DNA from: Arthrobacter alpinus
GTDB lineage: Bacteria; Actinomycetota; Actinomycetes; Actinomycetales; Micrococcaceae
Assembly: GCF_900105965.1 (NCBI RefSeq)
Contig: NZ_FNTV01000001.1
Span: 1,488,001-1,552,000, forward strand
Direction of reading: 5' to 3'
DNA length: 64,000 bases
Shown one piece after another: positions 1-64,000 of this stretch. Within the stretch, counting starts at the first letter, position 1, and each line of letters begins with the position of its first letter. Under the pieces are notes generated by a model. It saw nothing but the letters and a program-made list of their open reading frames with translations, had not been told where the DNA came from and did no database searches. The position numbers were made by a program, and so were the translations under genes.

Positions 1-74
1 TCCACCAGCATGGCCGTCGCAAAGGGATCGGCGGCGCTGTAGACGGAGCCGTTTCGGTACATGGTTAATGACAT
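1..74 (-). CDS. Amidohydrolase family protein, N-terminal fragment
   Basis: An open frame starts at an ATG at 74..72 and runs off the left edge. Its first residues read MSLTMYRNGSVYSAADPFA followed by TAMLV. This resembles the N-terminal beta-strand region of metal-dependent amidohydrolases of the YtcJ type, which hydrolyse amide or ester bonds using active-site metals located further downstream and not visible here. An AAAGGA element lies about 12 nt upstream; a second in-frame ATG at 62..60 is an alternative start. The family call rests on only about 24 residues and is tentative. It is the last minus-strand gene after helY, separated by about 77 nt. Confidence 0.5.
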   Translation of the reverse strand, partial: MSLTMYRNGSVYSAADPFATAMLV

Positions 75-151
75 GGGAAGAGTCAATCCTTTCAACAAAA
101 ACATTCACAAAAACTTGGGACAGGCAGTGATCTGAAACCGCCGGAAAAGCG

Positions 152-3085
152 CTAGTCCACCACGGCCGTGTACGCCACAACTCCTCGCCGCACCAGATCC
201 ATGGCCTGCCTGCAGACAGGTGAAAATCCAGCCGGTAGCGAGGGTACCTGGGAGAGCTGGCCTAGGAGGTCAATGACCTGTTTCGTCCAGCGGACAAAGT
301 CACCGGCGGCCAGATCAGTTCCATGCAGTGAATCCTGCAGACTGCGACCCTTGGCCCACTTGTACATGGGCCACACCAATCCCAGTTCGGGCTCGCTGGT
401 CAGGGGCAGTCTGTGGGATTCTTCGGCATCCTGCAGTCTGGACCACAGCACCACCACGTCCTCGACAGCCTGCTCCAGGCTCACGCTTGGCATCCGAGGT
501 CGCGAACCCTCGGCGTCCCGCTTGGACTGGTAGACCAGCGAGGTGACAAAAGCGGCCAGCTCGGGTGCGTCGAGATCGGAGAAGGCGCCCTGTCGCAAAG
601 CCAAGGCAATCAGCAGATCCTTTTCGCCGTACACACGACGCAGGCGCTGGCCATCCTCGCTGGGACGCAAGTTCCCGGCGTCGTCCGCCACCACGAATCC
701 GTAGCCTGCCAGCAGGTCGATGACCCGGTCAAAGGTCCGCGCAATGGTGTTGGTGCGTGCTTGGATGGCGCGCACAATCCCATCGGTCTCCTTGCGCAGC
801 TTCCACCATCGCTCGGACCAGCGCGCATGGTCCTCGCGTTCGCTGCAGCCATGGCAGGGGTGGGCGCGCAGGTTCCGGCGCAGGGTGGCGGTCGCCTCAT
901 TCTCGCTCTCCGAGTCGGCATAGCCGAAGGCGGCAGAGCGATGTGGACGCTGTTGTGAGGGTTCATTCAGCTTCGCTTCCACGGCGGCCAACAGATTGCG
1001 TTTGTCCTTGGGAACCTTCGGGTTGAAACCCTTGGGGACGCGTACCTGTGCCAGTGCCTCCACGGGTCCGGAAAAATCGTGGATGCTCAATCGCCGGTAT
1101 TCCCTGTCGATGCCCAGAATCCCAGGGCGCGGTACCCGGGCATTTGCGTCGGCCTCAAGTACCACGGCGTATCCGGCGTTGCGCCCGCCCTGCACCATGA
1201 TGACGTCGCCCGGGCGAAGGCTGGCAACGGAATCAACCACGGAGTCCCTGCGTTGCTTCGCCTTCGACTTTGAGGCGCCGGATTCATGGTCAGAGAGTTC
1301 ACGGCGCAGCTTGGCGTACTCATTGAAATCGCCCAGATGACACGTCATTGACTTTTCATACCCGGCCAAGGACTCTTCCCTGGACCGGACTTGGCGCGCC
1401 AGGTCAACCACGGAACGGTCTGCCTGAAACTGGGCAAAGGAAGATTCGAGAATATCGCGGGTGCGAGCACGGCCAAATTGCGCCACGAGGTTGATGCTCA
1501 TGTTGTAGGTGGGGCGGAAACTGGAGTTGAGCGGATAGGTGCGCTTGGAGGCCAGACCTCCCACCGCTGCAGGGTCTGTGCCAGGCTGCCACAGCACGAC
1601 GGCGTGGCCTTCAACGTCGATCCCGCGACGTCCTGCACGGCCCGTCAGCTGGGTGTACTCCCCTGCAGTGATGCCCACGTGCGCTTCACCGTTGTACTTT
1701 TCCAGTTTCTCCAGGATGACCGTTCGGGCAGGCATGTTGATGCCGAGTGCGAGGGTTTCCGTGGCGAAAACTGCGCGCACCAGTCCATCGGCAAAGAGAT
1801 CCTCAACCACTTCCTTGAAGCTGGGCAACATTCCGGCATGGTGGGCCGCCAATCCGCGCAGCAGTCCGTCGCGCCACCCCCAGAAGCCGAGGACGTCCCT
1901 GTCGGAGTCGGGCAGCTCGGCGCACGCCGTGTCAACGCGACGGGCGATTTCGGCCTGTTCATCGGAAGAGGTGAGCCACAAGCCGGCGGCTGCGCATTGC
2001 TGCACCGCCGCATCGCACGCGGCCCGCGAAAAAATGAAGGTGATGGCAGGAAGTAGATCTTGGCTGTCGAGGGCGCGAATAACCTGTGGACGGGAAGCCG
2101 CCTTGGCCCAACCCTGACTTGCGCCTTGATTCTGATTTCCGCGCTGCCCGCCTCGCTCATCGTGGGCGCTGGACGGTTGCTGGTATCCGCGGCCGCGTGA
2201 ACCGCCGCCTCCGCGCCGGCCGTGGCTGGTTCCCCGGCCGATGCTGACGGATTCTGAACGCGCCAGCTTGAGGAGTTCCGGGTTGATCTTTGGTGTTTTG
2301 GAACCAGCGTTATTGTTGGTCCCAGCGGACTTGCCTACCCTGGACGTGGCCGTGTTTTCCGGGCTACCTGCAATCTCGTCGAAAGCTACGTTCTCCGCAA
2401 AGAGATCCACCAAATCACGACGCACCATGACGTGCTGCCAGAGCGGAACGGGCCGGTGCTCGGAAACAACCACGGCGGTATCTCCACGGACCGTACCGAG
2501 CCAGGACCCAAATTCTTCGGCGTTGGAGACGGTCGCGCTGAGCGAAATAACTGACACCTCGCTGGGCAGGTGAATGATGACCTCTTCCCAGACGGCGCCT
2601 CGAAAACGGTCGGCGAGGTAGTGGACCTCGTCCATGACCACATAGGCCAAACCAGCCAGTGTGTGGGAGTCGGCATAAAGCATGTTCCGCAGAACTTCGG
2701 TGGTCATGACCACAACGGGAGCCTCGGAGTTGATGCTGGTGTCACCCGTGAGGAGACCAACGTTTTCGGCCCCATACTTCTGCGCCAATTCCTGAAACTT
2801 TTGGTTGCTCAACGCCTTGATGGGCGTAGTGTAAAACGCCTTGTGTCCACGTTTAAGGGCCAGGTAAACGGAGAACTCGCCGACAATGGTCTTACCGGCA
2901 CCGGTTGGAGCAGCAACTAAAACACCGCGACCGGCCTCAACGGCACGGCACGCGGTGTCTTGAAAATCATCCAATGCAAAAGCCAGAGTTGCCCTGAACT
3001 CTTCCAAATCAGTTCCCTGATCGGCAACGCGGTTCTTGGCCGCCAGGTAACGTTCGGAGGGGCTGATATTTTCTGAGGCAGGCAT
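152..3085 (-). CDS. helY: Ski2/Mtr4-like DEVH-box RNA helicase
   Basis: A 977-residue superfamily 2 helicase that would use ATP to unwind structured RNA; actinobacterial HelY is the family name. Walker A APTGAGKT is at residues 59-66, the DEVH box at 152-155 and SAT motif III at 183-185. The second RecA domain carries HHAGMLP and the QLTGRAGRRG motif VI. A Ski2-like C-terminal helical region follows. Residues about 283-326, between the two RecA domains, form a Gly/Arg/Gln-rich low-complexity insert with several RGG and RG steps. The ATG start at 3085 lies 20 nt after tatC. It is the last gene of the tatA-tatC-helY string, an order seen in many actinobacteria. Confidence 0.93.
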   Translation of the reverse strand: MPASENISPSERYLAAKNRVADQGTDLEEFRATLAFALDDFQDTACRAVEAGRGVLVAAPTGAGKTIVGEFSVYLALKRGHKAFYTTPIKALSNQKFQELAQKYGAENVGLLTGDTSINSEAPVVVMTTEVLRNMLYADSHTLAGLAYVVMDEVHYLADRFRGAVWEEVIIHLPSEVSVISLSATVSNAEEFGSWLGTVRGDTAVVVSEHRPVPLWQHVMVRRDLVDLFAENVAFDEIAGSPENTATSRVGKSAGTNNNAGSKTPKINPELLKLARSESVSIGRGTSHGRRGGGGSRGRGYQQPSSAHDERGGQRGNQNQGASQGWAKAASRPQVIRALDSQDLLPAITFIFSRAACDAAVQQCAAAGLWLTSSDEQAEIARRVDTACAELPDSDRDVLGFWGWRDGLLRGLAAHHAGMLPSFKEVVEDLFADGLVRAVFATETLALGINMPARTVILEKLEKYNGEAHVGITAGEYTQLTGRAGRRGIDVEGHAVVLWQPGTDPAAVGGLASKRTYPLNSSFRPTYNMSINLVAQFGRARTRDILESSFAQFQADRSVVDLARQVRSREESLAGYEKSMTCHLGDFNEYAKLRRELSDHESGASKSKAKQRRDSVVDSVASLRPGDVIMVQGGRNAGYAVVLEADANARVPRPGILGIDREYRRLSIHDFSGPVEALAQVRVPKGFNPKVPKDKRNLLAAVEAKLNEPSQQRPHRSAAFGYADSESENEATATLRRNLRAHPCHGCSEREDHARWSERWWKLRKETDGIVRAIQARTNTIARTFDRVIDLLAGYGFVVADDAGNLRPSEDGQRLRRVYGEKDLLIALALRQGAFSDLDAPELAAFVTSLVYQSKRDAEGSRPRMPSVSLEQAVEDVVVLWSRLQDAEESHRLPLTSEPELGLVWPMYKWAKGRSLQDSLHGTDLAAGDFVRWTKQVIDLLGQLSQVPSLPAGFSPVCRQAMDLVRRGVVAYTAVVD

Positions 3086-3104
3086 GTCTCCAGCCTACGT
3101 TAGA

Positions 3105-3947
3105 TCACAGTATTTCCAGATCCTTTGAGGGCGTGGCCACATCTGCCGTGGACTCGGATTCCTTGACTTTTTTTGCGTCCCTGCGGTCGCGACGCTTGTC
3201 ATTGAGAATGCACAAACCGATTGCGCCGAAGTACAGGATCAACAACGGTGCGGCGAGGAAGAACATGCTCATGACGTCTGAGCCGGGGGCTGCCATCGCC
3301 GAGACGATCGTGACACCAAGAATCGTAAAGCGCCAAGCCTTCAAGTAGGTCTTGCCCCGAACAATGCCAACAGCGTTGAGAGCAAAGAGCAGCACCGGTA
3401 CCAGGAAGGCCGCACCCATGAACAGCATGAGCTGCATGGCAAATTGCAGGTATTCCAGGGCCGTGATGATGTTCGCGGCCTCACTACCCGCAGGGGTGAA
3501 CGAGGTCAGCGCCTTCACAATATTTGGCCAGATCAACCAACCGGCATAAATGCCCGCCAAGAACAGTGGCACCGAGGCGAACATGTAGGAAAGCGTGTAA
3601 CGGCGTTCCTTCTTCGTCAGGCCGGGGGTGATGAATGCCCAGAGTTGATAAATCCATACCGGCGAAGCAATGATCAGCCCCAGGATCAAGGCGATCTGGA
3701 TTTTCAAGTCAAAGGACGTGGTGACACCCTGAAAGTTCAGGGTGGCAACAATGTTGCGTTCGTGGCTGATATCGCGCAGGGGCTGTGTGAGGGCAAAGAG
3801 CAGCGGATCATAAATAATCCAGCCCAGAATCACACCTGGGATCATGGCCAGGGCGCTCTTGAAAAGCCGGTTGCGGGCCTCAATCAGGTGCGCCTTAAGC
3901 GGCATCCGTCCTTCGGGGTTGGCTTTACGGCCTTTTGTAGCGCCCAC
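3105..3947 (-). CDS. tatC: Twin-arginine translocase subunit TatC
   Basis: Integral membrane core of the Tat system, which receives folded proteins with twin-arginine signals and exports them across the cytoplasmic membrane with TatA. The 280-residue protein has the family's six-helix pattern. The N-terminal MPLKAHLIEARNRL matches the TatC start region, with a conserved Glu in the first cytoplasmic segment, and the loop FQGVTTSF and ITPGLTKKERR are typical. The C-terminal tail is charged (RRDRRDAKK) and cytosolic. The GTG at 3947 follows an AAGG element; the ATG at 3905 would also fit the family. It is 17 nt downstream of tatA, so the two should be cotranscribed. Confidence 0.95.
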   Translation of the reverse strand: MGATKGRKANPEGRMPLKAHLIEARNRLFKSALAMIPGVILGWIIYDPLLFALTQPLRDISHERNIVATLNFQGVTTSFDLKIQIALILGLIIASPVWIYQLWAFITPGLTKKERRYTLSYMFASVPLFLAGIYAGWLIWPNIVKALTSFTPAGSEAANIITALEYLQFAMQLMLFMGAAFLVPVLLFALNAVGIVRGKTYLKAWRFTILGVTIVSAMAAPGSDVMSMFFLAAPLLILYFGAIGLCILNDKRRDRRDAKKVKESESTADVATPSKDLEIL

Positions 3948-3964
3948 CGGCTCATCAACCTTTT

Positions 3965-4267
3965 CTATGACTGAGCGCCGGTACCGGTTCCGGTACCCTC
4001 GCCCGAGGTGTTGCCCTGCGTCGGGTTGTTGACGATCTTGCCTTCAACGGGAGCCTCAGGCGCAGCGGGGGCTGCAGAAGCAGTCGGTGCCGCTGTTGGA
4101 GCATCATCCTTGCCGTCGTTCTTCATTTCCTTGACTTCGGACTTGATAATCCGCATGGACTGGCCAAGGCTGCGAGCCATTCCGGGCAACTTCGGGGCTG
4201 CGAAGAGCAGCAGAACAACGATGATGATGATGGTGATAGCCCAGGGGCTCTCAAAAAGTCTTCCCAC
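3965..4267 (-). CDS. tatA: Sec-independent translocase protein TatA
   Basis: Pore-forming subunit of the Tat export pathway. The 100-residue protein has a short N-terminus with [19 protein letters not shown] as the single membrane helix, then the hinge and amphipathic helix ([20 protein letters not shown]), then an Ala/Pro/Gly-rich disordered tail, which is the normal TatA layout. The GTG start at 4267 is preceded by AAAGGAAAGG. No tatB-like gene is adjacent; actinobacteria usually keep TatB elsewhere. It sits between a small membrane protein and tatC in one minus-strand operon. Confidence 0.95.
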
Positions 4268-4288
4268 GGTAACGCCTTTCCTTTTGGT

Positions 4289-4660
4289 TCATCCTACGTC
4301 TTGTAATGCTTCAATGTCGCGCAAGGATTGGAGCTGTCCGCGTTCTTTCCTGCGGGCGACGCGCCGTTGAAGGCGGGCGAAACGCCGTTCCTCCTTGGCA
4401 GCTACGTAATCATCCTTCATTTCTTCAGGTGTTGCAAAAATCGCACTGCCGGGAACCGTCGTGCGCGGTTCTGTGACGTGCCGCACCTTGGCGCGCTCCA
4501 GACTTTGATCCCAGTAAGCTGCTCGCCCAGCGGAAACATCATTGAAGGTACGTGCCGTTGCACTGACGTCGCGCCAGATGCGCCAGCCCAACAGAGCAAC
4601 AAAAAGCAGGGACAACGCTACTAGCGCTATCCATATCAAGATCCATGACCACCAAGGCAT
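4289..4660 (-). CDS. Small membrane-anchored protein of unknown function
   Basis: A 123-residue protein with one strong N-terminal transmembrane helix (about residues 4-29, rich in Trp, Leu, Ile) followed by a soluble part that ends in a highly basic, probably helical stretch (RRFARLQRRVARRKERGQ). I recognise no named domain. The topology recalls TatB-like proteins, but the amphipathic helix and Gly hinge of that family are not evident. It lies 9 nt after pafBC and 21 nt before tatA, so it is probably cotranscribed with both. Function unknown. Confidence 0.75.
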   Translation of the reverse strand: MPWWSWILIWIALVALSLLFVALLGWRIWRDVSATARTFNDVSAGRAAYWDQSLERAKVRHVTEPRTTVPGSAIFATPEEMKDDYVAAKEERRFARLQRRVARRKERGQLQSLRDIEALQDVG

Positions 4661-4669
4661 TTTTTGAGT

Positions 4670-6730
4670 CTATCCGTCGGTGCTGGGAACTGCCGGGGTG
4701 GTTTCGCCCACAGCGTCACAGCTTTCCGCGGCAGCTATCAACCAATCAGCTGTGGCCTGGCGAACGGCCTGCGGCTCCACCACCCGCGCGCGTCCGCCAA
4801 GGCGTGCCATGAGCGGTGACAGCGTGGCCGTATCACCCACGAGCAGGCGCAGGCCAACCATGTCGGCACCGAGGTCGAAGAGTATGGCGTTGTAGGCAGG
4901 GGCCAGTCGCAGTGCTGTGGTGGGTTCGGCGATGAGCTGCACCTGAACATCGTTGCTGCCGGGATCGTAAACCCCTGGGGTGGGCTGCCACGGAGTGAGA
5001 GAGGCGTGCAGGTTCTCCTGAGCCCCGGCGTCGGCCAAGTCCTTGATGTGGTCGAGCCTGAAGCTGCGCAATTCCTCTGTCTTACGGCACCAGGCGCGTA
5101 CATACCAGGCCGCATCGACGGAAAACAGTTTGCGCGGCTCAATGGTGCGTTGGCTGAGTTCGTCGCGAGAGCGCACGAGATAGGTGATGGCACACGCCCG
5201 GCCTTTGGCGATGGCGTCCTGCAGGGCCGCAATGGTTCCCATCTCTTGACCCGAGACCAGCTCAAGTCCGACGGCGTCGGCAAGCCACGCATCGTTCCCC
5301 GCCACCGTGGTGAGCGATGAAATCGCTTGCTCGAGGGCCCGCGCTTGTTGACTGTCGGGGATGGCCGTGAGAGCTCGAAGCCCAATGAGCACGGAAGAAG
5401 CTTCCTCTTGCGTTAGTCGCAGCGGGCTGGCGAGCGTTTCGGCGTCACGGATGAAGACCTGACCGGCCTCGGTGGTGACATCCATGAGGTCACCGTGGTA
5501 GTAACCGGGCAGGCCGGTGACGTTGAGTGTGTCCTTGTCTTTGGCCCATTGTGCGGCCGTGATGGCAAATTCGGCCATGACTTCGGCTTCATCCACACCG
5601 GGATTAGCCACCAGGAAGGGAACCATGGACAGAAGCCTGATGAGCCTGTCCCGAGTGTCCTTTTTCTTGGCCGGGGACGGGGCCATTTTGGTCCCCCAGT
5701 TGAGATCATCCATGCCGTCGGTTGAAATCGCCGCTGCGGCGGCGGCGTGCAAACGCATAACGACTGCCTCACGAAGATCGGCTGGGTCTAGAACCAACGC
5801 CTGGTCACCTAGGGACGCAACGTCGTCGGCCATGAGTTCCGGTTCCCGGTAACTAACACGCAGCACATCCCACCCCGGCCGGCTCCAGGCTGAGCCTGTC
5901 TGGATTTCGGTCCCGCTGCGTCCGCGTAAGGCATGGGCCGCATCCTGGGGAACGGCAATCTGGGCGGTGTGCAGTTCTCCGGTTCCGAGCTTGTCCAACA
6001 CGCTGGCAATGGTAAATCCGGCGGTCCTGACAAAGGTGTCAGTTGCATGAACCTGCACCTTGGAGGTGATGCGTGAGAGCCGGAAACTTCGCTGCTCGGA
6101 CTTGCCCAGATCCCATGCCGCAAGGTACCACTGACCGTATTTGTTCCCTAGACCCAGTGGCTGCACTGTCCGCGGACTGCTCTGCGTTGAACCGGAACGG
6201 CGGTAATTGAACGTTACCGGGTGACTGCTGCGCAGTGCCGTCCACATGGGCTCGAAGGCTGGCTCCGCCGTGCGAATGCGCGACTGGGAGGTGGTTTCAT
6301 CCTCGTACCAACCAGTTCCGGATCGCACCGCAATCTTGCGTAGTGCCGACTGTGCGGCGGCACCAAGAGTTGCCTCCACCCAAAGGTTGGCGGCAATGGA
6401 CACAAGATTCATGGCGACCTGGTCGAGCCTGATTTCCGGCACCCGGTAGTCAACAGGATCAATCCTGTAAAGCACCTGTTCGGCGGCGTCGTCGCCTTGA
6501 ACCTCGGATTGCCGGATGGGGATGCCCAGTTCCAGCAATGTCTTCTTGTCTCGCTCGAACATCCGCTCAAAGGCGGGCTGAACCTTGGCTTCCTCCGCGG
6601 CCGTGGCGGCGACGGCTGTGTAGCCGTTGATGTTTTCGCGGATGTATCCCTTGCTGCGTCCCAACCGGGTCCCGAGCAGGGCTATGACAAGGTTCAGGAG
6701 ACGTTCGGTGGCATCAATTTTTGTGGACAC
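4670..6730 (-). CDS. pafBC: Fused PafBC, WYL-domain DNA-damage response activator
   Basis: Transcriptional activator that controls the LexA/RecA-independent DNA-damage response of actinobacteria. Here PafB and PafC are one 686-residue chain. The first half has an N-terminal HTH (TERLLNLVIALLGTRLG) and a WYL domain with QWYLAAWD. A linker around residues 335-355 (SPAKKKDTRDRL) leads to a second HTH and a second WYL domain (AWYVRAWC). Natural fusions are known in Arthrobacter relatives. The GTG at 6730 is preferred: the reading frame stays open further upstream, but an earlier start would sit inside the terminator hairpin of the preceding gene, and family proteins begin close to this residue. 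Located downstream of pafA, as usual. Confidence 0.9.
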   Translation of the reverse strand: MSTKIDATERLLNLVIALLGTRLGRSKGYIRENINGYTAVAATAAEEAKVQPAFERMFERDKKTLLELGIPIRQSEVQGDDAAEQVLYRIDPVDYRVPEIRLDQVAMNLVSIAANLWVEATLGAAAQSALRKIAVRSGTGWYEDETTSQSRIRTAEPAFEPMWTALRSSHPVTFNYRRSGSTQSSPRTVQPLGLGNKYGQWYLAAWDLGKSEQRSFRLSRITSKVQVHATDTFVRTAGFTIASVLDKLGTGELHTAQIAVPQDAAHALRGRSGTEIQTGSAWSRPGWDVLRVSYREPELMADDVASLGDQALVLDPADLREAVVMRLHAAAAAAISTDGMDDLNWGTKMAPSPAKKKDTRDRLIRLLSMVPFLVANPGVDEAEVMAEFAITAAQWAKDKDTLNVTGLPGYYHGDLMDVTTEAGQVFIRDAETLASPLRLTQEEASSVLIGLRALTAIPDSQQARALEQAISSLTTVAGNDAWLADAVGLELVSGQEMGTIAALQDAIAKGRACAITYLVRSRDELSQRTIEPRKLFSVDAAWYVRAWCRKTEELRSFRLDHIKDLADAGAQENLHASLTPWQPTPGVYDPGSNDVQVQLIAEPTTALRLAPAYNAILFDLGADMVGLRLLVGDTATLSPLMARLGGRARVVEPQAVRQATADWLIAAAESCDAVGETTPAVPSTDG

Positions 6731-6817
6731 ATGGCCCACAGTACTAGCCAGCCGCCAAGTTGTTGATTCGAGCGCAGGTCTGTGAAGCCTTCGGCGAACG
6801 ATCTCCGCTGTTAAAGA

Positions 6818-6853
6818 GTTTTGGCCTCCAAGCATGTGCTTGGAGGCCAAAAC
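6818..6853 (-). terminator. Hairpin between fkbP and pafBC
   Basis: Perfect 16-bp inverted repeat (arms 6818-6833 and 6838-6853, arm GTTTTGGCCTCCAAGC) around a 4-nt loop, 15 nt after the FKBP stop codon. The A/T-flanked stem followed on the minus strand by CTCTTTAA suggests an intrinsic terminator or processing stem that separates the FKBP genes from pafBC. Confidence 0.7.
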
Positions 6854-6867
6854 AAAAGTACTGCGTG

Positions 6868-7263
6868 TTAGCGAACTGCCACCAGGTCAACAACGAAGAT
6901 CAAGGCCTCGTTTGGGCCGATTGCTCCACCGGCGCCACGTGAGCCATAGGCCAGTTCGGAGGGGATTTCCAGACGACGGCGGCCGCCCACCTTCATGCCC
7001 AACAGGCCCTGGTCCCAGCCCTGGATAACCTGGCCGATTCCGGCCTTGAAGTCCAGCGGAGTACCGCGGCCCCAGGAGGAGTCGAATTCTTCACCCGTGG
7101 AGAAGGCAACGCCCACATAGTGGGTGGATACCGTGCTGCCGCGAACTACCTCGGTGCCGGTGCCTTCGATGAGGTCTTCGATCACGAGTTCCGTGGGGAC
7201 CTCGTGTGCCGGGAAGTCGATTTCCGGCTTGGTGCGGTCAAAGTTGCGTGCGCCAAAAGACAT
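6868..7263 (-). CDS. FKBP-type peptidyl-prolyl cis-trans isomerase, cytoplasmic
   Basis: Catalyses cis-trans isomerisation of Xaa-Pro bonds. The 131-residue protein is a single minimal FKBP domain. It shows VSTHYVGVAFSTGEEFDSSW, the core IQGWDQGLLGMKVGGRR and the closing IPSELAYGSRGAGGAIGPN with a terminal IFVVDLVAV strand, all hallmarks of the family. There is no signal peptide, so it should act in the cytosol. ATG at 7263 with AAAGGAG six nt upstream. It lies 22 nt after the FKBP lipoprotein gene, which encodes an exported counterpart. Confidence 0.93.
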   Translation of the reverse strand: MSFGARNFDRTKPEIDFPAHEVPTELVIEDLIEGTGTEVVRGSTVSTHYVGVAFSTGEEFDSSWGRGTPLDFKAGIGQVIQGWDQGLLGMKVGGRRRLEIPSELAYGSRGAGGAIGPNEALIFVVDLVAVR

Positions 7264-7285
7264 GGTGCTCCTTTAGTGGTTGTAT

Positions 7286-8257
7286 CTAGCTCTTGGATTC
7301 AATCTTAACAACAAATACCAGTGCGCCGGCCGGCTTGCCCTGTGCAGCCGCATTTTCGCCATAAGCCAACTCCGACGGGATGCTCAGCTGCACGGTTGAG
7401 CCAACCTTCTGGCCGGCGAGTCCCTTGGTCCAGCCCGGGATAACGCCCTGGAGGCTGAAGGATGCTGCCTTTCCGCTGTCAAAAGTGGAATCGAACTGCT
7501 TGCCATCGGACCAGGTCCAGCCCGTGTACAGAGCGGAGATGGAATCGGATTCCTTCAGAACTTCGCCGGTGCCTTCCGTGAGAACCTGAACAGCCAAGCC
7601 AGCCGGCGGATCGTTCTTGGGGATGGTGACGCTGGGAACGCCCTTGTCATTGAACTTGGCTACCGGAAGCTTTCCGTCCTTCTCCAACGCCGCAACGTCG
7701 TCGGCGCTCATCAGGCTCGGAGCTGCCTTGACCGCGGTGACATGGAATACGCTGAGTTCAGCGGGGACAGCAGCCGCAGACGGCGCCGCGGTTGACCCCG
7801 TCACGGCCGGTGTTCCGGGAATTCCGTAGGCAATGTACGAACCAACTTTGGCGCTGGTGAAGGTGCTGTAGACCATGGGGAACTGTGTCTTGAAAGAGTC
7901 ATTGAGCGTGATGGTGTTACTGGCGCCCGTGGTAAAAGTTTCTCCTGTGACGGTTCCGTCTTCGGCGTTGAGGGCCACCTGCTGGAAGGACACGATCTGG
8001 CCGTCCTTGATCTGTTCGCCATCCCCCTGGGACAGAACCTTCATTGACTCCGCAGCAATGGCGAGCGGCTTGTCAAAGGTGACAGTGGGCGCCTTGCCCT
8101 TGCCCTGATCCGCCACCTTGACCGAGGCCAAGGCTTCGGCGTTCGCCGGAGGAATTGAAACGGATGCAGAGTCCGTTGCGGAGGTATCACTTGGCCCTTG
8201 TGAACAAGCTGTCACAAGGAGCAGCAGGGGAAGTAGCAGTGCAAGTAGTCGGCGCAC
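7286..8257 (-). CDS. FKBP-type isomerase lipoprotein
   Basis: A 323-residue exported prolyl isomerase. The N-terminus (VRRLLALLLPLLLLVTACS) is a lipoprotein signal with a lipobox ending at Cys18, so the protein should be anchored on the outer face of the membrane. A first, divergent FKBP-like region covers about residues 45-170. A typical FKBP domain follows, with ALYTGWTWSDGKQFDSTFD, VIPGWTKGLAGQKVGS and IPSELAYGENAA. GTG at 8257 is chosen because GAAAG lies 7 nt upstream; a TTG further upstream (8290) would add residues before the signal peptide. Substrates are unknown. It sits between pafA and the cytosolic FKBP gene. Confidence 0.9.
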   Translation of the reverse strand: MRRLLALLLPLLLLVTACSQGPSDTSATDSASVSIPPANAEALASVKVADQGKGKAPTVTFDKPLAIAAESMKVLSQGDGEQIKDGQIVSFQQVALNAEDGTVTGETFTTGASNTITLNDSFKTQFPMVYSTFTSAKVGSYIAYGIPGTPAVTGSTAAPSAAAVPAELSVFHVTAVKAAPSLMSADDVAALEKDGKLPVAKFNDKGVPSVTIPKNDPPAGLAVQVLTEGTGEVLKESDSISALYTGWTWSDGKQFDSTFDSGKAASFSLQGVIPGWTKGLAGQKVGSTVQLSIPSELAYGENAAAQGKPAGALVFVVKIESKS

Positions 8258-8297
8258 AAAATCACTTTCGATTGCGGGAGTATGAGGCAAATAATTC

Positions 8298-8331
8298 GCG
8301 GCCCATTCAGCATTGGGAAGCCGTGGGCCGC
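8298..8331 (-). terminator. Intercistronic hairpin after pafA
   Basis: Inverted repeat GCGGCCCA / TGGGCCGC (8298-8305 and 8324-8331) in the 126-nt gap between pafA and the FKBP lipoprotein gene. The loop is 18 nt and there is no clear U-tract, so it could be a weak terminator or an RNA-processing stem. Confidence 0.35.
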
Positions 8332-8383
8332 CTACAGCCTAACGAACGAATCTGTACGGAAGCTGTTGATTTGGTCGACAAGT

Positions 8384-9757
8384 TCAGTATGTGGACCCAA
8401 GGGAAGCTATGAGTTCATCCACGCGGGGGTCCTGGTTCTTGAACGGGTCCTTGCACAGAATCGTTTGGTGGGAGCGGTCGTTGAGCTTTAGGTGCACCCA
8501 ATCAACTGTGTAGTCGCGTCCCGAATCGCGGGCGGCGCTGACGAATTTCCCTCTCAAATGAGCGCGTGTGGTAACTGGAGCGGTCCGTGTAGCGGCGGCA
8601 ATATCCTCCGGTGTTACCACCGTGGCCGTCTGGCCGCGACGGGTCAACATATTAAAGAGACCCCGCTCGGGGGAAATATCGTGATAGCGCAGATCCAACT
8701 GGGCCACTTCCGGGGAGATCCATTCCAGATTGTGTCGCTCGGCATAGGCGCCCAGGAGCTTGGCTTTGATGGCCCAGTCAATCTCCGTGTCGATCCCCGA
8801 GTAGTTCTCGCTTTCGACCGCGTCCAAGGTGCGCTCCCAGAGGTCAAGGATCTGCGGCACCATGTCATGGTGTGCGCCATGGGAGCGAACAAAGTTACTG
8901 ACTTTTTCAAGGTAGTGACGCTGGATGTCGATGGCTGTCATGGTCCGGCCGTCGGCCATTTTCAGTGGGTGCTTGCCCGTGATGTCATGCGAGATCTCAC
9001 GGATGCTCCGAATGGGGTTTTCAAGGCGCATGTCGGCCATGATGGTTCCGGCTTCGATCATCCGCAGGATCAAGTCAACGCTTCCCACCTTGAGCATGGT
9101 GGTGGTTTCAGACATATTCGAGTCACCAACGATGACGTGCAAGCGGCGGTACAACTCAGCATCCGCATGGGGCTCGTCGCGTGTATTGATGATGGGTCGG
9201 GACCGGGTTGTGGCCGAAGAAACGCCCTCCCAGATGTGGTCGGCACGCTGTGAGAACGCGAACTTGCCGCCCTGGTGGGCTGGCAATACCCGTCCGGCAC
9301 CTGAAATGAGCTGGCGGGTGACAAGGAACGGAATGAGGATATCGGCGAGCCTGTTGAACTCCCCCTTGCGGGTGATCAAGTAGTTTTCATGGCTGCCGTA
9401 CGAGTTGCCGGCAGAATCAACGTTGTTCTTGAACAGGAAAATCTTTCCCGCATAGCCTTCGGCATGCAGGCGGCCCTGAGCTTCCTCGACGAGTTCCTGC
9501 AGGATCAGCTCCCCGGCCCGGTCGTGGGCGATCAGCTGGGCAATGCCATCACACTCAGCCGTAGCGTATTCCGGGTGGGACCCAACATCCAGGTACAGCC
9601 TGGAGCCGTTAGGCAGGAAAACGTTGGAGGACCGCCCCCAGCTGACAACCTTTCGGAAAAGGTACCTCGCTACTTCTTCAGGTGACAGCGGCCGCGAGCC
9701 AGGCGCCGAAAAAGTCACACCAAACTCAGTTTCAATGCCAAAAATCCGCCGGTCCAC
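8384..9757 (-). CDS. pafA: Pup--protein ligase PafA
   Basis: Ligates the C-terminal glutamate of Pup to lysines of target proteins using ATP, which marks them for the proteasome. The 457-residue length fits PafA. The N-terminus [14 protein letters not shown] carries the ExE metal-binding motif at E9 and E11, and Asp57 in [14 protein letters not shown] is the conserved catalytic base. [17 protein letters not shown] and [20 protein letters not shown] are family blocks. The GTG at 9757 follows AGGAGAAG. The gene is 44 nt after prcA. PafA lacks the long N-terminal loop seen in the neighbouring Dop. Confidence 0.97.
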
Positions 9758-9801
9758 CAGTTACTTCTCCTTAGTTGTTTTCAGCATTGTGCATTCGGGT
9801 A

Positions 9802-10548
9802 CTAGTTGTCTTGGGAGCCATGTTGATCGGGCGCCAGTTCTTGAGCCACTTGGGCATCTGTTAGCCTCCTGAACGCCCTGTGCGAACCACGCACGCGTGT
9901 AGCATTGCGGTCCAGGATGGCGACCTCAAGAAGCGGGGCTTCAAGAGGCACAGCAGCCGAAGATCCGGCAGCATCCTTCCGCGGCGATTCCAATGCGGTC
10001 ACCGCCCAGCGCAGGGCCGCTCCAAGGCTGGCTCCGGGTGTCCAGACCGTCTCCAGGACCGCCTGAACCAGGTCGGCCTTTCCACCCATGGCGAGGAAGC
10101 CGGATTCATCGGAAATGGAGCCGTCAAAGTTGAGGCGGAAGATGTGGTCATCACCTTGCCGCTCCCCCACCTCGGCAACAGCAAGCTCCACCTCAAACGG
10201 TTTTTGTTCGGCCGTGAACACGGTCCCCAGGCTTTGAGCGTAGACACTGGCTAAGCCACGTGCCGTCACATCCACCCTGTCGTAGGAATATCCGCGTACA
10301 TCCGCGTAGCGAACCCCCGCCTGGCGCAGGCTCTCAAATTCGTTGTATTTTCCAACGGCGGCAAAGGCGATTCGGTCATAAATTTCGCCGATCTTATGCA
10401 GTGTGGGCGAAGGGTTTTCGGCCACCAAGGCAATGCCGTCGAGGCAACTAAGCACCACAACTGATTTGCCCCGGGCAATCCCTTTACGGGCAAAATCGGC
10501 CCGGTCCTTCATGACTTGTTCGGGGGAAACGTAAAATTGCTGAGCCAT
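9802..10548 (-). CDS. prcA: Proteasome subunit alpha
   Basis: Forms the outer heptameric rings of the 20S core, which gate entry of unfolded substrates. The protein is 248 residues and starts at an ATG with GGGAGG 6 nt upstream, giving MAQQFYVSPEQVMKDRADFA, the usual alpha N-terminus (gating H0 helix region). It overlaps the last bases before the prcB stop only by spacing (start within 4 nt), consistent with translational coupling. Residues ARKGIARGKSVVVLSCLDGIALVAEN and the YDRIAFAAVGKYNEFESLR block are characteristic. An upstream in-frame start would run into prcB without a better ribosome site. Confidence 0.96.
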   Translation of the reverse strand: MAQQFYVSPEQVMKDRADFARKGIARGKSVVVLSCLDGIALVAENPSPTLHKIGEIYDRIAFAAVGKYNEFESLRQAGVRYADVRGYSYDRVDVTARGLASVYAQSLGTVFTAEQKPFEVELAVAEVGERQGDDHIFRLNFDGSISDESGFLAMGGKADLVQAVLETVWTPGASLGAALRWAVTALESPRKDAAGSSAAVPLEAPLLEVAILDRNATRVRGSHRAFRRLTDAQVAQELAPDQHGSQDN

Positions 10549-10549
10549 G

Positions 10550-11365
10550 CTAAGCCTCCCTGCGCTCAATCGTGCGTCGCGTCACAATGGTCTCCACCAC
10601 GGCGGCCAACGCGTCAGGAGCAACCCGGGTGGCGCCGTCGTGCGTCACCACATAGACCACCGGCCACAACTGGCGCACCAGGTCCGGACCTCCCGTGGCC
10701 GAGTCATCGTCTGAGGCATCAATGAGCGCCTCCACGCCAACGGCGACAGCCTCGGCGCTGCTGAGCTCGGGACGCCAGAGTTTTTTCAGGGCACCGCGTG
10801 CGAATACGGCGCCGGAACCCACACTGTGATGCTCGAGCTCCTCGTAACGCCCTCCCGTGACATCATAGGAGAACAAGCGTCCGGCCGGCTCACCAGGCTC
10901 AATTCCGGCAAACAAAGGCACCACCGCGAGTCCCTGCAACGCCATGGGCAGGTTGGCACGGATCATGGCGCCAAGCCGGTTCGCCTTGCCTTCAAGGCTG
11001 AGCAGCGTGCCTTCAATTTTTTCGTAATGTTCAAGTTCCACCTGGAAAAGCCGAACAATATCGATCGCCAAACCGGCTGTGCCGGCAATTCCCAGGACGG
11101 AATAGCGGTCCGCCGGGAAGACTTTCTCAATGTGCCGGTTGGCGATCATTGAACCCATGGTGGCGCGCCGGTCCCCTGCCATTAACACGCCCCCGGCAAA
11201 CGTCAGGGCCACGATGGTGGTGCCGTGCGGGGTGGCGGGCATGGCCCCTGCCGGAAGGTGGGCGGCAAACGGCAACAGGCCCGGATGACTGCGGCTCACG
11301 TGGTCAAAGAACGACGACGAGCCAGCCGCATCCAGCGCCGGAAAGTCACTCCCGTGGGCCCCCAT
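10550..11365 (-). CDS. prcB: Proteasome subunit beta, catalytic
   Basis: Catalytic subunit of the 20S proteasome, an N-terminal threonine hydrolase made as a pro-protein. Residues 1-48 are the propeptide. Self-cleavage at [11 protein letters not shown] exposes Thr49. The mature part has [19 protein letters not shown], with the conserved Asp and Lys/Arg environment, and [11 protein letters not shown]. The 271-residue length is normal. ATG at 11365 lies 7 nt after the pup stop codon. It is followed immediately by prcA; the two subunits are produced together in the pup-prcB-prcA order seen across actinobacteria. Confidence 0.97.
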
Positions 11366-11371
11366 GGCTGC

Positions 11372-11572
11372 TTACTGTCCGCCCTTTTGGACGAACCCGC
11401 GGACGAACTCTTCTGCGTTGACTTCCAAAACGCCGTCGATCTCATCCAGCAGATCGTCAACTCCGGACGTGGAATCCTGCGCAGCAGCCGGGGCGGGAGT
11501 GGGAAGCGGCAGTTCTTCGACCTGCTCCTCTTCGGTTCGTGAGGAGACGTTCTTCTGTTCCTGTGAAGCCAT
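11372..11572 (-). CDS. pup: Prokaryotic ubiquitin-like protein Pup
   Basis: A 66-residue, disordered, acidic modifier that is attached to lysines of proteasome substrates. The C-terminus FVQKGGQ ends in Gln, so it must be deamidated by Dop to Glu before ligation by PafA. The region [19 protein letters not shown] is the helix-forming segment that binds the ARC coiled coil. The ATG at 11572 has AGAAGG upstream. The 140 nt between dop and pup show no gene and could hold an internal promoter for pup-prcBA. Confidence 0.97.
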
Positions 11573-11712
11573 GATGCAACCTTCTAACCTGGTTCTCAGA
11601 TACCTGCACCGGTACCTGCTCCCATCCTGCCACGGACGCGCCCTGATTGTGCGTTGGGCGCGGTAATCGGCTGCCTAACCGTAATGCTCGCCGCCGACAA
11701 GAACGCCGTCTT

Positions 11713-13311
11713 TTAGTGAACGCGGGCCGGGCCCGCCAAGAGATGGTTTAGGAAATCCTGCAGGTCATTACTCTGATCGAAGAGCTTGGCGGTCAATGCC
11801 GCCGTTCCACGCAGGGGCTCCTTGGTGGACACGCGCTGCAGCCTGCGGAGCTCAGGCAACTCAAAAATGACCGAGTCCCAGCTGGCACCCACCACGTGCG
11901 CCCCAAATTCCTGGATGCAACGGCCCCGGAAATAGGCGCGAGTATCTGCTGGCGGCTGCTGGACGGCGTGGACAATCGATTCGTCGCTGACGACGCGCTG
12001 CATTCGGCCGTGCTGCAAAAGTTTGTAGTAGAGCCCCTTCTCGGGACGGATATCAGACCATTGCAGGTCAATAAGTCCAAGCCGGGGATCGTTCCATGCC
12101 AGGTCGTCCCTGCTTCGATACTGCTGCAGCAAATTCAGTTTTGCCACCCATTCCAGTTGGTTGGCAAGGCTCATGGGGTCGCTGCCCAGTGCGGAGAGAA
12201 CCTCCTCCCATTTCGCCAGCAGCGCCGCCGTGTGTCCGTCCCCTCTTTCTGGATGGCTTGAGCCATTGGCTGTGGCGTGGGCCTGTGCGGCGTTGAGGTA
12301 GAGCCATTGCACATCGAGGGCGCTGATGCGTGTTCCATCGGCCAGCAGGTGGGTTTCTTGCAATTGCCAGTCATGGCTGACGCTGCGCAAGGTGGCTACG
12401 GGGTCGGCAAATCTCAGCACCGGCGCGGTGCCGTGTTCAATCATGTCCAGCACAATGGCGGTAGTGCCGAACTTGAGGTAGTTCGACACCTGGGCCAGGT
12501 TGGCGTCACCAATGATCACATGGAGGCGGCGATACTTCTCCGCCACGGCGTGGGGTTCGTCGCGGGTGTTGATGATGGGTCGGCGGATGGTGGTTTCCAG
12601 GCCTACCTCGGCCTCAAAGAAGTCAGCCCGCTGGCTGATTTGGAAGCCAGCGCCGGAGCCGTCTTGACCGATCCCGACCCGGCCGGCACCACACATGATG
12701 GCGCGAGTGACAAAGAATGGCGTCAACCCCGCCACAATATGCGCGAAGGGTACCGCGCGCGGCATGAGGTAGTTCTCATGGCTGCCGTATGAGACGGCTT
12801 TATTGTCCGTATTGTTCTTGTACAGATTAATCGCCGGGACGCCCGGTGTTGCGGAGATGCGGCGCACGGCGGCCAGCGCCACCAAGTCTCCGGCAGCATC
12901 CCAGCGAACGGCGTCGAGCGGGTTCGTCACCTCTGGCGAGGAGTATTCCGGATGGGCGTGGTCAACGTAGAGGCGCGCCCCATTTCCCAGCACCATGTTC
13001 ATCAAAAGCGGGATCGAGGAGTCGCCACTTTCGCCGCCGTCGAGGGCAATCTGCGCAGCTGTGAGCTCGGTGTCCGTGAGCTGGCTGGGGTGCGCGTCGA
13101 CCCGTGGCATGGACCAACCGCGGGCGTCAGCCAGCGGGTCTTCATCCGTGTAGTCCCATCGAGTCTCGCCACCAGCGGCCGCACGGTGATTGGTCTCCCG
13201 GGAGTACGCGTTCACAACCTGCGTGGACAACCACGTTGCATTGAAAGACGTGGTTGCCGGAGCATGGATGCCGTACTCGGTCTCGGCACCCATGACTCTT
13301 ACAACACTCAT
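11713..13311 (-). CDS. dop: Depupylase/deamidase Dop
   Basis: Deamidates the Gln end of Pup and also removes Pup from substrates. It is a homologue of PafA (532 residues) with the [11 protein letters not shown]-terminus carrying the ExE motif at E10/E12. Asp117 in [14 protein letters not shown] is the equivalent nucleophile or base. Residues about 38-95 form the long loop insertion that distinguishes Dop from PafA. The second block [20 protein letters not shown] matches PafA. The ATG overlaps the arc stop codon by ATGA, which indicates translational coupling with the ATPase. Confidence 0.96.
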
Positions 13312-15107
13312 AGATACTGTCCGGTGTTGGGCAGCGTTTCCAGTGTCTTGCCGGGCACTTGACCTTCTTTACTTTGCACAATGGTCCGAATGTAGGTGAT
13401 GCGCTCACCCTTCTTGCCCGAAATGCGTGCCCAATCATCCGGGTTGGTGGTGTTGGGCATGTCTTCATGTTCACGGAACTCATCCACCACGGCGCGGAGC
13501 ATGTGTTCAATCCGGATACCTTTTTCGCCGCTCGTCAACAGATCCTTGATGGCGTATTTCTTGGCACGGTCAACCACGTTTTGAATCACGGCGCCGGAGT
13601 TGAAGTCCTTGAAGTACAGCATCTCCGTGTCACCGTTGGCGTACGTCACCTCGAGATATTCGTTGGACTTGTCCGTTGCATACATCGCCTCAACGGTGCG
13701 CTGAATCATGGCATCAACAGTTTCCTGCAAATTGCCATGGTTTGCGGACAGGTCATCGGCATGGAACGGCAATGTGGTGGTGACGTACTTGGCGAAGATG
13801 TCCGCGGCCGCTTCGGCGTCCGGACGCTGAATCTTGACCTTTACGTCCAACCTGCCCGGACGAAGAATCGCCGGATCGATCATGTCCTCACGGTTGGATG
13901 CGCCAATGACAATCACGTTGTCAAGACGTTCGACGCCGTCAATCTCACTAAGGAGCTGGGGGACGATCGTGGTTTCAACGTCCGAGGATACGCCCGTGCC
14001 GCGGGTGCGGAACAAGGAATCCATCTCGTCAAAGAAAACCACCACGGCACTGCCATCGGATGCCTTTTCCCTGGCGCGGCTGAAGATCAACCGGATCTGC
14101 CGCTCGGTTTCACCCACGTACTTGTCCAGGAGCTCTGGACCCTTGATGTTCAGGAAGTAACTCTTCTGGTCCTTCACACCTGAGCGTTCAGCAGCTCGCT
14201 TGGCCAGCGAGTTGGCAACAGCCTTGGCGATGAGCGTTTTTCCACACCCCGGCGGACCGTAGAGCAGAATGCCCTTGGGTGGCTTTAGGCCATGTTCGCG
14301 GTACAGGTCCGGGTGCAGGAAGGGAAGCTCCACGGCGTCCCGAATTTGCTCAATTTGTGACGCCAGTCCGCCAATGTCGGAGTAGGAGATGTCCGGGACC
14401 TCCTCGAGGATCAGGTTCTCCACCTCCGAGCGCGGAATTTTTTCCAGGGCGTAGCCTGTGCGTCCGTCGACGCTCAGGGCATCACCAACCTTGACCAGCC
14501 CACCCTGGAGGACACTGGCGAGTCTAACCACACGCTCCTCATCGGCCCTGCCAATCACCAGAACTCGCTTTGACCCCAGCAGTTCCTTCACCGTGACCAA
14601 CTCACCCACCTGTTCAATGCCCAGGGCGGCAATGATCGTGAACGATTCGTTCAGCAGGACTTCCTGCCCCACGCCGAGGTCATTCATCCGCAGCAATGGG
14701 CTGAGCCCTACCCGCATTTTGCGTCCGGACGCGTAGACGTCAACACTCTCGTGGGTCGCAGCTGTGCTGACACCGGTGGCTGTGCGGGCCGGGTTGAGCG
14801 TAAGGACGGTTCCAAAGCTGTAGGGAGGTTCGCCGTCGTTCTCCAACGCCGAACGCAGCTTCATAATCTCGCTCTTGGCAGTCTCCAACATGGCCACGAG
14901 CTTGGAGTTGTTCTGCGTGGCCGAGGCAAGCTGGCGGTCCAGATTGCGCGATTTATCACGCAGGACGTTGAGCTGGCGCTCGAGCACAGCCTGCTGCGCG
15001 GGGCCCGTGCTGTAACGGTCCCCGGCAGTACCGGGCACAGGGTTGACCGAGGGAGGTGCGACGCCGTCGCTCGCCTCATCGGGGGTGGAGTGCGTTGAGT
15101 CGTTCAT
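13308..15107 (-). CDS. arc: Proteasome-associated AAA+ ATPase ARC/Mpa
   Basis: Hexameric unfoldase that recognises pupylated proteins and threads them into the 20S core. The 599-residue chain has an N-terminal coiled coil (about residues 35-90, the Pup-binding part), tandem OB folds (about 95-235) and one AAA domain with Walker A GPPGCGKT at 284-291 and [10 protein letters not shown] as Walker B. The C-terminus is GQYL, the penultimate-Tyr tail that docks into the alpha ring and opens the gate. ATG at 15107 with AAGGA upstream. It leads the dop-pup-prcB-prcA-pafA series and lies 51 nt after trmI. Confidence 0.97.
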
Positions 15108-15158
15108 GACCTTGTATCCTTCCGCAGCCGTGGCCTGCTGGTACTGCCGATCTTAGTG

Positions 15159-16256
15159 CTACTGGTCGCCGTTACCGTCGTGGCGGGCTTCCGTTTCCTC
15201 GGACTGTTCCTGGTTTCGCTTAGTCTGCACCGTAGAGGAGGCATCCCGGGCGGCGCGGCGCAATTTCTTGTCCGAAACCGAACGCTCGCCCACGGCCGCA
15301 GGTGTCCAGGCATCAAGATCTTCCTGGGCAAAATCGGTCTTGGATGCGCGGCGCTTGGGCGACATGCCCGTCACGCCATCGGCCAAACGGCGGGTCACCA
15401 TGAGGAAACCGGTGTGGGCCACCATGCGGTGGTCCGGGCGTACTGCCAGGCCTTCGAGGTGCCAGCCGCGGACCATGGATTCCCAGGCGTCAGGCTCGGT
15501 GAAGCGACCATCGGCACGAATGGCCTCGGCGGTGCGGGACAGCTGGGTGACCGTTGCTACATAGTTGATCCAGACACCTCCGGGAGCCAGTACGGTGGCT
15601 ACGGCGTCAAGGCATTCCCAGGGGGCAAGCATGTCAAGGACAACGCGGTCGATGCTGCCAGGTTCCTCCTGCGCAACAACCTGATCCTGGAAATCCCCGA
15701 GAGAGATCTTCCAAGCGGGGTGCGGTCCACCGAAAATGGTTTCTACGTTCCCACGGGCAATATCGGCAAATTCCTGACGGCGCTCAAAGGAGTGCAGGTA
15801 CCCGTTGTCGCCAACTGCGCGCAGCAGCGAGATGGAAAGTGCACCGGAACCAACGCCGGCTTCTACAACACGGGAACCGGGGTAAATATCACCCATCGTG
15901 ATGATCTGGCCGGCGTCCTTGGGGTACACCACGGCAGCACCACGGGGCATGGAGAGGACAAAGTCGGAGAGCAGGGGGCGCAGAGCCTGGTACTGCTGGC
16001 CAACATTGCTCTCGACCATGGAGCCTTCCGGGGCGCCAATGAGCAGATCGTGATTCAAGAAGCCCTTGTGCGTGTGGTAGGCCGTGCCCGGTGTCAGGGT
16101 GATGGTGTTCATGCGGCCGCGCTCGTCCGTGAGCTGCACTCGCTCCCCAGCCCTAAACGTTCCCCGGCGAGCTGCCGCCCCATGTGGTGCTGCGGAGTTG
16201 ATGGCTGAAGTGGCTGCGCCGGGCGTTTTCTCGGCGTTGGAATCCTGGTGATTCAT
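15159..16256 (-). CDS. trmI: tRNA (adenine-58-N1)-methyltransferase TrmI
   Basis: Uses S-adenosylmethionine to methylate N1 of A58 in the T-loop of tRNAs. The 365-residue protein has an N-terminal beta-barrel part, then the Rossmann-like methyltransferase fold with motif I VVEAGVGSGALSISLL near residues 130-145 and the loop DMLAPWECLD. The C-terminal tail is charged and disordered. ATG at 16256 with AGGA 6 nt upstream is preferred over a TTG at 16283. The gene just upstream of arc is a recurring actinobacterial neighbour of the proteasome locus. Confidence 0.93.
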   Translation of the reverse strand: MNHQDSNAEKTPGAATSAINSAAPHGAAARRGTFRAGERVQLTDERGRMNTITLTPGTAYHTHKGFLNHDLLIGAPEGSMVESNVGQQYQALRPLLSDFVLSMPRGAAVVYPKDAGQIITMGDIYPGSRVVEAGVGSGALSISLLRAVGDNGYLHSFERRQEFADIARGNVETIFGGPHPAWKISLGDFQDQVVAQEEPGSIDRVVLDMLAPWECLDAVATVLAPGGVWINYVATVTQLSRTAEAIRADGRFTEPDAWESMVRGWHLEGLAVRPDHRMVAHTGFLMVTRRLADGVTGMSPKRRASKTDFAQEDLDAWTPAAVGERSVSDKKLRRAARDASSTVQTKRNQEQSEETEARHDGNGDQ

Positions 16257-16387
16257 GGCTGGTCCTGTCGTTTTGGTACTCAAGATTATATGGACGGCCG
16301 GAACGTGTCCGCAGGTGGGAACGTTGGCCGCAATGGTTATTGCTTGTGGTCCGGTATGTCATGGACCGGTAAAAACTCAGTCGGCCA

Positions 16388-17560
16388 TCAATGAAGAGGC
16401 TTGCCGGTAATGGCTGCAACCACTTTTGCTTGGCTCAGAAGCCCGGTGATCTTGCCTTCAAGGTTGATCACCGCATACTCACTGTCCGGAAGCTGTGACA
16501 GATACTGCACCAGCTCTGCCCCGGCTGCTACATCAGGCACATAGGCTCCCTGTGAGAGCTGGCGCGCCACCGCCGTGGCCGCAGTGCTGGCCGCAGACTC
16601 TGGCGGTACGTGCGCCAAGGCGTACTCATCGACCACAGCGGCGGGCCTGCCGTCGGGACCAAAAAGCACTATCGGCTCGTTGGGGTACTCGCCCCGCAGG
16701 GTCCAAAGCTGGGCCACGGTGCACGCACTTGACGCGCTCACGGCTGGAGTGGCCAAGGTACCGGCTGAAATCTCTGGAAGTCGCAGGCGGATGCCGGCAC
16801 CCTTGATGGATGCAGTGGCTCCCATCCACAGAAATCCGGCCAACAGGATGACAATGAATGAGGTTGTGAAATCCGGAGTTGAGCCTGTCAGGTACGGTCC
16901 ACCCAGTGCCACGGCGAGGATGATGATGACGATGACCCGCCCGGCCCAGCCTGCGGCCACCGTGCCCTTTTCCTGACTGCCCGTTGATTTCCAGACGATG
17001 GACTCCACCAAACGTCCCCCGTCGAGGGGCAGTCCTGGCAGCACGTTGAAGAAGCCGATGAGCAGGTTCGCCCAGATAAAGATATTTGCCAGCAACATGG
17101 CAATCGCCATGCCCAAGGAAACCGGTCCTGCCTCGGAGTTGGGCAGTCCCAACGTCACGAGCCAGCCCAACCCGGCGAGAACAAAGTTCGCGATTGGTCC
17201 GGCAAATGCCACGACGAGCGCCTTGCCCGGCGTTGCCTTGCTGAAATCAAACTCGGTGTGTCCACCCCACAGGTTCAAGACGATCTTGTGGGTTGTCCAA
17301 CCAAACATCTTGGCCGCCACGGCGTGTGCCAGCTCGTGCATGAGCACCGAAAAAAGTAGCAGCAGCGCATAGGCGAAGGCCACGGCATAGGCCCCTGCGC
17401 CAAGAGTCGGGTAGATGTTTTGCAGCTGGGGTCCAAAAATCAAGACCGTGACCGTGGCGATGAGAAACCAGGAGTTGGCCAAAATAATGGGGGTGCCCCG
17501 CACCGAGCCGAGAACCAGCCCCTCGCGACGGGTCTTGGCGCCCTGGGCAGGACCGCTCAC
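16388..17560 (-). CDS. Site-2 protease-like M50 metallopeptidase with C-terminal CBS-like region
   Basis: Intramembrane zinc protease of the M50 family. The HExxH motif is HELAH at residues 75-79 in a membrane helix, and the second metal ligand lies in FNVLPGLPLDGGRL. About six hydrophobic segments are present. The C-terminal quarter (about residues 265-390) is soluble and looks like a CBS-domain pair (LWTLRGEYPNEPIVLFGPDGRPAAVV and YAVINLEGKITGLLS), a known M50 subclass. GTG start with a GTGA overlap on the upstream HAD gene, so translation is coupled. Its substrate is unknown; anti-sigma factors are typical targets of relatives. Confidence 0.9.
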   Translation of the reverse strand: MSGPAQGAKTRREGLVLGSVRGTPIILANSWFLIATVTVLIFGPQLQNIYPTLGAGAYAVAFAYALLLLFSVLMHELAHAVAAKMFGWTTHKIVLNLWGGHTEFDFSKATPGKALVVAFAGPIANFVLAGLGWLVTLGLPNSEAGPVSLGMAIAMLLANIFIWANLLIGFFNVLPGLPLDGGRLVESIVWKSTGSQEKGTVAAGWAGRVIVIIILAVALGGPYLTGSTPDFTTSFIVILLAGFLWMGATASIKGAGIRLRLPEISAGTLATPAVSASSACTVAQLWTLRGEYPNEPIVLFGPDGRPAAVVDEYALAHVPPESAASTAATAVARQLSQGAYVPDVAAGAELVQYLSQLPDSEYAVINLEGKITGLLSQAKVVAAITGKPLH

Positions 17561-18291
17561 AGAGCAGCCCCGGCGGAACGGGAGTGGGCGGCGATAACGT
17601 CGGTGACGTCATCGCCGGTCTTCCCGGCAAGGGTTTCCCAGGTGGTCCAGCGGGCGTCCTCTGCCAGTTCAACGGCGTTCGGGATGGCGATCGTGGCTAC
17701 ACCTGAGGCAACTGCTGAAGCAACCCCTGGAACAGAATCTTCCAACGCGGCGCAATGGGCAGCGGTGATGGCCGGATCGTTTTCACGTAGCAGTTCAATG
17801 GCTGTGAGATACGGCTCGGGGTGGGGCTTGCCGTTCGTGACTTCATCACCGGTCACAAGGAATTCAAAGTACTCAGCCTCAAGGGAATTTACCACCTCGG
17901 TGGCGAGTGCGCGTTCGCTCATCGTCACCAACGCACAACGTACTCCCCGTCCGTGCAAGTCGGAGAGTAATTCTCGAGCTCCTGGCCGCCACGGAATCTC
18001 CCTGCGGATACAGGCAACAACCTCAGCGGACAGGTGATCGATGATCTCGCGCACCGAAAGTTTCACACCGGCACCTTGAAGAATTTTTGCGGAATCGCCA
18101 AGTGCGTTGCCCACCAAGGTGTGGGCCATGTCTTCATTCCAGTAACCGCCGTGGGCGGTAACAAGGGCAATTTCGGCGGCAATCCAGTAGGGCTCGGTGT
18201 CCACCAGGGTCCCGTCCATATCCCACAGGACGGCCTTGAGGACGGGGGTAGTCGAAGTCGCAGGGTTCACAGCGGAAGAAGGAGCAAGCAT
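17557..18291 (-). CDS. HAD-superfamily phosphatase, beta-phosphoglucomutase-like
   Basis: A 244-residue HAD hydrolase. Motif I is LWDMDGTLVDTEPYW with the nucleophilic Asp and the acid/base Asp two residues later. Motif II is in CALVTMSE, the lysine of motif III in VTNGKPHPEPYL, and motif IV in CAALEDSVPG. A helical cap domain lies between motif I and II. Such proteins dephosphorylate or mutate small phosphometabolites; the exact substrate cannot be read from sequence. It is the first gene of the HAD-M50 pair (overlap GTGA), with the start ATG at 18291. Confidence 0.88.
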   Translation of the reverse strand: MLAPSSAVNPATSTTPVLKAVLWDMDGTLVDTEPYWIAAEIALVTAHGGYWNEDMAHTLVGNALGDSAKILQGAGVKLSVREIIDHLSAEVVACIRREIPWRPGARELLSDLHGRGVRCALVTMSERALATEVVNSLEAEYFEFLVTGDEVTNGKPHPEPYLTAIELLRENDPAITAAHCAALEDSVPGVASAVASGVATIAIPNAVELAEDARWTTWETLAGKTGDDVTDVIAAHSRSAGAAL

Positions 18292-18376
18292 GCCACCAGT
18301 CTACGTGGAGTGAAAGGTGCAACCGTTTACCGGCCGCGGGCGCGCGTGGTGCATAGTGCCACACGCCAAGTCGCCG

Positions 18377-18388
18377 TAGTGTGGGACT
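18377..18388 (+). promoter_or_regulatory. -10-like box of a probable leaderless promoter for the PAC2 gene
   Basis: TAGTGT at 18377-18382 ends 6 nt before the GTG start at 18389, and no Shine-Dalgarno sequence is present. That spacing is expected when transcription starts at the start codon. No convincing -35 is visible. Confidence 0.35.
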
Positions 18389-19279
18389 GTGAGCAGAATC
18401 AATCAAGGAGAATCAGGAAAAACCGGGCCGTTGTTGCAACCGGCACCCGGCGAGGACCGGGTTACGGTCATGCTGGCCGCGTTCGAGGGCTGGAACGACG
18501 CCGGCGAAGCCGCCAGCGACGCGCTCAAATACCTCCACAGATTGTGGGACGCCAAGAGGGTTGCCGTCATTGAGCCCGATGAATACTACGACTTTCAATT
18601 CACCCGGCCTGAGGTACGGCTGACGTCCACAGGCGGCCGCAAGATTAAATGGCCAGTCACCAAGATTGCCAGGGCCGCAATTCCCGGAACCAACATAGAT
18701 GTGGTGCTGGTCCACGGCATTGAGCCTTCATACCGCTGGCGCGCCTACACGGCCGAGATCCTCGCGAAGGCCGCAGCCTTGAATGTCAGCCACGTGGTGC
18801 TGGTAGGTTCGCTGCTGGCCGATGTTCCACACTCCCGCCCACTCCCCGTCACGGCAACGTGCGACGACGAGGAACTCGCCGCGAGCCTGGATTTGGAAGC
18901 CTCCCAGTATGAAGGCCCCATAGGGATTGTGGGCGTGTTGAACGAGGTGGCCCTGTTGGCCGGACTGCCCACCATTTCCCTGTGGGCGGCCGTGCCGCAC
19001 TACGTTGCCCAGGCCCCCTCCCCCAAGGCTGAGCTTGCGCTGCTGAACAGGATCGAAGACTATCTTCATGTTCCGCTGTCAACAGATGAAATGGCCGACG
19101 ACGCTCAGGCGTGGGAACGCGGCGTGAACGACCTCGCGGCGGGCGATCCCGAAATTGCCGCTTACGTCAAGCAATTGGAAGAAGCCAAGGACACGGCAGA
19201 GCTTCCGGAGGCCACAGGAGAATCGATCGCCACCGAGTTTGAACGGTATCTGCGCCGCCGCGGTCACGAACAGCCGTAG
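18389..19279 (+). CDS. PAC2 (proteasome assembly chaperone 2) family protein
   Basis: A 296-residue cytosolic protein of the PAC2 family. Blocks VMLAAFEGWNDAGEAAS, DVVLVHGIEPSYRWRAY and VVLVGSLLADVPHSRPLP are characteristic. Eukaryotic PAC2 helps assemble proteasome alpha rings; the role of the bacterial homologues is not established, and their presence in bacteria without proteasomes argues against a strict chaperone role. Here it lies about 3.3 kb from arc on the opposite strand. The C-terminus has a helical acidic extension. GTG start without a ribosome site; see the adjoining -10-like box. Confidence 0.85.
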   Translation: MSRINQGESGKTGPLLQPAPGEDRVTVMLAAFEGWNDAGEAASDALKYLHRLWDAKRVAVIEPDEYYDFQFTRPEVRLTSTGGRKIKWPVTKIARAAIPGTNIDVVLVHGIEPSYRWRAYTAEILAKAAALNVSHVVLVGSLLADVPHSRPLPVTATCDDEELAASLDLEASQYEGPIGIVGVLNEVALLAGLPTISLWAAVPHYVAQAPSPKAELALLNRIEDYLHVPLSTDEMADDAQAWERGVNDLAAGDPEIAAYVKQLEEAKDTAELPEATGESIATEFERYLRRRGHEQP

Positions 19280-19289
19280 CCTCCGCTTG

Positions 19290-19323
19290 CATGTGTGGAG
19301 CCGCATCAGCGGCTCCACACATG
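19290..19323. terminator. Bidirectional hairpin between PAC2 gene and mshC
   Basis: Perfect 15-bp inverted repeat (arms 19290-19304 and 19309-19323) with loop ATCA, between converging genes that end at 19279 and 19326. There is no long T-run on either side. Confidence 0.7.
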
Positions 19324-19325
19324 TT

Positions 19326-20660
19326 CTACAGCTCGATGCCCAGCAAGGCCTCGACAGCGTCGGATACCAGGTCTGAGTCCCGCGCAGATACCTGCTCCGG
19401 CACACCGTCCACCACGGCGACGGGAACGTTGATTGACGCCGCCAATGCCGCCGTCAGTGACGCGGTGGCCCATGCGTCAATTGCTGCGACGGCGCGGGGT
19501 GCATCCAGATCCTGCGAAAGTGCCGATCGTAGTTCCGACAGCAACGGCTTGGCCGAACCTTCAGGGGCAACGTGTCGGGCTTTGCGCCAGCGCTCCAGGC
19601 GGTATTCGGAATCGTCCAACAATTCTTGGGTCCAGAACCAGTCGCTGCGGTAGTGGTGGGCGAGGATGGCCAACCGGATAGCGGCAGGCTCAACACCGGC
19701 TGCACGGAGCTTGGACACGAGGACTAGATTTCCGCGGGACTTGCTCATCTTTTCGCCGTCGAGGCCAACCATGCCCGTATGGGTGTAGTGGCGCGCCATC
19801 GTGGTGTCTTCCAACGCGAATGCGTGGCCGGCGCCCATTTCGTGGTGAGGGAACACCAGATCGCTGCCGCCGCCTTGCACCGTGAACGGCTTCGGCAGGA
19901 AGCGTTGGGCAATGACGGTGCACTCGATGTGCCAGCCCGGCCGGCCTTCGCCCAAGGAGGCACCTTCCCACGACGGTTCGCCATCGCGGGCAACCCGCCA
20001 GAGGAGGGCATCGAGTGGGTGGCGCTTGCCGGCCCGAAGGGGGTCTCCGCCGCGTTCGGCGAAGATGGGGACCATTTCTTCTTGGGTGAGACCGGAAATC
20101 TGTCCCAGCCACCAGGGCGCGTCGGGGCCGCTGACCTTAGCGGCAGACGAGGCGGCCTCCACGGAGAAGTAAATATCGCCGTCGGGCTCCCCTTCGCTGC
20201 CGACAACCGGGTAGGCAAGGCCTGCTGCGATGAGCTTTTCGACTTCGGGAACAATCCAGCTGATGGATTCGACGGCACCGATGTAGTGCTCGGGAGCAAG
20301 GACGTTCAGGGCTTCCATGTCAGCATGGAAGAGTTCGGTCTGGGCGATGGCCAGCTCTTGCCAGTCCACGCCGTCGCGAATGGCGCGCTCCAGCAATGGG
20401 TCATCAATGTCTGTGACATTTTGCACATAATTGACCGTGCGATCCTGGTCGCGCCAAGCGCGATTGAGAAGATCGAAGGCCACGTAGGTGGCTGCATGGC
20501 CCATGTGGGTGGCGTCGTAAGGGGTGATGCCACAAACGTAGAGGCTGGCCGGTTCTGTCTCCGGCAACAAAACTACGCGCTGGGCGGTAGTTTCATGCAG
20601 ATGGATGGCCGGCATAACGCCTGGCAGCTGAGGGAGGGCATGGGACTTCCAAGTTTTCAC
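19326..20660 (-). CDS. mshC: Mycothiol ligase MshC
   Basis: ATP-dependent ligase that joins cysteine to glucosaminyl-inositol in mycothiol biosynthesis. It is a homologue of cysteinyl-tRNA synthetase without the anticodon-binding domain; 444 residues is slightly long for the family. Visible: zinc ligand Cys43 in [15 protein letters not shown] (with the HIGH-like HMGH), [25 protein letters not shown], and the KMSKS loop in [11 protein letters not shown]. The GTG start at 20660 gives [14 protein letters not shown] and has only a weak ribosome site. It follows uppP by 71 nt. Supports the actinobacterial assignment since mycothiol is specific to that phylum. Confidence 0.95.
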
Positions 20661-20731
20661 AGAGCTAAGCCTAACGGGCGAGGGACCCGGAATGCGCGAA
20701 ACGTGTTCCAGACCCCTCGACGCCCAGGACT

Positions 20732-21568
20732 TTACGGCGTGATCACATTGGTGCCGAGGAGAATATAGAGAAGGAGACCCAAGCCGATCCGGTACCAGAC
20801 GAATGGCAGGAAACTCTTGGTGGAGATGAACTTCAGGAACCAGCCGATGATGAGGTAACCCACCACGAAGGCCACGACGGTAGCCAGGGCGGTCTCGCCG
20901 ACTCCGAACTGCCCACCCGCGGATTCATGCCCGGACAGAATCTTGTAGAGCTCGAAAAAGCCACTGGCGAACACGGCTGGAATGGCTAGCAGAAAGGAGT
21001 AGCGGGCAGCCGATTCACGCGTGTATCCCATGAGGAGCCCTGCCGTAATGGTGCCTCCGGACCGCGACACACCGGGGATCAACGCAAGTGCTTGGGCGAA
21101 TCCGAAGATGATGCCGTGTTTGAGGCTGAGATCTTTCAGTTCCCGCTTCTGGCTGGCCACGGTGTCGGCAACGGCCAAGATGAGGCCAAAGACGATCAAT
21201 GTTGTGGCCACGATCCACAGATTGCGCAGGGTGGATTCAATGTGACTTTGGAAGACTACGCCCAGGATGGCAATGGGCACGCTGCCCAGGATCACCAGCC
21301 AGCCCATGCGTGCGTCGGGGTCGCTGCGCGGAATTCGTCCCCGTAGGGAGCCCCACCAGGCCTTGATGATGCGGACAATATCGCGCCAGAAAAAGACCAG
21401 CACGGCCGTCTCGGTGCCTAGCTGGCTGACAGCTGTAAAGGCTGCTCCAGGATCGGCGCCGGAAGGCAGGAATTTGCCGACAACAAAGAGATGGGCACTA
21501 GACGAAATCGGGAGGAATTCTGTCAAGCCCTGGACTAGGCCTAGGAAGGCTGCTTCAAACCAGTTCAC
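20732..21568 (-). CDS. uppP: Undecaprenyl-diphosphatase UppP/BacA
   Basis: Membrane phosphatase that converts undecaprenyl pyrophosphate to the monophosphate, recycling the lipid carrier for cell-wall synthesis; overexpression gives bacitracin resistance. The 278-residue protein has about eight hydrophobic helices. The catalytic blocks are [17 protein letters not shown] (E17 and Ser-rich turn) and [20 protein letters not shown] start at 21568 ([10 protein letters not shown]). It precedes mshC, with which it is probably cotranscribed, and is divergent from the aldo/keto reductase gene. Confidence 0.95.
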
Positions 21569-21659
21569 GCGTTTTAGCCTAAAGCATGTCTGAGCCCGAA
21601 CTTTCCAGAGGTGCCCGCGACGCGCATTGAGAGGCGGAAGTCACCGTAAGCTTGCAGCT

Positions 21660-22601
21660 ATGGAACAACGATTCATGGGCACTAGCGGGCTGCGCGTGTC
21701 TGCCCTGACTCTGGGCACAATGACCTGGGGCAGTGAGACGGACGCCGAAACGGCGAGGGCGCAACTAAGAGATTTCGTAGACGCCGGCGGAACCACCTTG
21801 GACACCGCGGTGAGCTATGTGGAGGGACGCAGTGAAGCCATCTTGGGCGAACTGTTAGGAGATGTGGTGCCGCGCAGCGATGTGGTGCTGGTCTCCAAGG
21901 CCGGAATTAGCCACCGGCACGGCAAGCGCATGGTGGACACCTCGCGCCGCTCCATGCTGGCGGGGTTGGACGCATCACTGGCGAGGCTCGGGACCGATCA
22001 CTTGGATCTGTGGCTGGCTAACATCTGGGATGAGAACGTTCCCCTGGAAGAGACGCTGGGTGCACTGGAATTTGCCGTTAGCAGCGGACGGGTTCGGTAC
22101 GCGGGCGTGTCCAATTACAACGGCTGGCAATTGGCCCGGGCCGCGTCTCTTTGCGACGCCCCTATTGTGGCAAACCAGGTCGAGTATTCATTGTTGGCCC
22201 GGCGCGTGGAGCAGGAAGTAGTTGCCGCGGCCGAACACGTGGGTGCTGGCCTGTTGTGTTGGGCTCCGTTGGGCCGCGGCGCGTTGACCGGCAAATACCG
22301 CGGTCAGATTCCTGGTGATTCCAGGGGCGCAAGTTCCACGATGGGCGGTTACGTGGAGAAGTACCTCCAGGGTCGTCCTGCCCGCATCACAGAAGCACTT
22401 ATTACGGCCGCCAAGGGTTTGGGACGTTCTCCTTTGGATGTTGCCCTGAGTTGGCTCCTTGAACACCACGGAGTTTCCGGAGCCGTTGTGGGTCCGCGAA
22501 CCCAAGGGCAATTACAGGAAATCTTGACGTCCTCACTGGCACCCTTGCCGGAGCAAATTGTGACGGTGTTGGACGAAGTCTCTCACCTGAAAACCAACTA
22601 G
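21660..22601 (+). CDS. Aldo/keto reductase
   Basis: A 313-residue NADPH-dependent oxidoreductase with a TIM-barrel fold. LGTMTWG near the N-terminus, DAGGTTLDTAVSYVEGRSE (catalytic Asp and Tyr), VSKAG (Lys) and DHLDLWLANIWD (in place of the usual His motif) are visible. SNYNGWQLARA and QVEYSLLARR are further family blocks. The ATG at 21660 is the conserved start; the substrate cannot be told. Divergent from uppP with a 91-nt gap. Confidence 0.9.
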   Translation: MEQRFMGTSGLRVSALTLGTMTWGSETDAETARAQLRDFVDAGGTTLDTAVSYVEGRSEAILGELLGDVVPRSDVVLVSKAGISHRHGKRMVDTSRRSMLAGLDASLARLGTDHLDLWLANIWDENVPLEETLGALEFAVSSGRVRYAGVSNYNGWQLARAASLCDAPIVANQVEYSLLARRVEQEVVAAAEHVGAGLLCWAPLGRGALTGKYRGQIPGDSRGASSTMGGYVEKYLQGRPARITEALITAAKGLGRSPLDVALSWLLEHHGVSGAVVGPRTQGQLQEILTSSLAPLPEQIVTVLDEVSHLKTN

Positions 22602-22643
22602 GCACCTTGCGCGGCGGCCGCCAAGAGGCGGCTAGAACAGCAA

Positions 22644-22682
22644 AAGGTACGTCAGGCTCTCTTCAGGGGCCTGACGTACCTT
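22644..22682. terminator. Bidirectional hairpin
   Basis: Perfect 14-bp inverted repeat (arm AAGGTACGTCAGGC, 22644-22657, and its complement at 22669-22682) between the converging aldo/keto reductase gene and the small acidic-protein gene. Confidence 0.7.
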
Positions 22683-22702
22683 CATTCGAAAGATACTAGT
22701 TA

Positions 22703-22981
22703 TTACTGCTCGTTGGCAGCTTCAGATTCCTCATCCGATTCGATTTCGTCTTCGTCATCTTCGTCAATATCCTCGCCGTCCTCGCCGTAGATAACCAACG
22801 GGGTCACCTCGTCAAAGGCGTCAAACAAGGCTTCCTCGTAGGCCTCAAAAGCATCGATAATGCCCAGAAAAGTGGCTTCTACGATCGGGTCTTCTTCACC
22901 CCGGCGCGCGGAGGCGGCCACGAGGTGTTCTTCTAAGGCTGTGGTCAATGCACTCAGTGCTGCGCGGGGATCAATGCTCAT
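22703..22981 (-). CDS. Small acidic conserved actinobacterial protein
   Basis: A 92-residue protein with a predicted helical N-terminal two-thirds (SALTTALEEHLVAASARRG and FLGIIDAFEAYEEALFDAFDEVTP) and a very acidic C-terminal tail made almost only of Asp, Glu and Ser. Relatives in Arthrobacter are sometimes labelled primosomal protein, for which I see no motif support. No catalytic residues stand out. ATG at 22981. Divergent from the DUF5703 gene 131 nt away. Function unknown. Confidence 0.7.
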   Translation of the reverse strand: MSIDPRAALSALTTALEEHLVAASARRGEEDPIVEATFLGIIDAFEAYEEALFDAFDEVTPLVIYGEDGEDIDEDDEDEIESDEESEAANEQ

Positions 22982-23111
22982 GCGATTGACGGTACCAGTG
23001 TGCGTGCGAACTTGAAAGTCCTTTTGCGGTGCAGGTCCTCAGCAGGGCCGGCACGCGGTAGCTTTGGTAGTGAGCGCAGGGTTTGAAGGCCATTTGCAGA
23101 AGGGACAGTCA

Positions 23112-23351
23112 ATGCGAGAAACGTTGAAACCGGCAGCGTCCGGCCGTGGGGCACCCATCCGGCAATTCGAGTATCTGGTCATCACTGTCAGTCCCGGTGA
23201 GTCCGTGCCAGGAGCCTACCAACGCCTTCGAGAACACGCAGAATACGGAAAATGGGAACTCGAACGCAGCACCTTGTACATGGGCGGCGAACGTAAATAC
23301 CTCATGCGGCGCAAAGTCCTGCGTGTGGAGCGGACCCTGGACATCTACTAG
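23112..23351 (+). CDS. DUF5703 family small protein
   Basis: A 79-residue protein with a conserved core: QFEYLVITVSPGESVPGAYQRLREHAEYGKWELERS followed by LYMGGERKYLMRRKVLRVERTL, matching actinobacterial DUF5703 proteins (shown here as two partial blocks). It appears to be a small alpha/beta fold with basic C-terminus. The ATG at 23112 is chosen because AAGGGA is 6 nt upstream. No function is known. It converges on the acyl-CoA dehydrogenase gene, with 30 nt between their ends. Confidence 0.75.
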   Translation: MRETLKPAASGRGAPIRQFEYLVITVSPGESVPGAYQRLREHAEYGKWELERSTLYMGGERKYLMRRKVLRVERTLDIY

Positions 23352-23381
23352 AGCGGCCTCCGCAGATCGGTCTTACTTCAT

Positions 23382-24539
23382 CTACGGTTCCAGCGGCCCC
23401 AGCCACGCCGAAGCGATAGTTGAGTGGGCCGATTCGTCATCGGACGGGTGGAACATTCCTGCCAGGACGTCACGGTACAACCGGCCCAGCTCATTGCCGG
23501 CAAAGTAACTCCCGCCGCCGCTGACGCGAATCATGAGGTCCACCACGGTGCGGGCCGTCTCGGTGGCACGGACCTTCAGTCCCACCAACTTGGGGAACCA
23601 TTGCCCACCGTGATCCACCAACTCATCAATATCCCGCACCACCGATTCCAGCTGCGGGTAAAGCCCGTCCATGGCCATCGCAGCGTCGGCAATCCGCCAT
23701 CTGATGTCCGGATCCTGCGCGTAGCTCTTGCCAGTCTTCTTGGACGTGCGTTTGTGAACGGTGGCCACACCAATCTGCAGCGCCCTTTCTCCCAGACCCG
23801 TGTACACGGCGGCCAGAAGCGACTCGAAGCAGGCAAAGATCGCAAAAATCAAGGGATCGGCATTAGGTCCCACGGGCAACTTTCGAAACACTCGATCAGC
23901 CGGCGCAATGGCGCCGTCTAAAACAGTGGTGTTCGATTGGCTTGCCCGCATCCCCAGGGTGTTCCAGTCGTCCTTGATGGAGTATCCGGGTGTTTCGCGC
24001 GTGATGAAGGCATGGACCAGCAGCGGGTCCTGCCCCGACGAGTCCTTGCCAAAGACGCCCAGCCGGGTCCAGGCCGGGGACAACGAAGTGAAAATCTTGG
24101 TTCCCGTAAAGGAATAGCTGCCACCGCCCAAGGGTTCGGCCACGGTGTTGGAATCAAACAGCACGGAGTCGTTTCCCGCTTCCGAGTTGCCGAAGGCAAA
24201 AACCTCACCCGCCACGGCCTCCGTCAAGACAAACCGCAGCGAGTCATCCCCGCGCTGCCCCAAGAGATGCGCGACACCGGTCCACACCAAATGCATGTTG
24301 ATCGCCAAGGCTGTGGCCGGGGCCGCCGTCGCCAGCCTTCGCTGCGCGGCGGCCACCTGGGCCAGGCCAAAGCCGAGTCCGCCGTCGTCCGTGGAAGCAA
24401 ACATGCGCAGGTACCCCTGGGACTTAAGCTCCTCGAGATCCTCAAAGAAGAACTCATTGCGCTCGTCATAGCCCTTGGCACGGGCCCGGAAACGCTCAAG
24501 CAACTCATCCGGGAGGAGCTCGCTCAATTCAACACTCAT
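23382..24539 (-). CDS. Acyl-CoA dehydrogenase family flavoprotein
   Basis: A 385-residue member of the acyl-CoA dehydrogenase superfamily. The N-terminal helical domain (ELKSQGYLRMFASTDDGGLGFGLAQV), the beta-domain with FAFGNSEAGNDS and YSFTGTKIFTSLSP (FAD/substrate contacts), and a C-terminal helical domain with VRVSGGGSYFAGNELGRLYRD are present. The ending DDESAHSTIASAWLG and lack of a clear catalytic Glu resemble the branch that includes flavin monooxygenases such as DszC rather than true dehydrogenases. The reaction is therefore uncertain. Starts 11 nt after the M20 peptidase gene, so likely cotranscribed. Confidence 0.85.
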   Translation of the reverse strand: MSVELSELLPDELLERFRARAKGYDERNEFFFEDLEELKSQGYLRMFASTDDGGLGFGLAQVAAAQRRLATAAPATALAINMHLVWTGVAHLLGQRGDDSLRFVLTEAVAGEVFAFGNSEAGNDSVLFDSNTVAEPLGGGSYSFTGTKIFTSLSPAWTRLGVFGKDSSGQDPLLVHAFITRETPGYSIKDDWNTLGMRASQSNTTVLDGAIAPADRVFRKLPVGPNADPLIFAIFACFESLLAAVYTGLGERALQIGVATVHKRTSKKTGKSYAQDPDIRWRIADAAMAMDGLYPQLESVVRDIDELVDHGGQWFPKLVGLKVRATETARTVVDLMIRVSGGGSYFAGNELGRLYRDVLAGMFHPSDDESAHSTIASAWLGPLEP

Positions 24540-24550
24540 GACCCGAACCC

Positions 24551-25855
24551 TTAGTAGTTGCTCAACAAGCGGTCCAGGACGCGGACACCAAATTTCAGTG
24601 AGTCAACAGGTACACGCTCATCAACACCGTGGAACATTCCGGTGAAGTCCAGATCGGAGGGCAGCTGCAGCGGGGCGAATCCGTATCCTGTGATACCCAA
24701 ACGGCTCAATGACTTATTGTCCGTGCCACCGGACAAGGTGTAGGGCAGGACTGTGGATCCCGGGTCCTCCGCATGAAGTGAATCGATCATCGCGTCCACG
24801 AGGTTGCCGGTGAAGGGTGTTTCAAGCGAAACATCGTTATGGATCGTGGAGATGTCGATTCCGTCGCCCGCAAGCTCGCGGACAAGCTCCAGAACCTGCT
24901 CGTGTTGGCCCGGGAGCGTCCGAATATCAATCATGGCCTCAGCCGTGCCCGGGATGACATTGGCTTTGTAGCCGCTCTTGAGATACGTGGGATTGGCTGT
25001 GTTCTGCAAGGTGGCGCCAACAAAACGGGACACGGTGCCGAGCTGGCTCAGCAGGGTGTCGGGGTTTGATTCGTCGAACTCAATTCCGGTCAGTTCGGAA
25101 ACACCTTCAAGGAAGGCCCGAGTGGTGTCCGTGTACTCAATGGGCCACTCGTGATCGCCGATTCGAGTTACGGCGCGGGCCAGGCGGGTCACGGCGTTGT
25201 CCGTGTTGATGTGTGAACCGTGCCCTGCGCGTCCGTGAGCCGTCAGGCGAAGCCACGCCAACCCCTTTTCTGCGGTTTGCAGAAGGTAGGCGCGCTTGCC
25301 GTTGATGTCGGTGGAGAAGCCGCCCACCTCGGAGATGGCCTCGGTGGCGCCCTCAAAGAGATCGGGCCGGTTGTCGACGCTCCAGCGCGCACCGTAAGTG
25401 CCGCCGGCTTCCTCATCGGCGAAGAACCCGAAAATAATGTCCCGCTTGGGCCGCCGGCCTTCCCGTCCCATGGAGCGCATGACGGAGAGGATCATGGCGT
25501 CCATGTCCTTCATGTCCACGGCCCCGCGGCCCCAGATCAAGCCGTCACGTTCCTCCCCACCGAAGGGGTCAACACTCCAGTCACTGGCTTGGGCTGGAAC
25601 CACGTCAAGATGGCCGTGCACAACGAGAGCCGGCAAGGAGGAGTCGGTGCCTTCAACCCGGGTGACAACATTGGCCCGGCCCGGGGCGGACTCATACAAC
25701 TCCGGTGAGAATCCAACTTCAGAAATCAGTGCAGCGGTGTGCTCGGCGATCGCCCGCTCCCCCGGCCCCTCATTGTCTGCATAGTTGCTGGTGTCGAATC
25801 GGATGAGATCTGCACAGATACCGGCAACTTCGTCCTGTGGCCTGACGTTATTCAC
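24551..25855 (-). CDS. M20 family metallopeptidase
   Basis: A 434-residue di-zinc amidohydrolase/peptidase of the M20 family. Metal ligands and catalytic residues appear in VVHGHLDVVPAQASDWSVD, GRGAVDMKDMDA and FFADEEAGGTYGA; the dimerisation lid is in the middle, and a late His is in YTLSGGTDNKSLSRLGITG. No signal peptide, so it probably hydrolyses a dipeptide or acyl amino acid in the cytosol. GTG start at 25855 with AAAGGAG 6 nt upstream. It leads a two-gene unit with the acyl-CoA dehydrogenase homologue. Confidence 0.92.
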   Translation of the reverse strand: MNNVRPQDEVAGICADLIRFDTSNYADNEGPGERAIAEHTAALISEVGFSPELYESAPGRANVVTRVEGTDSSLPALVVHGHLDVVPAQASDWSVDPFGGEERDGLIWGRGAVDMKDMDAMILSVMRSMGREGRRPKRDIIFGFFADEEAGGTYGARWSVDNRPDLFEGATEAISEVGGFSTDINGKRAYLLQTAEKGLAWLRLTAHGRAGHGSHINTDNAVTRLARAVTRIGDHEWPIEYTDTTRAFLEGVSELTGIEFDESNPDTLLSQLGTVSRFVGATLQNTANPTYLKSGYKANVIPGTAEAMIDIRTLPGQHEQVLELVRELAGDGIDISTIHNDVSLETPFTGNLVDAMIDSLHAEDPGSTVLPYTLSGGTDNKSLSRLGITGYGFAPLQLPSDLDFTGMFHGVDERVPVDSLKFGVRVLDRLLSNY

Positions 25856-25952
25856 GGGAAACTCCTTTGTGGGATGACGTACAACCCACCCTACCTTTCG
25901 GGGTCTTTGACCGCCTTTGGGAGGTAAAGAATGTACCCCTTTGCCTCAATTT

Positions 25953-25979
25953 TTGTTTCTGGGAAAACTCGTGTATTGT
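25953..25979 (+). promoter_or_regulatory. Possible promoter of the tRNA-Leu gene
   Basis: TTGTTT (25953-25958) and TATTGT (25974-25979), 15 nt apart, lie about 65 nt upstream of the tRNA in an AT-rich stretch. The spacer is shorter than ideal. Confidence 0.25.
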
Positions 25980-26043
25980 TTTCATCGCTGCTGCGGCGGA
26001 CAACGGTTCAACCGAAAGGAAGAATTGGTCCGCTGTGATCACT

Positions 26044-26126
26044 GCGCGAGTGGCGGAATGGCAGACGCGCCAGCTTGAGGTGCTGGTCCTGGAAACGGGG
26101 TGAGGGTTCAAGTCCCTTCTCGCGCA
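26044..26126 (+). tRNA. tRNA-Leu (anticodon GAG)
   Basis: Class II tRNA, 83 nt. Acceptor arms GCGCGAG (26044-26050) and CTCGCGC (26119-26125) pair fully, with discriminator A at 26126. The anticodon stem CCAGC/GCTGG encloses the loop TTGAGGT, so the anticodon is GAG, reading CTC and CTT codons. A long variable arm and the T-arm GAGGG-TTCAAGT-CCCTT follow. The CCA end is not encoded. A strong terminator follows 6 nt downstream. Confidence 0.96.
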
Positions 26127-26132
26127 CTGACA

Positions 26133-26174
26133 GACTCCCTGAGAACTTCGGTTCTCAGGGAGTCTTTTGTTTTT
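26133..26174 (+). terminator. Rho-independent terminator of tRNA-Leu
   Basis: Perfect 14-bp stem (GACTCCCTGAGAAC, 26133-26146, and its complement at 26151-26164) with a TTCG tetraloop and the tail TTTTGTTTTT. Confidence 0.92.
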
Positions 26175-26372
26175 CCAAATATTTCTCTCCAATGAAATTC
26201 ATTAAAATGTGATTGAAATCACCAAAGCCGAGATTCAAGGTTAGCTGCCAGAATGTCGGAGCCCCGCGCTACTCTACAAACCACAGCATGAAAGTATCAT
26301 CACGTGGCGCTGGCCCGTTTTCTTCAGTTCACATCCCAGCATTCCAGTTTCACGGGTAAGGAGCACAGCGTC

Positions 26373-27161
26373 ATGGATCCGAGCAGCGCGTCCACAACAG
26401 CACCCACTGCCCACAAAGCGAAGAAGACGCTCAGACTCATCACTGCACTGCTGGCGAAAGCAGAAAATACTCCTTTCCCCGCCGAAGCTCAAGCGTTCCA
26501 GGAACACGCCGAACGGCTCATGGTCCGCTACGGGATTGAACAGGCAATGATTGACGCCGAGGCTGGCAAGGCGGGCAAGCCGCAGGAACCCATGATCGAG
26601 GAACGGTTCGAACTCACGGGTGCCTACCGCGTAGGGCAGGCTCGTGGATTCACGGCCATTGCCTTGGCGTTCAGCACGGTCAGGGTTCTCCACGCAACCG
26701 GCAGCAGCAAAAAGATCCTGTACCTGATCGGGGCGGACTCTGATGTAGGGCAGATTGTGCGGCTCTTCAACTCCTTGCAGGTCCAACTCGCCGCTGCCAT
26801 GCAGACATGGTGGCTGAACTACCCGTACAAGCCCTACCTTTCGACGCACGAAAAGACTCTGGAACGCCGGCAATTTCAGCTCGGCTTTCTCACCACCGTG
26901 GCCGATCGCATCGAGGCACTCTACAATCTCGAATCCGTCCAGGGCGCGTCAGGAAATGAGCTGGTCCTCACGGGGCGCCGGGAGCGGGCCGACGATCATG
27001 TTAGGCTCCTCCACCCGGCACTTCGCAATGCCCGCCCCCAAACAATCTCACAAGGATCAAGCACAGCGCACGCGGCTGGAAGCTACGCGGGCACCCAGGC
27101 CACCGTCAATAGTGAGGTTCAGGTAGCGGCCCGTCCCGCCCTGCCGGGCTGGCAACAGTGA
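26373..27161 (+). CDS. DUF2786 domain protein
   Basis: A 262-residue protein. The N-terminal segment after a short Ala/Thr/Ser leader, LRLITALLAKAENTPFPAEA and QAFQEHAERLMVRYGIEQAMID, is the DUF2786 domain, found in phage and bacterial proteins of unknown role and often linked to a zinc-protease-like second part. The middle holds a conserved FTAIALAFSTVRVLH and a hydrophobic-aromatic block (MQTWWLNYPYK). No HExxH motif. ATG at 26373 with AAGGAG 9 nt upstream. Function unknown. It stands alone between the tRNA terminator and a bidirectional hairpin. Confidence 0.8.
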   Translation: MDPSSASTTAPTAHKAKKTLRLITALLAKAENTPFPAEAQAFQEHAERLMVRYGIEQAMIDAEAGKAGKPQEPMIEERFELTGAYRVGQARGFTAIALAFSTVRVLHATGSSKKILYLIGADSDVGQIVRLFNSLQVQLAAAMQTWWLNYPYKPYLSTHEKTLERRQFQLGFLTTVADRIEALYNLESVQGASGNELVLTGRRERADDHVRLLHPALRNARPQTISQGSSTAHAAGSYAGTQATVNSEVQVAARPALPGWQQ

Positions 27162-27216
27162 TCTGCGGGGTGGCCTGCACCTAAGAAGAATCCACGACCG
27201 ACTAAGTCCAACGGCA

Positions 27217-27250
27217 AAAAGGGACGCTCCCGTAAGGAATCGTCCCTTTT
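27217..27250. terminator. Bidirectional terminator
   Basis: Stem AAAAGGGACG (27217-27226) / CGTCCCTTTT (27241-27250), with short inner pairing in the loop. It has A-rich and T-rich flanks, so it can work for both converging genes. Confidence 0.8.
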
Positions 27251-27266
27251 CCCTGCCTGTTGGCAC

Positions 27267-28172
27267 TCAGCTTGCCGAGACGGTTCCGCTGAAGAACTTC
27301 CTGGCGGTTCGCACATTCCAGGCGGTAAATGCCGAACTCAGCCAAACGCCGTCGTCCGTCCTGCGGTCCACAACTTCCAAGGAAACCGAAGCCGGAAGGA
27401 AAACTGGGGAATCGAAGGAGATGTCCCAAGCGAAAGATTCCGGTTTGGACTGCGGCACGGTAGCCAGGACACGAGATGCGGCATACATACCGTGGGCTAT
27501 GGAGCGACGCATACCCAACGCCTTTGCAGTCAAGACACTGAGGTGGATCGGATTGAAATCACCCGAAACAGCAGCATAGGCCCTGCCTGTGTCGACGCCC
27601 AGCTTCCACTGTGCGGTGGGAGTCGGGGGCACAAAATCAAGCCGTTGCGCCGCAGCTGTTGGCTTGTCCAGACCGGGAAGGAACACTCCCTTGGCCAGAT
27701 ACGTCGAGACCCCACGCCACAAGAGTTCTGTGCCGTCAGCGCTGTGGATCTCGGCCACAATTTGCACCTGGGTGCCGCTGCGGTGCCCCGTCAGATCCCG
27801 CGCCCAAGCCCGCAAACAAAGCTCATCCGTAAAGAGCACCGGTGAAAAATGCTCCACCTGGTTGCGCAGGTGAATCATGCCAAGCAATGGCAGCGGAAAG
27901 TCATCCTGAACCATGACACTCATTCCCACGGGAAACACCAAGGCATGCAGGTAGCCCGAGGGCAATACATCGCGGGCTGGCTCACCCATGAGGTGAGCAA
28001 ACTCCGTAACCTTCGCCAAGTCAGCCCGGACTCCGCGCACCTCAACTGCCCGTGATGGCAACGCCACCACGGGCGCACTGCGCAGGAGCCTGCCCTTGGC
28101 TGCACTTGCCGCCGCATTGACATAAAGCTTTGACAGTGAGGGCATCTCTGTCAACAACGTGGCGTCCGTCAT
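27267..28172 (-). CDS. MaoC-type (R)-hydratase, HtdX-like
   Basis: Hot-dog fold enoyl hydratase, 301 residues. The hydratase-2 signature is in AAVSGDFNPIHLS, with the catalytic Asp and His (D-x-N-P-x-H), and HGMYAASRVLA completes the overhanging segment. The N-terminal half is a degenerate hot-dog domain, as in double-hot-dog MaoC proteins. It should add water to trans-2-enoyl thioesters to make (R)-3-hydroxyacyl thioesters. ATG overlaps the upstream reductase stop as ATGA. The order thiolase-reductase-hydratase matches the fadA2/fabG4/htdX gene set of mycobacteria. Confidence 0.88.
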   Translation of the reverse strand: MTDATLLTEMPSLSKLYVNAAASAAKGRLLRSAPVVALPSRAVEVRGVRADLAKVTEFAHLMGEPARDVLPSGYLHALVFPVGMSVMVQDDFPLPLLGMIHLRNQVEHFSPVLFTDELCLRAWARDLTGHRSGTQVQIVAEIHSADGTELLWRGVSTYLAKGVFLPGLDKPTAAAQRLDFVPPTPTAQWKLGVDTGRAYAAVSGDFNPIHLSVLTAKALGMRRSIAHGMYAASRVLATVPQSKPESFAWDISFDSPVFLPASVSLEVVDRRTDDGVWLSSAFTAWNVRTARKFFSGTVSAS

Positions 28173-29545
28173 TGCCCCACCAGGTTCTGGCCGCAGACGC
28201 GCAAGATATTTGCAGTCACTCCCGCCGCAGCCGGCTGGGCAAAGAAGGCAATGGCCTCGGCAACGTCAGTGGGCCGTCCGCCCTGTTGGAGGCTATTGAG
28301 CCGGCGGGCCACCTCCCGCGTGGCAAACGGGATCTTTGCCGTCATGTCCGTTTCGATAAAGCCGGGTGCGACGGCGTTGACCGTGCCACCGCGTTCGGCC
28401 AGCATCGGCGCGGTGGATCGCACCATGCCGATGACACCAGCCTTGGAAGCGGCGTAGTTGGTCTGCCCTCGATTACCGGCAATGCCACTGGTTGACGCCA
28501 CGCTGATGATGCGTGGGTTCGTGACAAAGTCGTTGCTGGCCAAGAACGCCTCATTCATGCGCAGCTGAGAGGCAATGTTGACGGCGATGACCGAATCCCA
28601 CTTGGCGTTGTCCATGTTGGCCAACAATTTATCACGCGTGATTCCCGCGTTGTGGACAACGATGTCGAGGCGGCCATAGCGCTGTCGTGCATGCTCCAGA
28701 ATCCGCTGGCCCGCATCAACATTGGTGATGTCCAGCTGTAATGCGGTGCCCCGGATCTCGTTGGCAACAGCCGCGAGATGGTCCCCGGCCGCCGGAACGT
28801 CAACGGCGATGACGGTTGCCCCATCCCTTGCCAAGGTCCGGGCAATAGCCGCGCCAATTCCTCGCGCCGCTCCGGTGACGACGGCGACACTCCCCTGCAG
28901 CGGCTTTGCCCAATCAGGCTGTTCGGACAATCCTGCAGAAGAAGCCGTCAGGAATTGTCCGTCAACGAAGGCGGAACGGCCAGAGAGGAAAAATCGCAGT
29001 GTGGACACTGCACTGGGATCCGCGGCGGAGACTCCATTCGCCAAGAGGATGCCATTTGCTGTGGCTCCGGCCCGCAATTCCTTGGCAAGAGAACGCACAA
29101 TCCCATCAATTCCGTTGCGCGCTGCCGCAATCGCGGGCGCATCGGCGGCCACGGCAGGACGGGAGATCGTCACAACTCGGGCGTTCTTGTTCAGGTCGCG
29201 CAATGCAGCGCCGATGGTAAGCATTGTTTCCGAGAGTTGCTCTGGATGACCTAGCTCATCGAGCACCGCCACAATAGCGCCGAGTTTTTCCTTCGGTGTT
29301 GCATGCCGGCGCACGTCTTGGTGCCAATCGAGCAGCACCTTGGCAACGCCGTCGGCCCCGGCACCTTGGCCAAGGACCAAGATGGGCCCGTCCACCAAGG
29401 GAGCCTGAGGGCTGTACCGGCGAAGGATGACGGGCTGGGGCAGGCCCAGCCGCTTGGCCAAATCCTTGCCGAAGCCCCGACTCACGAATTCCGTGTATTT
29501 GTCTGCCTTCTCGCGCAGGCCGGCAGCCGCATTTTGAGTTGTCAT
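28169..29545 (-). CDS. fabG4: Two-domain 3-oxoacyl reductase, FabG4-like
   Basis: A 458-residue high-molecular-weight SDR. The N-terminal half (about 1-205) is a flavodoxin/Rossmann-like domain without catalytic residues. The C-terminal half has VVTGAARGIGAAIA for NAD(P) binding, HNAGITRD, SVASTSGIAGNRGQ and [12 protein letters not shown], with Ser, Tyr and Lys of the active site. Mycobacterial FabG4 prefers NADH and acts on CoA esters, so the likely role is (R)-3-hydroxyacyl-CoA dehydrogenase. It starts 5 nt after fadA2 and overlaps the hydratase gene. Confidence 0.92.
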   Translation of the reverse strand: MTTQNAAAGLREKADKYTEFVSRGFGKDLAKRLGLPQPVILRRYSPQAPLVDGPILVLGQGAGADGVAKVLLDWHQDVRRHATPKEKLGAIVAVLDELGHPEQLSETMLTIGAALRDLNKNARVVTISRPAVAADAPAIAAARNGIDGIVRSLAKELRAGATANGILLANGVSAADPSAVSTLRFFLSGRSAFVDGQFLTASSAGLSEQPDWAKPLQGSVAVVTGAARGIGAAIARTLARDGATVIAVDVPAAGDHLAAVANEIRGTALQLDITNVDAGQRILEHARQRYGRLDIVVHNAGITRDKLLANMDNAKWDSVIAVNIASQLRMNEAFLASNDFVTNPRIISVASTSGIAGNRGQTNYAASKAGVIGMVRSTAPMLAERGGTVNAVAPGFIETDMTAKIPFATREVARRLNSLQQGGRPTDVAEAIAFFAQPAAAGVTANILRVCGQNLVGQ

Positions 29546-29550
29546 AGGGA

Positions 29551-30945
29551 TTACCGTGCTTCCAGGATTGCCACGACGCCCTGGCCACCAGCGGCGCAGA
29601 CCGAAATCAGGCCACGAGCCGGACGGCCGTCAACGTCACCGCGTTCATGGAGCATTTTGGCAAGTGTTGCAACCAGCCGGCCGCCCGTAGCGGCGAAGGG
29701 GTGGCCAGCAGCTAGAGAAGAGCCATTGACGTTGAGCTTCTGGCGATCGATGGAACCCAATGCTCCATCCAAACCCAGCCTGGTGGTACCAAATTCCTCG
29801 TCTTCCCATGCAGCCAGCGTGCTCAACACTGTGCCGGCGAAGGCTTCGTGGATCTCGAAGTAGTCGATGTCATCCAGCGTCAGGCCGTTGCGAGCCAACA
29901 ACCGCGGAACCGCAAAAGCCGGTGCCATGAGCAGCCCGTCCTTGCCATGAACAAAGTCCACTGCCGCAGCCTCGCCGTCCAAAACCTCGGCAAGAATGGG
30001 CAGGTCACGTGCCTGTGCCCATTCCTCGGAGGCCAGCAGAACCGCAGACGCACCATCGGTCAAGGGGGTGGAATTGCCGGCAGTCATGGTGGCGTTGTCA
30101 CCCAACGACTTACCAAACACAGGCTTGAGTGTGGCCAACTTTTCCAGGGATGTGTCAGCCCGAAGATTCGAGTCACGTGTCAGCCCGCGGAACGGCGTCA
30201 CGAGGTCATCAAAGAAGTTGCGGTCGTAGGCGGCGGCCAGGTTCTTGTGGCTGGCCAAGGCGAGTTCGTCCTGGGCTTCGCGGCTGATCTTCCATTGCGC
30301 CGTGGTCAAGGCCTGGTGCTCACCCATGGACAATCCAGTTCGCGGCTCGCCGGTAGACGGCGCATCCGGGGTGAGGTCCTTAGGGCGGATGCGGCTGATG
30401 ATCTTGGCCTTCTGGCCCACGGTCTTGGCCCGGTTCAGGTCCAGAAGGATGGCCCGCAGGCCCTCACTGACAGCAATCGGCGCGTCCGAGGCAGAGTCGA
30501 CTCCACCAGCAATGGCCGACTCAATCTGACCCAGCTTGATCTTGTTGGAGAGCCCCACAACAGCTTCCAAGCCCGTGGCACAGGCCTGCTGCAAGTCATA
30601 GGCCGGAGCAGTGGCTGCCAGCGCCGAACCAAGGACGGCTTCGCGCGTGAGGTTGAAGTCCCTCGAATGCTTAAGGACGGCTCCGGCGGCGACTTCGCCG
30701 ATTTCTTCATCCGCGAGGCCGAAACGGGCAACGAGACCATCCAGCGCGGCAGTCAGCATGTCCTGATTGGAGCAATGCGCATAGGCGCCACCGGATCGTG
30801 CGAAGGGAATGCGATTTCCACCAACAATGACGGCCTTGCGAATACCTGGGTTCTTAGGGGCGGCATTTGCTGTTGAAATTGGCTGCGTCAGAGTACCGGA
30901 CTGATCGGATACGGATTCGTTGCCTGATGTTGTGGGGGTGGTCAT
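29551..30945 (-). CDS. fadA2: Acetyl-CoA acyltransferase, FadA2-like thiolase
   Basis: A 464-residue thiolase for the thiolytic cleavage step of beta-oxidation. The nucleophilic Cys is in QQACATGLEAVVGLS. The catalytic His is in NVNGSSLAAGHPFAATGG, and the second Cys in LISVCAAGGQGVVA. A Ser/Thr/Asn-rich N-terminal extension of about 35 residues precedes the core. ATG at 30945 with GAAGGAGAG upstream. First gene of the fadA2-fabG4-maoC operon and divergent from tetR; both share the palindromic operator at 30980-31010. Confidence 0.94.
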   Translation of the reverse strand: MTTPTTSGNESVSDQSGTLTQPISTANAAPKNPGIRKAVIVGGNRIPFARSGGAYAHCSNQDMLTAALDGLVARFGLADEEIGEVAAGAVLKHSRDFNLTREAVLGSALAATAPAYDLQQACATGLEAVVGLSNKIKLGQIESAIAGGVDSASDAPIAVSEGLRAILLDLNRAKTVGQKAKIISRIRPKDLTPDAPSTGEPRTGLSMGEHQALTTAQWKISREAQDELALASHKNLAAAYDRNFFDDLVTPFRGLTRDSNLRADTSLEKLATLKPVFGKSLGDNATMTAGNSTPLTDGASAVLLASEEWAQARDLPILAEVLDGEAAAVDFVHGKDGLLMAPAFAVPRLLARNGLTLDDIDYFEIHEAFAGTVLSTLAAWEDEEFGTTRLGLDGALGSIDRQKLNVNGSSLAAGHPFAATGGRLVATLAKMLHERGDVDGRPARGLISVCAAGGQGVVAILEAR

Positions 30946-30974
30946 GAAGCTCTCTCCTTCGGGAACGCCTTGTG

Positions 30975-31015
30975 TTACTGATACTCAGCGTACCTGATAC
31001 GCTGAGTATCGTGAA
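30975..31015. promoter_or_regulatory. Divergent promoter with perfect palindromic operator
   Basis: GATACTCAGCGTA (30980-30992) and TACGCTGAGTATC (30998-31010) form a perfect 13-bp inverted repeat with spacer CCTGA. Each arm carries TACGCT, a TAnnnT -10 candidate, on its own outward strand: plus strand 30998-31003 for tetR, minus strand 30992..30987 for fadA2. Candidate -35 boxes are TTACTG (30975-30980) and, on the minus strand, TTCACG (31015..31010), each with a 17-nt spacer. Binding of a TetR dimer here would close both promoters. Confidence 0.8.
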
Positions 31016-31766
31016 CACGTTACAACGAGAGTCGGCCACGCCAGTTCCTTCTTCCATGCCCGGCCAGCCGCTTGGCTCTCATGATGCCCCGCTAAGTGGT
31101 GGCCAACAGCCCAGCGAACCCACTGTGGACGGGCGTTCGGCGCGATGGGAAACCCACCGGGAGGAGCGACGTCGTGCCTTGATCAAAGCCGCACGACGCG
31201 CCATTCACAAGCTCGGCCCGGATGCATCCATGGAAGACATCGCCGCCACGGCAGGAACGTCAAAGTCTGTCTTCTACCGCTACTTTGGTGACAAATCGGG
31301 ACTGCGGCAGGCTGTGGGCGCCGTCGTCATCCGGAACATGCAGGACACCATCGCGGCAGCTCGGAAAAATGCCACCCAGCCCAGGGAAGGCGTGACGGCA
31401 ATGGTTGCCGCCTACCTTGAAATGGCGCAGACCTCACCGAACGTGTACTTTTTCTCGACCATCCCGGCCGACGGTGAAGGACGGCCATCTGGCGAACTCA
31501 GCGGATTCTTCGACTCCGTGACCAGCATGCTCACCGAGCCATTGCGCCATCTCTTGGGTGACCCTGAGTCCACACTGCTGGGATATTGGCCCACGGCCGC
31601 GATCGGCCTAGTCCGCACCACCGGTGAACTGTGGCTGCAGGCCCCGGACGATCCCGCAAAACCAGACTCCGCGGCAATGGCGCAACAGATTTCCGCTTGG
31701 CTATTCGACGGCGTGGGGCAGCTGCTCTCCGCCTCCCCCATTTCAACAACCGCAGCAGAAGGATAA
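31011..31766 (+). CDS. TetR-family regulator of the beta-oxidation module
   Basis: A 251-residue regulator. An unusually long N-terminal extension of about 55 residues (Pro/Ser/Gly-rich) precedes the DNA-binding domain. RREERRRALIKAARRAIHKL then DASMEDIAATAGTSKSVFYR and YFGDKSGLRQAV form the TetR helix-turn-helix. The ligand-binding half is typical of the family, presumably for an acyl-CoA. The GTG at 31011 abuts the operator and has no ribosome site, so a leaderless message is likely; an ATG at 31056 is an alternative. It is followed 2 nt later by the acyl-CoA oxidase-like gene. Confidence 0.88.
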   Translation: MNTLQRESATPVPSSMPGQPLGSHDAPLSGGQQPSEPTVDGRSARWETHREERRRALIKAARRAIHKLGPDASMEDIAATAGTSKSVFYRYFGDKSGLRQAVGAVVIRNMQDTIAAARKNATQPREGVTAMVAAYLEMAQTSPNVYFFSTIPADGEGRPSGELSGFFDSVTSMLTEPLRHLLGDPESTLLGYWPTAAIGLVRTTGELWLQAPDDPAKPDSAAMAQQISAWLFDGVGQLLSASPISTTAAEG

Positions 31767-31768
31767 TC

Positions 31769-33844
31769 ATGACCAATGTATTGACTCCGGTTTCTTCGGC
31801 AGCGCAACACGATGGCGCCACCGTTGACGTCGCCGCGTTGGGCGAACTCTTACTGGGCAAATGGTCCCAGGTCCGTTTGGCGGCCCGCGAGTTGGCAGGA
31901 AGGCCGGAACTCCACAAGGTTGAAGGGTTGAGCCACACGGAACACCGCCGTCGTGTTTTCGAGCAGCTCGGCATCTTGGTAAAGCAAAATGGCGTCCACC
32001 GTGCGTTCCCCACCCGGCTTGGCGGAAGTGACGACCATGGCGGCAACGTTGCTGGCTTTGAGGAACTAGTCCTCGCCGATCCTTCACTGCAGATCAAAGG
32101 TGGCGTTCAATGGGGCCTCTTCGGCTCTGCGGTTCTGCACCTTGGGACCGAGGAACACCAGAACAAATGGTTGCCGGGCATCATGAACCTGGATATCCCG
32201 GGCTGCTTTGCCATGACCGAGATCGGCCACGGCTCCGACGTAGCCTCGATTGCTACAACGGCCACCTACGATGAGGCAACGCAGGAGTTCGTCATCAACA
32301 CTCCATTCCGCGCAGCGTGGAAGGAATTCATCGGCAATGCCGCCGTCGACGGGCTCGCTGCCGTGGTGTTTGCCCAACTCATCACGAGAGGCGTCAACCA
32401 CGGTGTCCACGCACTCTACGTCGAGTTGCGCGACCCGGAAACCAAGGAATTCCGCCCTGGTATTCAAGGCCTTGATGACAACATCAAGGGTGGCCTGAAC
32501 GGGATCGACAACGGCCGCCTTGCCTTTGATAACGTGCGCGTCCCACGAACGAATCTGCTCAACCGGTACGGCGATGTAGCCGCAGACGGCACCTATAGCT
32601 CCACAATTTCGAGCCCGGGACGCCGTTTTTTCACCATGCTCGGCACTTTGGTTCAGGGCAGAGTCTCCCTAAATGGTGCCGCCGTCGCCGCGTCCAAGGT
32701 GGCTTTGAAAATTGCCATTCAGTACGCCACCGAACGCCGGCAGTTCAACGCCGCCTCGGATATTGAGGAAGTTGTCTTGCTGGACTACCAGCGCCACCAA
32801 CGCCGGTTACTCCCCCTCTTGGCCACCACCTACGCGGCTGCTTTCGCCCACGAGGAACTTCTTGTGAAGTTCGACGGCGTATTCTCCGGTGAGCATGACA
32901 CCGACGAGGACCGCCAGGATCTGGAAACGCTGGCAGCAGCATTGAAGTCACTGACCACATGGCATGCTTTGGATACCCTGCAGGAATGCCGCGAGGCTTG
33001 CGGCGGATCCGGTTTCATGGTGGAGAACCGATTCACGTCACTTCGCGCCGATTTGGACGTTTACGCAACGTTTGAGGGCGACAACACGGTCCTGCTGCAA
33101 CTTGTGGCCAAGCGGCTTCTGGCTGACTACAGCAAGGAGTTCAGCAACCTTGACTTCGGTGTCCTGGCACGGTTTGTGGTGGGGCAGGCGGCCGATCTGA
33201 CCTTGAACAAGACAGGGCTGCGTCAAGTTGTTCAAGCCCTTGCCGACACAGGTTCTGCCCAGAAGTCAGCCAAGGCACTCAAGGACGAAGATACCCAGCG
33301 CCAATTGCTGGCAGACCGCGTCCAGACCATGGTGGCCGAGACTGCCAGCGCACTTAAGGAAGCCGCCAAACTACCCAAGCACAAGGGTGCGGCAATCTTC
33401 AATGACAACCAAAACGCTCTCATCGAGGCCGCCCGGGCGCACGCCGAACTCTTGCAATGGGAAGCATTCACCACCGCTTTGGCCCGGATCGAGGACGCAG
33501 GAACCAAGAGAATTCTGACCAAGCTGCGTGACATATTTGGTCTGGGCTTGATCGAAAAGCACCTGGATTGGTATCTGATGAATGGCCGCATCTCGATGCA
33601 GCGTGCACGCACCCTGGCGCCATACATCAATCGACTCCTCGCAAACATGCGCCCCCACGCCTTGAACCTTGTGGACGCATTTGGCTATGGGCCCGAACAC
33701 CTTCGCGCCACCATCGCTTCCGGCATTGAGCGTGAGCGCCAAGACGAGGCCCGCGACTATTTCCGGAATCTTCGAGCCAGCTCAGATGGTCCTGTTGACG
33801 AAAAGATCCTGATTCAAAGGGCCAAGGCGTCCGCGAAAAAGTAG
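31769..33844 (+). CDS. Acyl-CoA oxidase/dehydrogenase-like enzyme, FadE5-type locus
   Basis: A 691-residue flavoprotein catalysing alpha,beta-desaturation of acyl-CoA. Length and blocks resemble acyl-CoA oxidases: CFAMTEIGHGSDVASIATTA, TPFRAAWKEFIGNAA, NGIDNGRLAFDNVRVPRTNL, CREACGGSGFM, and YATFEGDNTVLLQLVAKRL with the Glu that serves as catalytic base. A C-terminal helical domain of about 200 residues follows. Whether O2 or an electron-transfer flavoprotein takes the electrons cannot be read from sequence. ATG at 31769 with AGAAGGA upstream, cotranscribed with tetR. It supplies the first step of the pathway whose other enzymes lie across the operator. Confidence 0.88.
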   Translation: MTNVLTPVSSAAQHDGATVDVAALGELLLGKWSQVRLAARELAGRPELHKVEGLSHTEHRRRVFEQLGILVKQNGVHRAFPTRLGGSDDHGGNVAGFEELVLADPSLQIKGGVQWGLFGSAVLHLGTEEHQNKWLPGIMNLDIPGCFAMTEIGHGSDVASIATTATYDEATQEFVINTPFRAAWKEFIGNAAVDGLAAVVFAQLITRGVNHGVHALYVELRDPETKEFRPGIQGLDDNIKGGLNGIDNGRLAFDNVRVPRTNLLNRYGDVAADGTYSSTISSPGRRFFTMLGTLVQGRVSLNGAAVAASKVALKIAIQYATERRQFNAASDIEEVVLLDYQRHQRRLLPLLATTYAAAFAHEELLVKFDGVFSGEHDTDEDRQDLETLAAALKSLTTWHALDTLQECREACGGSGFMVENRFTSLRADLDVYATFEGDNTVLLQLVAKRLLADYSKEFSNLDFGVLARFVVGQAADLTLNKTGLRQVVQALADTGSAQKSAKALKDEDTQRQLLADRVQTMVAETASALKEAAKLPKHKGAAIFNDNQNALIEAARAHAELLQWEAFTTALARIEDAGTKRILTKLRDIFGLGLIEKHLDWYLMNGRISMQRARTLAPYINRLLANMRPHALNLVDAFGYGPEHLRATIASGIERERQDEARDYFRNLRASSDGPVDEKILIQRAKASAKK

Positions 33845-33866
33845 TCCCTCTTCGGTAATGTTCGAC

Positions 33867-33892
33867 GGCGGCACCCTCATCCGGGTGTCGCC
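33867..33892 (+). terminator. Weak hairpin between converging genes
   Basis: GGCGGCACCC / GGGTGTCGCC (33867-33876 and 33883-33892), 10 bp with one wobble and a 6-nt loop, between the acyl-CoA oxidase-like gene and the PKD-like gene. Confidence 0.5.
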
Positions 33893-33913
33893 TTCGTGCG
33901 TTTCTGCGTTGGT

Positions 33914-34843
33914 TTAGCAGCCGGTGCCTTGTGGGTTTTGGATGCAGTTGTCGGCGTAGAGGTTGGTTTTTGCCCGCCAGACGGTGAGGGGTAGTGGCGG
34001 TGAGGCGATGTTGCCTTGGCCGGGGATGGGTAGTTGTGGTCCGTTGTTGACGGTGTAGCTGCCGTTGAAGTGGGTGGTGAGGTTGATGGTGAGGTGGCCG
34101 GTTTCGGTATAGATGTGGCTGGTTTGGGTTTGTTCGCCGATGCGGTCTTGGTGGAGGGGTGCTCCGTGGGTGGGGGTGGGGCCCCAGATGGTGCCGTCGC
34201 CGTAGTTCCAGGTGTAGGCGGTGGGTGTGGCGGTGATGGTGACTTGCTGGCCGAGCATGGTGAGGTTGAAGGTTTGGGTGGTGGCTTCGGCCCAGACGTT
34301 GGTTTCCTTGCCGCGGAGGGTGTGGGGGCCGGGTTGGCTGCCGATCGTGGCTGCGACGATGGGGCTGCGTTGAAACTCGTGAGCTATTGAAGCGGCTATT
34401 TCAGCCAGGATGTCACGAGGCTTCTCACCATGGATGCACTCGGGACCAGAATGAAAAGCCCAAACAGGTGGAGTCTTGGAGGCTTCTGCGACGTACCAGT
34501 AAACGACAGTGCCGGGCTTACCGTCAGGACTATCGATATTGGACATACATGACGGCATCACTTGGGCACATTCTTCGAATATCCTGCTGTCACCAGAGGT
34601 GCAAGCCACACGCGCATCGTAAATGAGTGGATCTGAAGTTCCTTGCGACGGTGACCGTCCGTACTCATCGTCAGTGCCCGGAATCGACACCCACCCGCTT
34701 GTCTCAATTCCTGAGTCAATCCACTCCGCGATAGGAGGATCATTCGCTTCCGCCACCGATGCGGACGCCACTCCACTTTGAAGAATTGTGGCAAGACTGA
34801 CTGCCCCAATAATTCCACCCAAGCTGGGTTGTCGCCGACTCAC
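33914..34843 (-). CDS. Secreted PKD-like domain protein
   Basis: A 309-residue protein with an N-terminal signal peptide (GGIIGAVSLATILQSGVASA). The second half has a PKD-like beta-sandwich: YTWNYGDGTIWGPTPTHG, QTQTSHIYTETGHLTINLTT. It ends in a short Cys-containing tail (YADNCIQNPQGTGC). There is no lipobox, anchor or enzyme motif, so a cell-surface or adhesive role is only a guess. The GTG at 34843 overlaps the DUF6318 gene stop (GTGA) and has GGGGAG upstream. The 3' half is C/A-biased on its coding strand and the 5' half is not, suggesting a mosaic origin. Confidence 0.8.
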   Translation of the reverse strand: MSRRQPSLGGIIGAVSLATILQSGVASASVAEANDPPIAEWIDSGIETSGWVSIPGTDDEYGRSPSQGTSDPLIYDARVACTSGDSRIFEECAQVMPSCMSNIDSPDGKPGTVVYWYVAEASKTPPVWAFHSGPECIHGEKPRDILAEIAASIAHEFQRSPIVAATIGSQPGPHTLRGKETNVWAEATTQTFNLTMLGQQVTITATPTAYTWNYGDGTIWGPTPTHGAPLHQDRIGEQTQTSHIYTETGHLTINLTTHFNGSYTVNNGPQLPIPGQGNIASPPLPLTVWRAKTNLYADNCIQNPQGTGC

Positions 34844-35622
34844 GCCCCACTCCCCTGTAGGTGTTCCACCGTGATAGCAGTCCAACGGCCGGAACCATAG
34901 GTCGCAATAAGAATGTCAGCCACCGTTGGCTTCACGCCACGATCTTCAGCCAGCGTTTTATCGCCGCGGTAGTACTTAACATTTTGCTGCCTGACCATCA
35001 GCGTTACCTGGTAGTTTCCATCCGCGGCCGGAGTGAATGGAGTGTCTGAACTTAGGACATGCATCTGTCCCCCGACAATCCATCTGCCTTCCTCGTGCCA
35101 TGGAACAACGGCCTCTTTCATGGCGTTGCATGTTCGACATCCGGGGTCGGTGATGGTCATCATGGGTTCGGGATCGCCTGTTTCGAAGGCGTAGCCCAGG
35201 GTGCTGTACCAGTATTCGGTGAAGGCGATCAGGCCTTCCTTGCTGAATTCTTGGGCTTTCGCCGGTAACACGGGTTTGGGTACATTTTCGGCTGGACCGG
35301 TATCGCTCGCGGGCTTGTAGACCGCGGCCGTGGGCGGCGGCACGGCCGTGGTCGTGGTGGGGGGTGTGGTTTCTCCTGCTGTGCCCGCCGGTGAGGTGAC
35401 TCCTGGGCTCGGATCATCACCGGAACTGGTGCACCCAGACAGGACAAGCATCACGCTAAGGAACACCACCACCCCTGGAACCACCCACCCACGGCGCCCG
35501 CTTCGATACCCATACCCGTCGCCGTGCCGGTGCTGATGCCGGTCGCCGTGGTGGTGTTGGTGTGGCTGGCCCTGTCCCTGCATGGTTATGGCGTGTGTGG
35601 TTGTGGTGTTGCTGTCCATCAT
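34840..35622 (-). CDS. DUF6318-like lipoprotein
   Basis: A 260-residue protein. After a His/Gln-rich stretch (QPHQHHHGDRHQHRHGDGYG) a hydrophobic segment with lipobox VLSGC follows, then a Thr/Pro-rich linker, then a globular domain (LIAFTEYWYSTLGYAFETGD, DPGCRTCNAMKEAV with a CxxC, GRWTAITVEHL). This domain matches actinobacterial DUF6318 lipoproteins. The His-rich cytoplasmic tail before the anchor is unusual and might bind metal. Start ATG at 35622 is the best guess; the frame is open further upstream. It is coupled to the PKD-like gene and divergent from the DUF222 gene. Confidence 0.75.
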   Translation of the reverse strand: MMDSNTTTTHAITMQGQGQPHQHHHGDRHQHRHGDGYGYRSGRRGWVVPGVVVFLSVMLVLSGCTSSGDDPSPGVTSPAGTAGETTPPTTTTAVPPPTAAVYKPASDTGPAENVPKPVLPAKAQEFSKEGLIAFTEYWYSTLGYAFETGDPEPMMTITDPGCRTCNAMKEAVVPWHEEGRWIVGGQMHVLSSDTPFTPAADGNYQVTLMVRQQNVKYYRGDKTLAEDRGVKPTVADILIATYGSGRWTAITVEHLQGSGA

Positions 35623-35922
35623 CACCGGCCCCCAGAGGTGCTGTAGGAGTAGCAGGCCTCCTCGTTGAGGCCCGCCGCGTGTGGCTTCCTTCCAAAATAC
35701 ACACAGCCACCAGATCCTGCCAGAACTTATCCACACCCCCGAACCACCACGGACCGAACCTTATCCAAACGGACAAGACACCCCACCACCACCCAGCAGG
35801 TCAGCAAGGGCTTATCGCTACGGGCGGGGTTGATTCCTCCACAGCCCCTCACCGGTGGATACTTGTGCAGCAATGGGCCAGGGGCTGGGATGAATGTCAG
35901 AGCCCTGTTTTAGAATATATGT
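35623..35922. other. 300-bp divergent spacer between lipoprotein and DUF222 genes
   Basis: No convincing gene. The lipoprotein frame remains open on the minus strand to 35736, but this part (WLCVFWKEATRG) looks non-coding. The right end carries the promoter of the DUF222 gene. No terminal repeats or attachment site were seen. Confidence 0.5.
35911..35922 (+). promoter_or_regulatory. -10 box of a probable leaderless promoter
   Basis: TAGAAT at 35911-35916 ends 6 nt before the ATG at 35923, and there is no Shine-Dalgarno sequence. Transcription probably starts at the start codon. Confidence 0.55.
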
Positions 35923-37989
35923 ATGAGTACAACGGCAAGACAGCCGGAACACCGTTCACCGGTGGGAGGCGATACACGGGTTGGTGAACACATTCATCAA
36001 CTCCTCAATCTTGCCCACGCCCTCGTCCACGCCACCACCACATCCGCTGTTGGCGACACCACTGTTGGTGAGACTGCCACCACCGCCACGGCTGCTGCGG
36101 GTGGGGTGGTGTGTGGTGTTCAGCTGGGTGGGTTGAGTGATCAGGAATTAGTGGGCTGGGCTCAAGACCTAGAACATCTGGCCCGGTTCCAGCAAGCCCT
36201 CAACGTCCAGGCCGCAGCCGAAATAGCCCACCGCACCAGTGCCGGCCGCTACACGGCCCTCGGGACCCGAGGACCCAAGGAAATGCTCGTGCAATCACTA
36301 CAGATCAGTACCGGTGAAGCCGCCCGCCGGCTCGGGCTAGCCGAGGCGATCCTACCCACGATCGATACCATCACCGGGACCCCGACCCCACCGACTCAAC
36401 CCGTCCTGGGCCAAGCGTTCCTCACCGGAACAATCGGTCAAGAACAAGCCATCATGGTCTCTAAATTCGTCACCGACGCTCAAACCCTGCTCCACGACGG
36501 ACGAATCAGCGCCACAACCCTGCACGAGGTCCAAAGCACCCTCGTCACCTCGGGACAAAACGAGAACCCAGACTTCCTACGCCGCATCGGTACCCGCGTC
36601 ATGAGCCTTCTAGACCCCGATGGTCAACAACCCGGCCCCGCCGAACTCCGCGCTAAACAAGGCATCACCTTCCGCCAACCCCGCCGCGGACTCGTCGGCT
36701 TCAACGGCTACCTCACCCTAGAACAACACGAAACCATCATGACCATCATCAGCCGCTTCACAAACCCCAACCACCACAAAAACATCAACCCCACCACCAC
36801 CACCAATGCAGGCGATACAGACACCACAGCTGCGGCAGACTCGGCGGGTCTGGCAGGTGGCGTGGGGAGGCTCCAGGAGCAGGAACTCACAGAACAAGCG
36901 ACCTTATTCGAGGAACTCGCCGAATTCGCCACCCTGTTCACCCCCACCAACCCCACACCACCCGATCACTCCCCAACTCAATCCCCAGCTCAATCCCTGG
37001 GTGAATCCCCAGACGATTCCTCGGGTGCATCGGCGCCGAAAGCTTCTACCCAACCCCCGGAACCCCGAGAACCCATTGATCCCTCTGATCCCTCAGGTGC
37101 GTCAGGTTCTTTGGATCCCTCGGGGCCAGGCGATGCTGGGTGGGATCCGATCTGGGACGACACCGGACCCCTCACCCCACCAGAGGCCACCACCGCTCCA
37201 CCCACCACCACAACCAACACTGGAACTGGCACAACGGATGGTGGGGTGCGGGTACCGCCCCCGGGCTCAGAAGAGATGGTCGCGGGTCTAGACCCGATCG
37301 ATCCGAACAATACCGACCCGGCCGTGAAAGATGATCGGAGCTACGCGCAGAAACTCCTCGATGGCGTCATCGACTGCCTCAAACTCGCCGCCCGCACCGA
37401 CACGCTCCCGCTCAACGGCGGACTGAAAGCTCAACTCATCATCACCACCCGCCAAGAAGACCTCGACCGCAACGACAACCAAGGCCTCGCCTTCACCGTT
37501 CACCACGGCCCCGTACCACTAACCCTGTTCGAGCAATCCCTGTGCGATCCCGACATCACCCGCATCACCCTGGGAACCGGTCAAGACATCCTCAACGCCG
37601 CCCGCACCGAACGACTCTTCACACCCGCCCAACGCAAACTCCTCCTCGCCCGCGATCTCGGCTGCACCTTCCCGGCCTGCACAGCATCAGCCCTCTGGTG
37701 CGAAGCCCACCACATCATCCCCTGGCACCAAGGAGGCGAAACCAACCTCAACAACGCAGCCCTGCTCTGCAGCCACCACCACACCATGATCCACACCACC
37801 GACTGGACCATGGAACTCATCCACGGCACCCCACACTTCACCCCACACTTCACCCCGCCCTACCTCATCGACCCCACCCAAACACCACGCCACAACACCT
37901 ACCACCACGGCCTCCCCACACCCACCTACCCCACCACCTACAACCAAGGCTGGAACACCCAAAACAACACAAACACCACCAAACAATAA
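35923..37989 (+). CDS. DUF222 / HNH endonuclease domain protein (13E12 family)
   Basis: A 688-residue protein of the 13E12 repeat family. DUF222 covers about residues 45-290 (LSDQELVGWAQDLEHLARFQ and HRTSAGRYTALGTRGPKEML). Residues about 290-465 are low complexity (Pro, Thr, Ser, Asp, Gly). The HNH nuclease domain is at about 581-624: CTFPACTASALWCEAHHIIP, then WHQGGETNLNNAALLCSHHH, with the Cys pairs and the catalytic His. The C-terminal tail is His/Thr/Asn-rich. Actinobacterial genomes hold many copies of this family; the role is unknown. The coding strand is extremely C/A-rich. Confidence 0.88.
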   Translation: MSTTARQPEHRSPVGGDTRVGEHIHQLLNLAHALVHATTTSAVGDTTVGETATTATAAAGGVVCGVQLGGLSDQELVGWAQDLEHLARFQQALNVQAAAEIAHRTSAGRYTALGTRGPKEMLVQSLQISTGEAARRLGLAEAILPTIDTITGTPTPPTQPVLGQAFLTGTIGQEQAIMVSKFVTDAQTLLHDGRISATTLHEVQSTLVTSGQNENPDFLRRIGTRVMSLLDPDGQQPGPAELRAKQGITFRQPRRGLVGFNGYLTLEQHETIMTIISRFTNPNHHKNINPTTTTNAGDTDTTAAADSAGLAGGVGRLQEQELTEQATLFEELAEFATLFTPTNPTPPDHSPTQSPAQSLGESPDDSSGASAPKASTQPPEPREPIDPSDPSGASGSLDPSGPGDAGWDPIWDDTGPLTPPEATTAPPTTTTNTGTGTTDGGVRVPPPGSEEMVAGLDPIDPNNTDPAVKDDRSYAQKLLDGVIDCLKLAARTDTLPLNGGLKAQLIITTRQEDLDRNDNQGLAFTVHHGPVPLTLFEQSLCDPDITRITLGTGQDILNAARTERLFTPAQRKLLLARDLGCTFPACTASALWCEAHHIIPWHQGGETNLNNAALLCSHHHTMIHTTDWTMELIHGTPHFTPHFTPPYLIDPTQTPRHNTYHHGLPTPTYPTTYNQGWNTQNNTNTTKQ

Positions 37990-38109
37990 AAAACAACGGA
38001 CCCCGATCCAAAGATCAAAGCCCGCTGTTCAACTAGTCAAATCATGCAGTTCAACTAGAATATGACATCTAAATGTCACATTTCATTTATGAATTTTTTA
38101 CAAACACTA
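37990..38109. other. AT-rich spacer with short repeats
   Basis: A 120-bp low-GC stretch, unlike its surroundings. GTTCAACTAG occurs twice in direct orientation (38027-38036 and 38049-38058), and TGACAT/ATGTCA (arms at about 38062-38077) forms a small inverted repeat. It separates two converging genes; no clear terminator stem. Confidence 0.5.
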
Positions 38110-39312
38110 TTAGTCCTGGGGAAGAACACTTTTGTAGACATCCAAAGTCTGATCAACAATGGATTCCCATGAAAAATGATCCGTGGCGCGTTGCCGACCC
38201 TTTTCACCCATGGAACGTGCCCGGGCGGGATCGTTAACCACCTCGATCATTGCCGCGGCAAAGTCAGCAACGAACTTATCCGGATCAAGAGGAGTCCCGG
38301 TTCCATCGGAAACCTGTTCAAGGGGAACCAGTAAACCAGTCTCACCGTGGGCTACCACTTCAGGAATACCGCCGGTAGCACTGGCAACAACAGCTGCACC
38401 GCAGGCCATAGCTTCCAGGTTCACAATTCCCAAGGGTTCATAAATGGACGGGCAAGCAAAGACAGTGGCGTGGCTGAGAACCTGAATCAGTTCGGCCCTG
38501 GGCAACATCCGTTCGATGACCACAACACCGTCACGCTCAGCCTTGAGACCCTCAATCAGGGCGTTGACCTCTGCACCCAAAGCTGGAGTATCGGCCGCAC
38601 CGGCGCAAAGCACCAGCTGAACCTCGGGCGGCAGTGCTGCGGCGGCCTTCAACAGGTACGGCACACCCTTCTGACGCGTCACTCGACCAACCCAAACAAC
38701 GCTGGGACGGTCCGGATCGATGCCAAGTGCTCGGACGGCGTCATCCTTCTCATCGCGCTGCCATGAGGCAACGTCGATCCCGTTGTGGATTACCTTGACC
38801 TTCTCGGGGTCCACATCCGGGTAGCTGCGCAGGATGTCCTGACGCATACCATCGGACACGGCAATAATGGCGGCTGCGCCTTCATAAGCAGTCTTCTCCA
38901 CCCACGAGGAAACGGCATAGCCGCCGCCGAGCTGCTCGGCTTTCCAAGGGCGCAGCGGCTCCAAACTATGGGCGCTCAAGACGTGCGGAATGCCGTGCAG
39001 CAACGCCGCCATATGGCCGGCCATGTTTGCGTACCACGTATGTGAATGCACAAGGCTGGAGCCTGCGATCTCGGGAACTATCTGAAGATCAACGCCAAGA
39101 GTTTGCACAGCGGCGTTAGCGCCATCGAGTTCGGGCAGGTTTTCATACGAGCTGACCGTCGCTCCGTGAAAGTCCGCATCTCGAGGTTTGCCAAAGGCGT
39201 GAACCCTCAAATCGACCTTCGCTGCGAGGACACGGCTAAGCTCGGCAACATGGACACCGGCGCCTCCATAAATCTCGGGCGGAAATTCTTTCGTCACAAT
39301 ATCTATACGCAC
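38110..39312 (-). CDS. glgA: Glycogen synthase, actinobacterial GT4 type
   Basis: A 400-residue GT4 glycosyltransferase acting in alpha-glucan synthesis. In actinobacteria this GlgA (GlgM) makes maltose-1-phosphate or extends glucan from ADP-glucose. The N-terminus MRIDIVTKEFPPEIYGGAGV has the nucleotide-sugar loop; VSSYENLPE, HSHTWYANMAGHMAALLHGIP, VVWVGRVTRQKGV and FACPSIYEPLGIVNLEAMAC with the E-x7-E motif follow. GTG start at 39312. Divergent from glgC with 106 nt between them; both act on ADP-glucose. Confidence 0.93.
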   Translation of the reverse strand: MRIDIVTKEFPPEIYGGAGVHVAELSRVLAAKVDLRVHAFGKPRDADFHGATVSSYENLPELDGANAAVQTLGVDLQIVPEIAGSSLVHSHTWYANMAGHMAALLHGIPHVLSAHSLEPLRPWKAEQLGGGYAVSSWVEKTAYEGAAAIIAVSDGMRQDILRSYPDVDPEKVKVIHNGIDVASWQRDEKDDAVRALGIDPDRPSVVWVGRVTRQKGVPYLLKAAAALPPEVQLVLCAGAADTPALGAEVNALIEGLKAERDGVVVIERMLPRAELIQVLSHATVFACPSIYEPLGIVNLEAMACGAAVVASATGGIPEVVAHGETGLLVPLEQVSDGTGTPLDPDKFVADFAAAMIEVVNDPARARSMGEKGRQRATDHFSWESIVDQTLDVYKSVLPQD

Positions 39313-39418
39313 ATACTCAAGGTAGTCTGTCCGGACGAAATTGTTCTAGTGTGAAGTTGTTGTGACCCGCACATGGCGCAACGAAGCGCATCTATACCAA
39401 GCTGTCGGAGGTTGGATC

Positions 39419-40849
39419 ATGTCAGTAAAGAAAGTTCTGGCGATCGTATTAGCAGGCGGTGAGGGCAAACGGTTGATGCCCTTGACAGCAGACCGTGCAA
39501 AACCAGCCGTTCCCTTTGCGGGTTTTCGGTTGGTCGACTTTGCCTTGTCTAATTTGGCAAATTCTGGATATTTGAAGATTGTGGTGCTGACTCAATACAA
39601 GTCGCATAGTTTGGACCGTCATATTTCTGAGACATGGCGTATGTCAACACAGTTGGGGAATTACGTGGCCTCCGTACCCGCTCAGCAGCGGCGCGGAAAG
39701 AGCTGGTTCCTAGGCAGCGCAAACGCCATTTATCAGTCCATGAACCTTATTGTCGACGCCGAACCGGACATTGTTGTTGTGGTCGGCGCGGACCACGTGT
39801 ACCGCATGGACTTTGAGCAGATGGTTCAAAGCCACATCGCGTCTGGCGCCCGCGCCACGGTAGCCGCCGTCCGCCAGCCGTTGGAAATGGCGGACCAGTT
39901 CGGTGTTATCGAGGTTGACGGCGAGGAAGTTGCCGGCGCAATTGGCGCCCACAAGATTTCCGCTTTTGTCGAGAAGCCCGAATCAACTCCGGGCCTGCCC
40001 GATGCCCCGAACCAGTTCCTGGCTTCCATGGGCAACTACGTCTTCGACGCCGATGCCCTCGTTGAGGCGCTTGAGAAGGACGCGGTCAAGGAAAACACGA
40101 AGAATGACATGGGTGGCGACATCATCCCGTACTTCGTAGACCGAAACGAAGCCTACGTCTATGACTTCTCCACCAATGACATCCCGGATGCAACAGATCG
40201 GGACCGTAACTACTGGCGTGACGTTGGGACGATCGATTCGTACTACGACGCCCACATGGACCTGATTTCCCCCGTGCCCGTCTTTAACCTGTACAACAGG
40301 GCTTGGCCGATCTTCACCCGTGGAACCACCTCACCGCCGGCGAAGTTCGTTCGTGGGGAGCACAACTCTGTTGGAGCCGCACTGGACTCCATTGTTGCCC
40401 CGGGTGTTGTGGTTTCCGGTGGCGTCGTGGAAAACTCGGTGCTTTCCAATGACGTCTTCGTTGCCACGGGTGCCCGTGTCCAGGACTCTGTCCTTATGGA
40501 CAAGGTAAGCGTCGGCGCTGGCGCCGTCGTACGCAGGGCCATCATTGACAAGAACGTCAAAATTCCAGCCGGGGCCACCATTGGCCTTGATCCCGCACTG
40601 GATTTGGCTCGCGGCTTTGCCGTGACGGAGTCGGGATTGACCGTCTTGAGCAAGGGCCAAATTGTCCCGGTCCCGGATGAGGCCGAACGGGCCTTGTCGT
40701 TGGCGGCAGCTGCTGAAATTCCAGAAGCCCTTGCCCTTGCAGTCGGCAACGACGACATTGCTCAAGATACCCTCGACCAGGTCGTGGAAAACCAGATCAT
40801 TGCCATTGGGTCGGCGGTGTCCGTCGAAGAGGCTAAAATTGCGAGGTGA
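39419..40849 (+). CDS. glgC: Glucose-1-phosphate adenylyltransferase
   Basis: Makes ADP-glucose from ATP and glucose-1-phosphate, the committed step of glycogen synthesis. [20 protein letters not shown] is the nucleotide-binding loop, [20 protein letters not shown] the regulatory/substrate block, and [13 protein letters not shown] the metal site. A left-handed beta-helix follows. At 476 residues it is about 60 residues longer than typical GlgC, due to an extra C-terminal tail (Ala/Glu/Asp-rich). ATG at 39419 with GGAGG upstream. Its stop overlaps the next gene (GTGA). Confidence 0.94.
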
Positions 40850-42285
40850 CTGCCCCTGACTTAACCCCCGAAGAAATCCAAAATTGCATCAAGGTTTTGG
40901 AAAGCATCCATGTCTATGACGAAGAACATCCCGACTATGTCCTGGTTCGCCGGGCAACAGGAAAGATGTTTAAAGCAGTCAAGCGATACCGCCGCAATGT
41001 AAAGCGCGACGCTATCAATGACGCAGACAAGGCCGTTCTTGCCAAAACAGCAACAGCGGCACCGGATCGCATCGACGATGAAACTCGGGGCAACAAGCTC
41101 AAGCCGTCAACCACAGGTGCTACGGCGGGAACGCTTCTGCGTTCCCGCCCCTGTTACATCTGCAAGCAGCACTACACGCAGGTGGATTCGTTTTACCACC
41201 AGTTGTGCCCGGAGTGCGCCGCCTTTAACCACTCCAAACGAGACGCCCGCACGGACCTGACCGGCAAACGTGCCTTGCTGACCGGTGGGCGCGCCAAGAT
41301 TGGCATGTACATTGCTCTGCGTCTCCTGCGAGACGGGGCTCATACCACCATCACCACGCGATTCCCGAAGGACGCCGCCCGCCGGTTCGCGGCAATGGAA
41401 GACAGCGCTGATTGGCTCCACCGGCTGCGCATAGTTGGAATCGACCTCCGCGACCCCACTCAGGTGGTGGCCCTGACCGACTCACTTATTGAGGCCGGAC
41501 CCATCGACATCATCATCAACAACGCCGCCCAGACGGTTCGTCGCTCGGGCAATGCCTACAAGCCGCTGGTCGACGCCGAGCTTGAGGAACTGCCCACCGA
41601 TTCCCCCATGCCGGAGCTGGTGACTTTTGGTCACGCGCATGACAAGCACCCGCTGGCGCTGGCCACCCAGATGATGGACAAGCCCCAACTTGCGGGCGAT
41701 GAAATCGCTGCCTTGGCCCTCTCAATGGGCTCCGCATCGTTGGAACGCATCGAGGCTGGAACTGCCATTGACGCCGGTGGCCTGGTCCCGGACCTGGCCA
41801 CGATCAATAGCTGGACGCAGGTTGTCGACCAGGTTGATCCCCTGGAAATGCTGGAAGTTCAGCTCTGCAACGTCACCGCCCCTTTCTTGCTGGTTTCGCG
41901 CCTGCGACCGGCCATGAAGGCCTCGGATGCCAATCGCAAATACATCGTGAACGTTTCCGCCATGGAAGGCCAGTTCTCCCGCGCTTACAAGGGCCCCGGT
42001 CACCCACACACCAACATGGCCAAGGCAGCATTGAACATGCTGACACGCACCAGCGCCCAAGAAATGCTGGACGAAGACGGAATCCTGATGACAGCGGTGG
42101 ACACAGGTTGGATTACCGATGAACGCCCGCACTTCACAAAGGTGCGTTTGGCCGAGGAGGGCTTCCATGCCCCCTTGGACCTGGTCGACGGCGCGGCCCG
42201 CGTTTACGACCCGATCGTGATGGGCGAGTCCGGAGAAGACCAATTCGGGGTATTCCTGAAGGACTACAAGCCCAGCCCGTGGTAA
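40846..42285 (+). CDS. Zinc-ribbon/SDR fusion protein of unknown function
   Basis: A 479-residue protein in three parts. Residues 1-100 are helical and charged ([20 protein letters not shown]). Residues 101-126 carry a four-Cys zinc ribbon: Cys103, Cys106, Cys121, Cys124. From 138 on comes a Rossmann fold with [18 protein letters not shown] for NAD(P). At the usual Tyr-x3-Lys site the sequence is [12 protein letters not shown], so Tyr is replaced by Thr; IVNVSAMEG retains the Ser. A roughly 80-residue insert lies between the Asn-Ala region and the active site. No named family recognised. Overlaps glgC and the exporter gene, so translationally coupled. Confidence 0.8.
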
Positions 42286-43331
42286 AGCCCGACGGCGCCA
42301 GCCCCGCCTTTGGCGCTAGGGTGCGAACCCTGGCGCCGGGCCTCGCCGCTGCCCTACTGGCGGTTGCCGTTTCTCTCATGGTCCATCGCTTGGTGCCGAT
42401 GCTGCCTGCCATGACAGTCGCCGTCGTCCTTGGCATTGCGGCTGTGAACCTGCCTGGCAGTTCTGCCCTGTGCCAGGGTCCATGGCGGGCGGGGCTGAAT
42501 TTTGCCGGCAAACACCTCATGCGGGTGGGCATTGTGTTCCTCGGCCTGAAGCTGAGCCTCAGCGACATTATGAATCTCGGCTGGGTCAGTGTGCTGCTGG
42601 TGGTAGCCGTGGTGGTGCTCAGTTTTGCCGGAACCTTGGCCTTGGGAAGGCTGTTTAGGCTCAGTGGAGACACACCGCTGTTGATCGCCACTGGCTTTTC
42701 CATCTGCGGGGCCTCGGCCATTGGGGCCATGGCAGCCGTGAAGGGAACCCGGCACGAAGATACCGTGCTCCCAGTTGCCCTCGTGACCCTGTGTGGCACA
42801 CTCGCGATTGGCATCCTGCCGCTGCTGATGACCCCGTTGGGGCTATCTCCCCTGCAATTTGGCCAGTGGGTTGGCGCAGGCGTGCATGATGTGGGTCAGG
42901 TGGTGGCCACGGCACAGACGGCCGGAGCGGTTGCCTTGAGCGCCGCCGTGGTGGTCAAGTTGACGCGCGTGGTGCTGCTGGCTCCAATTGTTGGCGTTGC
43001 CGGTGCGATCGAACGCAAACGGCAAGCCCGCGCGCACCTGCTCACAAATGCGGGCACGGCCCCGAAGTTTCCGCCCTTGGTTCCCCTATTCGTAGTGGGA
43101 TTTCTAGTCATGGCTGCACTGCGAAGCACCGGCTGGCTGGCTGACGGTGTCATCGAAGGCGGCGCGTTGATCCAGGACATTGCATTGGGTGCTGCCCTGT
43201 TTGGTCTCGGCTCCAGTGTGCGGGTGCGGGATCTATTGGAGACGGGTCTGCGCGCAACCGTTATGGCGTTGTGCTCGTGGGCCCTCATTGCCTCGTTGGC
43301 GTTCGGTGCCGTGCACCTCATGGCCGGCTAA
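42279..43331 (+). CDS. YeiH/UPF0324 family putative sulfate exporter
   Basis: A 350-residue integral membrane protein with about ten hydrophobic segments. Blocks GLNFAGKHLMRVGIVFLGLK, LIATGFSICGASAIGAMAAV and GAGVHDVGQVVATAQTAG are diagnostic for the UPF0324/YeiH (PSE) family. The substrate is not proved for the family; sulfonates or sulfate have been suggested. GTG start at 42279 overlaps the end of the zinc-ribbon SDR gene by 7 nt, so the two are translationally coupled. Confidence 0.9.
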   Translation: MVKPDGASPAFGARVRTLAPGLAAALLAVAVSLMVHRLVPMLPAMTVAVVLGIAAVNLPGSSALCQGPWRAGLNFAGKHLMRVGIVFLGLKLSLSDIMNLGWVSVLLVVAVVVLSFAGTLALGRLFRLSGDTPLLIATGFSICGASAIGAMAAVKGTRHEDTVLPVALVTLCGTLAIGILPLLMTPLGLSPLQFGQWVGAGVHDVGQVVATAQTAGAVALSAAVVVKLTRVVLLAPIVGVAGAIERKRQARAHLLTNAGTAPKFPPLVPLFVVGFLVMAALRSTGWLADGVIEGGALIQDIALGAALFGLGSSVRVRDLLETGLRATVMALCSWALIASLAFGAVHLMAG

Positions 43332-43392
43332 ACGCCGCACGGTCTCGTGCGATGTCGTAGATTCTGCAATAAAGGCATGGCATGATCGACCC

Positions 43393-43863
43393 ATGGTGGA
43401 GATCCGACGGCTGCGCCCCGGCGACGAGACCGTGGCTGCCCAAATGATTGCGATGATGGCCGCCGTGTTTGAGGAGGGCCTCCAGGACCTCCCCGGCGGA
43501 TACGTTCAGGAGCTTCTCAGCCGTGATTCCTTCTGGGCGATTGCGGCCTTTGACGGTAAGGAGGCGGTAGGTGGACTCACCGGACACACATTGCCCATGA
43601 CCCGCTCCCCTTCGTCAGAGATACTTATCTACGATCTGGCGGTGCGGGAAGACCACCAACGGCGCGGCATCGCGGCCAGCCTGATACAGGAACTGCGCGC
43701 CGCCGCAGCATTGGAAGGCATCCACGAAATATTCGTCCCAGCTGACGACGCAGATGTGGGGGCACTAGCGTTCTACCGCGCGCAGGGCGCCACAGCGTCG
43801 CCGGTCACCCACTTCACATTTGGCACTCAGGCCGCCTCTCCCCGAAACCCAGGACGGCGTTGA
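43393..43863 (+). CDS. GNAT acetyltransferase of the AAC(3)-I type
   Basis: A 156-residue acetyltransferase. The acetyl-CoA loop is DHQRRGIAASLIQEL, and the block SSEILIYDLAVREDHQRRGI is very close to that of aminoglycoside 3-N-acetyltransferase type I. The start region VEIRRLRPGDETVA, the middle FWAIAAFDGKEAVGGLTGH and the end ALAFYRAQGATASPVTHF also follow that family. Whether it acetylates aminoglycosides is unproven; chromosomal relatives may act on other amines. ATG at 43393, with little ribosome site. The preceding 62 nt hold its probable promoter. Confidence 0.85.
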   Translation: MVEIRRLRPGDETVAAQMIAMMAAVFEEGLQDLPGGYVQELLSRDSFWAIAAFDGKEAVGGLTGHTLPMTRSPSSEILIYDLAVREDHQRRGIAASLIQELRAAAALEGIHEIFVPADDADVGALAFYRAQGATASPVTHFTFGTQAASPRNPGRR

Positions 43864-43918
43864 TCCTCCACCAGTGCCCATCGTGACGGAGGTTGGAACG
43901 GAACCATGATTGAATGAA

Positions 43919-46540
43919 ATGGTGTCCAATTTTAATCTTTTGCGCAGCGAAGCAGCAGCCCGAAAAGCCCGCGTCAGTGTCCACCACTACGACGTCGACC
44001 TGGACCTGTGCCAGGCCGCCGACCTGAGCATTCCGGGATTTTCCAGCCGCACCATCATCAAATTTTCGGCCACCGGTACGGCCGGCACGTTTCTTGACTT
44101 CATTGGCCTGAGTGTCGAATCGGTTGAGCTCAACGGCGAACAACTCAATGTTGCGGACGTTGTTGACGCACAGCGGATCAACCTCCCCACCCTGGCTGCT
44201 GACAATGAGGTGACTGTTTGCGCCACGGCGGCCTACTCCAGCAGCGGCGAGGGTTTGCACCGCTTCGTAGATCCGGCAGACGGCCAAACCTACACCTACA
44301 CACAGTACGAACCGGCCGATGCCCGCCGCGTCTTTGCAAACTTTGAACAGCCTGATCTCAAGGCTCCTTTCACCTTTCATGTCACGGCCAATAGCGACTG
44401 GGAAGTGGCCTCGAACCAATCGATCACCAACCGTGCCGAGCTGCCAGAAACCGGTGCGAGCCGCTGGGACTTCGCCACGACCGCACCTATTTCCACCTAC
44501 ATCACCACCATTCTGGCCGGCCCGTATTTCAAGGCTCAGGACCACTTCTCCATGGTTTTCGGTGACGAAAGCTCACACCCCGGCGAAACGCTCGAAATCC
44601 CCTTGGCGGCCTATTGCCGCGCGTCCTTGGCGCCGCACTTTGACACCGCTGAGATTTTCAAGGTCACCAAGGCCGGCCTGAAGTACTTCAACGAACTCTT
44701 CGATTTCCCCTATCCGTTCGGGAAATATGACCAGGCATTTGTTCCCGAGTACAACCTGGGTGCCATGGAAAACCCTGGACTTGTCACCTTTACCGAGGCT
44801 TACATTTACACGTCGCGCACCACCGATACGGCTTATCAACGGCGCGCCACCACCATCATGCACGAGATGGCACACATGTGGTTTGGTGACCTTGTCACCA
44901 TGAGCTGGTGGGACGATCTGTGGCTGAAGGAGTCCTTCGCCGATTTCATGGGCAACTTGGCCGTTGCCGAGGCAACCCCCTGGGGTCCCAAGGCGTGGAC
45001 CATGTTCGCCAGCCAGCGGAAGGCCTGGGCTTACACCCAGGACCAATTGCCCACAACGCATCCAATTACCGCAGATATTCCGGACCTCGAAGCCGCCAAG
45101 GCCAACTTTGACGGCATCACCTATGCCAAAGGTGCCTCAGCGCTGAAGCAACTGGTGGCCTATGTTGGGCAGGACGCCTTTGTTGCCGGATCTCGCGAGT
45201 ACTTCAAGACTCACCAGTACTCCAATACCAAGCTCAACGACCTCCTGGCGCCTTTGAGCGCCGCGTCCGGCCGTGACCTGAGCGAGTGGGCCAAACTGTG
45301 GCTGCAAACCTCGGGCATGTCTACCCTGGCCCCGTCCATCAAAACGGCCGACGGCAAGATCGCCTCCTTGTCCATCCGCCAGGACGCCATAGACCCCATC
45401 ACGGGTCTTGAGGCCCTGCGTCCACACCGGTTGACCGTGGGCATCTTCATGTACGACGCCGGATCTTTGGTTCGCACGCATTCGATCACTCTCGATGTGG
45501 CCGGGGAAGTGACGGAAGTGCCCCGTGCGGCGGGCCTGCCAACCCCCGATCTACTGCTGATCAACGACGAGGACCACAGCTACGCCAAAGTCAGGTTCGA
45601 CGCCGGATCCCTCGCCACCGCGTTGACCGCGGTAAAGACCATTGCAGATCCACTTTCACGCAGCCTTGTCTGGTCCGCACTATGGAACGCCACCCGCGAT
45701 GCCCTGTTGCCTGCTGAGCAATATCTCGCCGCCGTGGTGGACCAGGCTGGCGGAGACAGCGATATCAGCCTCCTGCAAACCCTGGCCGACAACGCCCTCG
45801 AGGCACTGAACTCTTATTGCCCCGCCGCGAACCGTCCCGCAGCCCGTGAGCGCTTGATTGCCGGTGTGACAACCCATCTGGCCAACGCGGTCCCGTCCAG
45901 CGACGAACAGCTGGTTTGGGCACGCACTTTGGCAAGGCTGGGACGGGGCACCGATTCCCTGATCAAGTTCAGCCGCGCGTTGCTGTCAGGCCGGGCTGTC
46001 CCGACTGGCTTGAGCGTTGACGGCAGCCTGCGCTGGCTGTTGTGGCAGCAGCTGGCCGCTCGAGGCGCCGCTACGAAGCAGGAATTGGATGCAGAGCTTG
46101 CGGCCAACACCACTGCCGAATACCGGGCAAGTCATTGCACGGCCATTGCAGCCCTGCCGGACGTGCAGCTCAAGAGCCTACGCTGGATGGAGATCGTAGA
46201 AGAGGAGACGCTGAGCAATCAACTCCTGGGTGCTACGATCGCCGGCTTCACCATGGCCGGCCCTGACTTGCTGGATCCTTACACAGAACCCTATTTCCAG
46301 GCCATCGAGAGAGTCTGGAACGGGCGCAGCCTGGAAATTGCCGGCCGGATTGTGCGGGGACTTTTCCCTGCGCATCAGGATCTGCTGCCAGGAACTGAAC
46401 CCGAGCGTCATCCTGTGGTGGTCAGGACCGACGCGTGGCTTGGCAGCACTACGACGGCTGCTCATGGACTCCGCCGGATCGTGCTGGAACAGCGTGATCA
46501 GCTAGTCCGTGCACTGAGGGCCCAAGCGCAGCAGGCATAA
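43919..46540 (+). CDS. pepN: Aminopeptidase N
   Basis: M1 zinc aminopeptidase of about 873 residues that removes N-terminal residues from peptides in the cytosol. The GAMENPG substrate motif is near residues 281-287. The zinc site HEMAHMWFGD is near 315-324, with the third ligand Glu in WLKESFADF 18 residues on, and the catalytic Tyr in DGITYAKGAS. A large C-terminal helical domain follows. ATG at 43919 or GTG at 43922; neither has a strong ribosome site. A TTG at 43910 is also in frame. Confidence 0.95.
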   Translation: MVSNFNLLRSEAAARKARVSVHHYDVDLDLCQAADLSIPGFSSRTIIKFSATGTAGTFLDFIGLSVESVELNGEQLNVADVVDAQRINLPTLAADNEVTVCATAAYSSSGEGLHRFVDPADGQTYTYTQYEPADARRVFANFEQPDLKAPFTFHVTANSDWEVASNQSITNRAELPETGASRWDFATTAPISTYITTILAGPYFKAQDHFSMVFGDESSHPGETLEIPLAAYCRASLAPHFDTAEIFKVTKAGLKYFNELFDFPYPFGKYDQAFVPEYNLGAMENPGLVTFTEAYIYTSRTTDTAYQRRATTIMHEMAHMWFGDLVTMSWWDDLWLKESFADFMGNLAVAEATPWGPKAWTMFASQRKAWAYTQDQLPTTHPITADIPDLEAAKANFDGITYAKGASALKQLVAYVGQDAFVAGSREYFKTHQYSNTKLNDLLAPLSAASGRDLSEWAKLWLQTSGMSTLAPSIKTADGKIASLSIRQDAIDPITGLEALRPHRLTVGIFMYDAGSLVRTHSITLDVAGEVTEVPRAAGLPTPDLLLINDEDHSYAKVRFDAGSLATALTAVKTIADPLSRSLVWSALWNATRDALLPAEQYLAAVVDQAGGDSDISLLQTLADNALEALNSYCPAANRPAARERLIAGVTTHLANAVPSSDEQLVWARTLARLGRGTDSLIKFSRALLSGRAVPTGLSVDGSLRWLLWQQLAARGAATKQELDAELAANTTAEYRASHCTAIAALPDVQLKSLRWMEIVEEETLSNQLLGATIAGFTMAGPDLLDPYTEPYFQAIERVWNGRSLEIAGRIVRGLFPAHQDLLPGTEPERHPVVVRTDAWLGSTTTAAHGLRRIVLEQRDQLVRALRAQAQQA

Positions 46541-46547
46541 CATCAAC

Positions 46548-46601
46548 GGCAGGCCTGCGTTGGAATAGGTGGAGCTTTAGCTATTCCAACGCAGGCCTGC
46601 C
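46548..46601. terminator. Bidirectional terminator hairpin
   Basis: Perfect 21-bp inverted repeat (arms 46548-46568 and 46581-46601) with a 12-nt loop, between pepN and the converging lipoate-ligase gene. Each arm contains the self-complementary GCAGGCCTGC. Confidence 0.75.
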
Positions 46602-46634
46602 AACCACCGGCAATACGATGCTGCGGCTGCTCTC

Positions 46635-47696
46635 CTACGGGACGCGGTGCAGCCACTCCTGAGTGCCAAACTTGCTCTCAACCCTGCGTGCCGCCTCGCT
46701 CAGCTCCTCGTCCGTCAGGTGGGCCTGCGTGGCTCCGTAGCGATCGGCAAAGGTCTCGGACATGCGAGTCAAGATCTCTTGGCGGGTCATGCCGCTTTGG
46801 CGCCGGAGTGGATCCACACGCTTCTTAGCCGAGCGGGTGCCCTTGTCCGATAGCTTTTCCTTGCCGATGCGCAACACCTGAACCATTTTGTCGGCGTCAA
46901 TGTCATAACTCATCGTGACGTGGTGGAGCATGGCCCCGTTACCCAAGCGCTTTTGTGCAGCGCCGCCGATCTTCCCTTGACTCGTGGCGATGTCGTTGAG
47001 GGGTACGTAGAAGGCCTCGATTCCCATGGATTCAAGGGCAGCCATGACCCAGGTGTCGAGGTATTTGTAAGAGTCTTCAAAGGTAAGTCCGTCCACCAAG
47101 GTCTGAGGCAGGTACAGGGAGTAGGTGATGCAATTGCCTGCCTCCATGAACATGGCGCCGCCACCGGTGATGCGACGAACCACGTTGATCCCGTATTTGT
47201 CGACGCCTGCCGGATCCACTTCATTGCGCACAGATTGGAAGCTGCCAATAACAACCGAGGGCTCTTCCCAGTCCCAAAAACGCAGTGTGGGGTTCCGCAG
47301 ACCAGCGCCTACCTCTTCCGTGAGGACCTCATCGAGTGCCACGTTGATGGCCGTTGGGAGCACCGTGGGGGCGATGATGTCCCATTCGTGGTCCACCCAG
47401 CTGGAGGCCCGGGTTAGGGCCCGCCGCACGGCAATGGAAACAGCCTGGGCGGAGAAACCAAAGAGCACGGCATCACTGGGCAATGCGGCCGTGACGGCAT
47501 CGGCGATGTCCGCGGCCGGGAGATCGGAGGAGAGCCCATTCAGCGCCGCATTGATCGCATCGAGGGCTTCATCGGGCTCAAGGAAGAAGTCTCCGCTAAC
47601 ACGGACACCTCCGAGCCTGCCATCGGTGACCGAACAGTCCACCACCACTAGTTTTCCGCCGTGGACCTTGTATTCACCATGTAGTTCAGAAGCCAT
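46635..47696 (-). CDS. Lipoate--protein ligase family protein with N-terminal accessory domain
   Basis: A 353-residue member of the biotin/lipoate transferase family. Residues 1-90 (EYKVHGGKLVVVD, GVRVSGDFFLEPDEALDAIN) resemble the LplA accessory domain, placed here at the N-terminus. The catalytic domain has NVALDEVL, VVIGSFQSVRNEV and RRITGGGAMFMEAGNCITYS, the lipoyl-adenylate binding loop, and later GKIGGAAQKRL with the Lys. It may attach lipoate or octanoate to E2 and GcvH. ATG at 47696 with GGAAG 8 nt upstream. It follows rpmE2 with 152 nt between them that include the rpmE2 terminator. Confidence 0.88.
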   Translation of the reverse strand: MASELHGEYKVHGGKLVVVDCSVTDGRLGGVRVSGDFFLEPDEALDAINAALNGLSSDLPAADIADAVTAALPSDAVLFGFSAQAVSIAVRRALTRASSWVDHEWDIIAPTVLPTAINVALDEVLTEEVGAGLRNPTLRFWDWEEPSVVIGSFQSVRNEVDPAGVDKYGINVVRRITGGGAMFMEAGNCITYSLYLPQTLVDGLTFEDSYKYLDTWVMAALESMGIEAFYVPLNDIATSQGKIGGAAQKRLGNGAMLHHVTMSYDIDADKMVQVLRIGKEKLSDKGTRSAKKRVDPLRRQSGMTRQEILTRMSETFADRYGATQAHLTDEELSEAARRVESKFGTQEWLHRVP

Positions 47697-47788
47697 ACAC
47701 CTATCTTCCCTACCCACTCCCCTACCTAGCAAACTCAGCCCCGATTCGGCCTGCGCGGGAAGATCAACAGGTCGCCAGCCAGAGCGAA

Positions 47789-47826
47789 AAAGCAGGGCCC
47801 GCACCAAAAGGTGCGGACCCTGCTTT
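47789..47826 (-). terminator. Terminator of rpmE2
   Basis: 17-bp stem (arms 47810-47826 then 47789-47805 on the minus strand, one G-U wobble) with a 4-nt loop and a TTTTTCGC tail, 22 nt after the L31 stop codon. Confidence 0.85.
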
Positions 47827-47848
47827 GAGAAAGCGTTGGTAAGAAGTA

Positions 47849-48103
47849 TTACTTCTTGCCAAAGCCGGCGAAGCGAGCGTTGAAGCGCTCCACGCGGCCG
47901 GCACTGTCCATGATGCGCTGCTTGCCCGTGTAGAACGGGTGTGACTCCGAGGAGATTTCGACGTCGATGACGGGGTAGGTGTTGCCATCTTCCCATTCAA
48001 TGGTCTTGCTGGACGTCGCGGTGGAGCGCGTCAGGAACTTGGTGTCTGAAGCCAGGTCGTTGAAAACGATTGCTTCGTACTTCGGGTGAATGTTCTGCTT
48101 CAC
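47849..48103 (-). CDS. rpmE2: 50S ribosomal protein L31 type B
   Basis: An 84-residue L31 paralogue. [38 protein letters not shown] and [20 protein letters not shown] are conserved blocks. It has no cysteines and lacks the zinc-binding pairs of type A L31, so it is the zinc-independent form usually used when zinc is scarce. GTG at 48103 with GAGG 6 nt upstream. An upstream inverted repeat (48124-48141) lies in the leader. No Zur-box-like palindrome was obvious. Confidence 0.94.
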
Positions 48104-48123
48104 TGTAAACCTCAGAGTGTATC

Positions 48124-48141
48124 GTCTGGTTTTTGCCAGAC
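48124..48141 (-). promoter_or_regulatory. Leader hairpin upstream of rpmE2
   Basis: GTCTGG/CCAGAC (48124-48129 and 48136-48141) in the stretch before the L31 start codon. Possible autoregulatory stem or part of an upstream terminator; no further support. Confidence 0.3.
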
Positions 48142-48240
48142 TGATGAATGTAATGGTCACTAGGACCAGCTAGAAACTTTACCGGCTTGCGGCCATTTCG
48201 CCAAGCCGCGGCAGGATTCGCTGACCGCTCAAGGGCACCT

Positions 48241-48699
48241 TCAGGCCAGCGTTGCCAGGGCGGCCAGCGCCTGGTCGGCGTGCAACACCATATTCGTTTC
48301 ACTTGAGACGGCGAACCGCAGGATTCCTTGGCTGTCCACAATGAACGTAGACCGCTTGATGGGGAGTGATTTTGCCAACAAACGACGCCGGACCCTGAAC
48401 AAATCTGCCACCGCACCGTTGCGGTCACTCAAGAGAGGGTAGGTCAGCGAGTTTTTCGTAGCGAATTGGAGTTGCACGTCTTCGGCGTCGGTGCTGATAC
48501 CAACGATCGAGGCCCCGGCGGCCGCAAACTCGGCCTGCAGGTCTCGGAAATGGCAGGCTTCAGTAGTACAGCCGCCGCTACCAGCGCGAGGATAAAAGAA
48601 AATCACCAGGGGTCCGTTGGCCGTCAATTCCGCTAACGTCCGCAGCGTGCCATGTTGATCTGGCAGGGCGAAATCAGGGACCTTTTCATCGAGTTTCAT
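48241..48699 (-). CDS. bcp: Thioredoxin-dependent thiol peroxidase Bcp
   Basis: A 152-residue peroxiredoxin that reduces hydroperoxides. The peroxidatic Cys44 is in FFYPRAGSGGCTTEACHFRD, with the resolving Cys49 five residues later, as in Bcp/PrxQ. The usual P-x3-T/S-x2-C motif is kept as P37, S41 and C44. The Arg is in the later helix. Starts at an ATG at 48699, 9 nt after the end of the TrmH-type methyltransferase gene, so likely cotranscribed with it. Confidence 0.92.
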   Translation of the reverse strand: MKLDEKVPDFALPDQHGTLRTLAELTANGPLVIFFYPRAGSGGCTTEACHFRDLQAEFAAAGASIVGISTDAEDVQLQFATKNSLTYPLLSDRNGAVADLFRVRRRLLAKSLPIKRSTFIVDSQGILRFAVSSETNMVLHADQALAALATLA

Positions 48700-48708
48700 G
48701 GCCCCAGC

Positions 48709-49515
48709 CTAGCGGTCAAGGGCAGTGGCGAAGAAGGCCACGGCGCTGGCGGCAGCAACGTTGAGTGAGTCCACGCCAGCTTTCATGGGGATCATGACGG
48801 CATGGTCGGCTTGGGCCAATGTCCGTGCGCTGAGCCCATCCCCTTCAGTTCCCAAAATCAGCGCCAACTTTTCATCGTCTCGGGCCGCAAGCTGGGAGAT
48901 CGTCAACGATTCCGGCACCAGGGCAAGTGCCGCCGTCGTAAATCCTGCCTCTCGGAGGAGGCCCATACCCTCAGGCCATTCAGGCAGACGAGCCCACGGG
49001 ACCTGAAACACTGTGCCCATGCTGACCCGGATACTGCGCCGGTACAAAGGATCGGCGCAGCGAGGCGTCACGAGGACCGCATCCACACCCAACGCCGCTG
49101 CTGAGCGGAAGATCGCGCCAATATTGGTGTGATCAACAATGTCCTCCAGAACGGCAATTCGGCGCGCACCGGCAAGGAGCACTGGAATGTCGGCCGGGGC
49201 GGGACGGTGCATGGCCGCCATGGCACCACGATGGAGATTGAACCCGGTAATAGCTTCCAGAACCTCTGCGGTTCCTACATACGTTGGCACATGCTCGTAC
49301 TCGGCCAGAATGCTCGCCAAATCAGGCAGCCAGCGCTCTATCATGAAGAACGATCGCGGTTCGTGGCCTGCGGCCAGCGCGCGGCGGATAACCTTCAGGC
49401 TCTCGGCAATGAACAATCCCTCGGCCGGTTCCTTGACCTTGCGCAACTGCACATCCGTCAAGGAAAGGTAATCGCTGACGCGCGGATCCGCCGCATCGTC
49501 GATATGGATAATCAT
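48709..49515 (-). CDS. TrmH/SpoU-family RNA 2'-O-methyltransferase
   Basis: A 268-residue SPOUT enzyme that methylates a ribose in tRNA or rRNA. The N-terminal part is an L30e-like RNA-binding domain. Motif 1 is in VDHTNIGAIFRSAAALGVDA, motif 2 in LALILGTEGDGLS and motif 3 in IPMKAGVDSLNVAAASAVAF. The target base cannot be told. ATG at 49515 overlaps the permease stop as ATGA; a longer upstream frame is the out-of-phase permease sequence and is ignored. Confidence 0.9.
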   Translation of the reverse strand: MIIHIDDAADPRVSDYLSLTDVQLRKVKEPAEGLFIAESLKVIRRALAAGHEPRSFFMIERWLPDLASILAEYEHVPTYVGTAEVLEAITGFNLHRGAMAAMHRPAPADIPVLLAGARRIAVLEDIVDHTNIGAIFRSAAALGVDAVLVTPRCADPLYRRSIRVSMGTVFQVPWARLPEWPEGMGLLREAGFTTAALALVPESLTISQLAARDDEKLALILGTEGDGLSARTLAQADHAVMIPMKAGVDSLNVAAASAVAFFATALDR

Positions 49516-50291
49516 GCCGCCACCAGTTTCTGAATCATGAAGAATAGTGCCACCAGACCAAGCAGCACAATGACGGTACGTAGAACCACGGGCGGCAGTT
49601 TGCGGCCAATGCGCGCACCCACAAATCCGCCGATCAAGGAGCTGACGGCGATCAAGCCCACAATGCTCCAAATGATCTTGTCCGGGGCGAAGAGCAGGTA
49701 AGAGATGGCTGCCACAATATTGACAGTCAGTGACAGGACGTTTTTCACGGCATTGGCGTTTTGGAGCGTCCCCCGCATATAGATGCCGAGGATCGCGACC
49801 AGCAGGACGCCCTGGGCGGCCACGAAGTAGCCACCGTAAACACCGGCAATGAAAACTAGCAGCACCATAACGAGATCGTGGGACCGTGCTGAAGGGGCAC
49901 TTTCGCGGCGTTTCTTGATGGCCACCTGTAGCTTGGGCTGGAAGATAACCAGGGCCAGAGCCACAACAATCAAGATGGGCGCCACAAGGTGGAAAACCTC
50001 TTCGGGCAGGTGCAGAAGCAGATAGGCGCCGGTGACGCCACCGAGCAAGGAGGCCGGTACCAGCCGCGCCAGATTCCGACCCATGCCCTTCAGTTCCCGG
50101 CGATACCCCCAGGTTCCGGAGACTCCCCCGGCAATCAATCCCATGGCGTTGCTGACAACAGCCATGACCGGGGCAATGCCCAAAGCAATCAGGATCGGAA
50201 ACGTAACAAGCGTTCCGGAGCCCACCACGGTGTTGATGGTTCCGGCCCACAGCCCGCCCAGCAGGACAAAGATTGATTCAAGCGCGTTCAC
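49512..50291 (-). CDS. TSUP/TauE-SafE family permease
   Basis: A 259-residue membrane protein with about eight hydrophobic segments in two repeats. FVLLGGLWAGTINTVVGSGT and the second-repeat IAGVYGGYFVAAQGV are typical of the TSUP family, which moves sulfite, sulfonates or related organic anions. The substrate cannot be read from sequence. ATG or TTG near 50291 gives MNALESIF. It is cotranscribed with the TrmH-type gene (ATGA overlap). Confidence 0.9.
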   Translation of the reverse strand: MNALESIFVLLGGLWAGTINTVVGSGTLVTFPILIALGIAPVMAVVSNAMGLIAGGVSGTWGYRRELKGMGRNLARLVPASLLGGVTGAYLLLHLPEEVFHLVAPILIVVALALVIFQPKLQVAIKKRRESAPSARSHDLVMVLLVFIAGVYGGYFVAAQGVLLVAILGIYMRGTLQNANAVKNVLSLTVNIVAAISYLLFAPDKIIWSIVGLIAVSSLIGGFVGARIGRKLPPVVLRTVIVLLGLVALFFMIQKLVAA

Positions 50292-50354
50292 GGTTGTAGC
50301 GGGATCCTAGCGAATGGGACGGAATTGGAACCTGGGGACGAACGAGTGCGCGTC

Positions 50355-51140
50355 CTAGTGGCGTGCGGTTGCCGTGTAACGTCCTGCGTTGTTGGAAACA
50401 GTCAGCGGGAGGCCGAAGGTGGTGCTCAAGTTTTCTTCGCTCATCACTGAGGCGATAGGGCCCTGGGCAACTACGGCACCGTCACGCAAAAGCAGCGCGT
50501 GAGTGAATCCGGGCGGGATTTCCTCGAGGTGGTGCGTTACCAATACCGTGCTTGGGGCCATGGGATCGGCTGCCAATTCGCTCAGTCGCTTGACCAGGCC
50601 TTCACGACCGGCGAGATCAAGTCCGGCGCCGGGCTCATCCAGCAGAAGAAGTTCAGGATCGCTCATCAAGGCGCGGGCGATTTGCACGCGCTTGCGTTCG
50701 CCGTCGCTCAAGGATGCGAAGGGGCGATTGAAGAAAGTGGAGACCCCCCATTCCTCCAAGAGGCCGAAGGCGCGGCGCTCGTCGTCGCGCTCGTAATCCT
50801 CACGCCAGCGCCCGGTAACGCCGTAGGAGGCTGTGACCACGACGTTCAAAACTTTTTCATTCCCAGGGATTTGGTGGGCAAGGTTCGCCGAGGCTACACC
50901 AATGCGTGGGCGGAGCTCGAAGACGTCAACGGCCCCGAGAACCTCATCCAAGATGCCCGCAACGCCGCGGGTGGGGTGCATGCGGGCACCCGCAATCTGC
51001 AGGAGGGTGCTCTTGCCGGCGCCGTTGGGCCCCAAAATGACCCAGCGCTCACCTTCGGCGACGCGCCAATCGACGTTATCCAACAGTGTTTTGGTGCCGC
51101 GGACCACGCTGACACCGGCCAATCCCAGAACTTCACTCAT
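50355..51140 (-). CDS. ABC transporter ATP-binding protein
   Basis: A 261-residue ATPase domain. Walker A is LGPNGAGKST, the signature is SLSDGERKRVQIARA, and Walker B is ELLLLDEPGAGLDL with DEP. The H-loop is in VLVTHHLEEIPP. No permease gene is adjacent; the sequence resembles stand-alone ModF-like ATPases. ATG at 51140 with AGGG about 10 nt upstream. Divergent from serB; the upstream open frame is ignored because it would overlap the serB promoter. Confidence 0.85.
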   Translation of the reverse strand: MSEVLGLAGVSVVRGTKTLLDNVDWRVAEGERWVILGPNGAGKSTLLQIAGARMHPTRGVAGILDEVLGAVDVFELRPRIGVASANLAHQIPGNEKVLNVVVTASYGVTGRWREDYERDDERRAFGLLEEWGVSTFFNRPFASLSDGERKRVQIARALMSDPELLLLDEPGAGLDLAGREGLVKRLSELAADPMAPSTVLVTHHLEEIPPGFTHALLLRDGAVVAQGPIASVMSEENLSTTFGLPLTVSNNAGRYTATARH

Positions 51141-51241
51141 AAGTAATGACCCTATGACACGAGGGGCGGCAAGCGCTAACTGGGAGCACCTATCTTGAGC
51201 GGCGTTGAGCCACAATTTACGGGCGCAGGGGGTGCAACGGA

Positions 51242-51254
51242 TAGAATTGACCCC
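51242..51254 (+). promoter_or_regulatory. -10 box of a probable leaderless serB promoter
   Basis: TAGAAT at 51242-51247 ends 7 nt before the ATG at 51255. TTTACG (51217-51222) may be the -35, with a 19-nt spacer. No ribosome site is present. Confidence 0.5.
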
Positions 51255-52178
51255 ATGCCCTCCACTTTTACAGCAGTCAGCTATGCCAAAACGCTCAGCC
51301 CAGCCGCCCTTGAAAGAGTCCGGACGGTACTGGCTGAACATGGCTACACGGTCACAGCCGAACGGAGCGAGAGCCATCCCGGTTTCGAGGCCGTCGTCCT
51401 TGAACTTGGCTCCCTCAATCCGGCTGGCACCACCAACGCCCAGGGCACCGCACGGCTCAGCCGCTTGCGGGCAGCACTTGCCGAGGCCGGCGCTGGTGAG
51501 CTGAGCACCGCCGTCGTCCCTGACTCGCTACGCCATGCAGAACGAAAGTTCATCATCATGGACGTTGATTCCACGCTCATCCAGCAAGAGGTCATTGAGC
51601 TCCTTGCAGCGCATGCCGGCACCGAGGCGGAGGTCACCCGGGTGACAGAGGCTGCCATGCGCGGCGAGCTGGATTTTGCCGAGAGCCTGCACCACCGGGT
51701 TGCAACACTTGCCGGACTGCCTGAAAGCGTGCTGGCCGAGGTGGGCGCCACGATCAAGCTGTCGGTGGGTGCCGAACGGCTTGTGGCACAGGCCAAAGCT
51801 GCCGGTCATGTGGTGGCGGCCGTCTCGGGCGGGTTCTCCCAAATCCTTGCCCCGCTGGCCCAGCGTCTGGGACTGGACTATTCCATGGCCAATGATCTTG
51901 AAATCGTTGACGGCCACCTCACCGGGAAAGTATCCGGGGCTGTTGTGGACCGTGCTGCAAAAGCCGTTCAATTGCGCCTTTGGAGTGCGGAGTCCGGAAT
52001 CGCCAAGGAAGCCACGATGGCCATTGGAGATGGCGCCAACGATCTTGACATGATGGCCGCCGCAGCCCTTGGTGTGGCATTCAACGCGAAGCCTGCTGTC
52101 CGGGCGGTGGCCGATGCCCAGATCAACTTGCCCAACCTTGACGTGGCTTTGGCCTTGGCGGACATTCACGAGCCCTAA
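51255..52178 (+). CDS. serB: Phosphoserine phosphatase SerB
   Basis: A 307-residue HAD phosphatase that makes serine from phosphoserine, the last step of the phosphorylated serine pathway. The N-terminal 90 residues are an ACT-like regulatory part. MDVDSTLIQQEVIELLAAHA carries the nucleophile, HVVAAVSGGFSQI the Ser motif, and AIGDGANDLDMM the metal-binding motif IV. ATG at 51255. Its end faces the SDR gene, with a long terminator hairpin between. Confidence 0.95.
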   Translation: MPSTFTAVSYAKTLSPAALERVRTVLAEHGYTVTAERSESHPGFEAVVLELGSLNPAGTTNAQGTARLSRLRAALAEAGAGELSTAVVPDSLRHAERKFIIMDVDSTLIQQEVIELLAAHAGTEAEVTRVTEAAMRGELDFAESLHHRVATLAGLPESVLAEVGATIKLSVGAERLVAQAKAAGHVVAAVSGGFSQILAPLAQRLGLDYSMANDLEIVDGHLTGKVSGAVVDRAAKAVQLRLWSAESGIAKEATMAIGDGANDLDMMAAAALGVAFNAKPAVRAVADAQINLPNLDVALALADIHEP

Positions 52179-52183
52179 GCCAA

Positions 52184-52239
52184 AAACAACGAGCCCGGTT
52201 CCTGGTCCGCTAGTGCGGACGGAACCGGGCTCGTTGTTT
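52184..52239. terminator. Bidirectional terminator hairpin
   Basis: Perfect 19-bp inverted repeat (arms 52184-52202 and 52221-52239) enclosing a second stem GTCCGC/GCGGAC with loop TAGT. The A-run and T-run at the two ends make it a terminator in both directions. Confidence 0.9.
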
Positions 52240-52262
52240 ATTGAGGCCTATTTGGTTGGGGC

Positions 52263-53003
52263 CTACTTAAAGGACTCAGCTCCGCCAACGTACTCGGTGT
52301 GTCCGGTGGGGACATCGGCCGTGGCCATCTTGGCGATCTCGGCAGCAAATTCAGAAACAGAGTAAAGGCGGCCGGCCTCGGCGCGGCGAGCCTCGATGGC
52401 GCCCGGGTTGGCCCGGTCCAGCAGGGTGGCCGTGACAGTTCCCTCGATCATGTCGGCGGAAACCACCACAAGGGAGATGTCCTCGAGCGCCAGGTTGGGG
52501 ATCAAGGCGCGCAGTGCATCCTCGCCAGCACGCTTGCTCTTGGCGACAGGCAGGTACTCGGGCATGGTGGGCACGGTTTCAATGAAGTGCGCCTGGTGAC
52601 TCGTGACGAAGACCACGCGTGAGCCGGCCGGCAGGACGGGCATTGCCGCGTTCAGCAGGTTGACCTGGGCATCACGGTTGAGCTGCAGGGCGTAGTCCGC
52701 TGCCATGCCGGATTCCATTCCGCCAGAGGCGTTCAGAACCACCAGGTCCAGCGAACCGAAGTTCTCCAGGGCGGCACTGACCAGGGCCTGTACGCCTTCC
52801 TGCGTGGTCAGGTCCGCCCCAATGGCCACGGCGCGGCCGCCAGCGGCGATAATCTCGGCCACAACTTTGTTGGCGCGCGGCGCCTTCTGGCGGTAGTTGA
52901 CCACCACGGCAGCACCTTCGGCTGCAAGGAACTTGGCCACATCGGCGCCTACGCCGCGTGAAGAACCGGTGACAATGGCTGTCTTTCCGTCAAGCTTTCC
53001 CAT
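52263..53003 (-). CDS. SDR oxidoreductase with Tyr-x6-Lys spacing (candidate enoyl-ACP reductase)
   Basis: A 246-residue SDR. The cofactor loop is the classical AIVTGSSRGVGADVAKFLA. The active-site region reads VTSHQAHF then MPEYLPVAKSKRAGED, so the Tyr is followed by Lys after six residues instead of three. That spacing is typical of enoyl-ACP reductases such as FabI, InhA and FabL; FabL also has a classical loop. Function is therefore plausibly enoyl reduction, but unproven. ATG at 53003 with AAGGA 7 nt upstream. Lies 126 nt after fabG on the same strand. Confidence 0.85.
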   Translation of the reverse strand: MGKLDGKTAIVTGSSRGVGADVAKFLAAEGAAVVVNYRQKAPRANKVVAEIIAAGGRAVAIGADLTTQEGVQALVSAALENFGSLDLVVLNASGGMESGMAADYALQLNRDAQVNLLNAAMPVLPAGSRVVFVTSHQAHFIETVPTMPEYLPVAKSKRAGEDALRALIPNLALEDISLVVVSADMIEGTVTATLLDRANPGAIEARRAEAGRLYSVSEFAAEIAKMATADVPTGHTEYVGGAESFK

Positions 53004-53129
53004 AAAAATATCCTTAAGTTTCAACGGTTAATTCAGTAAGTCAGATGGTCAACGCCACCTGCGGAACCCTTCAAGCATCATATCGGTGCGGATCCGCACC
53101 GATATGGAAGGCTGCGTTCCTGCGTGGAG

Positions 53130-53900
<771 letters not shown>

Positions 53901-54027
53901 TCATAAAACTGACACAGATACATCAACTCTAGTTAACGAATCCTACGGTGAAAGGGCCAACACCACACAGTTGACTTTTGGTTGTGTACAGCTGCGGTGA
54001 CAGAATGGAGGTGTCCCTTGGAGGGTG

Positions 54028-54501
54028 ATGAAAGAGCAATCAGCTACGCCGAAGTTCGGTGCCGGCCGGCGCAGCAAGTACAGTCATGGCGCGTCAGCCA
54101 CCGAAGTTCCCACGATTACCAACGCCGTACCGGCCCACAGCGATGAGATGCGTCAGCGCATGGTCAAATATGCCGTCACCATGGGAATCCGCATGGTGTG
54201 CATAGGCGCCATCTTCCTCTTTGACGGCTGGTACCGACTTATTCCCGTGATTGGCGCGGTCTTGCTCCCGTGGGTGGCTGTGGTCATCGCCAACGGTGCC
54301 GCAGACGTCAATCATCAAGAAACGGTAGACCTGCTCGACGCCGCTCCCCTCAATGAGGTTGCTGGCGGTTCCGCGCCAATGGACGACGCCGAGAGCCAGC
54401 AAGGCGACATCCTTACGGGAGAAATCGTCCCCGACGAAGAGGACACAGCCGGCGACACCGGACCAGACCAACCCGGACAGGAACACCATGAACATCTTTG
54501 A
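54028..54501 (+). CDS. DUF3099 family membrane protein
   Basis: A 157-residue protein with two hydrophobic segments (about residues 57-80 and 86-107, MVCIGAIFLFDGWYRLIPVI then GAVLLPWVAVVIAN), characteristic of DUF3099 of actinobacteria. The N-terminus is basic and the C-terminal 45 residues are acidic and disordered. The start is uncertain: ATG at 54028 or GTG at 54025, with GGAGG very close upstream. The stop overlaps the next small gene. Function unknown. Confidence 0.8.
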   Translation: MKEQSATPKFGAGRRSKYSHGASATEVPTITNAVPAHSDEMRQRMVKYAVTMGIRMVCIGAIFLFDGWYRLIPVIGAVLLPWVAVVIANGAADVNHQETVDLLDAAPLNEVAGGSAPMDDAESQQGDILTGEIVPDEEDTAGDTGPDQPGQEHHEHL

Positions 54502-54751
54502 TCTGCTGCCCGGTGACCCGAATGCCACACCCAAACCTTCAGACGCCTCCGTTCCTGCCATCTGCTCACGCAAGGGGTGCCGCGAGATTGCAACCATGAA
54601 GCTGTTATGGAACAACCCGAAGATTCACACGCCGGAGCGCCGTAAAACCTGGTTGGCCTGCAGCGAGCATGTGGCCTGGCTTGAAGATTATTTGCAGAGC
54701 CGTTCACTGTGGAAAGAAACCCTGCCCATGAGCCCTAAGGATTCCGCCTAG
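54488..54751 (+). CDS. Small protein with C-x4-C...C-x2-H zinc-finger-like pattern
   Basis: An 87-residue protein overlapping the DUF3099 gene by 14 nt. Residues AICSRKGCREIATMKLLWNN and KTWLACSEHVAWLEDYL contain Cys-x4-Cys and Cys-x2-His pairs, a spacing that can bind one zinc ion. Relatives exist in actinobacteria without a named function. ATG at 54488 with AGGA about 6 nt upstream. Likely cotranscribed with DUF3099 and SURF1 (3-nt gap). Confidence 0.75.
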   Translation: MNIFDLLPGDPNATPKPSDASVPAICSRKGCREIATMKLLWNNPKIHTPERRKTWLACSEHVAWLEDYLQSRSLWKETLPMSPKDSA

Positions 54752-54754
54752 TTT

Positions 54755-55648
54755 ATGAAGACCTATAAGTTCCTCTTCTCCAGTAGGTGGCTGGGCTACT
54801 TCGCACTGGCACTCGTCTTTGCCATGGCCTGTGTGGCCTTGGGAAATTGGCAAATGAACCGGCGCAATGCTGTTGTGGAAAATATCACCAAAATTCAGCA
54901 AAACTATTCGGGAACCATTGTTGATTACAACGACGTTGCCGGCAACTTTGATGATCTGGACCTGGCCAAGGAATGGACCCAGGTGCGCATGGTGGGCAAC
55001 TACATCACGGACGACCAGCGGATTGTCCGCAACCGCCCGCTCAACGGGGCTCCCGGCTATGAGGTCCTGGTCCCCTTCAAGCTCAGCAATGGCGAAACCG
55101 TCATCATTGACCGTGGATGGCTACCCATTGGCAACAAGGAAGCGGGCCATCCAGACATCATTCCCCAGCCCGAATCTGGCGTAATTGAAGTAGTTGCCCG
55201 GCTCAAGCCCCCCGAACCAAAACTTGATCGCGGTGCACCAGTTGGCCAATTGGCTTCGATTGAGCTCAATGACTATGCGGCGCAACTGGGCTATCCCGTC
55301 AAGACAGGTGCGTACGGCCAACTTGCCACGGAGAGTCCTGCAGCCGCCAGCAATCCCGTGGCATTCCCGGCCCCATCCATCGATGAAGGCTCACACCTGA
55401 GCTACGCGATGCAATGGATTGCCTTTGGCGTTTTGGCCTTCTTTGGATTTGGTTACGCCGCAAGAATGCAGCGAAGAAACGATGAATTTGATGCCCTGGA
55501 GGCCGAGGAATCGGGCATTCCCGTCGAAGAGCTTTACGGCAGGGGATCAGCCTTCCATCCTCGGAAGCATCCCAAGGTCCGCAAGCCAGGAGCACGTCCC
55601 ACCGCCGAAGAAGCCGAGGACGCCATCCTGGACGCCCAAGGGCTGTAG
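54755..55648 (+). CDS. SURF1 family cytochrome oxidase assembly protein
   Basis: A 297-residue membrane protein with an N-terminal helix (WLGYFALALVFAMACVALGN) followed by WQMNRRN, and a second helix near residues 218-240. The central extracytoplasmic domain shows RIVRNRPLNGAPGYEVLVPF and IIDRGWLPIGNK, the SURF1 blocks. It aids assembly of cytochrome c oxidase, probably in haem insertion. A basic/acidic C-terminal tail of about 60 residues is additional. ATG at 54755, 3 nt after the preceding gene. Confidence 0.92.
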   Translation: MKTYKFLFSSRWLGYFALALVFAMACVALGNWQMNRRNAVVENITKIQQNYSGTIVDYNDVAGNFDDLDLAKEWTQVRMVGNYITDDQRIVRNRPLNGAPGYEVLVPFKLSNGETVIIDRGWLPIGNKEAGHPDIIPQPESGVIEVVARLKPPEPKLDRGAPVGQLASIELNDYAAQLGYPVKTGAYGQLATESPAAASNPVAFPAPSIDEGSHLSYAMQWIAFGVLAFFGFGYAARMQRRNDEFDALEAEESGIPVEELYGRGSAFHPRKHPKVRKPGARPTAEEAEDAILDAQGL

Positions 55649-55686
55649 GCCAGGCCCTGCCCCCTTCTTGGACTGCAAGGCTGTCG

Positions 55687-55698
55687 TAAACTTGGCGT
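55687..55698 (+). promoter_or_regulatory. -10 box of a probable leaderless ybaK promoter
   Basis: TAAACT (55687-55692) ends 6 nt before the GTG at 55699; TTCTTG (55665-55670) is a possible -35 with a 16-nt spacer. No ribosome site. Confidence 0.45.
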
Positions 55699-56196
55699 GT
55701 GACTGATCAAAATACTGCCGAATCATTCGTTGCTGATCCTATTGTTGAGAATGTGCGGGCTTCCCTGGCAGCCGCTGGACTGGCGGACACCGTCTTGCTC
55801 GTCCCCGAATCCGTAGCGACAGCGGCCGCAGCGGCGGCCGCCCTCGGCTGCGACGTCGGCGCCATCGCCAACAGCCTGATTTTTGAGTGCGACGGCGCTC
55901 CCTTGCTGATCCTGGCCAGCGGAGCCGCAAAGGTCGACGTGAAAATGGTTGCGCGCCAGCATGGCCTGCCCAAAATTAGTCGGGCCGATCCGGATTTTGT
56001 CCTCAAGCACGCTGGCCAGCCTGTTGGCGGAGTGGCACCCTTGGGCCATCCGGCTCCCCTGAGAGCATTCTTGGACACCGATCTTGCGCAATACCCCGTG
56101 TTGTGGGCGGGCGCCGGCAGTCACCAGGCCATGCTGTCCCTGAGCTACCAACAACTTCTGGCCATTACGGCAGCAACAGAAACTGCCGTGCGCTGA
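55699..56196 (+). CDS. YbaK/EbsC-type aminoacyl-tRNA deacylase
   Basis: A 165-residue protein of the YbaK/ProX editing-domain superfamily, which hydrolyses mischarged aminoacyl-tRNAs. GCDVGAIANSLIFECDGAPL, GAAKVDVKMVARQHGLP, VLKHAGQPVGGVAPLGHP (with the conserved Gly-Pro/His loop) are typical. The specificity (Cys-, Ala- or Ser-tRNAPro) cannot be assigned. GTG start at 55699. The 3' end forms one arm of a long hairpin. Confidence 0.9.
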   Translation: MTDQNTAESFVADPIVENVRASLAAAGLADTVLLVPESVATAAAAAAALGCDVGAIANSLIFECDGAPLLILASGAAKVDVKMVARQHGLPKISRADPDFVLKHAGQPVGGVAPLGHPAPLRAFLDTDLAQYPVLWAGAGSHQAMLSLSYQQLLAITAATETAVR

Positions 56197-56220
56197 GGCC
56201 AGCACACGGCAGTTTCTGTT
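56175..56220 (+). terminator. Hairpin starting inside the ybaK-like gene
   Basis: Perfect 16-bp inverted repeat (AACAGAAACTGCCGTG at 56175-56190 and its complement at 56205-56220), loop 14 nt. The left arm covers codons just before the stop at 56194-56196. Confidence 0.7.
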
Positions 56221-56226
56221 AGTACG

Positions 56227-56306
56227 GGTTGGGCCCACACGCCCGAGGGTCCCGCCGCGAGCTTGCGAGCCGTTGAAGTGCGTGGTTGGGCCCACACGCC
56301 CGAGGG
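56227..56306. repeat. 23-bp direct repeat, two copies
   Basis: Identical 23-bp units at 56227-56249 and 56284-56306, 57 bp apart start to start, containing the inner GGGCCCACACGCCCGAGGG. They lie in the intergenic region between two converging genes. Possibly a dispersed intergenic repeat. Confidence 0.8.
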
Positions 56307-56307
56307 G

Positions 56308-56343
56308 CCCCAACAACAGACGCGCCAGCGGCTGTCGTTGGGG
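56308..56343 (-). terminator. Terminator of the ABC-F gene
   Basis: 12-bp stem CCCCAACAACAG / CTGTCGTTGGGG (56308-56319 and 56332-56343, one wobble), loop 12 nt, just after the minus-strand stop at 56356. Confidence 0.6.
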
Positions 56344-56355
56344 AGGGCGTGGGGA

Positions 56356-57954
56356 CTAGGCCATGGTGATCAGGTCAAGGTAGTCCGGGCTCCACAGGTC
56401 CTCGTCGCCGTCGGGCAACAGCACGACTCGCTCGGGGTCCAGTGCCGCTACCGCACCCTCATCGTGGCTGACCAGGACAACAGCGCCTGTGTAGTTCTTC
56501 AGGGCCCCCAGAATTTCCGCACGGCTGGCGGGGTCCAGGTTGTTGGTGGGCTCATCCAGGAGCAACACGTTGGCACTCGAGGCAACGATCGTGGCCAATG
56601 CCAGACGTGTCTTCTCGCCACCAGACAGAACGCCGGCAGGCTTGTTGACGTCGTCTCCGGAAAACAGGAATGAGCCAAGGATTCCGCGGACTTCGGCGTC
56701 GTTCATGTCGCCAGCAGAGGCGCGCATGTTTTCAAGAACCGTCCGTGAGACATCCAGGGTGTCGTGTTCCTGGGCGTAGTAGCCAATCTTCACGCCGTGG
56801 CCGTGAATGATTTTGCCGGTGTCGGGCTTGGAAACGCCTGCGAGCATGCGCAAGAGGGTTGTCTTGCCGGCACCGTTGAGGCCAAGGATGACAACCTTGG
56901 ACCCTCGGTCAATCGCCAGGCTGACATCCACGAAAATTTCCAGGGAGCCATAAGACTTGCTGAGCCCTTCGGCCATCAGCGGGGTCTTGCCACACGGCGA
57001 CGGATCGGGGAAGCGCAGGGCTGCCACCTTGTCCTGGGCCCGGACTTCTTCAAGTCCTGCCAGCAGGCGTTCGGCGCGCTTGGCCATGTTCTGCGCGGCA
57101 ACAGCCTTGGTGGCCTTGGCCCGCATCTTGTTGGCCTGCTCCATCAGGACGCCGGCCTTCTTTTCAGCGTTGGCCCGTTCCCGGCGTCGTGCGCGTTCAT
57201 CGGTTTCCCGCTGCGCAAGATACTTCTTGTAGCCAAGGTTGTACTGGTCAATCGTGGCCCGGTTGGCGTCCAGGTGGTAAACCTTGTTCACGGTCGCATC
57301 GAGGAGTTCCACGTCGTGGCTAATCACGATCAAACCGCCATTGTGGCTCTTAAGGAAGTCCCGCAGCCAGGCCACGGAATCTGCGTCAAGGTGGTTGGTG
57401 GGCTCATCCAACAGCATGGTCTGAGCACCGGAAAACAGGATGCGGGCCAGTTCCACACGTCGGCGCTGACCACCGGAGAGTGTCTTCAACGGTTGGTTAA
57501 GAATGCGCTCAGGCAAGGCAAGGTTTGAGGAAATTGCCGCTGCCTCGGCCTCGGCGGCGTAACCACCGTTGGCCAGGAACTCAGCCTCAAGCCGGTCGTA
57601 GCGGCGCATGGCCTTGTCCCGGATGTTGTTGTCCTCGCTGGCCATGTCACTTTCGGCCTTGCGCAACTTGGTGATGACCTTGTCCAGGTCACGTGCCGCG
57701 AGGATTCTGTCCCTGGCAAGTTGTTCCATGTCCGGGGTCCGCGGATCCTGAGGCAGGTAACCAATCTCGCCCGTGCGGGTGACCTTGCCACCGGCGGGGA
57801 GACCCTCGCCGGCGAGCACGCGGGTCAGCGTGGTCTTGCCGGCTCCGTTGCGGCCCACAAGTCCGATCTTGTCACCGGAGTCGATGCGGAATGATACTTC
57901 GTCCATGAGCAGGCGCGCTCCAGCACGTAACTCAAGGTCTTGGACCGATATCAA
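56356..57954 (-). CDS. ABC-F family ATPase
   Basis: A 532-residue soluble protein with two ABC domains and no membrane part, acting on the ribosome (translation factor or antibiotic-protection role). Domain 1 has GLVGRNGAGKTTLTRVLAGE, signature LSGGQRRRVELAR and DEPTNHLD. The linker is about residues 240-330, rich in Arg, Ala and Lys. Domain 2 has ILGLNGAGKTTLLRMLAG, LSGGEKTRLALA and DEPTNNLD. The TTG start at 57954 is supported by GAAAGG 8 nt upstream and the typical MISVQDLELRAGARLL N-terminus. Confidence 0.9.
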   Translation of the reverse strand: MISVQDLELRAGARLLMDEVSFRIDSGDKIGLVGRNGAGKTTLTRVLAGEGLPAGGKVTRTGEIGYLPQDPRTPDMEQLARDRILAARDLDKVITKLRKAESDMASEDNNIRDKAMRRYDRLEAEFLANGGYAAEAEAAAISSNLALPERILNQPLKTLSGGQRRRVELARILFSGAQTMLLDEPTNHLDADSVAWLRDFLKSHNGGLIVISHDVELLDATVNKVYHLDANRATIDQYNLGYKKYLAQRETDERARRRERANAEKKAGVLMEQANKMRAKATKAVAAQNMAKRAERLLAGLEEVRAQDKVAALRFPDPSPCGKTPLMAEGLSKSYGSLEIFVDVSLAIDRGSKVVILGLNGAGKTTLLRMLAGVSKPDTGKIIHGHGVKIGYYAQEHDTLDVSRTVLENMRASAGDMNDAEVRGILGSFLFSGDDVNKPAGVLSGGEKTRLALATIVASSANVLLLDEPTNNLDPASRAEILGALKNYTGAVVLVSHDEGAVAALDPERVVLLPDGDEDLWSPDYLDLITMA

Positions 57955-57989
57955 CGTAGTAACCTTTCACGTAAGTGGGTATATGCCGC

Positions 57990-57999
57990 GAAACGTTTC
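57990..57999. promoter_or_regulatory. Short palindrome in the bioY upstream region
   Basis: GAAACGTTTC is a perfect 10-bp palindrome about 107 bp upstream of bioY, next to a TATATG -10-like sequence (57980-57985). Candidate regulator site; not matched to a known biotin operator. Confidence 0.3.
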
Positions 58000-58105
58000 T
58001 CTGCCGATTCTTCAGGAGACGAACGTTGAACAACCTAGCCAGTCTAACGAGGATCCGGGGTGGGGAAAATCCGGTCTCGGAAAAACTTCAGTGAAAGCAG
58101 CAATA

Positions 58106-58747
58106 ATGACTTCCTCACGATCGGTGGATGAGACGTTGACAACATCATCACAGCCGGCTGACAACGCAATAAACGTCTCTTCGCGCCGCCAGCGCTGGGG
58201 CGCCATGGACCTGTCCCTCATCGCAGTTTTTGCCGCATTGATGGCTGCTTCGATCGCCGTGCCGGGTATTAATATTGGGCCCACTGGCGTTGCCATCACC
58301 TTGCAGACACTCGTCGTGGCCCTCTGCGGACTGGTTCTGGGATTTGGCCGTGGCACCGCCGCTGTGGGGCTTTACGTACTGCTTGGCCTGATTGGCTTGC
58401 CAATTTTCAGCGGTTTCCGGGCAGGTCCGGCCGTCTTGGCAAGCCCATCCGCTGGCTACATTGTCGGCTTCATCTTCGGTGTTGCCGTGATCGGCCTATT
58501 GGCAGGTTTCGCCGTCCGGAGCCGCTGGCGAACAGCAGCTCTTTTCGCTGCGGCCATGGCCGGCACGGTGGTCACCCATGCCTGCGGCATTGTGGGATTC
58601 ATCATGAAGGGCATGAGCCTGCCCACCGCCATGATTGCCGACGTTGTGTACTTGCCGGGTGACATCCTCAAGAATGTCTTGGCCGTCGTGATCGCATTGA
58701 GCCTGCATCGCGCATTCCCTGACTTGTTGGTGCGCCGCCGCAAGTGA
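58106..58747 (+). CDS. bioY: Biotin ECF transporter S component BioY
   Basis: A 213-residue membrane protein that binds biotin and works with BioM and BioN. Six hydrophobic helices are visible; SLIAVFAALMAASIAVPGIN and PTGVAITLQTLVVALCGLVL, then SPSAGYIVGFIFGVAVIGLL and VYLPGDILKNVLAVVIAL, are the family blocks. A charged 30-residue leader precedes helix 1. ATG at 58106 with GAAAG upstream. Its stop overlaps the bioM start (GTGA). Confidence 0.94.
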   Translation: MTSSRSVDETLTTSSQPADNAINVSSRRQRWGAMDLSLIAVFAALMAASIAVPGINIGPTGVAITLQTLVVALCGLVLGFGRGTAAVGLYVLLGLIGLPIFSGFRAGPAVLASPSAGYIVGFIFGVAVIGLLAGFAVRSRWRTAALFAAAMAGTVVTHACGIVGFIMKGMSLPTAMIADVVYLPGDILKNVLAVVIALSLHRAFPDLLVRRRK

Positions 58748-59493
58748 GCACCTTAGCAAAACGCATTCCCGTGCGATCCAATCCCATCTCCAACAAAATT
58801 GTCCTGGCGCAGGCTGCGGTCGCAGTGGCTCCGGCCGATCCGCGATGGCAGCAGGCTCGGGAAATTCTCGCCCCGCTCTCGCTCACGCTCACCGAACAGC
58901 GGATCGCCGTCATCGGGGCCAATGGTTCCGGAAAGTCCACGCTACTGCGCCTCTTGAACGGTTTGGTGGTCCCGTCGTCGGGCACCGTGCATGTCAACGG
59001 ACACGGGACACACAATGAGGTTTCCGCGGTACGGCGCAGTGTCGGTTTTGTGTTCACGGATCCACTGTCGCAGCTCGTGATGCCGACACCGCAGGAAGAT
59101 GTGGAGTTGTCCCTCCGCAGGCAAAAACTTGGCAAGGCCGCTCGCAGGGAAAAGGCTCGGGACCTCCTGGCCGACTTTGGTTTGGATCACTTGGCCGAAA
59201 GCAGCATTTATGAGCTTTCCGGCGGTGAGCGCCAGCTCACCGCCCTTGCCACCGTGCTTGCCGTGGACCCGGAGATTCTTGTCTTGGATGAGCCCTCCAC
59301 ACTTCTGGATTTACGCAACACCAGGAAGCTTATGGAACGCTTGGATGCGCTCCCCCAGCAGGTCATCATGTCCACCCATGACCTTTCCCTGGCCGCTACG
59401 TTCGAGCGGATTCTCGTCATTGACCAGGGCAAGGTCGCCTACGACGGCGACGCCGCCACCGGGATTGCCCTATACCGTGAGCTGGCCGGGTAG
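58744..59493 (+). CDS. bioM: Biotin ECF transporter ATPase BioM
   Basis: A 249-residue ABC ATPase. Walker A GANGSGKST, Q-loop near FVFTDPLSQLVMPTPQED, signature LSGGERQLTALATVLAVDPE and Walker B LVLDEPSTLLD are visible. It follows the CbiO/BioM type used by energy-coupling-factor transporters. GTG start overlapping bioY; its stop shares one base with the bioN start (TAGTG). Together with bioY and bioN it makes a complete dedicated biotin importer. Confidence 0.92.
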   Translation: MSTLAKRIPVRSNPISNKIVLAQAAVAVAPADPRWQQAREILAPLSLTLTEQRIAVIGANGSGKSTLLRLLNGLVVPSSGTVHVNGHGTHNEVSAVRRSVGFVFTDPLSQLVMPTPQEDVELSLRRQKLGKAARREKARDLLADFGLDHLAESSIYELSGGERQLTALATVLAVDPEILVLDEPSTLLDLRNTRKLMERLDALPQQVIMSTHDLSLAATFERILVIDQGKVAYDGDAATGIALYRELAG

Positions 59494-60143
59494 TGCGCGG
59501 ACATGCGTTCCTCGTTGCTGGTTTTGTTCCCGGCACGTCCCTCATTCACCGACTGCCGCTTGCCGTAAAGGCCGCACTGCTGCTGCTGGTGGCAGTTCTC
59601 TGTCTGGGTTCACCGCTAGTCTCTGTGCGGGTTGGCGTAGTCACCACCACGGCAACGCTTGTGGCCGTCGTGGTGGCCCATTTTCTGACAGGGCTTGGCT
59701 GGCACCGGTTGTGGCGCGCGGTGCGCATCATGCTGGTTTTTCTCGTCCTGATTGCCGCATACCAATGGTGGCAGCATGGTGTGCCCACAGCGTGGCAAGT
59801 CATCGCCGCCATCGTTGCAACCGTGCTGGCCTCTAATGTTCTCACAGCGTCAACCCCGGTCGATGAGCTGCTGGACGGGCTTGCGGCCCTCGTCAAGCCT
59901 CTCGAGCGCTTTGGCGCAGACCCCGAACGATTTTCCTTGACCGTAGCCCTGATGTTGCGCAGCATCCCCTACGTGATTGGCGCATTCTCAGATGTCCGCG
60001 ATGCCGCCAGGGCCAGAGGCCTGGAGCGGAACCTTGTGGCCCGTTCGCTCCCGGTTGTCATCGCCACCGTTGCCTATGCCCGGGCTACGGGAGACGCTTT
60101 GGCTGCCCGGGGATTGGGCGATCCAGATCCCGACCCGCAGTAG
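59493..60143 (+). CDS. bioN: Biotin ECF transporter T component BioN
   Basis: A 216-residue membrane protein with about five helices, of the CbiQ/BioN family that couples the ATPase to BioY. FVPGTSLIHRLPLAVKAALL is the N-terminal block. The coupling Ala-Arg-Gly motifs appear as RDAARARGLERN and later DALAARGLGD. GTG start at 59493. Ends 3 nt before the thiolase gene, which runs the other way. Confidence 0.93.
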   Translation: MRGHAFLVAGFVPGTSLIHRLPLAVKAALLLLVAVLCLGSPLVSVRVGVVTTTATLVAVVVAHFLTGLGWHRLWRAVRIMLVFLVLIAAYQWWQHGVPTAWQVIAAIVATVLASNVLTASTPVDELLDGLAALVKPLERFGADPERFSLTVALMLRSIPYVIGAFSDVRDAARARGLERNLVARSLPVVIATVAYARATGDALAARGLGDPDPDPQ

Positions 60144-60146
60144 CAG

Positions 60147-61364
60147 CTAGAGCTGCATCCATTGGAAGTGTGCTGAGATTCCTATGCCGCCGGCCATGCT
60201 GATCATGGCCATCGCATCAGTGCCGGGCTCCGCCCCGCGCCGTGCCCGGGCCAACAACCTCGTCACCAAAACCGCTCCCGACGCCCCGTACGGGTGCCCC
60301 AAGGCCAGCGCCCCGCCGTCGTGGTTGAAGAGATTCGGGTCCAGCTCGAGTAGATCGGCCGTCGCAAGGACTTGGGCGGCAAAGGCCTCGTTGTATTCGA
60401 GCATGCTGTTGCGTAGCTCCCCCGTGGTCATACCCGTTCGGGCCATGAGGTCACGTGTTGAATGCGCCGCAGCCACACCCAGAAGATTGGGGTCATTGCC
60501 TGTCACTGCGCTGTCGCGGAAGACCAGGCCGACGGCGGAACCTCCCGGAACCACTCCACCCTTGGCTGCCTCAACCTGGGAAGCGAGCGTCCTGGCGCGG
60601 GCGAGCGTGGTGACCGCGACGACAGCCGCACCATCACTGTAAGGGCAGGAGTTGCCAGCCGTGACGGTGCCGCCGGGCACAAAGGCGGCGGGGAATCGAG
60701 CCAAGAGCTCCGGGGTGAGGTGTCCGCGTGGCCCCTGATCGGCTTCGACGCCCGCAAAAGGAGTGAGTTCTTGCGTGAAGTGGCCATTTCGGGCGGCAGC
60801 CGTGGCTCGAGCATGGCTCTGCAAAGCGTATGAATCTTGCCGCGCCCTGCTAATGCCGTAGTACGTGGCGACATTTTCCGCAGCTTCGCCGGCGTCGGGG
60901 TCGCCTGTCTCATATGGCGCGAATTGGGCCCGCTCAAAGAATTCAAGCTCACCGTCAGGGCCACGGTAGGCCCGTGCCGGGGCGGTGCTGATGCTTTCTG
61001 CGCCTCCCGCCAAATACAATTCGCCTGCCCCGGCTTGAACAAGCCGACAGGCCAGGACAATGGCTTCTAGTCCCGAGCCGCACTGACGGTCCACCGTTAG
61101 CCCAGGTATCTGCTCCGGCAACCCAGCCGTCAATGCTGCCAGCCGGGCCACATTGCCGCCACCCCCCGTGGCATTGCCGATAATGACATCAGCGATACTC
61201 TCCCCGGCGATGCCGGGTTCACGCATAATATCCGCGATGGCCGCTGCCGCAAGTTGGTGCGCTCGATAATTCTTGTAGGGTCCTCCGGCCTTTGCCGTTG
61301 GCAGGCGCTTTGCCGCGATAATCACGGGAGTGGTTTCGGGTGGGCTAGCGAATGCGCGTGGCAC
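60147..61364 (-). CDS. Thiolase family protein with Ser in place of the second Cys
   Basis: A 405-residue thiolase. The nucleophilic Cys95 is in LTVDRQCGSGLEAIVLACRL and the His in GGALALGHPYGASGAV. At the C-terminus, where thiolases have Cys-x-Gly-Gly-Gly-x-Gly, this protein reads SMAGGIGIS, so the second Cys is replaced by Ser. It could act as a condensing or degradative enzyme with altered activity. It overlaps the AMP-ligase gene by 20 nt and follows it. The pair faces the biotin transporter genes. Confidence 0.9.
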   Translation of the reverse strand: MPRAFASPPETTPVIIAAKRLPTAKAGGPYKNYRAHQLAAAAIADIMREPGIAGESIADVIIGNATGGGGNVARLAALTAGLPEQIPGLTVDRQCGSGLEAIVLACRLVQAGAGELYLAGGAESISTAPARAYRGPDGELEFFERAQFAPYETGDPDAGEAAENVATYYGISRARQDSYALQSHARATAAARNGHFTQELTPFAGVEADQGPRGHLTPELLARFPAAFVPGGTVTAGNSCPYSDGAAVVAVTTLARARTLASQVEAAKGGVVPGGSAVGLVFRDSAVTGNDPNLLGVAAAHSTRDLMARTGMTTGELRNSMLEYNEAFAAQVLATADLLELDPNLFNHDGGALALGHPYGASGAVLVTRLLARARRGAEPGTDAMAMISMAGGIGISAHFQWMQL

Positions 61365-62844
61365 GGGAGTCCCCTTCCTTGATCCATTGAGTCAGCACTA
61401 TGCGGCTGATCTTGCCGCTACCGGTCAGCGGCAAGTCGCTGAGCTGATAAAACTGTTGGGGGCGCTGGGCTGCTGGTAGTGATGAGGCTGCTCGCCGGAC
61501 CTCAGCAAGTGGAAAGTGTTCCGTGAGCGGTGCGTAAATCCCGGCGATGAGGACTTGGCCGCGCCGCTCATCCGGTAGGCCCGCCACAACAGCCGTACAC
61601 GGGACGGGGACCTCCCCATCAGTTCCAATAGTGGCCCCTCGCACCGGCGGCTCACTCTTCAACGCTGCTGAAAGGACCCGCTCCACGTGGTGTGGGTATA
61701 CGTTGGTTCCCGAGACAATGACCATGTCACTGGCTCGTCCGGACAAATTCAGCCGCCCCTCGGCGTCCAAGAATCCTTGGTCCCGCACGGTGGACCACAG
61801 TGCCGCATTATGACCGGCCGGCAGACCGGAACCAGCGAATGTTTGGGAGGTAAAGGCCATCCCGTCGTCACCCCAGGCGTATCCATCGCAGGCGTAGGGT
61901 CCCTTCACCCAGACATCGCCCGATTGCCCGGGTTCCAGTTCTTCCCCCGCGTCATCCCTGATGGAGATTTGCACGCCGGGGAAAGCCGTCCCCACACCTT
62001 GTGCGTCCTGGTTGAGGTCTGGCTTTTGCATCGAGGTGGCCGCGACAAACCCTAGCTCGGCAGCACCATAATATTGCTGAATGTCAGCATTGGGCGCCCA
62101 CGATCGGGCTAGCGCCAGCGTCGCATCCGGCAGGTCCGAGCCAGCACAGACAATCGAACGAAGCTCCTGCCCGGTTTGCCCCGTTGCAAGGCCGCGGCTG
62201 GCGATCAAGCCCAGGACCGTGGGCACAAGAACCAGACGGTCCACGTTGTGCTCAGTCATGGCCTGCAATGCAGCATCTGGACTGAAGTGCGGAAGCGCCA
62301 CGAAGCCACCTCCGGCAAAGAGCGACTCCGACAAGGCATAGAGGTTCATGCTGGCAGCCATGGGCCCCGGGGCCAGGGTGACCGATTCCGGTCCAAGGTG
62401 AAAGTACTCAACGCTTTGCACAAACGACTCATGCCAGGACGCCGCATTGCGCACAAAGGCTTTCGGAACGCCGCTGGTTCCAGAGGAGAGCCCCAGGAGG
62501 AACGGGGGTGCCGCCGCTGCTCCCCTGTCCAGGGTCATTTGCCGTGCAGACCAATCTGCGGCCGCTTGTCGCAGCTGCGCCCGCAAACCCTGGGGCCATT
62601 GCGCGTCCAGGACCATGGCGGTCCTGCCCTCGAGGACTGCAGCGCAGAAAGCCACGGCAAGTTCGGTGCTGCTGGGTACCTCGATGATGGCAAGGCTGTC
62701 CGTGCCGGAGGCGTTTGGCTGCGTTTGGGCGCCCCCGAGGAGCTGACCGTACGTTAGCCGGCTCTCCCCCACCACGACGGCGTTGCGGTCCCCGTGGGTG
62801 GCGGCCCAGTGTTTGAGTTCATCGATGAATGGCATTGTTTTCAT
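61345..62844 (-). CDS. AMP-binding acyl-CoA ligase
   Basis: A 499-residue member of the ANL superfamily, which activates a carboxylate with ATP and transfers it to CoA. LLGLSSGTSGVPKAFVRN is the P-loop (A3). IQQYYGAAELGFVAATS is the A5 region, VWVKGPYACDGYAWGDDGMA and LNLSGRASDMVIVSGTNVYP the A7/A8 region with Asp, and LPLTGSGKISRIVL the A10 Lys. The acid is unknown. ATG at 62844 chosen; the start is uncertain. First gene of the pair with the thiolase. Confidence 0.88.
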   Translation of the reverse strand: MKTMPFIDELKHWAATHGDRNAVVVGESRLTYGQLLGGAQTQPNASGTDSLAIIEVPSSTELAVAFCAAVLEGRTAMVLDAQWPQGLRAQLRQAAADWSARQMTLDRGAAAAPPFLLGLSSGTSGVPKAFVRNAASWHESFVQSVEYFHLGPESVTLAPGPMAASMNLYALSESLFAGGGFVALPHFSPDAALQAMTEHNVDRLVLVPTVLGLIASRGLATGQTGQELRSIVCAGSDLPDATLALARSWAPNADIQQYYGAAELGFVAATSMQKPDLNQDAQGVGTAFPGVQISIRDDAGEELEPGQSGDVWVKGPYACDGYAWGDDGMAFTSQTFAGSGLPAGHNAALWSTVRDQGFLDAEGRLNLSGRASDMVIVSGTNVYPHHVERVLSAALKSEPPVRGATIGTDGEVPVPCTAVVAGLPDERRGQVLIAGIYAPLTEHFPLAEVRRAASSLPAAQRPQQFYQLSDLPLTGSGKISRIVLTQWIKEGDSRATRIR

Positions 62845-62883
62845 GGTAGATGAGATTTCCACCGCCAACGCCAGGCAGCCGCT

Positions 62884-62894
62884 ACTCTAAGTGC
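62884..62894 (+). promoter_or_regulatory. -10-like box of a probable leaderless promoter
   Basis: TACTCT (62884-62889) ends 5 nt before the ATG at 62895; no ribosome site. Weaker than the other cases. Confidence 0.3.
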
Positions 62895-63800
62895 ATGACA
62901 TTTAATGAAGGGGCCCGCCTGGACCCATCACAGGCAGAGGACCGCAGGGGCCGCGGCGGAATGGGACGCGGCGGCAAGGTGGGACTTGGACTTGGCGGTG
63001 GCATCGTGGTCCTGATTGGCGCCTTGCTGGGCATCAATCCCGACCTCTTGTCATCCCTGCTTGGCGATACCGGCGAGCAACCAGCGATCGAGCAATCCGG
63101 GGGCTCCGCGCTTGAAAGCTGCCGGACCGGCCAAGACGCCAATGACCGTCTTGACTGCCGCATCCTTGGCACGGCCAATTCACTTAATGCCTTTTGGCCC
63201 AGCTATCTGGAACCGCAAGGGATCTCCTACTCCGCACCAAAAACTGTGATTTTCTCAGGGAGCGTCAGTACGGCGTGTGGGCTGGCCAGTTCGGCCGTGG
63301 GACCGTTCTACTGCCCGGGCGACAACAAAGCCTATTTCGACCCTGATTTCTTCGCCCAACTTGAGACGCAGTTTGGTTCCTCAGGTGGCCCCTTGGCCCA
63401 GGAATATGTGGTCGCCCATGAATTCGGGCACCATGTTCAAGACCTGCTCGGTACCATCGGTCAGGCTCAGCAAGACCCGCAGGGCGCCCAATCGGCCTCC
63501 GTGCGCACCGAGCTGCAGGCTGACTGCTATGCGGGAATCTGGATGCGTTACGCATCCTCCCAAGCCGCTCCCGGCAGCGACCAGCCATTCCTGGTGGCGT
63601 TGACCCAGACGGACCTCAACGACGCCCTGTCGGCGGCGTCATCGGTGGGCGACGACAGGATTCAGCAGGCAGCTACGGGGCGCACCAACCCGGAAACCTG
63701 GAGTCACGGCTCCAGTGAGCAACGGCAAAAGTGGCTCTACACGGGCTATCAAAGTGCCGATCTGGCAGCGTGCGACACCTTCGCCGTACCCAAGGTGTAG
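62895..63800 (+). CDS. YpfJ-type neutral zinc metallopeptidase
   Basis: A 301-residue protein of the YpfJ/neutral zinc metallopeptidase family. An N-terminal basic Gly-rich segment is followed by a membrane anchor (VGLGLGGGIVVLIGALLGI). The zinc site is EYVVAHEFGHHVQDLLGT (HExxH). FYCPGDNKAYFDPDFFAQLE and ELQADCYAGIWMRYA are the other family blocks. The catalytic part should lie outside the membrane. ATG at 62895. Divergent from the AMP-ligase gene (50-nt gap). Confidence 0.93.
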   Translation: MTFNEGARLDPSQAEDRRGRGGMGRGGKVGLGLGGGIVVLIGALLGINPDLLSSLLGDTGEQPAIEQSGGSALESCRTGQDANDRLDCRILGTANSLNAFWPSYLEPQGISYSAPKTVIFSGSVSTACGLASSAVGPFYCPGDNKAYFDPDFFAQLETQFGSSGGPLAQEYVVAHEFGHHVQDLLGTIGQAQQDPQGAQSASVRTELQADCYAGIWMRYASSQAAPGSDQPFLVALTQTDLNDALSAASSVGDDRIQQAATGRTNPETWSHGSSEQRQKWLYTGYQSADLAACDTFAVPKV

Positions 63801-63816
63801 CCAACAACCAAAAACG

Positions 63817-63865
63817 AAAGAACCGCCGTCGTCCAGGCCAAAGCCAGGAACGACGGCGGTTCTTT
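63817..63865. terminator. Bidirectional terminator hairpin
   Basis: Perfect 16-bp inverted repeat AAAGAACCGCCGTCGT (63817-63832) and its complement (63850-63865), with TTTT on the plus-strand side and TTTCGTTTTT on the minus-strand side. Confidence 0.9.
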
Positions 63866-63928
63866 TATATGTGGACCTCTCACACACCCGGCACCATTTT
63901 TGGGGCCGGGGAGTGGCCTCGGGCGCCG

Positions 63929-63964
63929 CGGCGGCCACACCGACGACGTCGTATGTGGCCGCCG
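63929..63964. terminator. Second hairpin, next to the right-edge gene
   Basis: Inverted repeat CGGCGGCCACA (63929-63939) / TGTGGCCGCCG (63954-63964), with the centre ACGACGTCGT also self-complementary. It lies 6 nt past the end of the minus-strand gene at the right edge. Confidence 0.5.
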
Positions 63965-63969
63965 GGTAC

Positions 63970-64000
63970 TAGATGTTGAAGCCGAGTGCCCGCATCTGGT
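63970..64000 (-). CDS. 3' end of a minus-strand gene
   Basis: The minus strand reads QMRALGFNI followed by TAG at 63972..63970. This is an open frame that ends just before a hairpin, as expected for a real C-terminus. Only nine residues are visible, so the protein cannot be named. Confidence 0.45.

Follow-up and report, generated by a model that had tools for sequence, protein, structure and literature searches.

The stretch of Arthrobacter alpinus DNA analysed here (the window, 64,000 nt) contains a predicted biotin importer and, facing it, a thiolase and an acyl-CoA ligase, which may together make up a biotin-vitamer acquisition module that extends imported bisnorbiotin to biotin; we propose this tentatively, with the chances somewhat against it. 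More broadly, the thiolase subclass with a relocated cysteine could provide a route to biotin that is free of biotin synthase, namely import of bisnorbiotin and one reductive two-carbon extension, a wider claim that we hold with less confidence still.

The transporter genes bioY, bioM and bioN (58106-60143, + strand) overlap head to tail and converge on the genes for the thiolase and the AMP-forming ligase (60147-62844, − strand), which overlap by 20 nt. Because bioN ends at 60143 and the stop codon of the opposite-strand thiolase runs from 60147, the gap between the two groups is 3 nt, and the coordinates confirm the layout described in the initial annotation. Specifically, bioY (58106..58747) encodes an ECF S-component (PF02632, 118.6 bits; family cut-off 25), matches Lactococcus lactis BioY 4dve in phmmer (E 6.2e-16) and is the sole BioY match in the genome. 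The product of bioM (58744..59493) is an ECF ATPase (ABC_tran), its top NCBIfam models being ECF ATPases scored below cut-off, and bioN (59493..60143) encodes the transmembrane T component (PF02361, 40.8 bits). The BioY S-component and the A and T components of an ECF transporter share one operon, and the match to 4dve predicts that BioYMN is a biotin importer. By description, it is like the BioY-BioM-BioN biotin importer of Corynebacterium glutamicum, although the available part of the source mentions no ligase or thiolase with bioYMN there (PMC3398298). As the initial annotation had stated for the window, genome-wide searches match neither bioB nor bioF within it; the genome carries both elsewhere, in a bioB-bioA-bioF-P450-bioD group at 645-651 kb of contig C1.

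The YhfT-like ligase (61345..62844, with an alternative TTG start at 62868) has as its top NCBIfam model PRK07638 (NF005797; 192.5 bits), 57 bits ahead of the next (135.7) and under the curated cut-off of 518 bits. It has the P-loop SSGTSGVPK, a YxxxE motif (YYGAAE), the catalytic Lys478 (numbered from the ATG at 62844) and, in an AlphaFold2 model (pLDDT 89.4), the ANL-superfamily fold, which are the features that define that superfamily. The YhfS-like atypical thiolase (60147..61364) scores 310.1 bits with its top specific model, PRK06690 (NF005212; curated cut-off 498), compared with 307.5 bits for the generic TIGR01930 and 216.9 for the model after that. A Bacillota copy (L075) likewise stays under the cut-off at 449.9 bits, which among 14 control genomes is passed by B. 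subtilis alone. We take PRK06690 and PRK07638 to correspond to YhfS and YhfT of B. subtilis. Fold searches returned a plain ANL fold and a plain thiolase fold, respectively, and nothing hinting at substrate. In a quick tree with SH-aLRT support in place of bootstrap, a branch with SH-aLRT 100 separates all 50 group rows, the window's included, from 10 ordinary thiolases and five paralogues of the same genome. By its sequence, the window thiolase thus groups with the Bacillota YhfS-type copies, apart from general thiolases.

The active site of the thiolase is unusual. The window protein keeps Cys95 (Cys89 in what we take to be Zoogloea numbering, used also for Asn316, His348 and Cys378) in DRQCGSG and His357 (His348) in LGHPYGASG, whereas Ser389 replaces Cys378, with SMAGGIG at the usual CxGGGxG site. 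The second catalytic Cys378 is present in none of 110 group rows, which have Gly, Ala or Ser there, compared with 15/15 ordinary thiolases in a small control set (10 plus 5). Across the 111 rows aligned, which include three duplicate fetches of one gene (L123-L125) and one row gapped at 378 (L112), a new cysteine in the motif AGNxC occurs in 96 (Cys240, AGNSCP, in the window) and Asn316 is missing in 45. The biosynthetic thiolases Zoogloea PhaA and Clostridium ThlA keep Cys378, and relative to them the AGNxC cysteine is new. It could stand in for the lost Cys378 base, but because of the two losses ordinary Claisen chemistry is not to be assumed. A shortened acyl-pocket loop was considered and set aside, as there is no clear length difference (median 37 vs 34 residues).

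The association of the pair with biotin uptake extends over distant phyla, as the initial annotation had inferred. Among 80 named loci, chosen as the best thiolase relatives by similarity among the matches listed and not as a random draw, the ligase adjoins the thiolase in 78 and BioY lies within 5 kb of the thiolase in 66. Hosts include Actinomycetota, Bacillota, Alphaproteobacteria and others, and many copies adjoin a dedicated BioMN pair. Within Micrococcales, bio transporter genes stand beside the thiolase in 19 of 30 loci; the 30 include nine ordinary thiolases, and none of these has a ligase or a bio gene nearby. These neighbourhood counts indicate that the adjacency of BioY, ligase and thiolase is not due to chance. 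The initial annotation would have been contradicted had both enzymes grouped with general fatty-acid degradation paralogues and had the adjacency been missing from related genomes; instead, the linkage is present in relatives and the thiolase tree stands apart from general thiolases.

The comparison with the B. subtilis operon yhfU(panU)-yhfT-yhfS, on which the initial annotation drew, holds in part. The three protein types are the same, and the operon is under BirA control there (PMC4016012). However, a 2024 report assigns YhfU to pantothenate uptake as the S-component PanU (PMC11487621), and the window differs in that its enzymes lie on the opposite strand with dedicated bioMN adjoining. The window enzymes match Bacillus-type NCBIfam models best, below the cut-offs, in a comparison made through the models. 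In S. aureus, two papers describe yhfT-yhfS as a ligase-thiolase pair with a promoter that is biotin-repressed through BirA (PMC6391492, PMC7235819); the yhfS-yhfT and bioY promoters were repressed by biotin via S. aureus BirA in E. coli reporters (PMC6391492). Four related loci (L097, L103, L107 and L115) contain the pair and have lost Cys378, as in the window, but unlike the window lack bioY within the stretch that was fetched. They continue with a short frame (123-139 residues) that has no match in NCBIfam (L097) or Pfam (L097, L103, L115). The S. aureus pair is probably, we presume, vraA-vraB.

Biotin-linked control is seen in relatives: a biotin-repressor operator stands at the head of 22 of the 80 best named clusters. 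Scanning with half-site letters that we take to be those of BirA found 11 sites with at most two mismatches in 338 kb from 20 Bacillota loci, each of them at a cluster head, against a mean of 0.4 in shuffled sequences that preserve base composition only. Eleven of the 20 loci have such a site and nine lack one at this threshold; in further Paenibacillaceae, it is present in 5 of 10 loci. In L106 and L109 the site runs into the earliest start codon that bioY could use, and in L074 and L089 it precedes the ligase itself. The ligase of L089 is split over two reading frames. Perfect BioQ operators, scored with the pattern in PMC3398298, number 11 in 1.26 Mb (80 loci), every one at the start of bioY, and all belong to Nocardia or Rhodococcus. 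The window has no visible operator before bioY or the ligase: upstream of bioY (57955..58105, + strand), the best BioQ-type site has 3 mismatches in 12 and is not convincing. No BioQ operator was found in the window; the window's own genome contains the pattern in perfect form.

The clusters of relatives contain further enzymes which, by their sequence families, are a reductive two-carbon extension set. Specifically, hotdog dehydratases and a FabG-like reductase (SDR) are added in about half of the Bacillota loci, SDR and MaoC genes being absent from half, and the Paenibacillaceae loci have an additional FabK-like enoyl reductase. In two Paenibacillaceae loci, L154 and L159, enzyme genes stand between the transporter genes, in the order bioY-ligase-thiolase-hotdogs-SDR-ecfA1A2T-FabK. 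A MECR-like reductase and a thioesterase are added in 9/12 alphaproteobacterial loci, and a MECR-like reductase with a YbgC-like thioesterase occurs also in two Streptomycetaceae. The FabK-like protein has FabK as its best match of solved structure and scores below the FabK cut-off, near nitronate monooxygenases; the nearest relative of the MECR-like protein is a putative quinone reductase. A match to acyl-CoA dehydrogenase lies within 4 kb in just 2 of 84 loci with one query (L108 and L116, at 3.3-3.7 kb), and 4-5 kb from the thiolase in L151 and L153, the two bioB-bearing Paenibacillaceae loci. For each of acyl-CoA dehydrogenase, SDR, MaoC, thioesterase and reductase, the counts were made with between one and three query proteins. 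The window cluster has no ketoreductase, dehydratase or enoyl reductase; of the enzymes in the proposed pathway, it contains the ligase and the thiolase only.

The 80 best loci come from genomes of which 78 were searched for bioB; the gene was found in 43 and not in the other 35, which include drafts and MAGs, so that single absences may be gaps. Among 98 Paenibacillaceae genomes, bioB is missing in 9/11 with the thiolase and in 36/87 that lack the thiolase (Fisher p 0.021, or 0.040 when the centre genome is left out), a small count with statistics that ignore kinship. The full reductive set is present in 11/12 bioB-less Paenibacillaceae loci examined and in 0/2 with bioB. In L079, both bioB and the reductive genes are absent. 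Co-loss with bioB was tested for Micrococcales and not found (bioB, 3/21 with a linked thiolase vs 15/128 without, p 0.72); here the 21 have linked thiolases that matched with an E value no higher than 1e-70, and weaker linked copies, as well as G005 and G122, in which the pair does not adjoin bioY, are scored as without.

In the mechanism that we propose, the ECF transporter would import biotin as well as biotin with a shortened side chain, mainly bisnorbiotin, the product of biotin beta-oxidation that is two carbons shorter. The YhfT-like ligase would convert the shortened acid to its CoA thioester via an acyl-AMP, and the YhfS-like thiolase would accept the acyl group at its nucleophilic Cys before adding a two-carbon unit. 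Ketoreductase, dehydratase and enoyl reductase activities would then remove the beta-keto group, probably those of the operon-encoded FabG-like SDR, hotdog/MaoC and FabK-like proteins in part of the Bacillota, with the MECR-like reductase of the operon in Alphaproteobacteria and general enzymes in the window's host. Finally, a thioesterase would release biotin as the free acid, the form needed by biotin protein ligase. In human urine collected over 24 h, 13-23% of the biotin forms is bisnorbiotin (PMC9106636). Searches of full-text papers yielded no substrate or role for YhfT/YhfS and no description of bisnorbiotin elongation.

This reading is supported by the linkage of BioY and ligase, the operators, the reductive partners and the occurrence in bioB-less auxotrophs. 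It is weakened by the window organism, which has its own bioBAFD and no visible operator, by the Micrococcales, in which linkage is independent of bioB loss, and by L079 without reductive genes. Among Bacillota loci, the absence of SDR/MaoC in half and of a BirA site in 9/20 likewise counts against it, as do the ambiguous FabK-like and MECR-like assignments, the acyl-CoA dehydrogenase match near both bioB-bearing Paenibacillaceae loci, the Cys378/Asn316 losses, the split ligase of L089 and the pantothenate report for YhfU (PMC11487621). The sequences themselves show the gene order, the families, the grouping with Bacillota, the Cys378 loss, the operators in relatives, and the reductive partner genes with their presence in bioB-less genomes; all substrates and the reaction direction are inferred, and the window's copy would be expected to work as its relatives do.

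Of the other explanations, biotin-sparing elongation comes closest, and we consider it unlikely. Acetyl-CoA carboxylase stops working under biotin shortage, and the set would then build or extend fatty acyl chains out of acetyl-CoA with no need for malonyl-CoA; this calls for identical reductive enzymes, fits the biotin-repressor operators and would likewise benefit auxotrophs most. It does not explain why the enzymes are interleaved with transporter genes in L154 and L159, the alphaproteobacterial thioesterase would waste acyl-CoA destined for lipids, and Bacillota make phospholipids from acyl-ACP through PlsX, not from acyl-CoA. The thiolase may instead act as an acyltransferase or hydrolase that forms no C-C bond, the ligase-activated acyl group being moved to an unspecified acceptor. 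The missing Cys378 and Asn316 would suit such an enzyme; we nevertheless find it rather improbable, since the dehydratase, ketoreductase and enoyl reductase of relatives would be purposeless without a beta-keto product and the new cysteine may replace the lost base. A further alternative is a role in CoA or pantothenate metabolism, with the S-component importing pantothenate and the two enzymes in acyl-CoA housekeeping. A panC yhfU double mutant of B. subtilis is unable to use pantothenate (PMC11487621), but the operators are of biotin-repressor type, a dedicated BioMN pair stands beside many copies and BioYMN of C. glutamicum is a biotin importer (PMC3398298), which makes this the least probable explanation.

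The initial annotation had suggested a biotin-linked acyl-CoA pathway for salvage or degradation of biotin or of a pimelate-type precursor; its linkage and regulation stand, whereas the pimelate precursor as a general product and degradation do not fare well. BioZ is credited with one two-carbon extension, from glutaryl-CoA to the pimeloyl backbone, in a biotin setting, and the present group would share with it the single chain extension and the biotin context. If glutaryl-CoA were extended in one cycle to pimeloyl-CoA, or longer dicarboxylic acids were trimmed, the pair could feed BioF, in keeping with bioB in 43/78 genomes. BioZ is of KAS III type and feeds BioF, whereas the present group is of thiolase type and often occurs where no bioB was found. 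Against pimelate supply, the genomes in which no bioB was found include those Paenibacillaceae whose operons are the most complete; the P450 in the bio operon of the window's genome may itself provide pimelate, as BioI does. Pimelate supply as a general role was thus rejected on the 35/78 genomes (drafts and MAGs included) and the Paenibacillaceae contrast in the full set, and as an explanation of the window it is very doubtful. Just as doubtful is an oxidative breakdown of the side chain of biotin or related acids that would serve carbon supply or detoxification. Beta-oxidation begins with a ligase and ends with a thiolase, and acyl-CoA dehydrogenase matches lie near L108, L116, L151 and L153; against this, such a match is rare within 4 kb, the FabK-like and MECR-like enoyl reductases work in the opposite direction, and the BirA/BioQ operators imply expression under biotin scarcity, consistent with the biotin-repressed yhfS-yhfT promoter of S. 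aureus (PMC6391492).

The comparison gives biotin-controlled YhfT/YhfS a testable job and a defined set of partners, and the bioB-less Paenibacillaceae hold the whole proposed pathway in one gene cluster. The lost Cys378 is a puzzle for thiolase enzymology. If the bisnorbiotin reading is true, a vitamin-recycling route would be added to biotin metabolism, by which auxotrophs could live on breakdown products, and YhfT/YhfS, together with S. aureus VraA/VraB, would be members of a vitamin-repair pathway.

The window, part of a genome of 4.62 Mb whose nearest named proteins (Arthrobacter, Specibacter) place it in the Micrococcaceae, contains the gene set described in the initial annotation. Specifically, bioY (58106-58747), bioM (58744-59493) and bioN (59493-60143) overlap in succession on the plus strand, while a thiolase gene (60147-61364), whose 3' end lies 3 nt beyond bioN, and an AMP-forming ligase gene (61345-62844), whose end overlaps the thiolase start by 20 nt, occupy the minus strand. 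The BioY match is the only one in the whole genome. The closest specific NCBIfam models of the thiolase and the ligase are PRK06690 and PRK07638, respectively, each with a clear lead over the next specific model and a score below its cut-off. The set is flanked by an ABC-F gene (56356-57954) and, on the ligase side, by a zinc metallopeptidase gene (62850-63800). The ABC-F gene is divergent from bioY, and its product scores above the cut-off of the NCBIfam ribosomal-protection-like ABC-F model; several Arthrobacter loci likewise have ABC-F homologues in the vicinity of bioY. A pair of SDR genes (52263-53885), one FabG-like by sequence, lies on the opposite strand some 4 kb away from bioY, and several Arthrobacter loci have SDR frames at their far end.

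The proposed association of BioY, ligase and thiolase is real and widespread. Using the thiolase alignment, we scanned named genomes and took the top 80 among 581 confirmed relatives. In 78 of these 80 loci, the ligase shares the strand of the thiolase at a distance of at most 600 bases, and in 66 there is a BioY within 5 kb. The commonest order is bioY-ligase-thiolase-bioM-bioN (31 loci), followed by bioM-bioN-bioY-ligase-thiolase, bioY-ligase-thiolase and ligase-thiolase alone (11 loci each), the convergent order of the window (9 loci) and minor orders (7 loci). Annotated plasmids of Azospirillum carry bioM-bioN-bioY-ligase-thiolase. In those of Sinorhizobium, a ligase frame that lacks annotation and then the thiolase come after bioM-bioN-bioY. 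The order thioesterase-ligase-thiolase occurs on two Rhizobium plasmids, with no bioY match within the fetched stretch. PRK06690 matches 49 of 149 Micrococcales genomes at E 1e-70 or better. Among 30 fetched Micrococcales loci, bioM, bioN or bioY adjoins the thiolase in 19, two have the ligase and no bio gene within the short fetched stretch, and nine are ordinary thiolases with neither ligase nor bio gene. In Nocardia and Rhodococcus, a second YhfT-like ligase lies 3' of bioN (L040, L042-L046, L048, L051, L052, L054, L066) and outscores the in-operon ligase against the window ligase. The in-operon ligase frames of eight of these loci (L040, L043, L044, L046, L048, L051, L052, L054) have only ~365-385 residues, which suggests an adenylation domain with a strongly shortened N-terminal part.

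In a quick tree of 65 thiolases, built without bootstrap, the window thiolase groups with 49 BioY-type relatives from Bacillota, Alphaproteobacteria, Actinomycetota, one cyanobacterium and one Marinimicrobia MAG, and a branch with SH-aLRT 100 splits off 10 ordinary thiolases and five own-genome paralogues. Within the group, its closer neighbours are the copies of Streptomyces albireticuli and Alphaproteobacteria rather than those of the main actinobacterial clade. Because the inner forks have SH-aLRT of 86-92 only, lateral transfer is a suggestion. Four Geodermatophilaceae loci (L039, L047, L057, L063) have the same convergent order as the window; L039, the sole one in the tree, falls in a different clade from the window thiolase.

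The predicted model of the window thiolase has the thiolase fold, and the alignment shows Cys89 and His348 retained in it and in the relatives displayed. Cys378, the second catalytic cysteine (CxGGGxG; position verified against a Clostridium thiolase in the PDB), is absent throughout the group, replaced in 111 rows by Gly (44), Ala (42), Ser (24) or a gap (one), whereas it is present in 10/10 ordinary thiolases from other loci and 5/5 own-genome paralogues. Conversely, an AGNxC-motif cysteine occurs in 96/111 group rows and 0/15 ordinary thiolases; Asn316 is retained in 66/111 group rows. Because Cys378 is the base in Claisen condensation, its loss suggests that either the new cysteine serves as base or the reaction differs, as decarboxylative condensation or acyl transfer.

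The accompanying genes suggest a reductive direction. Some Bacillota operons continue into genes for two small hotdog proteins of the FAS1_DH/MaoC type and for a FabG-like SDR (SDR in 10 and MaoC in 9 of 20 named Bacillota loci among the best 80 of 581); those of Paenibacillaceae additionally encode a FabK-like FMN enzyme, which ecfA1A2T separates from the other enzyme genes in some loci. FabK is the top NCBIfam model of the four FabK-like copies tested (276-289 bits; cut-off 453) and the best solved match (7l00); a putative nitroalkane dioxygenase and nitronate monooxygenases follow closely. Nine of the 12 alphaproteobacterial loci have, at most 4 kb from the thiolase, a YbgC-like thioesterase together with a medium-chain reductase that carries an alcohol dehydrogenase annotation. 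Among solved structures, this reductase matches one putative quinone reductase best, followed by mitochondrial 2-enoyl-thioester reductases; its top NCBIfam match is a quinone-reductase subfamily, with a score below cut-off. Within 4 kb of the thiolase in 84 loci, we counted SDR in 11 (one weak), MaoC in 10 (one weak and distant), MaoC-N in 8, thioesterase in 12, MECR-like in 10 and FabK-like in 2 (the third copy, in L084, falls outside this range). Acyl-CoA dehydrogenase was found in two (L108, L116), enoyl-CoA hydratase in one of these two, and EtfA/EtfB in none. The recruitment of two unrelated enoyl-reductase-type proteins in two phyla speaks for a reductive cycle.

The exact BioQ operator TTGAAC-N3-GTTCAA occurs 11 times in 1,263,585 bases (80 loci), each time at the bioY start of Nocardia/Rhodococcus operons, 2 to 134 bases 5' of where the BioY match begins. 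BirA-type sites (at most 2 mismatches out of 16) number 11 in 337,667 bases of 20 Bacillota loci, every one at the cluster head, versus 0.4 on average in composition shuffles. Such a site lies directly 5' of the ligase gene in Paenibacillus L074 and L089 and near the cluster head in 5 of 10 further Paenibacillaceae loci. BirA control is described for B. subtilis yhfUTS (PMC4016012) and S. aureus yhfS-yhfT (PMC6391492, PMC7235819); vraA, probably the same gene as S. aureus yhfT, figures in PMC11730646. The regions 5' of the window bioY and ligase contain no convincing BioQ site, so biotin control of the window copy is not supported by sequence.

BioB performs the last step of biotin synthesis. 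Among 98 sampled Paenibacillaceae, bioB is missing in 9 of 11 genomes with the thiolase versus 36 of 87 without it (Fisher p 0.021; 0.040 minus the deliberately chosen centre genome). In each of the eight newly fetched bioB-less loci, the ligase and thiolase are accompanied by the two hotdog genes, the SDR and the FabK-like gene; the two bioB-bearing loci have ligase, thiolase and SDR, with an acyl-CoA dehydrogenase match 4-5 kb off. With L074, L084 and L089, the full partner set is found in 11 of 12 bioB-less Paenibacillaceae copies, the exception being L079. The L089 ligase is split over two reading frames, possibly because the gene is broken or the sequence contains an error. Micrococcales show no tie to bioB loss (bioB in 3/21 with linked thiolase versus 15/128 without, p 0.72).

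Judging by gene content, the best reading is that the module rebuilds a shortened biotin. Bisnorbiotin, a natural biotin-ring compound two carbons short of biotin and described as a human metabolite (PMC9106636), would be activated to its CoA thioester, given one reductive two-carbon extension and released as the free acid, biotin; CoA activation, extension and release would need exactly the families found. The main rival is a malonyl-CoA-independent extension of acyl chains, sparing biotin. Two earlier proposals are less likely than reductive rebuilding: pimelate supply, as bioB was found in 43 of the 78 genomes behind the 80 loci (26/50 plus 17/28) and not in the other 35, and degradation, as the partner genes look reductive.

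The genome harbouring the window has its own bioB-bioA-bioF-P450-bioD operon (L119 6817-12995, a fetched stretch at C1:638000-656000). A TetR gene faces it, and the BioQ palindrome 5' of bioB is perfect. The P450, whose solved matches are other P450s, may supply pimelate by analogy with BioI. With this operon present, the ligase-thiolase module can only be an extra here. The window copy is minimal in that it consists of just the ligase and the thiolase; it has no visible operator, and the genome around it has biotin genes of its own. In a bioB-less cell, the gene content suggests that the only useful product of an importer-coupled, biotin-controlled acyl module would be biotin itself, made from a biotin-ring compound.
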